DNA of 26,319 bases from a virus: positions 1 to 26,319 of the IMG/VR virus record IMGVR_UViG_3300027898_000343; one strand, 5' to 3'. The notes under the pieces were generated by a model, which was not told the DNA's origin, made no database searches, and saw only the letters and a program-made list of their open reading frames with translations. Of the stretch, positions 1 to 26,319 are shown piece after piece. Position numbers and translations under genes: made by a program. Numbering within the stretch: the first letter of the stretch is position 1; the number at the start of each line of letters is the position of its first letter.

Positions 1-460
1 CATGAGCCGCGCCGCGCAGGTGGCCGGTCATGCCTTTGGAAAACTGATTGCCCGCGTCAACACCGGCCTTGTGCCAGTTAGCGGCTTTGGGCGTTGCCTG
101 CATCGCATGGGCGGAGGCTTTGGCCGCGTTAGAAATGCGCTGTTGGGCCGCCACAATCTGACCCGCCGCGCGGGTTGCGGCTGCAGCCTGATTGGCTTCG
201 GCCTGACCGGCCACCTGCGCGGCGCGGCTCATGTCATCACCGGCCTTGATCGCCGCCTCGCCGGATTTGGCGGTGGCGGTGCTAAGGGCTTCAGTTACTT
301 TGGTCTGGGTTTTGAGCGCCTGGTCAACCTGATGCGAGGCCTTGAGGGCGGTGGTCGTGCGCTTGTCACTGGCCACATCCATAGCGTGCTGGGCTGCGGC
401 AACCTTGTTGGCGGTGGCCGAGAAGCGGTCAACGGCTTCCAGCACAAACTGGAAATTCAT
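1..460 (-). CDS. Tail tape measure protein, N-terminal part (cut by window edge)
   Basis: The frame is open from an ATG at 460 to the window edge, giving 153 codons of an Ala/Lys/Gln-rich helical protein (start MNFQFVLEAVDRFSATANKV, then repeated Ala-rich heptads). This is the usual look of a tape measure N-terminus. A Shine-Dalgarno GGGAGG lies 10 nt upstream. The ATG overlaps the TGA of the frameshifted chaperone extension as ATGA, exactly where a tape measure gene is expected in Mu, P2 and lambda. The tape measure sets tail length and is threaded through the tail tube. The family call rests on position and composition rather than on a catalytic motif. Confidence 0.8.
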   Translation of the reverse strand, partial: MNFQFVLEAVDRFSATANKVAAAQHAMDVASDKRTTTALKASHQVDQALKTQTKVTEALSTATAKSGEAAIKAGDDMSRAAQVAGQAEANQAAAATRAAGQIVAAQQRISNAAKASAHAMQATPKAANWHKAGVDAGNQFSKGMTGHLRGAAH

Positions 461-1019
461 GTCTTGCTCGCCTCCCGGATCGCCTTGGCTTCGGCCTGGT
501 CATATCGATATTGCTGATCAATCCACCAGCCCATTTCGGCCAAGCTCATGGCCATCAATTCGCTATGTCTCCAGCCCCGCCTGATCATGTGGATATGATT
601 CAGCGGGCTGGGCAATATTACTTTCCCGCTGCACCCGCCGGATCATTCTTGGCCTTGCCGCCAAACAGGGTGCCGACGATCTGCAGATGATCCATGGCCG
701 GGATAAACTCGGCATAGTCTTCCAGCGTCAGACGCTCACCGTCAAAGGTGGATACTGCGGTGATGAACGCGGTCTGCACCACATCCTGATTGGAGCCACC
801 AAAACGCTGGGCACGCTGCCATGCGGCATAGGGCACAAATTTGGGCATGGACACTTTGACGCCGGTGACATCCAGCACAAATTCCGTGTCACCCGCAGCG
901 GCGGCTTTGAGCGCGCGCAGCTTGTCCACCACAGTCGGCTTCGCCTCCTGGGTAGCTGCCGACTGATCGGCGGCGGCTGGATCGGCCTGGGCACCGACCA
1001 GAGTATTAAAATCCACCAT
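457..1019 (-). CDS. Tail assembly chaperone, long form made by -1 frameshift
   Basis: If ribosomes slip back one base on GGGAAAG (627-621), the frame bypasses the TAA at 620-618. It then runs for 54 more codons to a TGA at 459-457 that overlaps the tape measure ATG. The product would be about 187 residues. Its extension contains SLAEMGWWIDQQYRYDQAEA, a Trp/Tyr-rich helical tail similar in character to known gpE'/GT extensions. Lambda G/GT, P2 E/E' and Mu gp41 use the same arrangement. The open second frame, the phase of the heptamer and the downstream hairpin are read directly from the sequence; frameshifting itself is inferred. Confidence 0.8.
571..627 (-). promoter_or_regulatory. Programmed -1 frameshift signal: slippery heptamer plus hairpin
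   Basis: The heptamer GGGAAAG (627-621) fits X XXY YYZ in the chaperone's reading frame. Nine bases later a long hairpin begins. Arm CCAGCCCGC (611-603) pairs with GCGGGGCTGG (580-571), and the stem continues inward through CTGAATCAT / ATGATCAG to a six-base loop ATCCAC, about 16 pairs with three single-base bulges. Slippery site, 9-nt spacer and stable stem are the three standard elements of -1 frameshift stimulators. Confidence 0.8.
618..1019 (-). CDS. Tail assembly chaperone, short form (gp41/gpE-like)
   Basis: This 133-residue protein lies between the tail tube and tape measure genes, the fixed place of the tail assembly chaperone in long-tailed phages. It is acidic with a Gln/Ala-rich first 30 residues and a compact domain containing FVLDVTGVKVSMPKFVPYAA. 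Chaperones of this group coat the tape measure before the tube polymerises around it and are not part of the finished virion. The start is ATG at 1019 with a strong GGAGGT 6 nt upstream. The last codons GCG-GGA-AAG before TAA form a slippery heptamer, so a longer product is expected as well (see the entry at 457-1019). Confidence 0.75.
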   Translation of the reverse strand: MVDFNTLVGAQADPAAADQSAATQEAKPTVVDKLRALKAAAAGDTEFVLDVTGVKVSMPKFVPYAAWQRAQRFGGSNQDVVQTAFITAVSTFDGERLTLEDYAEFIPAMDHLQIVGTLFGGKAKNDPAGAAGK

Positions 1020-1085
1020 GACTTACCTCCATTTACGTTGAGCGAATTCCTGTCCAAAAAGTCTGCAACTTTTTGGGAACGCGCT

Positions 1086-1601
1086 TTAATTCGGCCAGAC
1101 CGGCTGGCCCATGACATTGTTGACCTGACGCATCACGTCGATTTCGCGCAGCGGCGTCGAGGAATTGGACAGGGTTTGCACGAAGCGCAGCGCCGAATAT
1201 TCGGCGTCGCCTTCAAAACTCTCGCCCAGTTTGAACGGCTTGCCGTCGAGTTTGCGGATCAACATCGTGATCATGGTGACCAGCCGGAAACTGTTGGCCG
1301 CATTCAGCCCCGCCGAATCAAACACATCCACATAGGAATTGAGCGAGAAGGTGATTGGCACCGTTGGATTGCACAGACGCGGATACAAATCCGGGTCCAG
1401 AAAATCGATCGTCAGTTTGCCCGTCAGTTCCTTGAGCGTGCGGCCGGGCAAAGAGATGACGGCGATCTGCCCCAGCGTCTCGTGCTTGACCTCCATATAT
1501 TCGACGGCGGGCGGCGAAAAATCCTTGAAGCGGCCCACCAGTGCCGTGCCGTCGAGATAGACATTGGCGTTGGTGATCTGGCCGATTTTGACAGCGTCCA
1601 T
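1086..1601 (-). CDS. Major tail tube protein, P2 FII-like
   Basis: This 171-residue protein follows the sheath gene and should form the inner tube of a contractile tail. The layout matches the P2 FII tube family rather than the shorter Mu gpM: an N-terminal strand region (KIGQITNANVYLDGTALVGR), a charged 'VEYMEVKHETLGQIAVISLPGR' type segment, and a 'LTGKLTIDFLDPDLYPRL' type strand. The start ATG at 1601 is preceded by AAGGAGTTTCAC, a good ribosome site. It is probably translated from the same mRNA as the sheath, 10 nt downstream. Its C-terminus 'GQPVWPN' is followed by a 66-nt gap before the chaperone. Confidence 0.75.
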   Translation of the reverse strand: MDAVKIGQITNANVYLDGTALVGRFKDFSPPAVEYMEVKHETLGQIAVISLPGRTLKELTGKLTIDFLDPDLYPRLCNPTVPITFSLNSYVDVFDSAGLNAANSFRLVTMITMLIRKLDGKPFKLGESFEGDAEYSALRFVQTLSNSSTPLREIDVMRQVNNVMGQPVWPN

Positions 1602-1611
1602 GTGAAACTCC

Positions 1612-2904
1612 TTATGCGGTCAGCAGGCCAAGCGCCGTGTTGACGAAGTTGAGATCGATCGAAGAATCAATCGTGATGCGGTGCAGGATGCCCATGACAG
1701 CGAAGGACAGTTTGTAAAAAACGCGGCCCTCATTGGCGATCTGCCGCGCCGTGTTGCGCTGGCGGTCAAACGCGAAACTGGAGCCATAGAGCCAGCCGTC
1801 GCCGCCCACGCCCTTGGTGGCCAGATAGGCGCGGACATTTTCTTCGACCATGTCAACGACCTGCGGTGAGGCAAAGTCGTCGATATAGGGCAGCGTATAA
1901 AATAGGATCGCATCTTCCAGCACGTCGGCAGTGGCACGGCCATGCAGCCAGGTCATCTGATCAACCACGGTGGGCATAGCGGCAGAATGCGCGCCATAAG
2001 TTTTGATGCCGGAACCGTAATAGGTCATGGCGGTGACGATGCCCGCGCCGTTCAGCAGATCGGTGTCAGAATTATAGGACTGCGGCAGGAAGAAAATATC
2101 CGTCTCGGTTCCGGCGACATCAGGCATGGCCTGATTGGAGGGCGAACGGTGCGGCCCGATCTGGGAGCACAGACGATTCCACACACCGGTAAAATGCTGG
2201 CTGTAAGGCTGCAGGCTGTTGCCGCCGGTCACCGGATCAAGCGCATTGACCTGCGGGAAACAGATGACGGCACGGTTGGAGCCGGTGTTGTAATCACCGC
2301 CAACGCCGCGCGCTTCGATCGCCTGCTGCTTGGTCATGCCGGGCGGCATGTCATAGATGGCATGGCCGCGCACATCATTGGCGACAACCAGCATCTTTTC
2401 GCGCACACCCTGCAGCGTGGTGAAACGCGGCGCGATAATCTTGCGTGGGAAGAAACCAAATCGCGGATAGCAAGCATAGGCCACATTAAATCCTGTGGCA
2501 TTGCCAGAGGCATCAGTGGAACCGACCATGTCAACGGGGCTGACCTGCGTCGGGTCGGGCGCACCGGCAACATTCTTGTGCACATCGGGATCAAAGATAT
2601 TGTTGACCACAATGGTGCCGACGCCCTTGCCATCCGTGTCCTTATTGAACATCGCCGCCAGAGCTTCGGGGATCGAATAACCACCGGCAGTGGCGGCATT
2701 GCCGAACTGGGCGGCGTCGGCAAGAGTGCGCACGACAACCGGCTTGTTGATATAAGCCGCGCGCTTGGCGGGCGTATCATAAAGCTGATGGATCGGCGCG
2801 GTGCCCTGCAGATAGGTAATCGCCGCCTTGACATCGGTGACGCTGGATGTGCCCGTAAAATTCTCGATGACTTCCGGGCCGTGGTGATAGGCTTCTCCCG
2901 ACAT
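1612..2904 (-). CDS. Contractile tail sheath protein, P2 FI-like
   Basis: This 430-residue protein starts with SGEAYHHGPEVIENFTG, the 'YHHG..V.E...G' opening typical of P2-type FI sheath proteins. It is followed by a 'TYLQGTAPIHQLYDTPAKRAAYINKPVVV' region with the 'lNkPvli' motif seen in that family. The C-terminal part (SPQVVDMVEENVRAYLATKG, then GRVFYKLSFAVMGILHRI) matches the conserved sheath domain that wraps the tube. The presence of a sheath makes this a myovirus. ATG at 2904 has AGGAGCACCC upstream. In Mu the sheath is gpL; here the position is the same but the sequence looks P2-like. Confidence 0.9.
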   Translation of the reverse strand: MSGEAYHHGPEVIENFTGTSSVTDVKAAITYLQGTAPIHQLYDTPAKRAAYINKPVVVRTLADAAQFGNAATAGGYSIPEALAAMFNKDTDGKGVGTIVVNNIFDPDVHKNVAGAPDPTQVSPVDMVGSTDASGNATGFNVAYACYPRFGFFPRKIIAPRFTTLQGVREKMLVVANDVRGHAIYDMPPGMTKQQAIEARGVGGDYNTGSNRAVICFPQVNALDPVTGGNSLQPYSQHFTGVWNRLCSQIGPHRSPSNQAMPDVAGTETDIFFLPQSYNSDTDLLNGAGIVTAMTYYGSGIKTYGAHSAAMPTVVDQMTWLHGRATADVLEDAILFYTLPYIDDFASPQVVDMVEENVRAYLATKGVGGDGWLYGSSFAFDRQRNTARQIANEGRVFYKLSFAVMGILHRITIDSSIDLNFVNTALGLLTA

Positions 2905-2919
2905 GGGTGCTCCTTGATT

Positions 2920-3198
2920 TTAAGGGTTGTTGCCAGCGGGCGCGGCCTGCGGCGCGGGCTGGACGTTCGCGGCCGGTGCATTGACCGGCGCATTGGGAGC
3001 GGCCTGGGCAGGGGCGGGTTGCGGGATCAGCCAGCCGCGCGCCGCCCAGTTGATGACCAGCGGCAGAGTGTCCGGCAGATCGACACTGCAGCCGGGATAG
3101 AGGTTGCCTTCGAACAGCGCATCCTCCGGCTTGTCATCCGGGGCTGACGGGTTGCGAATGGTGATGGCGTGCATCGGGCCGTGATAAGTGTATTTCAT
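2920..3198 (-). CDS. Small hypothetical protein before the sheath
   Basis: This 92-residue protein occupies the place of Mu gp38 (DUF2635), a small gene just before the sheath, but I do not see the usual short DUF2635 motif. Residues 1-60 contain a compact folded part (ITIRNPSAPDDKPEDALFEG, ending VINWAARGWLIPQP). The last 30 residues are an Ala/Pro/Asn-rich, probably disordered tail. Its ATG overlaps the stop of the gp37-like gene by 4 nt, indicating translational coupling. A connector or sheath-assembly role is only suggested by position. Confidence 0.65.
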   Translation of the reverse strand: MKYTYHGPMHAITIRNPSAPDDKPEDALFEGNLYPGCSVDLPDTLPLVINWAARGWLIPQPAPAQAAPNAPVNAPAANVQPAPQAAPAGNNP

Positions 3199-3707
3199 AG
3201 ACGCCTCTCTGACGGGTGTGGCCAGTTGCCACCGACTGCCGGGATTTGGCCCCGGAACATGATTGTGTAAGTCCAGATCAGGCCGTCCTGACTGGTGAGG
3301 CCGTCTTCGACCGGAGCCAGCGGGCTTGATCCTTCGACCTGACGGTTCTGCAAAATGCGCCGGATGGCTTCGACGACATTGGGCGCGCCCGTCTCCCCCT
3401 GGATGCCACGGGCCAGAACCGCAATATCAATATCGAAGCTGCGCTGGAGCATCGCGGCCATGGCATTGGCCTGTCCGGTGTAACGCGAACCGCGATAGTG
3501 GACGATGATCGCGCCGTCATATTCGCCGATGTCAAATTCAGCGATCCTGTCAGGCATAGCCGCCACGCGGAAATTGCCCGGCGCTTCCTGCGTCAGAATT
3601 TCGACCAGGGCCGCAACGATGCGGCCGGGCCATTCTAACGGGCGCGGCGCTTTGGCCGCTTCAAACTGGGCCGCGACGGCAGCACTGGGGGATGAAATAT
3701 TGATCAT
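3195..3707 (-). CDS. Mu gp37-like protein (head-tail joining region)
   Basis: The 170-residue product resembles the Gp37 family of Mu-like phages. It has a helical N-terminus with 'IVAALVEILTQEAPGNFRV', a central 'FDIGEYDGAIIVHYRGSRYT' segment, an 'RSFDIDIAVLARG' strand pair, and a C-terminal 'GLIWTYTIMFRGQIP' strand. Such genes lie between capsid and sheath and are probably tail completion or neck proteins. The start overlaps the upstream gp36-like stop by 4 nt and the end overlaps the next start by 4 nt, so three genes form a coupled set. An alternative, later start cannot be excluded because the first 25 residues are Ala-rich and unremarkable. Confidence 0.75.
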   Translation of the reverse strand: MINISSPSAAVAAQFEAAKAPRPLEWPGRIVAALVEILTQEAPGNFRVAAMPDRIAEFDIGEYDGAIIVHYRGSRYTGQANAMAAMLQRSFDIDIAVLARGIQGETGAPNVVEAIRRILQNRQVEGSSPLAPVEDGLTSQDGLIWTYTIMFRGQIPAVGGNWPHPSERRL

Positions 3708-4174
3708 CGCTGCGCCCCTTCAACCGACAGACGCCAGCCGTCGAGAACTTCCCGTGCTTTCGACGGATGCCCCGCAACGGACACGCGCATTTCGGTGGCG
3801 GCAATATTGTTTGCGCCGGGCTGGTTGGCGTCGATCGCCAGACGGCCGGACTGGATGTCGCGCAACCGGGCGATTGCATCCTCATAGCGCTGGCGCACTT
3901 CGGCATTGACGCCGGACTGGTCACCCGCCTTGTAGCGCAGCCGATAGAAAGCGATGTCAACGCAAAAGCCCTTGAGCAGATCAGGCACCGGCACAATGTC
4001 GGAGGGATAGCGGGCGCGGATATAACCGGTGATCAGATCGCCAGCCCAGGCGACAGCGGCGGCAATCTTGGCCATGTCGAGACGGCGCGCACCGCGCGGG
4101 CCATCGCCCGCCACTGTGTCGGCTTCTTGTGCGCCTATGCGCTCGACAAATTCATCTGCGCTCAAGATGATCAT
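3704..4174 (-). CDS. Mu gp36-like protein (DUF1320), neck/connector
   Basis: The 156-residue product starts MIILSADEFVERIGAQEADT, the opening of the DUF1320 family (Mu gp36). Next come a helical 'AKIAAAVAWAGDLITGYIRARYP' segment and 'VPDLLKGFCVDIAFYRLRYK', the usual DUF1320 helices. The family resembles head-tail connector proteins that extend the portal. I chose ATG 4174. The same frame is open for 23 more codons upstream, but those residues (RAGPAAMRGNPPG...) do not belong to the family and cross the hairpins at 4207-4258. The gene is coupled to the gp37-like gene. Confidence 0.8.
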   Translation of the reverse strand: MIILSADEFVERIGAQEADTVAGDGPRGARRLDMAKIAAAVAWAGDLITGYIRARYPSDIVPVPDLLKGFCVDIAFYRLRYKAGDQSGVNAEVRQRYEDAIARLRDIQSGRLAIDANQPGANNIAATEMRVSVAGHPSKAREVLDGWRLSVEGAQR

Positions 4175-4206
4175 GGACAGGCTCTCTACCCCTTGAAAAA
4201 GTCCCG

Positions 4207-4258
4207 GAGGGTTTCCCCTCATAGCTGCCGGGCCAGCTCGCATTGACCCTGACGGGTC
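4207..4258 (-). other. Two small hairpins between capsid-side and connector genes
   Basis: The 102-nt gap between two structural genes contains two perfect 5-bp stems: GACCC-tgac-GGGTC at 4245-4258 and GAGGG-tttc-CCCTC at 4207-4220. On the minus strand the second is followed, after CGGGAC, by TTTTTC. This may be a weak terminator or attenuator that lowers connector and tail expression relative to the capsid. The T-run is separated from the stem, so the call is tentative. Confidence 0.4.
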
Positions 4259-4276
4259 GGGTATTCTTGGTCAGTT

Positions 4277-4465
4277 TTACTTGGGGGGCTGCTGCGGCTG
4301 TTGCGGAGCGGGCGGCTTCACGGTGACCGCGCCGGACTTGACCAGTTCGGTGGCATCATCAATGCCGAGTTCCACGCTCTCGCCCTTGTTGTAAAACTCA
4401 CCGTCGAGCTTCACGCGGCGCACTACGGTGCAGCTGATTTTCTGGGTGTTGGTTGCCTTGGCCAT
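4277..4465 (-). CDS. Small hypothetical head gene (gp35-position protein)
   Basis: This 62-residue protein lies directly after the major capsid gene, in the position of Mu gp35. It has a basic start (AKATNTQKISCTVVRRV), then 'KLDGEFYNKGESVELGIDDA' and 'TELVKSGAVTV', which looks like a small beta-rich module seen after capsid genes in many Mu-like phages. It ends in a Pro/Gln-rich tail. ATG at 4465 is preceded by GAGGAACCGAC. No enzymatic motif is visible; a minor head or decoration role is inferred from place only. Confidence 0.7.
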   Translation of the reverse strand: MAKATNTQKISCTVVRRVKLDGEFYNKGESVELGIDDATELVKSGAVTVKPPAPQQPQQPPK

Positions 4466-4474
4466 GTCGGTTCC

Positions 4475-5416
4475 TCAAATGGGGTTTTCGATCAGGAAAC
4501 CGGCGTCAGTGCCGGTGACCACCGGCGCGCGCTCTTGCGTGACGCCATAAATCCAGGACTTGCGGTCATTGTCCCAGTAGGGCTGTTCGACAATCGGATA
4601 GCCGTCGAGCCGGTAGCTGTAGCCATAGGACGGCGACAGGTAGGTGCCGTCGCGGTTGACGTAGGCCAGCGTGGCGGCATTACCCCAAACAAAGGTGGCG
4701 GGCGTATCGTCCGGCGCATCGGTGGGCAGATAGACCGCCCGGCCAACGATGACCTGCTCAATATCGAAATAGGCCGCCAGCATATCGACGGTGATGGATT
4801 CACGGCCGGTATATTTGAACTGGTCTTTGATCTTCGGATGTTTGCGCAATGCGGCAAACACTTCACGGCCAATGACCAGGGTGTTGGGCTCGACGCCAAT
4901 CTTGGCGGCGACGGTCAGCTTGCCGTCTTCGATCTGGGTGAACGGATCAGAATTGGGATCAGTCCATTTGTCAGTGCCCGCCACCGCCATCGTATTGCCA
5001 TTGGCATAATTGGCTGGGTTGCTGGCCAGATCGGCAGCCAGCTTTTCGTGACCAAGATCAACGACGTTGAGCACCATGTTGATCGACTTGGACGCCATAT
5101 CAACGCCGGGCAGCTGCGCCGCCTGGGCGATTTCGCGCGGCACGATGGCGTTAAGAGCATCCTGCACCAGTGCAATCGGATCGGATTCAAAACCGTAGGT
5201 CACCGTCTTGGTGGACGCACCCGGCGCACGGCGGGTGTTCATGATCCGAAAGCTCTCCTTGCCGAATTTGAGCACCTTCATGGAGCGCTGCGGCACCGAC
5301 ACCTGCGGAAACAGGGCGGCAAAGATGGTGGCGGCATTGACGTAACCGCGTGCCTGGGTGGTCAGGATAGGGTCAATGACCTGCGCCTGATTCAGGTTAA
5401 GATTGTTCGGGGCCAT
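4475..5416 (-). CDS. Major capsid protein (HK97-fold type)
   Basis: This 313-residue protein follows the protease/scaffold and decoration genes and has the size and composition of an HK97-fold capsid subunit. The N-terminal arm (LTTQARGYVNAATIFAALFP) is followed by 'VPQRSMKVLKFGKESFRI', a long helix region around 'ALVQDALNAIVPREIAQAA', and a C-terminal half with 'GVEPNTLVIGREVFAALRKH' and 'DIEQVIVGRAVYLPTDA'. These last segments are common near the capsid A-domain. Sequence similarity to Mu gpT itself is not obvious. The subunit would form the icosahedral shell around the scaffold encoded by the gene at 5788. ATG 5416 has AAGGATAACAC upstream. Confidence 0.85.
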   Translation of the reverse strand: MAPNNLNLNQAQVIDPILTTQARGYVNAATIFAALFPQVSVPQRSMKVLKFGKESFRIMNTRRAPGASTKTVTYGFESDPIALVQDALNAIVPREIAQAAQLPGVDMASKSINMVLNVVDLGHEKLAADLASNPANYANGNTMAVAGTDKWTDPNSDPFTQIEDGKLTVAAKIGVEPNTLVIGREVFAALRKHPKIKDQFKYTGRESITVDMLAAYFDIEQVIVGRAVYLPTDAPDDTPATFVWGNAATLAYVNRDGTYLSPSYGYSYRLDGYPIVEQPYWDNDRKSWIYGVTQERAPVVTGTDAGFLIENPI

Positions 5417-5456
5417 GTGTTATCCTTTTACGCAACGCTTAAAAAGCTGGACTGGG

Positions 5457-5795
5457 TTAGGCGGGGAAGCGGACGATGCGCACGGGATAACCCGCGCCCA
5501 CCACGTCAGAAACGGCGCGGCCACAGGCCGGATCAGCATCGGCGGCTGGAACAGCACGGCCACTATCGTCGCACTTGATGCGCTGGCCGTGATTGATCGG
5601 CGCACCTGCCTCAACCGAGAGACGGCCTGCCACATAGGCAGCATAAAGATCGCCGTCGCGGGCGTCGGTCGCAGCCACGCCATAGACCGGATCACCTGCA
5701 TGGGCCTGCGCCCCGCTATAATTGACGAACCGGCCGCCGATAATCGCGCCGGAGGCCTGCAGCGTGTCGGCCAGAACTACGTTGTTGTCATACAT
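5457..5795 (-). CDS. Capsid decoration protein, DUF2190-like
   Basis: This 112-residue protein lies between scaffold and capsid genes and matches the look of DUF2190 proteins, short beta-rich proteins that stabilise the shell from outside. Visible elements are 'GRFVNYSGAQAHAGDPVYGV' at about 22-41, Gly/Ala-rich strands, and the closing 'CGRAVSDVVGAGYPVRIVRF'. The first ATG at 5795 overlaps the end of the scaffold gene by 8 nt, so translation may be coupled. There are two Cys, not clustered. Function is inferred from family and place. Confidence 0.75.
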   Translation of the reverse strand: MYDNNVVLADTLQASGAIIGGRFVNYSGAQAHAGDPVYGVAATDARDGDLYAAYVAGRLSVEAGAPINHGQRIKCDDSGRAVPAADADPACGRAVSDVVGAGYPVRIVRFPA

Positions 5796-6258
5796 TGGAG
5801 ACTGCCTTTACCGAATCGAGGAAAGAGACTTTGGGATTGGCCGCCTGGTAGGCCTGCGCCTTCGCCAGAACTTCCAGACCGGCACTGTCCACTTCGCGCC
5901 CGATCGGCGCAGCGAAGCTGGCACTGCCGCCGCCCTGTGCGGGCAGATCGGCGCGGCCATATTGAACAACCGGCGGCTGGGATTTGAGGATGTCGCGGAT
6001 GACATCGACAGCCGGAGCACTGATTGTCGCACCGCCCTCGGCAAATGAAGCCGACGTGTCGGTGCCGCCCAGCGCATCGAGCGCGCTGATCAGCTTGACC
6101 TTGGAGGCGGGCAGCAAGCGGCCCTCGTTGACCAGGGTTTCAGCAAAGCTGGCATTGGCATCGTGGCGCAGCTTGTCTTCCTGCGCTTTGAGCGCCGCCT
6201 CTCGGCGCGTCAGTTCAACTTCACGCGCCGCAGCTGCGGCGGCATCGGCATTGGACAT
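5788..6258 (-). CDS. Scaffold protein from internal in-frame start (Mu Z-like)
   Basis: An ATG at 6258 lies in frame inside the protease gene and is preceded by GGAG with a 9-nt spacer (CCGGAGAAAAATCCCATG). Translation from it gives 156 residues beginning MSNADAAAAAAREVELTRRE, a helical scaffold that starts just after the Lys/Pro-rich linker. Mu (I/Z), lambda (C/Nu3) and many other phages make their scaffold this way. The site and domain boundary are visible in the sequence; actual use of the start is inferred. Confidence 0.7.
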   Translation of the reverse strand: MSNADAAAAAAREVELTRREAALKAQEDKLRHDANASFAETLVNEGRLLPASKVKLISALDALGGTDTSASFAEGGATISAPAVDVIRDILKSQPPVVQYGRADLPAQGGGSASFAAPIGREVDSAGLEVLAKAQAYQAANPKVSFLDSVKAVSNV

Positions 6259-6912
6259 GGGATTTTTCTCCGGTGGTTTAACAAGTGGTTTGACGGGCGC
6301 GGCAAAGCCGGGCGTCTTGTCGTCGTCATCGCCCTGGGCATCGATCCAGCCGATCGTCCAGGCGGGCATGGCCTTGTCAGCTTCCTCCAGCCCGAACTTG
6401 CCGATCAGCCAATCGCGCAGGCCGCGAAACTGCGAAGCGACGTCTTTGAATCCGGGGTCGCTGAATTCGGCAGAGGCGAAAGTGACAACGCCATCATCAT
6501 TGGCCGATAGCTCAACCGGCTTGAGGCCCGTGACGGCCGGTGCCGCGCCGCCCAGAAATCCGATGTGTTTGGGATACCAGGTGCCGGGCTTGGGATTGTT
6601 CGGGGCTTCCGGCCGAAACAGCGATAAAGAGATGCGCTTGTAACGGCCGTCCTTCACCGCCTGTTCGAATTGCGGTTCCAGCTGGCTAAGGTCGGCTGTC
6701 AGTCGGGCCACCGTGTCGTCATAAGCAAATCCGGCGGCCCAGCCATAGGCGGGACTATCGGTGTTGGGGTGACCGACAACAGCAGGCGCGGGGGACAGGG
6801 CGGCGTCATAGCGCGCGGCCAGCGCTTTAAGATCATCAGCCGTCAAAGTGACAGCTGGCCCGCTCATTGGCGTGAATGTGCCGGGCCGGAAAACCTCTAT
6901 GGTGCGACTCAT
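5788..6912 (-). CDS. Prohead protease with scaffold domain (Mu gene I type)
   Basis: The 374-residue product resembles Mu I. The N-terminal half carries the protease-like region (SRTIEVFRPGTFTPMSG, then 'APAVVGHPNTDSPAYGWAAG' near 40-60). His47 lies in the conserved GHP motif typical of this peptidase group. After a linker rich in Lys/Pro, residues 219-374 form a helical scaffold (ELTRREAALKAQEDKLRHDA). It should cut itself and the scaffold after prohead assembly. A second start inside the gene (6258) probably makes the scaffold alone. Upstream lies a dyad that I infer to be a late-activator site. ATG 6912 has GAGGG close by. Confidence 0.85.
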   Translation of the reverse strand: MSRTIEVFRPGTFTPMSGPAVTLTADDLKALAARYDAALSPAPAVVGHPNTDSPAYGWAAGFAYDDTVARLTADLSQLEPQFEQAVKDGRYKRISLSLFRPEAPNNPKPGTWYPKHIGFLGGAAPAVTGLKPVELSANDDGVVTFASAEFSDPGFKDVASQFRGLRDWLIGKFGLEEADKAMPAWTIGWIDAQGDDDDKTPGFAAPVKPLVKPPEKNPMSNADAAAAAAREVELTRREAALKAQEDKLRHDANASFAETLVNEGRLLPASKVKLISALDALGGTDTSASFAEGGATISAPAVDVIRDILKSQPPVVQYGRADLPAQGGGSASFAAPIGREVDSAGLEVLAKAQAYQAANPKVSFLDSVKAVSNV

Positions 6913-6940
6913 AATCCCTCACTGCAGGACTGCAATTGAG

Positions 6941-6989
6941 ATTTGATTTGGCACCAACGGCGGGGGATAAAATACCGGAACTGTTCCGG
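6941..6989 (-). promoter_or_regulatory. Putative late promoter PI-like with activator dyad
   Basis: CCGGAACTGTTCCGG (6975-6989) is a perfect 15-base dyad with a single central base, about 60 bp upstream of the protease gene. A TCAAAT box (minus strand 6946-6941) lies about 38 bp downstream of the dyad centre and could be the -10. No good -35 is present, as expected for an activator-dependent promoter. A near-identical dyad stands before the lysis block (15960-15972). Mu has its C-dependent promoter PI at this very place. Confidence 0.65.
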
Positions 6990-7080
6990 GGATTCGACTG
7001 CATCGAACCGGTCAACAATGCCTCAAACAGGTGGGCGGCGCAACCTCACGCGGAACGGCCCGTGCCCGTGAAATTAAAAT

Positions 7081-7114
7081 CGATTCTGACGGGTATTCTA
7101 ACGCGTTAGAATCG
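7081..7114 (-). terminator. Palindrome / probable terminator after gpG-like gene
   Basis: ATTCTAACGCGTTAGAAT (7095-7112) is a perfect 18-bp palindrome. An overlapping larger pairing joins CGATTCT (minus strand 7114-7108) with AGAATCG (7087-7081), after which the minus strand reads ATTTTAATTTC. It lies 80 bp after the stop of the gpG-like gene and before the late-promoter dyad at 6975, which suits the end of one late transcript and start of the next. An operator function is the alternative. Confidence 0.5.
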
Positions 7115-7194
7115 GGTGGTTTTAAATTGCCGCTATGGATGGCGCTCCCATAGGGTTGAGTGCCGCCAGCGAGGCTTTAAATTGAAGTCCATTT

Positions 7195-7740
7195 TTACAG
7201 GGTGAACCAGTCTTCAACGGTGTTTGTGATCGCCTCTTCGTCCTTGGGGCCGATGCCGATATAGGGGCGCGCCGGAATGGTGACCGACTTGACGAAGATG
7301 CCGCCCGCCTGTTTGGTGCGCTTGCCGCCGATCATCATCCCGGCCGCAATGGGAATGCGTAAGGTTGATGCGGCACGTGGCATGATCACCGCGCCAAATT
7401 GCTGCACGGCGGCATAGACGGTGTTGGGGCCGAACTGCAATGTGTCGCCCACGACCTGATAGTTGAGCGATCCCATCAGGCGGCCGGAGCGGCGCATTAA
7501 TGATCCGCCGCGCGCCAGCAGTTTGGTCAGCGGGCTGTTGTCTTTCCAGGGCGTGCCGTCCGGCGCGGTCTTCGAGGTGAAGCGGTCGCGGGTGACTTTC
7601 AGTTCCGTCTCGCCAATGTTTTTCAAGAGACCGGGCAGATCGGCGGCTTTAACTTTGAGCGCCTGGATCAACTCCTTGAAGGCGGAGCCTGAGTCTTTGC
7701 TCATGCCTGTGCGCAGTTCAACCAGTTGGGACAAGTCCAT
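7195..7740 (-). CDS. Virion morphogenesis protein, Mu gpG / P2 gpS-like
   Basis: This 181-residue protein shows the pattern of the phage virion morphogenesis (tail completion) family. It has a helical N-terminus, 'TELKVTRDRFTSKTAPDGTPW' with the conserved F..  PDG..W motif, 'LMRRSGRLMGSLNYQV', 'VYAAVQQFGAVIMPRAAS', and the closing 'IPARPYIGIGPKDEEAI', where 'PARP(Y/F)xG' is diagnostic. In Mu, gpG lies between the MuF protein and the protease, as here. It is needed for head-tail joining. The start ATG at 7740 has AGGGAATTTTTCA upstream. A terminator-like palindrome and a promoter dyad follow the gene. Confidence 0.88.
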   Translation of the reverse strand: MDLSQLVELRTGMSKDSGSAFKELIQALKVKAADLPGLLKNIGETELKVTRDRFTSKTAPDGTPWKDNSPLTKLLARGGSLMRRSGRLMGSLNYQVVGDTLQFGPNTVYAAVQQFGAVIMPRAASTLRIPIAAGMMIGGKRTKQAGGIFVKSVTIPARPYIGIGPKDEEAITNTVEDWFTL

Positions 7741-7817
7741 TGAAAAATTCCCTTTAACAGACTATATTCTGTGGGCTTGAATGGCCTCCATGGCCGGGGT
7801 CGGAAACATTCAGGCGC

Positions 7818-7843
7818 AAGGCGACCGGGCCATAGGTCGCCTT
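7818..7843 (-). terminator. Strong stem-loop directly after gapR-like gene
   Basis: AAGGCGACC (7818-7826) and GGTCGCCTT (7835-7843) form a perfect 9-bp stem with an 8-base loop, starting 2 bases after the gapR-like stop codon. There is no T-run on the minus strand after the stem; the plus strand reads TATTTATG. It may protect the mRNA end or terminate weakly. Confidence 0.5.
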
Positions 7844-7845
7844 AT

Positions 7846-8097
7846 TTATGCAATGCCCAGGGCATTCATATAAAGTTCCAGAATGGCTTCCATTTCCTGA
7901 CGCTCTGCCCGGTCGGTCTTGCGGATAGCGACAACCTGGCGAACGACCTTCACATCGTAGCCACGGCTTTTCATCTCGCCATAGACTTCTTTGATATCGT
8001 CGCTGATGGCTTTCTTCTCTTCCTCAAGGCGCTCCACCCGCTCGACAAACTGTTTGAGTTCGTCGGCGGCAACGCCCGTCTCGGCAATATCTTTCAT
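7846..8097 (-). CDS. gapR: GapR-like nucleoid-associated protein (DUF2312)
   Basis: The 83-residue product is a full-length DUF2312 protein. It has coiled-coil start [15 protein letters not shown], the '[20 protein letters not shown]' segment, the basic '[10 protein letters not shown]' helix and the end '[10 protein letters not shown]', all in the order seen in Caulobacter GapR. In Caulobacter, GapR binds overtwisted DNA and aids gyrase and topoisomerase IV ahead of replication and transcription. Only the short N-terminal tail of the cellular protein is missing. The gene sits inside the head operon, 4 nt overlapped with the MuF-like gene, so it would be made late, with DNA packaging. It is a cargo gene with no counterpart in Mu. 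Confidence 0.92.
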
Positions 8098-9368
8098 GCT
8101 TTACTCCTGCGGTAGAGCAGCGCGCCGCTGCGTTGGTTCTCCAGATAATTGGCCTGCGTCTTGGCGGACTTGCCCGCTTTGGGCGGAAAGGCCGTCACGC
8201 CGCTCCACCCCGCCTTACTCCATTCAAACACGGCATAGCCGCCAGAGGTCGGATCATAGCGCAGATATTTACGCACCAGCCGCTTGCCGCCCTTGGGGTC
8301 AGGCTCCCAGCTGACCCAGATTTCATCAGGGTCTTTGATCGCTTCGGCCAGACGCGGCAGATCAGGGCCGCGTCCCAACTTGTTCGCCTTGGGTGCGCCG
8401 GTGGCTGTGCGAAACATCGAACTGGAAATCACCACAGCATTGTCAGCCTTGTCGCGGAACATCGCGCCCTGATCACGGGTGGCACCGAATTCTTTTAAAA
8501 AGGCATCCTCATAGACCTGCGACGACTTGCCCGCTGGCAGCGCCTTGGCTTTGATCGGCGTGGCAATGTCGCCGATCGGCGTCAGATTGTCCGGGCGCGG
8601 CATGTCGCTGTCTGACGCGGGCAAAGGCTTTTGCAATTCGGCCGGAACCAATCCGCGCTCCCAGGTCTGGCCGGGCGCATAGTCCCAGCCCAGATCACAG
8701 CCGTTGGTCACCTGCACCTTGTCGCCGGTGGCCGGATCAACCTCTTCATGGGTGCCCAGTTCGGGCGCAGGGTCAGGGCCGTCCTTGCCATAGCTTTTCA
8801 GTTCGCGCTTTGAAACCGGATCAACGCCGCAGGTGCACAGCCAGCCGTTCGGCGGATAGATTTTATCCCAGACCGGATCGGTGGCGTCCAGGATCAAACC
8901 GTCCAGCGCCAGATGCGAGGGGCGCGGGCTTTTGGGTTCGCGGGTTTGCCCGTGCACATAACGCCAATAGGGCCGCAGCCGGAGCACATCGGGATCGCGC
9001 ATCTGTTTGTAACGGCCTGCCTGATAAGATGTGCGCAGATTGGTTTCATAGATAATCCGGGCGCGCCAGGCGCGTTGCTTTTCATCGGGCAGCCAACCGT
9101 TCTTCGCCGCAATCGCATCGAACTGTTTCTGGAATTGCTCCAGGGTTTCGCCCTTGGCAATGGCATCATCAACCGCATGGTGCAGGTCGTTCAGCATGTC
9201 TTCCTTGGTAACGCCCGCGACGACAAAGCCCCGGTCATGACCGCCCTTGGTGACATCATTAAAGCCCTTGGTGGGCAGGTTCACCTTCTGGCGGTGATAG
9301 TCGATCGCATCCCCGAATGGCTGGTTGAGCGCGTCAGCAAACCATGCGGCGAATTCAGCCCTGTTCAT
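8094..9368 (-). CDS. MuF-like head protein fused to a PBECR-type nuclease domain
   Basis: The 424-residue product has two parts. Residues about 50-190 are the Mu F / SPP1 gp7 head-morphogenesis domain: '[19 protein letters not shown]' near 102-120, 'RPSHLALDG' near 149, and '[16 protein letters not shown]' near 171-186. Residues about 280-424 resemble the PBECR group of barnase/EndoU/colicin-E5/RelE-like nuclease domains often attached to MuF proteins: '[19 protein letters not shown]', '[10 protein letters not shown]', 'VTAFPP', and the final '[11 protein letters not shown]'. MuF proteins sit near the portal and may enter the cell with the DNA. The domain could thus act on host RNA. Nuclease activity is not proven. 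Confidence 0.85.
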
Positions 9369-10915
9369 TTTGCTTGATCCACAACATCTGCCCGGCCGCG
9401 CAGATCGCTATTGGTCAGAGCCGCGCCCAGCAGCGCCGCGATCTTGGCCGTCGAAAGATTGGGATAGATTTTGAGCAAGGCATTGGGCAGATCGCGCAGC
9501 TCGCCACCCTTGCTAAGGAGGTCATCAATGACGCCGCGAATCACACCAAGCCACTTTTCAAATTCAGGCTGGACGTGGGTTTCCAATGTGTCGATGTCCT
9601 GGTCCAGATCGCCGTCTGCTGAACTGGCGAACTCTGTCGTATCATCGCCCGTGTCATCGCCGGGCGGCGCATCGGCTGGCGGGGTCAGATCGGGAGCCGG
9701 ATCATTGGCCAAAGCAGGCGTCAGATCGGTTTCCATGATCTGTTCCAGTTCAGCCTGTTCGTCGGAGGGCACATAGCCGAGCTTACGTAGCGAGGCGACA
9801 TTGGCCAGATCGGCGGCACGGCGCGCCGCCCGTGCGGCCTTGGCGGTTTCTTCCGCCTGTTCATTGGCCGGACGCTTGAATACCAGATTGGGCGGCTGCC
9901 CGTCAGACGCATTGTAAGCCGTGATCCAGCCAAACAAGGTTTCGCGCAAAGTCGCGGCCAGCATGTTGCCGTCGCCGTCAATCATCTCATCTTCAATGCC
10001 CACATGGGTTGAGGCGGCCGCCTTCGATCCGCCACTGACATTGGTCGATAGATTTTGACCCAACACCGTTTCTGCCGTCTGTTCATCCCAGTAACGGCAC
10101 CAATCCTCATGGGTTAATGTGCCCGACACGGCAGCCGTGGCAAAAGAAATTTCGGTGCCGGTCGGAACCACCAGGGCGCCGTCAACCAATGCCCCGGCAA
10201 TGGCGCGCATCAGTTCGTCCTGCTGGGCAGGCAAAGTGCCGATCGGATATTTGGCCACCGGCAATGGCGTGGCGAAACGCTCAAGCGCTTTCATCCAGAA
10301 GGCCACGCCCTCACGCTTGAACAGCACATGCCAGAACAGCACGCGCCCCAAGCCCCAGCCATAGGGATCGCTGGATAAATCTTCAAACCGGTGGACGATG
10401 AACTTGCGTTCGGGCAGATCAATGCCCCAGGCCAGATTGTCCCATGTCAGCAATTTGGGATTGCGGTCTGCGTCAAAGACAAAGCGGCGCTGATCGTGTT
10501 TGACAATATTGCTGGCCACAATGCCGTCAGAAGTTTTGTCCCAAACCACTTCGCCAACAGCAAAGCCCATCAAGGTGGCGTCCAGCAGTTCCAATGCGAT
10601 GCGCTGCATGTTGAGATTGCGCAATTGCGCTTCAACCAGCTTGGCGGCTTTCTTGTCGATCCGCGCTTCTGACGCCGGTTCAATCGTCCATTCACGGCTG
10701 ATCAGTTTACGCTTGCGCTTTTGCAACACCGAATAGGCACGCCCGTCTTTCAGCACCTCACGATAAAGGGCAATGCCTTTGCCACCGCCGCGATGCAGCA
10801 GGGTTTCATCCTGCGGTCGCAGCACTCGGCTATATAAAGGTATGGTTATGTCGTTGGTCGGATTGGCGATCAGTCCGGGCGGCGGGGCGGTTGGCGGCTT
10901 TTTAATCTCGTTCAT
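9365..10915 (-). CDS. Portal protein, DUF935 family (Mu gp29-like)
   Basis: The 516-residue protein lies between the large terminase and the MuF gene and shows DUF935 features: the start 'NPTNDITIPLYSRVLRPQDE', 'VLQKRKRKLISREWTIEPAS', 'ALELLDATLMGFAVGEVVWD', and 'YGWGLGRVLFWHVLFKREGV', followed by a long acidic, Pro/Asp-rich stretch (about 415-450). The portal dodecamer forms the DNA entry channel and docks the terminase. Start and stop overlap both neighbours by 4 nt. The C-terminal part (from about 460) has helices of the kind found in the Mu gp29 tail and may contact the MuF protein. Confidence 0.92.
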   Translation of the reverse strand: MNEIKKPPTAPPPGLIANPTNDITIPLYSRVLRPQDETLLHRGGGKGIALYREVLKDGRAYSVLQKRKRKLISREWTIEPASEARIDKKAAKLVEAQLRNLNMQRIALELLDATLMGFAVGEVVWDKTSDGIVASNIVKHDQRRFVFDADRNPKLLTWDNLAWGIDLPERKFIVHRFEDLSSDPYGWGLGRVLFWHVLFKREGVAFWMKALERFATPLPVAKYPIGTLPAQQDELMRAIAGALVDGALVVPTGTEISFATAAVSGTLTHEDWCRYWDEQTAETVLGQNLSTNVSGGSKAAASTHVGIEDEMIDGDGNMLAATLRETLFGWITAYNASDGQPPNLVFKRPANEQAEETAKAARAARRAADLANVASLRKLGYVPSDEQAELEQIMETDLTPALANDPAPDLTPPADAPPGDDTGDDTTEFASSADGDLDQDIDTLETHVQPEFEKWLGVIRGVIDDLLSKGGELRDLPNALLKIYPNLSTAKIAALLGAALTNSDLRGRADVVDQAK

Positions 10916-12546
10916 AGTCTGTATCCGCTCATAGGATTGTTCGCGCCGCGCGGCAGATGCCTGATGGTGGTTGGATCAAGCGGCGTCCCGGCATAGGTGA
11001 GCGCGCCGCTCCACAGCATTTCCAAAGCGTCCGGCCCGTCGTCATGTTCGCCGTCCGGCCATTGCGTCAGCTGTTCAATCAATGTGGTTTGCGAAACGTG
11101 CAGACGAATCAGCCCCGCTGCCATCGGTGGCTGCAGCCGCTCGATGCGCAGGCGCTTGTCCGTCAGCGGCTGCACCGGCATGGCCGCCAGTGGCACGCCC
11201 GCTTTGGCCGCGCGCTTCATGACTTCGGTGCGCAGGAATTCCTGGAACTGGACACTCTCGGCAAACCAGAGCGTGCACTTATGGCTGCGCTGCATGGCGA
11301 TCATGTCTTCGCAGATCACGTCCGGAAGGCGGCGACGGATGCTGGCTTCCAGAACATCCAGCACGCCGGTGCTGGTGTTAAAGCCACCCACCAGAATGGC
11401 TGAAGGATCGCCGCGACCGGCCCGCTTGCCCAATGAGGGATCAAGCGCGCCGAAGGTGATGAGTTTGGGGATCGTCTGCACCCAATAGGTCAGAGCCTTG
11501 AACGGCGCATTTTGTGAAACCGGATTGTTCTGGCGTTCCGATTCGAACGCAGCCGGACTTTCGGCGCGTTCCTTCATCAGCATTTCCAGCGGCTGTTCTT
11601 CCGGCCAGTTGACGACAGCGCCCTGATCCATGTCGGTGCGAAGCGCGGCATAGAAATCGTCGGCTTCATCTTCGCCTTCATTGAGCAGGATTTCCTGCCA
11701 GGCGTCCCATAAATCCATACGGTCAGGATAGTGGATGATGGACGCGAACTTATCCGTGTGCCAGCCCGGCCGCCGCGACAGACGCACCAACACCGCGTCA
11801 TTCATCAGCAGGGTGCCGACAATCACTACGTCGATCGAACCATCAGCCGGGCCAGCTTTCAATACGGCTTTGAGCACCCAGCTTTCCAGCTTGTCGCGGT
11901 ATTCGGGAGAGCGGACGTTTTCGTCATTCTCAATATCATCGAGAATGAACAGATCAGGACGGTGCGGGCCATGGCGGCGTCCACGCACTTTCTGACGGCT
12001 GCCCACCGCTTCCAGCTTGACGCCATTGCGCATGACAATCTCGCCTTCACGCCAGACGCGCCCGCCGCCCACCACGTCGGGAAAGTCCTGGGCAAGACGG
12101 GGGTTTTCTTCGAGTTCGGTTTTGATCGCAGCCAGCATGATGGCGGCCTGATCATAAACGTCCATGCCGATCATGATGTAACGGCGGCGCTTGATGACCG
12201 CCACCCACAGCGAAAACAGCTGGCTGACCAAAGTCGATTTGGCCGCACCGCGCGGTGCGATCTTGATTTCGCGCGCGCCCTTCGACGTATTGTTCTGCAC
12301 GATTTTGGGCAATGCCTCAAACAGATGCAGATGCAAAACATTCGGCGCTTTGGTCAGATAGTGCGGAAAGTAGGTTTCGCAGAAATACCGGAAGCCCGTC
12401 TCAAGATTCTTGACCGCCGCGATCCGCGCCGTCCGCGCTGAGGGGTCGGTCGGAAAGCCGGAGACTTCCGCCTCAATGCGCGATCGCAGTTTTCCGGTGA
12501 AGTCGGCAATGGAATCGCGGAAGGTGTTGGGCGTCAGACGGCTCAT
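10912..12546 (-). CDS. Terminase large subunit (Mu gp28-like)
   Basis: This 544-residue protein is the packaging motor. An ATPase domain has a Walker A-type 'APRGAAKST' at 97-105 and a Walker B 'LFILDDIE' at 199-206. A C-terminal RNase H-fold nuclease domain follows, with acidic residues in 'ITFGALDPSLG', 'TLWFAESVQ' and 'EHDDGPDALEMLW'. Mu-type terminases package by headful cutting from integrated copies, so host DNA is carried at the ends. The gene overlaps the small-subunit and portal genes by 4 nt each, typical of a coupled packaging operon. Length and motif order are normal. Confidence 0.95.
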   Translation of the reverse strand: MSRLTPNTFRDSIADFTGKLRSRIEAEVSGFPTDPSARTARIAAVKNLETGFRYFCETYFPHYLTKAPNVLHLHLFEALPKIVQNNTSKGAREIKIAPRGAAKSTLVSQLFSLWVAVIKRRRYIMIGMDVYDQAAIMLAAIKTELEENPRLAQDFPDVVGGGRVWREGEIVMRNGVKLEAVGSRQKVRGRRHGPHRPDLFILDDIENDENVRSPEYRDKLESWVLKAVLKAGPADGSIDVVIVGTLLMNDAVLVRLSRRPGWHTDKFASIIHYPDRMDLWDAWQEILLNEGEDEADDFYAALRTDMDQGAVVNWPEEQPLEMLMKERAESPAAFESERQNNPVSQNAPFKALTYWVQTIPKLITFGALDPSLGKRAGRGDPSAILVGGFNTSTGVLDVLEASIRRRLPDVICEDMIAMQRSHKCTLWFAESVQFQEFLRTEVMKRAAKAGVPLAAMPVQPLTDKRLRIERLQPPMAAGLIRLHVSQTTLIEQLTQWPDGEHDDGPDALEMLWSGALTYAGTPLDPTTIRHLPRGANNPMSGYRL

Positions 12547-13043
12547 TTATAAACCTCTGCCAATGTGTCGCCAAAGCCCTCCAGCGCCTCCAGCAGATCA
12601 TGGGCCGCGCCGGGGAAATTCTTGGCGACGTAATCACCCAGCCGCTTGATCACGTCGAGCGCCACACCCAGTTCCGAGATTTTTGGACTGACGCGCCCGG
12701 CCGCCGCAATTGTTTTGTTGAAAGCATCCGCGAGGCTGGCCAACATCTTGACCCGATCAGCCACGGCAATGTCCGGGCTTTGGGTAATGGCGTCGGTTGC
12801 CGCCTTGAACTGGATGACGAAATCCTCAACCGCCTGACCCAGCACCGCGTCCCGGCCGGAGCCGGTCAGGGTCTGGGCAGTGCGCACCCGATCCCAGTCA
12901 TCGCCCATGTCAGCGGCTTCGCGCTTCCAGCGGCGGGCCGTGCCCTCCGGAACTCCGGCTTTCAAAGCCGCGACGGGAAGGGTCAGGCCGTCATTGATAT
13001 AGGCCAGGCGCAGGATACGGGTTTTGGCAAGGTCACGCGCCAT
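12543..13043 (-). CDS. Terminase small subunit (DUF1804-like)
   Basis: The 166-residue product starts MARDLAKTRILRLAYINDGL and continues with 'VAALKAGVPEGTARRWKREA' and 'GDDWDRVRTA'. This is the helix-turn-helix pattern of DUF1804 proteins in front of Mu-type large terminases. The rest is helical (AVEDFVIQFKAATDAITQSP). It should recognise phage DNA and hand it to the large subunit. I prefer ATG 13043; the same frame has a TTG at 13055 overlapping the upstream gene, which would add four residues. Its stop overlaps the large-subunit start. Confidence 0.85.
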   Translation of the reverse strand: MARDLAKTRILRLAYINDGLTLPVAALKAGVPEGTARRWKREAADMGDDWDRVRTAQTLTGSGRDAVLGQAVEDFVIQFKAATDAITQSPDIAVADRVKMLASLADAFNKTIAAAGRVSPKISELGVALDVIKRLGDYVAKNFPGAAHDLLEALEGFGDTLAEVYK

Positions 13044-13044
13044 G

Positions 13045-13395
13045 TCATTCGCCAACTCTGGACTTGAGGTTTTGGGAAATCAGTTCAACGCCCATGCTGG
13101 CTAACGATGGCGACGGGCGCTTGACGCCCTCAATGATGACGGCACGGGTGACGTGATCGCGGCCATGATCAGTCAGATAAGCGACGCGCACCGATCCCTT
13201 GGGTTCGCAGATAATGGCCCCGACGCGCGTCAGAAAATTCAGCTGTTCAAACAGCCATTCGCGCGGCTGGTTGATGCCGAATTCGGTCAGCAGCGCGCTC
13301 AACAGATCGGAGTTGAGCGACATGGAGGCCTGATCATGCAGCGCACGCAAGATGATCAGGCGGGCCTGTTCCTGAATGAGGAGTTCCATATTCAT
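13045..13395 (-). CDS. Mu gp26-like winged-helix protein
   Basis: This 116-residue protein looks like a small ArsR-type winged helix found in Mu-like phages just before the terminase. Helices 'QARLIILRALHDQASMSLNS' and 'LLSALLTEFGINQPREWLFE' are followed by 'QLNFLTRVGAIICEPKGSVR' and 'AYLTDHGRDHV', a helix-turn-helix with a beta wing. Despite this fold it lies in a structural operon and may help terminase or act as a late regulator. Its ATG overlaps the stop of the DUF2730 gene. No metal-binding cysteine pair is present apart from one Cys. Confidence 0.75.
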   Translation of the reverse strand: MNMELLIQEQARLIILRALHDQASMSLNSDLLSALLTEFGINQPREWLFEQLNFLTRVGAIICEPKGSVRVAYLTDHGRDHVTRAVIIEGVKRPSPSLASMGVELISQNLKSRVGE

Positions 13396-13796
13396 GCCGA
13401 TTCCTTGTGGGCGCGGGCTTCGCGCGCCTCTTCGAGAGAGAGTTCCTGCATCCGCTGCACAATTGCGGTGACCGGTTTCAGCTGTGCAGACAGGGCCTTG
13501 AGTTCACCGGCAATATGGGCTTCCAGCCGCGCCTGGCTGATTTCGAGGCGGTTAAAGTCGGATCGCTTGGGCAAATCATTGAGCTTGGCTTCGATCGCAA
13601 CGATGCGATCCTGATGCGTCCGATGATCTTTTTCGAGAGTTTCAACGCGCGCGCCGCTGGCCTTGCCGTCAACCTTCTCCAGAATGTGCTGCACCTGATC
13701 GGCGCTGGCCTTTGAGCGGTTAGATATGACCACATAAATCAGCGTCACCAGTGCGACGATGAGCGATCCGAACTGTGCGATATTGCCCCATTCCAT
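13392..13796 (-). CDS. DUF2730-like membrane-anchored coiled-coil protein (Mu gp25-like)
   Basis: The 134-residue product has one N-terminal membrane helix (FGSLIVALVTLIYVVIS, about 9-25). A long charged coiled coil to the end follows (VETLEKDHRTHQDRIVAIEA, then ISQARLEAHIAGELKALSAQ). This is the layout of DUF2730 proteins found after the lysis genes in Mu-like phages. The function is not known. Because of its single anchor and periplasm-sized coiled coil it could also be considered an inner-membrane spanin, although topology (short N-terminus outside or inside) is unclear. It is coupled to both neighbours. Confidence 0.75.
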   Translation of the reverse strand: MEWGNIAQFGSLIVALVTLIYVVISNRSKASADQVQHILEKVDGKASGARVETLEKDHRTHQDRIVAIEAKLNDLPKRSDFNRLEISQARLEAHIAGELKALSAQLKPVTAIVQRMQELSLEEAREARAHKESA

Positions 13797-14089
13797 TATT
13801 GTTCACCCCGGCAAATCCGCACTGCATGATCCAGTCTGACCTGTTCGCTGTTCAAAAGCTGCAGGCCGCGTTCCTGCGCGTGCGCCTCCAGCGTGTCTGC
13901 GACGGCCAGCATCTGCGGCGCATCCCATTGCGTCGGAGTGCCGCACATCGGTCGAAGCTTTGCCGAGATGTCCGGGCTATTTGTCGGAATGATTACGGCG
14001 TGCGATGGCGGCAGCGGCCCGTTGGCGCAACTCGTCAGCACGGGTAAGAGGGTCAGCAGCAGGGGCAGAATCAAGAGTGGCTTGAGCAT
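13796..14089 (-). CDS. Lipoprotein, candidate outer-membrane spanin (Rz1-like)
   Basis: The 97-residue product starts MLKPLLILPLLLTLLPVLTS followed by Cys21, a clear lipoprotein signal with an LTSC lipobox. After the Cys comes a Pro-containing stretch (ANGPLPPSH). The rest is a short helical tail with two further Cys. It begins inside the preceding gene in another frame, as Rz1-type genes do. A spanin would join inner and outer membrane fusion at the last step of lysis. I chose ATG 14089 (GGGAAAG upstream) rather than the far upstream in-frame start, because only this start exposes the signal peptide. Confidence 0.65.
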   Translation of the reverse strand: MLKPLLILPLLLTLLPVLTSCANGPLPPSHAVIIPTNSPDISAKLRPMCGTPTQWDAPQMLAVADTLEAHAQERGLQLLNSEQVRLDHAVRICRGEQ

Positions 14090-14255
14090 CGGCTTTCCCG
14101 TTAACGGCTTCGAGCGTGGCATTTTCGGCAATGGCCGCACCATCGGACTGGGTGGATATTTTATCGGCACTGGCCTGGCGACTGGCGGCCAGACCGGTCA
14201 ATTTGACAATGATCTCCAGAAGGAGCGGGCCAAGAGACATCAGCAGTTTGATCAT
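13977..14255 (-). CDS. Small membrane protein, candidate inner-membrane spanin
   Basis: The 92-residue product has an N-terminal hydrophobic helix (MIKLLMSLGPLLLEIIVKLTG) and an Ala-rich, soluble helical remainder (LTRADELRQRAAAAIARRNH). Its last 113 nt overlap the lipoprotein gene in a different frame. A type-II anchored protein overlapped by a lipoprotein is the hallmark of Rz/Rz1 spanin pairs. The protein is shorter than usual for an i-spanin, so a different membrane role is possible. ATG 14255 has GGAG 9 nt upstream; the open frame further upstream does not look like protein. Confidence 0.55.
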   Translation of the reverse strand: MIKLLMSLGPLLLEIIVKLTGLAASRQASADKISTQSDGAAIAENATLEAVNGKADAQATLDSAPAADPLTRADELRQRAAAAIARRNHSDK

Positions 14256-14268
14256 GGCCAAAACTCCC

Positions 14269-14466
14269 TCATTGATCCGGTTCCAGAGGAATCGAGATGA
14301 CCATGGTGCCGACAATCAAATGATTGGAGCGGCGCGATTCGCCGAGCAGCTGCGCGGTGAAGGTCAGGTTGCCGGTGCGTGGATCACGCACCGGCTTGAT
14401 CCGGACTTCGGCCCGCTTTTCCACAGCCTCCGCCAGAACCGTTTCCAGCTTGCGCTGATCGTCCAT
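14269..14466 (-). CDS. Small hypothetical protein in lysis block
   Basis: This 65-residue protein is not recognised. It is soluble, with a helical start (DDQRKLETVLAEAVEKRAEV) and beta-like middle (GNLTFTAQLLGES, then NHLIVGTMVISIPLEP). ATG 14466 follows the holin-like gene by 4 nt and the stop is 13 nt before the spanin-like gene, so it belongs to the lysis transcript. No signal peptide or membrane segment is seen. Confidence 0.6.
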   Translation of the reverse strand: MDDQRKLETVLAEAVEKRAEVRIKPVRDPRTGNLTFTAQLLGESRRSNHLIVGTMVISIPLEPDQ

Positions 14467-14470
14467 GGTT

Positions 14471-14680
14471 TCAGGCTTTCGGCTGCAGCAGATTGATCAG
14501 CATCTGCAGCTTCGAGCCCAGACCCACGGCGATCAGGGCCTCAGCGATACCCTGCGGAGCCGAGACATCCACATGCAGACCTGCAGGCAGCATACCGAAT
14601 TGGTTGGCGATGGCGGCAGCCGCCAGAAGAAGTGCCCCGGTAAAGGTTTTGCCGCGGCCGATAATCGTGCTCATATTCAT
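14471..14680 (-). CDS. Small membrane protein, candidate holin
   Basis: The 69-residue product has two hydrophobic stretches: 'TFTGALLLAAAAIANQFGML' (about 12-31) and 'GIAEALIAVGLGSKLQMLIN' (about 44-63). A basic N-terminus precedes them. Size, two possible membrane helices and position next to the amidase gene fit a holin, which opens the inner membrane to release the endolysin. ATG 14680 has GGAGC 5 nt upstream. There is no recognised family motif, so the call is by structure and place. Confidence 0.6.
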   Translation of the reverse strand: MNMSTIIGRGKTFTGALLLAAAAIANQFGMLPAGLHVDVSAPQGIAEALIAVGLGSKLQMLINLLQPKA

Positions 14681-14859
14681 GACTTGCTCCGTTTCAGTTG
14701 AATAAAATATTTGGGACTAAGACGGGTCGCGCCCTTGTCATCAATCGTGGCGCGGCCCGTATGAATTGCGGATAAGATCAGATCGCCCAAGGCACCCCAG
14801 TTGACCTGATCAATAACCCGATAAGTCTGGCGCTCGACCAATTGCCAGATCGGTGTCAT
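14677..14859 (-). CDS. Small hypothetical protein after amidase
   Basis: The 60-residue basic protein (MTPIWQLVERQTYRVIDQVN start) is not recognised. Its ATG overlaps the amidase stop as ATGA and its stop overlaps the next ATG by 4 nt, so it is coupled to lysis genes. A weakly hydrophobic helix (GALGDLILSAIHTG) is present but is too short and polar for a clear membrane span. Confidence 0.6.
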   Translation of the reverse strand: MTPIWQLVERQTYRVIDQVNWGALGDLILSAIHTGRATIDDKGATRLSPKYFIQLKRSKS

Positions 14860-15473
14860 GCGACAACCCCCAGAACGCGCTTCTTGAATGCGTCCATTGG
14901 CCAGGCTGGCCCCGGATCAATCTTGCGGTGCGGGGCGATGTCGTCATGCCCGACAACTTCCTTAATGCCATAGGCTGCCAGGATCGCCCGCGCCGCGCCG
15001 GTTGCCGCTTCAACCTGCGCCAGGGGATAGATTTCCCAAGGGCATTCACCACCGTCGCCGTTCTTGTGAGTGGCGATGACGACCTGATTGGCTGGCACCG
15101 GCTTGTTGGTGAGGCGATCAAAATAGCCATTTGGGCCTTTGCCCAGCAGGCCGGAATTGACCATCTCGATTCCGATGGCAAATGAGTTGCAGCCTTCCTT
15201 GCCGTTCCATTTGCTGACGCCCGCGTGCCAGGCGACTTTGTCAAACGGCACCAGCTGGGTGATGACGCCCTCCGGAGAAATCACCAGATGAGCCGAGACA
15301 CGGTTAGCCGCGTTGCCATCGGTCAGCGTGCGGATTGCCCCGGTCGTCGAAGGCGATCCGGTATAGTGCATCACCAGCAAGGTTGGCTTCATGATGCCGC
15401 CGTGATTGGGCGACGGCTTCTGCATGACATATGCCCCGCCGATGCAGAGCAGATGGTTTTTGACGCTGAACAT
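14856..15473 (-). CDS. Endolysin: N-acetylmuramoyl-L-alanine amidase (Amidase_2)
   Basis: The 205-residue product is a PGRP/AmpD-type amidase that cuts the bond between muramic acid and the peptide stem. The zinc ligands are visible: His in 'LLVMHYTGS' (about 36), His and neighbours in 'VGHDDIAPHRKIDPGPAWP' (about 173-191). 'VSAHLVISPEGVITQLVPFD' and 'VAWHAGVSKWNGKEGCN' are typical of the fold. No signal peptide is present, so release would depend on the holin. ATG 15473 with GGAG 6 nt upstream directly follows the RlpA-like stop. Confidence 0.92.
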   Translation of the reverse strand: MFSVKNHLLCIGGAYVMQKPSPNHGGIMKPTLLVMHYTGSPSTTGAIRTLTDGNAANRVSAHLVISPEGVITQLVPFDKVAWHAGVSKWNGKEGCNSFAIGIEMVNSGLLGKGPNGYFDRLTNKPVPANQVVIATHKNGDGGECPWEIYPLAQVEAATGAARAILAAYGIKEVVGHDDIAPHRKIDPGPAWPMDAFKKRVLGVVA

Positions 15474-15905
15474 TTAACGCTCCACGATTGTGTAGGTGAC
15501 GGGGGCAGAGCCGCGCGCCAGAATGCCAAGCACGCTGGCTGCACCGCGCGACAGGTCGAGACTACGACCGGTTGATTTGGCCGGGCCGCGATCATTGATG
15601 CGCACACTGACTGACCGGCCACCGTGGCGAACGACCAGGCGGGTGCCGAATGGCAGAGTGCGGTGAGCCGCCGTCAGAGCGCGCGGGTTAAAAATCTCGC
15701 CATTGGCTGTATGACGGCTGAGCCGTTCGCCGCCGCCATACCAGCTGGCATAAGCAAAATGGGTGCGTGGCAAATTGGAGCCGGTCACCGGAGCGGATGC
15801 ATCCAGACGCTGACCGGAAAAGATCGCTTCCAGCAGGCCCGCGTGGGCCGGAGCGCCGGAGCAGGCGGCAAACAGAAACAGCAAAAGGATCGGAATGAAG
15901 CGCAT
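15474..15905 (-). CDS. rlpA: RlpA-like lipoprotein (double-psi beta-barrel), lysis-associated
   Basis: The 143-residue product starts MRFIPILLLFLFAACSGAPA, a short lipoprotein signal with lipobox FAAC (Cys15). It is followed by an RlpA double-psi barrel: 'ASWYGGGERLSRHTANGEIF', 'AAHRTLPFGTRLVV' and 'VRINDRGPAKSTGRSLDLS', including the Asp of NDRGP. Cellular RlpA proteins are septal lytic transglycosylases acting on naked glycan strands. As the first gene of the late operon next to an amidase, it probably assists cell-wall breakdown. It lacks the SPOR domain of many cellular RlpAs. ATG 15905 is preceded by GAGG, which lies in a hairpin. Confidence 0.88.
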   Translation of the reverse strand: MRFIPILLLFLFAACSGAPAHAGLLEAIFSGQRLDASAPVTGSNLPRTHFAYASWYGGGERLSRHTANGEIFNPRALTAAHRTLPFGTRLVVRHGGRSVSVRINDRGPAKSTGRSLDLSRGAASVLGILARGSAPVTYTIVER

Positions 15906-15911
15906 GATTGA

Positions 15912-15927
15912 CCTCACGTTGGTGAGG
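15912..15927 (-). promoter_or_regulatory. Hairpin covering the rlpA ribosome binding site
   Basis: On the minus strand CCTCAC (15927-15922), loop CAAC and GTGAGG (15917-15912) form a perfect 6-bp stem. GTGAGG is the Shine-Dalgarno, 6 nt before the ATG. The stem could hold back translation of the first lysis gene. Confidence 0.5.
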
Positions 15928-15972
15928 ATTTTATGCGCGAGGGGGATGTTGATTAATGCCGGAACGGTTCCG
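15928..15972 (-). promoter_or_regulatory. Putative late promoter Plys-like with activator dyad
   Basis: CGGAACGGTTCCG (15960-15972, with a further C at 15959) is a perfect dyad around a single central base, 6 nt beyond the stop of the Mor-like gene. TAAAAT at minus strand 15933-15928 is a good -10, with the dyad centre about 35 bp upstream of it, that is near -45. Mor of phage Mu binds at a comparable distance. The same dyad is found before the protease gene. Confidence 0.7.
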
Positions 15973-15978
15973 ATAAAC

Positions 15979-16341
15979 TTAAAACAGACTGCCCTGGCGG
16001 CTATCCATCCGGTTGGAAATCTCAACAACCCGGCGCACCCAGCGTGTGGTGCAGCCCGCCTGGCGGGCGATCTGGTTAATCGTTAAATGACCTGCGGCCT
16101 TGAGGTCAATGATCAATCTTGTGCGCGCACGGCGCGACAGGCTGGATCGTGGCACAGTAATCTGGCCAACGCCATAGAGTTCGATCAGACGGCGGGCATG
16201 GTGCTCGCCCATAATATTGAGCGGCGATTCTGCCGTCCATTTAACCGGCACATAGATTTCCAGTCCGCCAAACGCGCGCAGCACCGCCTCTGCGGTTTCA
16301 TGGCCGCAATGATCGCGCAAGGTGCGGTAAACGTCGCTCAC
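15979..16341 (-). CDS. mor: Mor/C-family transcription activator
   Basis: This 120-residue protein has the Mor/C layout: an N-terminal dimerisation part (LRDHCGHETAEAVLRAFGGL, 'EIYVPVKW') and a C-terminal helix-turn-helix (HLTINQIARQAGCTTRWVRR). Mor and C activate middle and late promoters of Mu and bind dyads upstream of weak -35 regions. It starts at GTG 16341, overlapping the previous stop by 4 nt, and lies immediately before the inferred late promoter. Only one Mor-type gene is seen, whereas Mu has both Mor and C; the neighbouring winged-helix protein may replace one. Confidence 0.85.
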   Translation of the reverse strand: MSDVYRTLRDHCGHETAEAVLRAFGGLEIYVPVKWTAESPLNIMGEHHARRLIELYGVGQITVPRSSLSRRARTRLIIDLKAAGHLTINQIARQAGCTTRWVRRVVEISNRMDSRQGSLF

Positions 16342-16727
16342 GGCTGCACCCGTGGCGGAACATAGTCCGGCCCGCGATCAATCCAGTCACGCAAGGTCGC
16401 AGCGGTTTGGGCGTCGATCCAGTAGCCCAGATAGTTCGTGCTGCAAATGGTGACGCCATATTGTTCCAGCTTGCGGCGCAACTGACAAATGGTGACCTGC
16501 ACAACGGTAATTTGGGCTTCCGATTCTATCGGCCATATCGATTGAAACAATTGTTCGCGGCTCATGGCGCGCGGAGACCGTTGGTATAGGCAGCTCAATA
16601 TCGCCCGTTGCTTGCGTCGTCCCAAGCCCAGGACATGCGGCCATTGGATGTCCGGCGTCAGCTGTTCGCGCAACTGCCGGACTTCCTCTTCCAGTTCCTC
16701 AACACGGTTGCGCAGCGCCTGGCTCAT
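16338..16727 (-). CDS. OmpR/PhoB-type winged-helix regulator with leucine zipper, no receiver
   Basis: The 129-residue product begins with a coiled coil (MSQALRNRVEELEEEVRQLR) and then has a complete OmpR-type winged helix: 'KQRAILSCLYQRSPRAMSRE', 'QLFQSIWP', 'ITVVQVTICQLRRKLEQYGV', 'ICSTNYLGYWID'. The recognition-helix pattern (V.V.I.QLRRKL) and wing (T..LGYWI) are intact. It lacks the phosphorylated receiver domain, so dimerisation probably uses the coiled coil. It is coupled by 4-nt overlaps to the ParB-like and Mor-like genes and may act with Mor on middle or late promoters. Confidence 0.8.
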   Translation of the reverse strand: MSQALRNRVEELEEEVRQLREQLTPDIQWPHVLGLGRRKQRAILSCLYQRSPRAMSREQLFQSIWPIESEAQITVVQVTICQLRRKLEQYGVTICSTNYLGYWIDAQTAATLRDWIDRGPDYVPPRVQP

Positions 16728-17551
16728 GCGGCCCCCCGTTTGCGGACGCGGTTGTAAAGAACTGCGGCAACGGCACGCCAGCGTTGCAACCCTTTGGAAT
16801 AGGCCAACTGGTCAATCTCGTTGTCGAATTCCCAGATGCGCGGCATCAGCCGTTCAACCTTGGCGCGGTCAAAGTCGGCATAATTTTTGTCATGCAGCAG
16901 CAGATCAACGGCCTTGATAAGGCTGGAGGTCAGCGGCGCTTCTTCGGCTTTGGCACAAAGCTGCAGCACTTCGCGGGCATCGCGCGCGGTGCGGCGGGCG
17001 ACCAGTTTGCGCAACGACGCCAGTGCGCAGGTTTCGTTCACGGCATATTCGCCGCTATGAGGCGGACAGCGCGGAATGGTGATGCCAGCGGCCGTGCAAA
17101 CCTGCAGTATGGTTTGTGCATCTTCGTCGCCAGCCACCGCCATGGCATTGAACAACGACAACGGACTCATGGCCACGCGATCGCGGTTGTGACCAATGAA
17201 GGCGTCAGCACGTTGGCCCAATTGATCGGCCTCGATGATCAGCGCCGGGATTTCCGCAATACCGCCGTGCATGAATGCGCCGATTGACGTGTGCTGACCG
17301 TCCACCAGTTCATACCAGCCCGCCTGTTCGCCGGTGAGTTCGGCCACGATTGGCGGCTTGAATTTGCGCCAGTCATAATTCTCGACAATGTTGATGATCA
17401 ACTTTTCCGATTTGCGGTTCAGATCGCGTTGATAATCGTCATTGACCAGCAGCCGATCGACACGCACCCAACCCAGACGCGGCATTTTGGTCGGTATGGT
17501 GTTGGGCTTGAGCGGTCGGTTGACCTTGATTGCGGCAATGGGACGCAGCAT
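16724..17551 (-). CDS. ParB-like N-terminal domain protein
   Basis: The 275-residue product starts MLRPIAAIKVNRPLKPNTIP and contains a ParB/Srx-type core: 'RVDRLLVNDDYQRDLNRKSE', 'ENYDWRKFKPPIVAEL' and 'WYELVDGQHTSIGAFMHG', in which DGQH(R/T) is the ParB nucleotide-binding box. A helical C-terminal half follows (CALASLRKLVARRTARDARE). Such proteins occur in the early or middle regions of many Mu-like phages; role unknown, possibly CTP- or DNA-binding. ATG 17551 lies 1 nt after the previous TGA with AGGAG upstream. The longer open frame to 17719 is shadowed by the previous gene. Confidence 0.78.
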   Translation of the reverse strand: MLRPIAAIKVNRPLKPNTIPTKMPRLGWVRVDRLLVNDDYQRDLNRKSEKLIINIVENYDWRKFKPPIVAELTGEQAGWYELVDGQHTSIGAFMHGGIAEIPALIIEADQLGQRADAFIGHNRDRVAMSPLSLFNAMAVAGDEDAQTILQVCTAAGITIPRCPPHSGEYAVNETCALASLRKLVARRTARDAREVLQLCAKAEEAPLTSSLIKAVDLLLHDKNYADFDRAKVERLMPRIWEFDNEIDQLAYSKGLQRWRAVAAVLYNRVRKRGAA

Positions 17552-17552
17552 G

Positions 17553-18149
17553 TCAGTGCTCCTGTTTAGCGAGTGCGGCGCGAAGCTGTTCGCCCAGACG
17601 GTTGGCAAAAGCATCCAAGTCGCAGGCTGTCGAATTTTTGGGCAAAGAAATTTCTTTAACTCCGACTGATGCCAACCGTCGGGCAATCGCCTCCAGCACG
17701 GCCATTTTGCGCGCCGCACTCGCTAAACCGCGCGGCCAGATCACACCGGCCTCACGGGTCAGCCATTTTTTCAGGGCCTCAATGGCGCGGCGCGCATCCT
17801 CGCTATTCGTCAGAAAGCGGGTATGGCTCACGCCAGTCTGACGCTGCACGAAGGCGATCAGCGCGGCGTCATCGCGATTCTTGACGACGCCCAGATTATG
17901 CCCGGCGATCCACAAAGCCTGCAGCACAGGCGCATAGCGCCCGGCCGCCGTGTTGCTCTTGGTGCGGCCGGTGTTGCCGGTCGAAGCGCGGAGCGTGGCG
18001 ATCAGATGATCCGCCTGGCGGGCGTTCAGATCGCGTGATGAGGCCGCGCCTGTTTCGCGCTTGAGCAGCGCGCGGTAATCATCATCGGACAAGCCGCCCT
18101 TGTTGGTGAGCGTGTGGATGGTTTTGATCTGGGCGTTACTGATCCGCAT
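17553..18149 (-). CDS. Mu gp16-like protein (DUF1018)
   Basis: The 198-residue product has the DUF1018 signature: 'RISNAQIKTIHTLTNKGGLS', 'DDYRALLKRETGAASSRDLN', then 'RYAPVLQALWIAGHNLGVVK', 'DDAALIAFVQRQTGVSHTRF' and 'AIEALKKWLTREAGVIWP'. The family is found in early and middle regions of Mu-like phages and its role is unknown. ATG 18149 with GGGAG is inside the end of the previous gene (14-nt overlap). The C-terminal 45 residues are an additional helical tail. Confidence 0.85.
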   Translation of the reverse strand: MRISNAQIKTIHTLTNKGGLSDDDYRALLKRETGAASSRDLNARQADHLIATLRASTGNTGRTKSNTAAGRYAPVLQALWIAGHNLGVVKNRDDAALIAFVQRQTGVSHTRFLTNSEDARRAIEALKKWLTREAGVIWPRGLASAARKMAVLEAIARRLASVGVKEISLPKNSTACDLDAFANRLGEQLRAALAKQEH

Positions 18150-18384
18150 GATCGTCTCCCACCAGCGTGAGGGCTTCCAGCGGAACGGAATATTTGTTGC
18201 CGTTGTCGGTGCGCACGGCGGCGCGTTCCGCCATAAACATCTGGACGATTTCGCCGGTATAGACAGTTTCGGCGCTGCCCCATTCGGGCACGGTGAAGGA
18301 CACGCGCTGGCCAACGGCAAAAGTGTGGTCAGTCGGAAATTCAGGCACCATCAGTTCAGCGCGGGCAACGATATGAATATTCAT
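18136..18384 (-). CDS. Hypothetical early protein, 82 aa
   Basis: The product is not recognised. It is beta-rich with 'AVGQRVSFTVPEWGSAETVY' and 'TGEIVQMFMAERAAVRTDNG', reminiscent of small barrel (KOW/SH3-like) modules, and has an acidic end. ATG 18384 has GGAGT 7-8 nt upstream and overlaps the previous stop by 4 nt. It is one of five linked small genes between Gam and the DUF1018 gene. Confidence 0.65.
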   Translation of the reverse strand: MNIHIVARAELMVPEFPTDHTFAVGQRVSFTVPEWGSAETVYTGEIVQMFMAERAAVRTDNGNKYSVPLEALTLVGDDHADQ

Positions 18385-18641
18385 TTCAGATACTCCTTCG
18401 AGGCTTCTTTCTGACGCTCATAGAGGTCAGCGATTTCTTTCATGATCGGGTTGATGCTGGGCGGCTGTTTGGCCAGATGCTGGCGCACGATGCTCATGCA
18501 AATTCCGGAATTGAGCAGCACACCGGCCAGACCGTTGATCAGGCCAAGGTCATCGCAGATGAACTTTTCCAGCAGGTCGAAAACGCCTGACTGGAAGGCC
18601 ATGATCTTGGCCAGTTGCTCCTGGTTGTCTGGCGTGCTCAT
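18381..18641 (-). CDS. Hypothetical early protein, member of a small three-gene family
   Basis: This 86-residue helical protein is not recognised. Its segment 'INGLAGVLLNSGICMSIVRQ' followed by 'HLAKQPPSINPIMKEIADLY' lines up with similar segments in the products of 19083-19349 and 19891-20157. The C-terminus is charged (ERQKEASKEYLK). It overlaps both neighbours by 4 nt. I suggest the three are paralogues; function unknown. Confidence 0.65.
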   Translation of the reverse strand: MSTPDNQEQLAKIMAFQSGVFDLLEKFICDDLGLINGLAGVLLNSGICMSIVRQHLAKQPPSINPIMKEIADLYERQKEASKEYLK

Positions 18642-18883
18642 GCGGCCTCCTCCGCCCGATAGACGGAGATTTCGTCATCGGTCATAAAGCGCCAACCCAT
18701 AGCGGCGGCGATTTCGTCCGGATGGCAAAAGCCCGCGCTTTCAATGATCAGCAACGCACTGCGATCATGTTGCGGCGCGGGCAGCGGCACCGGACTGTCG
18801 ATCGTCAGCACCCGCTGTTCGCCGGTGGCGTCTGCGATCAGATAAATTTTTGCGCTCCAGCGCATTCCCGGATAGGTGCTCAT
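18638..18883 (-). CDS. Hypothetical early protein, 81 aa
   Basis: The product is not recognised. It has a beta-rich start (MRWSAKIYLIADATGEQRVL) and a helical second half with 'GFCHPDEIAAAMGWRFMTDD'. It overlaps both neighbours by 4 nt (ATGA), so expression is coupled to the early operon. Confidence 0.62.
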   Translation of the reverse strand: MSTYPGMRWSAKIYLIADATGEQRVLTIDSPVPLPAPQHDRSALLIIESAGFCHPDEIAAAMGWRFMTDDEISVYRAEEAA

Positions 18884-19086
18884 GAACGTTTCCTGATTTG
18901 TTTGAGCCGAGAAACAGGCACGGTAATTTTTTCGGCCTCATCGCGCGTGATGCCTTTTTTCCAGACAGCAACGCGGGCCTGGTCGCCGTCGAATTTGAGG
19001 ATTTCGACGACGTGGCGATTACCCCATTCATCCGTATAAAAGGCTGGATTTTGATTGGAGTGTTTCAGGTGGATGTTCGTCATCAC
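18880..19086 (-). CDS. Hypothetical early protein, 68 aa
   Basis: This small basic protein is not recognised. It has 'YTDEWGNRHVVEILKFDGDQ' and 'ARVAVWKKGITRDEAEKITV' with a basic C-terminus (KQIRKRS), suggesting a beta-rich nucleic-acid- or protein-binding module. It resembles in layout the 82-residue neighbour. It overlaps both neighbours by 4 nt. Confidence 0.62.
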   Translation of the reverse strand: MMTNIHLKHSNQNPAFYTDEWGNRHVVEILKFDGDQARVAVWKKGITRDEAEKITVPVSRLKQIRKRS

Positions 19087-19349
19087 GCGCCCTCCAGACC
19101 GGCGGTGAATTTCTGCTCCTTCACGCTCGCCACTGCTTCCGGAAAAATGGCGCGAACGGCTTGACAGATGGGTTCCACGTCGAACGGTTGCCCAGACAAT
19201 TCTTGACCTATCAAGGCGATGCTTAGGCCTTGGGACAACAAGACGACGGCCATGGCAAAAATGAGTTTCGCGTCAGGCTCAATATATTTGATGGTGACAT
19301 CACCAATCTCGTCGGAAAATTTGCCAGCAATATTTGTAGTGTTCGTCAT
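19083..19349 (-). CDS. Hypothetical early protein, member of a small three-gene family
   Basis: This 88-residue protein contains 'LIFAMAVVLLSQGLSIALIG' and 'QELSGQPFDVEPICQAVRAI'. The motif 'ELSG.P' followed by a short acidic helix is shared with the product of 19891-20157, and the hydrophobic helix with 18381-18641. The hydrophobic run might look like a membrane span but recurs in all three as an amphipathic helix. It is coupled by 4-nt overlaps to Gam and the next gene. Confidence 0.65.
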   Translation of the reverse strand: MTNTTNIAGKFSDEIGDVTIKYIEPDAKLIFAMAVVLLSQGLSIALIGQELSGQPFDVEPICQAVRAIFPEAVASVKEQKFTAGLEGA

Positions 19350-19879
19350 GGCTTGGCCTCCAGATCGACTTCGAACGGTTCAACCAGAAAGTCTTCGCCT
19401 TCCGATCCGATGCTGATTCCGGCAACCAGCCGCGCCTTGTCCTTGTCGGCCAGAAGCGCTTCTTTGTTGATTTCCTCTGTCGTGCGCAGGAACGTCGAGA
19501 AGCCCAGAGACTTGATCGCCTCAATGACGCGCTCGACATTCGAGATGCGCACGCTGGGCGGGCGCAGCCGCCAGAAAATCTTCCCGGTGCCCAGATCGAA
19601 GAACTTGACCTTGTTGCCGTTGGTCAGAGAGACACGGTTAGCCTCTGACCAGACTTTCAGCCCTTCGGTATGGGCGTTGATCTGTTCGCGCAATGGAGCG
19701 GCTTTAGCCGCAGCCAACAGCTTGCGGGCGGAAATAGTGTCATTCATATCTGCTTCGATGCGCGCGATCTGACGCGATAGCTCGCCGATGGCGCGCACGG
19801 CATTAGCCGCTTCGTCGCGGTTTTGTGGCACCGGTAGATTGACGCCGAGCATTTTGGATTTGATGCTGGATTTAGCCAC
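19346..19879 (-). CDS. gam: Host-nuclease inhibitor Gam
   Basis: The 177-residue product is a Mu Gam-type protein. It has a helical first half (RDEAANAVRAIGELSRQIAR, then 'IEADMNDTISARKLLAAAKA') and the core 'KVKFFDLGTGKIFWRLRPPS' near 90-110, ending with 'ISIGSEGEDFLVEPFEV', the usual Gam close. Gam is a Ku-like DNA-end binder that shields DNA from RecBCD-type exonucleases. It starts at GTG 19879 with AAGGAA upstream. The gene lies in the early operon, as in Mu. Confidence 0.92.
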   Translation of the reverse strand: MAKSSIKSKMLGVNLPVPQNRDEAANAVRAIGELSRQIARIEADMNDTISARKLLAAAKAAPLREQINAHTEGLKVWSEANRVSLTNGNKVKFFDLGTGKIFWRLRPPSVRISNVERVIEAIKSLGFSTFLRTTEEINKEALLADKDKARLVAGISIGSEGEDFLVEPFEVDLEAKP

Positions 19880-19890
19880 GGAAGGTTCCT

Positions 19891-20157
19891 TTACGATTGG
19901 CGCTGGGCGCGGTGGAAAGCGGGGTGCAGCACGATGGTGCCGCTGGCGATGCCGTCTGCGATCGCGCAGGTCAGGGCATCGTCGGGAATGTGCAGGGGAG
20001 TGCCGCTCAACTCTTCCAGCGTAACCACCAGATCGAGACAGGTTTTCAGGATGGCGCGCAGATCGCTGGTTGCACGTTCGCCCAGCACCAATTGCTTGGC
20101 GGGCTTGATGCTTTCGATCACGTCATTCAGAGTGGATTGCAGCAATTTATTCGGCAT
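19891..20157 (-). CDS. Hypothetical early protein, member of a small three-gene family
   Basis: The 88-residue product starts MPNKLLQSTLNDVIESIKPA and contains 'LKTCLDLVVTLEELSGTPLH' followed by 'DDALTCAIADGIASG'. The 'ELSG.P' motif is shared with the 19083 product. ATG 20157 has GGGAG 8 nt upstream and lies 11 nt inside the end of the preceding regulator gene. I do not recognise a known family; it is directly upstream of Gam. Confidence 0.65.
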   Translation of the reverse strand: MPNKLLQSTLNDVIESIKPAKQLVLGERATSDLRAILKTCLDLVVTLEELSGTPLHIPDDALTCAIADGIASGTIVLHPAFHRAQRQS

Positions 20158-20515
20158 GGGCGCGCTCCCTATTGGGCTTGGCGTAGTTGACGGGGTTGAA
20201 ACAGCAGTGCTGGCAGGCGCGCCAATGATCGATGGCGGCGCGCGGGCCGGACGGGAGCGGGGTTTCGCGCTGGCTCTTGCATTCAGCCGAGCGGATGTCC
20301 CGATTGAGGAACGGGCACAAAACCCCTTCCAGGAAGATTTCGATAATGCGGGCGCGCATCCTCTTGGTGCCGCCGATGTATTTACCGGCCAGCGCCATCG
20401 AGACAGACGGGCGGCTGTAGCCCAGCCGCAACGCCACTTCGGCAATGGTTGAACTGGCCACTGCATTGCGCAGCGCTTCCAGTTCGCGCCCGGCCAGCTG
20501 CTCGTAGTCAGCCAC
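20147..20515 (-). CDS. Helix-turn-helix regulator with C-terminal Cys cluster
   Basis: The 122-residue product has an N-terminal helix-turn-helix (VASSTIAEVALRLGYSRPSV, then SMALAGKYIGGTKRMRARII) and a C-terminal segment with several cysteines ('LCPFL', 'SAECKS', 'WRACQHCCFNP') that may bind zinc. I chose GTG 20515, which overlaps the previous stop (GTGGCTGA) and has AGGGAG 6-7 nt upstream; the longer frame from 20572 is in the previous gene. A cro-like or early-gene regulator is likely. Confidence 0.72.
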   Translation of the reverse strand: MADYEQLAGRELEALRNAVASSTIAEVALRLGYSRPSVSMALAGKYIGGTKRMRARIIEIFLEGVLCPFLNRDIRSAECKSQRETPLPSGPRAAIDHWRACQHCCFNPVNYAKPNRERAHAE

Positions 20516-21092
20516 GGGTCGCTCCCTCAACATTGAAGTCGACGAAGCGGGTGGCAGTCGCGCGCGGGGCAAGGTCGCCAGTGTCCTTGATCAGCCTGTA
20601 AACCTTGTGGCCGTTAGAACTGTCGCCCCTCATATGGCTGAACGAGCGGCGCTGGGTCTCTTGCACATAGCCCGCCTCAATCAGGCGATTGACATAAAAC
20701 CGCAGATTGCCAGTCGTCTCCCCGTCTGCTGCACAGGCCGCGCGCAGGATAATATCGGGCAGCGTAAACAGGCCCATTATTCTCATGGCAGTCCATGCCC
20801 GCTGCCTGAAATCATCTTGAAGATGTGGCACCAAAGGGCTGGGCGGGCGCGGCCCGCGCGGCCCTGCCAACAATTCGACGCCTGCAGCCAAATGATCACG
20901 GCCCATATCCGTGAGGTCAAATGTTCCAGGAGCAGTGCGGTGTAAAAATCCTTGACGCACCAATTTGCTGGCGACACTGGACGTTTTGCTGCGCGACCGC
21001 TCCAAGTTCGCCATAAGCTGAACCGTGGTCTGTTGGCCGTGTTGATCAATCATTGCCAGCATGGACTGCTGTAAATATGCGCGGCCAGTCAT
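20508..21092 (-). CDS. Tandem winged-helix DNA-binding protein
   Basis: The 194-residue product appears to have two winged-helix units. The first is about residues 9-70 ('MLAMIDQHGQQTTVQLMANL', 'KTSSVASKLVRQGFLHRTAP', 'FDLTDMGRDHL'). The second is about 97-165 ('AWTAMRIMGLFTLPDIILRA', 'NLRFYVNRLIEAGYVQETQR', 'KVYRLIKDTG'). It sits right after MuB with an ATGA overlap. Possible roles are early regulation or help in transposition. No known family name is assigned. Confidence 0.72.
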   Translation of the reverse strand: MTGRAYLQQSMLAMIDQHGQQTTVQLMANLERSRSKTSSVASKLVRQGFLHRTAPGTFDLTDMGRDHLAAGVELLAGPRGPRPPSPLVPHLQDDFRQRAWTAMRIMGLFTLPDIILRAACAADGETTGNLRFYVNRLIEAGYVQETQRRSFSHMRGDSSNGHKVYRLIKDTGDLAPRATATRFVDFNVEGATRG

Positions 21093-21868
21093 GACGCACC
21101 GCCAATCATCGGGACGCGGATCGGTGAACCAGTGCGCCGGTCGTTGATCAGCACCTGTCCGGCCAGATCAGTCAGCGCGACGGCGCGCGCGCCATTGTCG
21201 GCGCAGCGTTTGCCGATGCGCTCAACCACCGCAATCGCCTCTTTGATTTCCCGGTTGTATCCGCCAGTCACGCGATGGGTAAATTCAACCAGATCGTCGG
21301 CCACCGCGACATCGCAAAGCCCGTCATACAGCGCCCGAACGTCGGCTCTAGTGGCAGGCTCAAACCGGACATATTGCGAAATGCGGCTGGAGACTTGCGG
21401 GAAGGCCGTCAGGTTGTCGCGGATTTTACCCATGCCAACCAGCACAAACACGATGCCCGAATTGTCGGAGAAGTCGCGGATCGTCTCGATGATCCGGCTG
21501 TTGCGGCTCACGTGATCCGCCTCGTCAATCACCACCGCGAAAGGCTTCTTGGCGAAGTCCGCCTGTGTCTGCCGATGCAACAGCGATTCCAGAGCGATGA
21601 AATAATTCTTCTGGAAGCTGTGTTGCGGCGACACACGCAGCTTGGCCAGCAGATCATTGAGGAACCAGTTTGGCGACCACTCTTTGAGCGCCCGCATGAA
21701 CACAACATTGTTCTGGGTGGCCCACCATTCCAAGGCCGTGGTTTTGCCGAGGCCAGGTGCGCCGTCAACCACCATCAGGCTGCATTCAGCAGCACCGCGC
21801 CGCTCAAGGTTCTTGAGCGCAATTTTAAAACGGTTGGTGTTTTCGGTTTCAACAAAATGATTTTTCAT
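21089..21868 (-). CDS. muB: MuB-like transposition ATPase (AAA+)
   Basis: The 259-residue product has a Walker A 'GAPGLGKTT' (36-44), Walker B 'AVVIDEADH' (about 111-119), sensor-1 region 'GIVFVLVGMGKI', and a helical C-terminal part. MuB coats target DNA, delivers targets to the transposase and gives immunity to self-insertion. It is shorter than Mu MuB (312 residues) and starts directly at the ATPase domain, so the N-terminal helix-turn-helix region of Mu MuB seems to be absent. It lies 22 nt after the transposase, with AAGGTAAATATAG upstream of ATG 21868. Confidence 0.92.
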   Translation of the reverse strand: MKNHFVETENTNRFKIALKNLERRGAAECSLMVVDGAPGLGKTTALEWWATQNNVVFMRALKEWSPNWFLNDLLAKLRVSPQHSFQKNYFIALESLLHRQTQADFAKKPFAVVIDEADHVSRNSRIIETIRDFSDNSGIVFVLVGMGKIRDNLTAFPQVSSRISQYVRFEPATRADVRALYDGLCDVAVADDLVEFTHRVTGGYNREIKEAIAVVERIGKRCADNGARAVALTDLAGQVLINDRRTGSPIRVPMIGGAS

Positions 21869-21890
21869 CTATATTTACCTTGTCTATGGG

Positions 21891-24098
21891 TTAGACCGCT
21901 TCGGTGTGCCGGGTTCGCTGTTTCGTGAGCCGGTCGAGGGCCACACAATCCAGTCCGTGCCGCCGAAGCTCATCCACCGTTGTCGGACTCTCCAGCATGT
22001 CGCGTATGGCTTCGCGTTGCATGTCGCTGACCTGTGTTGGATTTGCCAAACACCACGCGGCAAAATCCTCATCGTCAGCAAAAGCTGGCCCCTGTCTGGG
22101 AGGGGCGGTGAAATTGGCCACGTCTGCGCTGTCACGCTGAACAGGGTCTGGCGCAGACGCGGCCTCAAGTCCGCCGCGCCAGGGGGAAGACGGCGCGGCG
22201 GCATCACCCGCCAGGGAGGCAGCGGGTTGATCTGGGAAATAGGGATTGGCAGCAACCGGAACGGGCTGCGCTTCGAACATGATGGACGGCCGCAGTTCGG
22301 CCTCGGCATCGTCCACCTTGCGTTGCAAACGGCGAAGGCGACCTTTGGCTCGCTTTTCACTGGCAATTTGCAGCTCGGACACGGGATAGTAGCGGGTCTT
22401 ATTGCCCTCAAACTGGGCTTCACAAATCAGGCGGCCAGGCTTGCGCTCGCCATTTACCAATTCAACTTCTCGGCACCACACCTTGGAGGCGTCAAATACG
22501 TCGAACAGGACGAAGACATCCTGACCGTGATAGCGGTCGAGGTCGTTGGAAAAATAGCGATTGGTTCCACGCCACACGATGCATCGCCGCGCTGCACGAA
22601 TTTCGGCTGGATAAAACAGGTCAACCAGTTCTGACGGTTCGGCCGGAATGATTTCGCAGCCCGCAGCCACCTTCGAATCCCACAACTGGTTGGGGCTCAT
22701 GTGGCGCTTACGCCCTAGCTCATCGCGCACCCATGGCAGCGAGCGATGTGGCCGGTTGTTATAGTCGTTGATATAAGCCTCAACCGCAGCAACAAATTCT
22801 GGCCATTCCGGCAACAGCTTCGACTGACCAAAAAGCGCGATGTCGCGGCGCGTCCGCTTATGCACGGCTTGCGCGGCTTCTTTGTCCATGCCCGCGCCCA
22901 GATAGGTGGGATAGATTTTGGCCAGAGGAATCCAGTGCTTTTGGAGGCGCTCAACATTGCCCTTCGACCATGAATGATAGGGCAGTGCCGTTTTGGCGGT
23001 GGTGCCCAAACGGGCCAACACGCCGGTCAGGTCATTGCCCAGCCTATCGTTGACATAGCCAGAACCACGGTCCGTATAGAAGATCGCAGGAATCCCTATC
23101 TGGGCCGCCCGACGCAGAGCGTCGGCAACGCCCTGCGCAGTTTCTGACAGGCCAGCGGACCAGCCGACGATGCGCCGCGTGGCCACATCTTCGATGGTTG
23201 TGATTTCTGGCTTGAACGGCTTGCCGTGAATCGGATGCGCCACTTCGGCGTCAAAGGTGGTGCCGTCCGCCACATAGACATCGCAGGGCAAAAGGTCGCT
23301 GGTGTCGCGGGTGACGTAGGCTTGGCTGGCCCGAAGTGCCAACTTACCGAAACGACCTTTGTCGCGCTCAAGATGTTCGAGCTTTTTCACCGCCTTGCGG
23401 ACTTCGGCATACGATGGTGCCGGACCAGGCCCTTGCCACTGCGCTACAAATTGCCGGTGTGCCTCGGCAAGGCCTGGCTTCTGCGGTCGTTGCCAGAACG
23501 GCAAAAAGTTATCAAGCCATGAAGGTCTGATGGGTAGGTGGCCTGAAATTTTTGGCACAAGCGCAGTCGCGGATTCCTGCCGCTTGGATAACCAACGAAA
23601 CAGGGTTGCCCGTGACAGGCCGCGCCCGCGATCATTGGCAATCCTTGCTGCTGCTTTGATCTCGTTAGTCAAAGCACCGCTTGAATAGGATTTAAGAAAC
23701 ATGGCCACAGCCGCCGTGCGGCCACTGCTGTAATAGATAGCGATGCGGTCAATTTCCTGCAGGATGGTCAACCGCGCCGCTGCGACTTCGCGGCTGCGAT
23801 ACGTCAGAACTTCTTTGCGAAAATATTCCTTCTGACGGTGAGCCAGTTCCTTTCCGGATGCTATCAGCGCTTGTTCGTCAGTCGCCTTGCGAGCGCGGCG
23901 CGCCAGTTCGGCGCGGGCAGGTTCCGGTAGAACGCTCGTATCAACTAATTTTAATGGCCGTCCGTTTTTACTTTTGACCAGCCGGATATGTTCTTCGTTC
24001 GCTACCGATATGATTTGTTGAGAAATATGGTTTCGTGATTTTGGCAATTCCGGCAAGTTTGCTTCAGCAAGTTCGCGAGCAGTCAACCACAGCTTCAT
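21891..24098 (-). CDS. muA: MuA-like DDE transposase
   Basis: The 735-residue product is a complete Mu-type transposase. It has an N-terminal DNA-binding module (KLWLTARELAEANLPELPKS), further helix-turn-helix regions ('LSRATLFRWLSKRQ'), and an RNase H-fold catalytic core with D278 in 'VADGTTF', D343 in 'YTDRGSGY' and E383 in 'KGNVERL'. A beta-barrel and a C-terminal tail that in Mu contacts MuB and ClpX follow. It cuts and joins phage ends during lysogeny and replication. It starts at ATG 24098, overlapping the Ner stop as ATGA, with GGAGGT upstream. All three catalytic residues are present. Confidence 0.96.
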   Translation of the reverse strand: MKLWLTARELAEANLPELPKSRNHISQQIISVANEEHIRLVKSKNGRPLKLVDTSVLPEPARAELARRARKATDEQALIASGKELAHRQKEYFRKEVLTYRSREVAAARLTILQEIDRIAIYYSSGRTAAVAMFLKSYSSGALTNEIKAAARIANDRGRGLSRATLFRWLSKRQESATALVPKISGHLPIRPSWLDNFLPFWQRPQKPGLAEAHRQFVAQWQGPGPAPSYAEVRKAVKKLEHLERDKGRFGKLALRASQAYVTRDTSDLLPCDVYVADGTTFDAEVAHPIHGKPFKPEITTIEDVATRRIVGWSAGLSETAQGVADALRRAAQIGIPAIFYTDRGSGYVNDRLGNDLTGVLARLGTTAKTALPYHSWSKGNVERLQKHWIPLAKIYPTYLGAGMDKEAAQAVHKRTRRDIALFGQSKLLPEWPEFVAAVEAYINDYNNRPHRSLPWVRDELGRKRHMSPNQLWDSKVAAGCEIIPAEPSELVDLFYPAEIRAARRCIVWRGTNRYFSNDLDRYHGQDVFVLFDVFDASKVWCREVELVNGERKPGRLICEAQFEGNKTRYYPVSELQIASEKRAKGRLRRLQRKVDDAEAELRPSIMFEAQPVPVAANPYFPDQPAASLAGDAAAPSSPWRGGLEAASAPDPVQRDSADVANFTAPPRQGPAFADDEDFAAWCLANPTQVSDMQREAIRDMLESPTTVDELRRHGLDCVALDRLTKQRTRHTEAV

Positions 24099-24337
24099 TG
24101 GCGCACCTCCGGCTTGTTGGAAGTGCGCTTGCCTGCTTTGTCATACCACTGCGGCCAGATGTCGTGAGGTGTTACTCCAAGAAAATCCGCAATGGCCTGT
24201 TGTGCCTTTGGGTGCGGTTTATATAGCGATGCACAGAGCGTCGTTCGCGCGAAACCAACTTCGACGGACAGTCGCGTGATCGATGATCCGCGCTTGCGAA
24301 TGCCCGCAATGATGTCCTGATGATGCCAGCCTGCCAT
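24095..24337 (-). CDS. ner: Ner-like early regulator (Nlp-type helix-turn-helix)
   Basis: The 80-residue product starts MAGWHHQDIIAGIRKRGSSI and has the Ner/Nlp pattern: 'TRLSVEVGFARTTLCASLYK', 'HPKAQQAIADFLGVTPHDIW' and 'PQWYDKAGKR'. In Mu, Ner turns down the early and repressor promoters at the start of lytic growth. I chose ATG 24337 because the longer frame begins with GTG 24358 in the divergent promoter region. The stop overlaps the transposase ATG. Confidence 0.88.
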   Translation of the reverse strand: MAGWHHQDIIAGIRKRGSSITRLSVEVGFARTTLCASLYKPHPKAQQAIADFLGVTPHDIWPQWYDKAGKRTSNKPEVRQ

Positions 24338-24354
24338 TGTGCTTCTCTTAGATG

Positions 24355-24460
24355 ACACGCCAGACGGGGCGTGTTAACTATATTGGGAGTTCAAACTTGT
24401 TGGATGCTCCCATATTTGGGAGTATTGGTCAAGCCAATAATAGGAAATTTGCCAAAGTGG
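24355..24460. promoter_or_regulatory. Immunity operator/promoter region between ner and repressor
   Basis: The region has an inverted repeat ACACGCC-agacgg-GGCGTGT (24355-24374), a half-site TGGGAG (24384-24389) and a dyad CTCCCATATTTGGGAG (24407-24422). The two TGGGAG units are 33 bp apart, about three helical turns on one face. A further dyad TTGGtcaagCCAA lies at 24425-24437. Minus-strand TTGACC (24432-24427) or TTGGCT may be the -35 of the early promoter. I infer repressor sites at the TGGGAG units and a Ner or leader hairpin at the first repeat. Confidence 0.6.
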
Positions 24461-25152
24461 GGAGTCATAAGGAAAGCGAACCAAACGAAATCGAGCGAGC
24501 TGTAAAAGCTCGCCTTGACGCGCTTGTGCTTAAAGTTGGCGGGCCAACTGAAATGATTAAGAGAACTGGCATTTCCAGTTCAAGTTTCTATAGATATTTG
24601 CAGGGCAATGCTCCACCGCTGCGCATACTGACCATGATCGCAGAAGCATCGGACGTGCCGCTCGAGTGGCTAATATCTGGGGAGAGAGCTATCAATATTG
24701 ATAGCAAAAATCAGGACACTTCCATAGATGATAGTTCGGACGTTGTTATGATTCCCTTGGCGAGTGTGGCAGCCAGCGCTGGTCACGGGTGTTTCGCGAA
24801 CGAATCTTCCAAAGAAAAATTTCCGTTTTTAAAAAGCGGTCTAAGGAAATTTGGTATCAATCCTGCAAACGTCGAATTCGTCAGAATAAAAGGCGACAGC
24901 ATGGAGCCGACCATAAAAGATGGAGCGGTCGTTTTGCTGGATAGGTCAAAGACCGAAATACACGAAGACGCTATTTACATTTTGTCGTTGGGTGAATACG
25001 TGCGAGTGAAGCGTGTTTTGAAAAAAACCGATGGAACTATTTCTTTGATTTCCGATAATAAGAGTTTGTATCCCGAGGAGACAATAGACCGGGCCGAGGC
25101 GGAAAGATTGATTATTCACGGTCGGGTATTTTGGACAGAGAGATCAATATGA
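24457..25152 (+). CDS. LexA/CI-type phage repressor (HTH + S24 peptidase)
   Basis: The 231-residue product has an N-terminal helix-turn-helix ('KVGGPTEMIKRTGISSSSFY', 'LRILTMIAEASDVPLEWLIS') and an S24 self-cleavage domain. The latter shows an Ala-Gly cleavage site in 'ASAGHG', the nucleophile Ser in 'KGDSMEPTI' and Lys in 'YVRVKRV'. It should keep the prophage silent and be inactivated by RecA. The start is uncertain. The frame is open back to ATG 24352 and has a TTG at 24397 with GGGAG, but those start in or before the operators; GTG 24457 gives a normal-length protein. Its AT-richer composition differs from the late genes. Confidence 0.9.
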   Translation: MGSHKESEPNEIERAVKARLDALVLKVGGPTEMIKRTGISSSSFYRYLQGNAPPLRILTMIAEASDVPLEWLISGERAINIDSKNQDTSIDDSSDVVMIPLASVAASAGHGCFANESSKEKFPFLKSGLRKFGINPANVEFVRIKGDSMEPTIKDGAVVLLDRSKTEIHEDAIYILSLGEYVRVKRVLKKTDGTISLISDNKSLYPEETIDRAEAERLIIHGRVFWTERSI

Positions 25153-25529
25153 AGACTTGCTCATTTTTTGTGGCGTCAGTTTTGTATTCGTCGGCTGCAC
25201 TCGCAGGTGCGTTAGTTCCAAAGCCGATAGATATTGTTGACCTTGTCGTTGATGGCAAGAATCTGTCCGGAGAGATGGTGACTGTCGGTAAGTGTCAAAT
25301 TCAGGATGGTGGTAGTTTGTTTATGCGCTGCCGAGTTCCGGGAGCCCAGTTTTTTATTGATGCGCAATCTCTGGAAAAAGACGCCTTGAAGCGATCAATG
25401 CGCCTGTGCCACGCGGGCTTTGTAATCGACGATTTACCAGAATGCACGGCAACCGTTACGGGCATCGTCCAGCAGCATAATAACGCTATCCAACTTCATG
25501 ATGCCACCATTGTTTGGGCAAAACCCTGA
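25149..25529 (+). CDS. Secreted moron protein beside the repressor
   Basis: The 126-residue product starts MKTCSFFVASVLYSSAALAG, a Sec signal peptide with an ALA-G cleavage region. The mature part has strands 'PIDIVDLVVDGKNLSGEMVT', 'CQIQDGGSLFMRCR', 'ECTATVTGIVQQH' and 'AIQLHDATIVWAKP', compatible with a small OB-fold-like barrel, with several Cys that may form disulfides. It overlaps the repressor end by 4 nt and is on the same strand, so it is expressed in the lysogen. It may change the cell surface or block superinfection; there is no proof. Confidence 0.75.
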   Translation: MKTCSFFVASVLYSSAALAGALVPKPIDIVDLVVDGKNLSGEMVTVGKCQIQDGGSLFMRCRVPGAQFFIDAQSLEKDALKRSMRLCHAGFVIDDLPECTATVTGIVQQHNNAIQLHDATIVWAKP

Positions 25530-25618
25530 ACGAATTTGGACAGAACTCTGTACAAAACAATTTCAGGAAGTCGGCAGATTGTTTTTATAGTTCAAGGCGT
25601 TGTTGCTTTTGTCCTCGA

Positions 25619-25630
25619 ATTTGAAGTTTT
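25619..25630 (+). repeat. Candidate transposase-binding site (ATTTGAAGTTTT)
   Basis: The 12-mer ATTTGAAGTTTT occurs here on the plus strand and again, inverted, at 25839-25850. Mu's left end has three transposase sites, two inverted relative to the first; a similar layout is suggested. Confidence 0.45.
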
Positions 25631-25781
25631 GTTGGCAAACTTTGCCGATTGCGCGTCGGGAATATTTTCCCATTCCTCCCTTGCCGCGAAAAACTCAATG
25701 GCGGCAAATGGTTGGCTTTGGCCGCTAGTGGCCGGTGGCGATTCCTTGGCGTCCGGGTTCCGGGTAAAATCGGCCACTTTC

Positions 25782-25790
25782 AGTCTCAAA
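25782..25790 (-). repeat. Candidate transposase-binding site (TTTGAGACT)
   Basis: TTTGAGACTGAAAG on the minus strand matches TTTGAGACTAGAAA at 25885-25872, exactly 95 bp away at the shared 9-mer. The match near the terminus and its partner further in are expected of L1/L2-type sites. Confidence 0.45.
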
Positions 25791-25838
25791 CCGCCACGGC
25801 GATTTTTGCCCGTGCTGCGCCCCATAACTCTTTGAATT

Positions 25839-25850
25839 AAAACTTCAAAT
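25839..25850 (-). repeat. Candidate transposase-binding site (inverted ATTTGAAGTTTT)
   Basis: This is the inverted copy of the 12-mer at 25619-25630. Overlapping it, TTTGAA-ttaaaac-TTCAAA (25831-25849) forms a dyad. It also shares TTTGA with the TTTGAGACT sites. Confidence 0.45.
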
Positions 25851-25874
25851 GCCCTTCGGGCCACCGGCATTTTT
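25847..25874 (+). terminator. Terminator-like hairpin at phage end
   Basis: AAATGCC (25847-25853) pairs with GGCATTT (25866-25872) around a 12-base loop that itself can fold (CTTCGGG). The plus strand continues TTC after an ATTTTT run. It would stop transcripts coming from the repressor and moron genes before they leave the prophage. Confidence 0.55.
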
Positions 25875-25876
25875 CT

Positions 25877-25885
25877 AGTCTCAAA
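25877..25885 (-). repeat. Candidate terminal transposase-binding site (TTTGAGACT)
   Basis: This copy lies 17 bp inside the inferred terminus, the usual place of the end-most transposase site. It is repeated at 25782-25790. Confidence 0.45.
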
Positions 25886-25897
25886 GATATGATCCCC

Positions 25898-26319
25898 CTA
25901 CAAAGTCTCGAATGTCACCACCTCATGGTTCAACACGGACGAGATCGCCAGCGTCACAAAACTCTGCAAAAGCTGCACCTGCGAGATGCGCGCCGTGCCG
26001 CCCATCGCCAGCGCCGCATTCCATGCAAAAAACCCGACATACATGCTCATCACGCCCAGATAGACAAAAGCCCCCCACGAACTTGCCGCCACCAATTCGG
26101 GATGCGCGGGTGCCAAAATCAGCGCGCCGGGCAATGTCACCGGCAGCGCCAGCACCACGCACCAGGAAATCACCTCCCAGCCGGACATTTGCGCGCTCAG
26201 TTGCGCCGAAATCGCATAGCCCAGCGCCGTGCACACAATCGCCGCCAGCAACCACGCATCGCCCGCCTCGAACGTGCCGCCGCCCGCCCGCAAGGCGAAA
26301 GCGACCACCAGCCCCGCAC
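25898..26319 (-). pseudogene. Host EamA/DMT-family transporter, interrupted by the prophage
   Basis: The open frame runs from the window edge to a phage-provided TAG. It contains several membrane helices: 'AWLLAAIVCTALGYAISAQL', 'VISWCVVLALPVTLPGALIL', 'WGAFVYLGVMSMYVGFFAWN' and 'ISQVQLLQSFVTLAISSVLN'. The 'G......QV.LLQ.....' then 'E..T.ETL' pattern is that of the last two helices of EamA transporters. The final helix is lost after ETL, so the protein is probably inactive. The N-terminal half lies outside the window. Its GTG at 26308 is internal, not the start. The gene is the only host DNA visible. Confidence 0.82.
25901..25907 (-). other. Prophage-host junction (attL)
   Basis: On the minus strand the transporter frame reads GAG-ACT-T and the phage then begins TGTAGGGGG, making TTG-TAG, so the stop codon is supplied by the phage. 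Mu-family ends start with TG. The adjacent AAGTC (25903-25907) should be one copy of the 5-bp target duplication; the other copy is outside the window. Confidence 0.7.

Follow-up and report, generated by a model that had tools for sequence, protein, structure and literature searches.

A phage with a contractile tail very probably uses programmed -1 ribosomal frameshifting to make two forms of a tail assembly chaperone from one gene, the second lengthened by an extension, as judged from the gene and its relatives. The analyzed window is the whole of viral record IMGVR_UViG_3300027898_000343 (26.3 kb; 26,319 nt). It belongs to a Mu-like, transposable phage and carries a Mu-like set of genes (transposase, AAA transposition protein, Gam, Mu-type portal, F protein and Gp36/Gp37) together with a P2-like tail tube and sheath. 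At the left end of the window, on the minus strand, the sheath gene is followed by the tube gene, a 133-codon ORF and an ORF that starts at 460 and runs off the end of the record. The features of this locus are the following:

1612..2904, minus strand: tail sheath (phrog_23, E 7.7e-52)
1086..1601, minus strand: tail tube, FII-like (PF04985, E 3.6e-12)
618..1019, minus strand: 0-frame ORF of the putative tail assembly chaperone (gpE/gpG-like), 133 aa plus TAA, with homologues in Rhizobium phage RR1-B and about 30 viral contigs
621..627, minus strand: putative slippery heptamer G_GGA_AAG, in phase and abutting the stop, conserved in phase and the same as that of lambda
618..620, minus strand: 0-frame stop codon TAA, read from the sequence
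612..620, minus strand: 9-nt spacer from heptamer to hairpin, read from the sequence
571..611, minus strand: predicted stimulatory hairpin, 15-16 pairs with internal bulges (folding and synonymous-codon nulls)
457..621, minus strand: -1 frame extension, 54 codons plus TGA, VILPSPLNHIHMIRRGWRHSELMAMSLAEMGWWIDQQYRYDQAEAKAIREASKT (homologous extension in relatives; phrog_10636, E 2.8e-4)
2..460, minus strand: 5′ part of the presumed tape-measure gene, open at the record end (by position)

The putative chaperone gene thus lies between the tail tube gene and the presumed tape-measure gene. Truncated where the record ends, the latter matches no family convincingly by itself; its identity is presumed from its position and from RR1-B, where the gene at the equivalent position matches tape measure families. 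Elsewhere on the minus strand of the window, 8097-9368 encodes a head protein similar to Mu F that carries at its C terminus a PBECR2 domain, of the barnase/EndoU/colicin/RelE-like nuclease type (PF18810, E 9.6e-31), and 16727-17719, in the early region of this Mu-like phage, encodes a ParB-like protein (phrog_1033, E 1.6e-14).

The 133-codon ORF ends with the codons GCG GGA AAG TAA. The heptamer GGGAAAG (627-621) spans the 0-frame codons GGA (626-624) and AAG (623-621), which corresponds to the X_XXY_YYZ phase, and the TAA (620-618) adjoins it directly. From 621, the -1 frame runs through 54 sense codons (621-460) to a TGA (459-457) that overlaps the presumed tape-measure ATG (460-458) in an ATGA. 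These coordinates of the heptamer, spacer, hairpin, -1 frame and ATGA overlap, proposed earlier by a sequence-only reading, all hold on recomputation. Phased XXXYYYZ heptamers (Y = A/T) are rare, with three per 4118 codons in the main ORFs of the window phage and two per 9022 codons in the sheath genes of relatives, taken as a control. By itself, a -1 frame open for 54 codons or more is not rare, being found at 6% of positions. Chance could account for each feature alone but not plausibly for their combination and its conservation, and the earlier argument that the agreement of the parts is unlikely by chance stands. A phased GGGAAAC is also present at 4217, close to the start of the Gp36 gene (3704-4243, minus strand).

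Among 50,697 phage records, a single relative of the chaperone was detected, in RR1-B (RHYG_00038; 38.6% over 88 residues, 33-120), and single-protein scans yielded no further relatives. Alignments of the window and RR1-B proteins used as queries retrieved relatives from IMG/VR and from two Rhizobiaceae genomes, and sheath-based scanning gave 35 loci. A plasmid search and a direct DNA search returned no relative. Scanning 385 genomes from the class to which the A. vitis genome belongs did not add any relative of the type seen in the window, and a scan with an alignment of the window and its closest relative found (L011, IMG/VR 3300031239_000026; sheath 72%) returned L011 again and nothing else. 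Four contigs that stop short of the region (L023, L029, L037 and L042) were left out of the cassette count. The search revealed 32 distinct cassettes (from the window, RR1-B, IMG/VR contigs and Rhizobiaceae genomes) in which an in-phase XXXYYYZ heptamer is separated from the 0-frame stop by 0-9 codons and opens into a -1 ORF, 52-64 codons long, that encodes a homologous extension. Their heptamers are GGGAAAC (n = 17), GGGAAAG (n = 13, window included), CCCAAAC (n = 1) and CCCTTTG (n = 1). When the relatives were aligned, as the sequence-only reading had suggested, phase was found to be kept in all complete cassettes except L017, the only one devoid of a canonical phased heptamer. Conservation in relatives thus strongly supports the earlier proposal that the tail chaperone gene, upstream of the tape-measure gene, undergoes -1 frameshifting, and it is from this conservation that we infer slippage itself.

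The -1 extension is homologous throughout; in 19 members, columns of G, L, M and A residues are invariant. The extension matches phrog_10636, a family listed as of unknown function (E 2.8e-4 for the window), with matches from 6 of the 19 members; phrog_10636 is therefore probably a frameshift extension of a tail chaperone. Between close relatives, substitutions in the extension fall mainly at the third codon positions of the -1 frame: those between L003 and L009 are distributed 1/0/13 over the three positions and those between L002 and L005 6/3/15. The latter pair differs by 15 synonymous and four nonsynonymous codons, for an expectation of about 79% nonsynonymous. Codon-level comparison hence indicates that the -1 frame is under purifying selection in relatives.

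These data bear on two other explanations of the locus. The extension could be a separate small gene with its own start, for example the TTG at 615, with GGGAAAG acting as a Shine-Dalgarno-like sequence. The window does contain a TTG (615) and an ATG (588) in the extension frame, and the annotation of RR1-B presents the extension as an independent CDS starting at a TTG. However, in-frame starts occupy no conserved upstream place in the relatives, and in two of them (L025 and L033) the conserved G-W core is not preceded by any. Furthermore, the heptamer keeps its codon phase in all complete cassettes but one, a constancy not required of a ribosome binding site, and even the exception (L017) retains the -1 relation, at GGGGGAG. 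Independent initiation was rejected since start codons are not conserved across relatives, and we consider it very unlikely. Alternatively, the change of frame could reflect a plain frameshift mutation or an assembly error in one gene, without any recoding. This explanation has nothing in its favor but the open -1 frame, of a kind found at 6% of positions, whereas the same split occurs at the same place and with the same class of heptamer in about 30 independent contigs, isolates and cellular genomes. Mutation or assembly error is already refuted by this conservation, and its probability is negligible. Overall, the third-position bias and the lack of a conserved independent start make fusion by -1 slippage the best reading.

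The role of the hairpin is less certain. Located 9 nt after the heptamer (611-571), it has a predicted minimum free energy of -23.7 kcal/mol and 15 pairs (16 in the centroid structure). It is more stable than 198 of 200 dinucleotide shuffles (z -3.0), the two others folding as well. When codons of the -1 frame were replaced by random synonymous ones according to phage-wide usage, the structure of the window gave p = 0.025 (501/20,000); with local usage and two lengths, p ranged from 0.008 to 0.04. By itself, the hairpin of the window is therefore suggestive rather than decisive, and its prediction is moderately supported relative to a codon-preserving null. L011 also has a long hairpin, whose loop lies over the same codons as that of the window and which begins 4 nt after the heptamer, compared to 9 nt in the window; four inner pairs coincide, with identical bases. 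A search of Rfam at gathering thresholds found no family match.

Frameshifting could be real and the hairpin incidental, the heptamer adjoining the stop being sufficient. Several observations fit such a view: among all 54-nt segments on the coding strand of the phage, 2.7% reach at least the same stability; L011 has its outer stem in a different register, thus not shared pair for pair; and four relatives (L015, L018, L019 and L030) show no unusually stable downstream structure. Against it stand the departure of the window hairpin from synonymous codon choice and an excess of structure across the family: in 26 loci, the 54-70 nt that follow the heptamer show more structure than expected from the codon null, with Fisher p values (about 1e-4 for 54 nt and 2e-6 for 70 nt) that are too small, since loci that are not fully independent were treated as such and codon usage was estimated. 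We therefore regard an incidental hairpin as possible but rather unlikely. A stimulatory structure is likely a general feature of these cassettes, and the predicted stem at 611-571 is a plausible stimulator in the window. The hairpin of the sequence-only reading thus survives as a prediction that exceeds the codon null; the compensatory evolution that this reading proposed to look for was not found in the only close relative (L011), with which the conservation of pairs is limited to the four identical inner ones.

The identity of the 0-frame protein as a chaperone was also examined from its own sequence and predicted structure. It matches no chaperone family in Pfam and PHROG. Its AlphaFold2 model has a confident core (block pLDDT 90-96); fold matches of this model are weak, none with E <= 0.001, and several of them are named tail assembly chaperones. 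In two relatives, PF23857 (Phage_TAC_19) is matched weakly (best E 0.009).

Frameshifting in tail chaperones has been known since 1993. The cassette of the window belongs to this kind, of which the G/G-T system of lambda and the E/E+E′ system of P2 are examples, as the sequence-only reading had noted; the sites of both phages were located (GGGAAAG and TTTTTTG, respectively). Like the window, lambda has its chaperone gene just before the tape-measure gene and a -1 extension that overlaps the start of the latter. Its heptamer is identical (confirmed at lambda 10109-10115), so that the earlier claim that the heptamer is specific to the window phage does not hold, all the more as 13 of the 32 cassettes share it. 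However, the window phage differs from lambda by its contractile tail, the absence of detected sequence similarity between the chaperones, a stop directly after the heptamer and an extension that is shorter (54 codons) than T (435 bp annotated). The gpG/gpGT system of lambda has been described as widely conserved in long-tailed phages (PMC5009743).

P2 has the gene order FII-E-E′-T and a similar extension length; the order sheath, tube, chaperone, -1 extension and tape measure is common to the window, P2 and RR1-B. E′ shares the motif W..SEL..MS..E...W with the extensions of the window family (hhalign E 8e-4, probability 24%), and from this motif the two likely derive from a common ancestor. 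In contrast, the E part has no detectable similarity to the chaperone of the window, and P2 slips on TTTTTTG instead of GGGAAAG. RHYG_00038 of RR1-B has the same phased GGGAAAG as the window and, in its -1 frame, a clearly homologous extension; it differs by five codons between heptamer and stop, another downstream hairpin and the absence of an ATGA overlap with the tape-measure gene. The -1 extension of RHYG_00038 is RHYG_00039 (L002:6306-6467), which the annotation lists as a hypothetical protein in its own right; this fits the earlier prediction that gene callers miss such extensions. L011 resembles the window in having a stop directly after GGGAAAG and an ATGA at the end of the extension.

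By analogy with these systems, most ribosomes would read GGA AAG TAA and release the 133-residue chaperone. A minority would slip back by one base on G_GGA_AAG, a sequence reported to be highly shift-prone in Escherichia coli (PMC5009743), the tRNAs of the P and A sites re-pairing to GGG AAA, and would add 54 residues; the downstream hairpin would help this slippage. As proposed from lambda gpG/gpGT and P2 E/E+E′, coating of the tape measure would fall to the short form, and the extension would bring in the tail tube protein. Since the -1 stop overlaps the tape-measure start, slipped ribosomes may be coupled to translation of the tape measure.

Most relatives carry GGGAAAC rather than GGGAAAG (L012, L013, L018-L022, L024, L030-L032, L035, L036, L038-L041 and L045). 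Slip sites therefore seem to turn over between AAG and AAC in the A site within this chaperone family, without loss of the extension. The use of AAC at such sites has been described as mammalian-like, not bacterial (PMC5009743). It is conceivable, though we hold it only tentatively, that ribosomes or tRNAs of the hosts of these phages slip efficiently on AAC; if so, the family would lend itself naturally to comparing how the choice of frameshift codon depends on the host. This work also gives phrog_10636 a probable function and allows firm annotation of a chaperone family that, in the window phage, escapes Pfam and PHROGs. Overall, it indicates that frameshifting in the tail chaperone is kept, in part on the very heptamer of lambda, by this Mu-like phage, whose tail is contractile, and by its RR1-B-like relatives.
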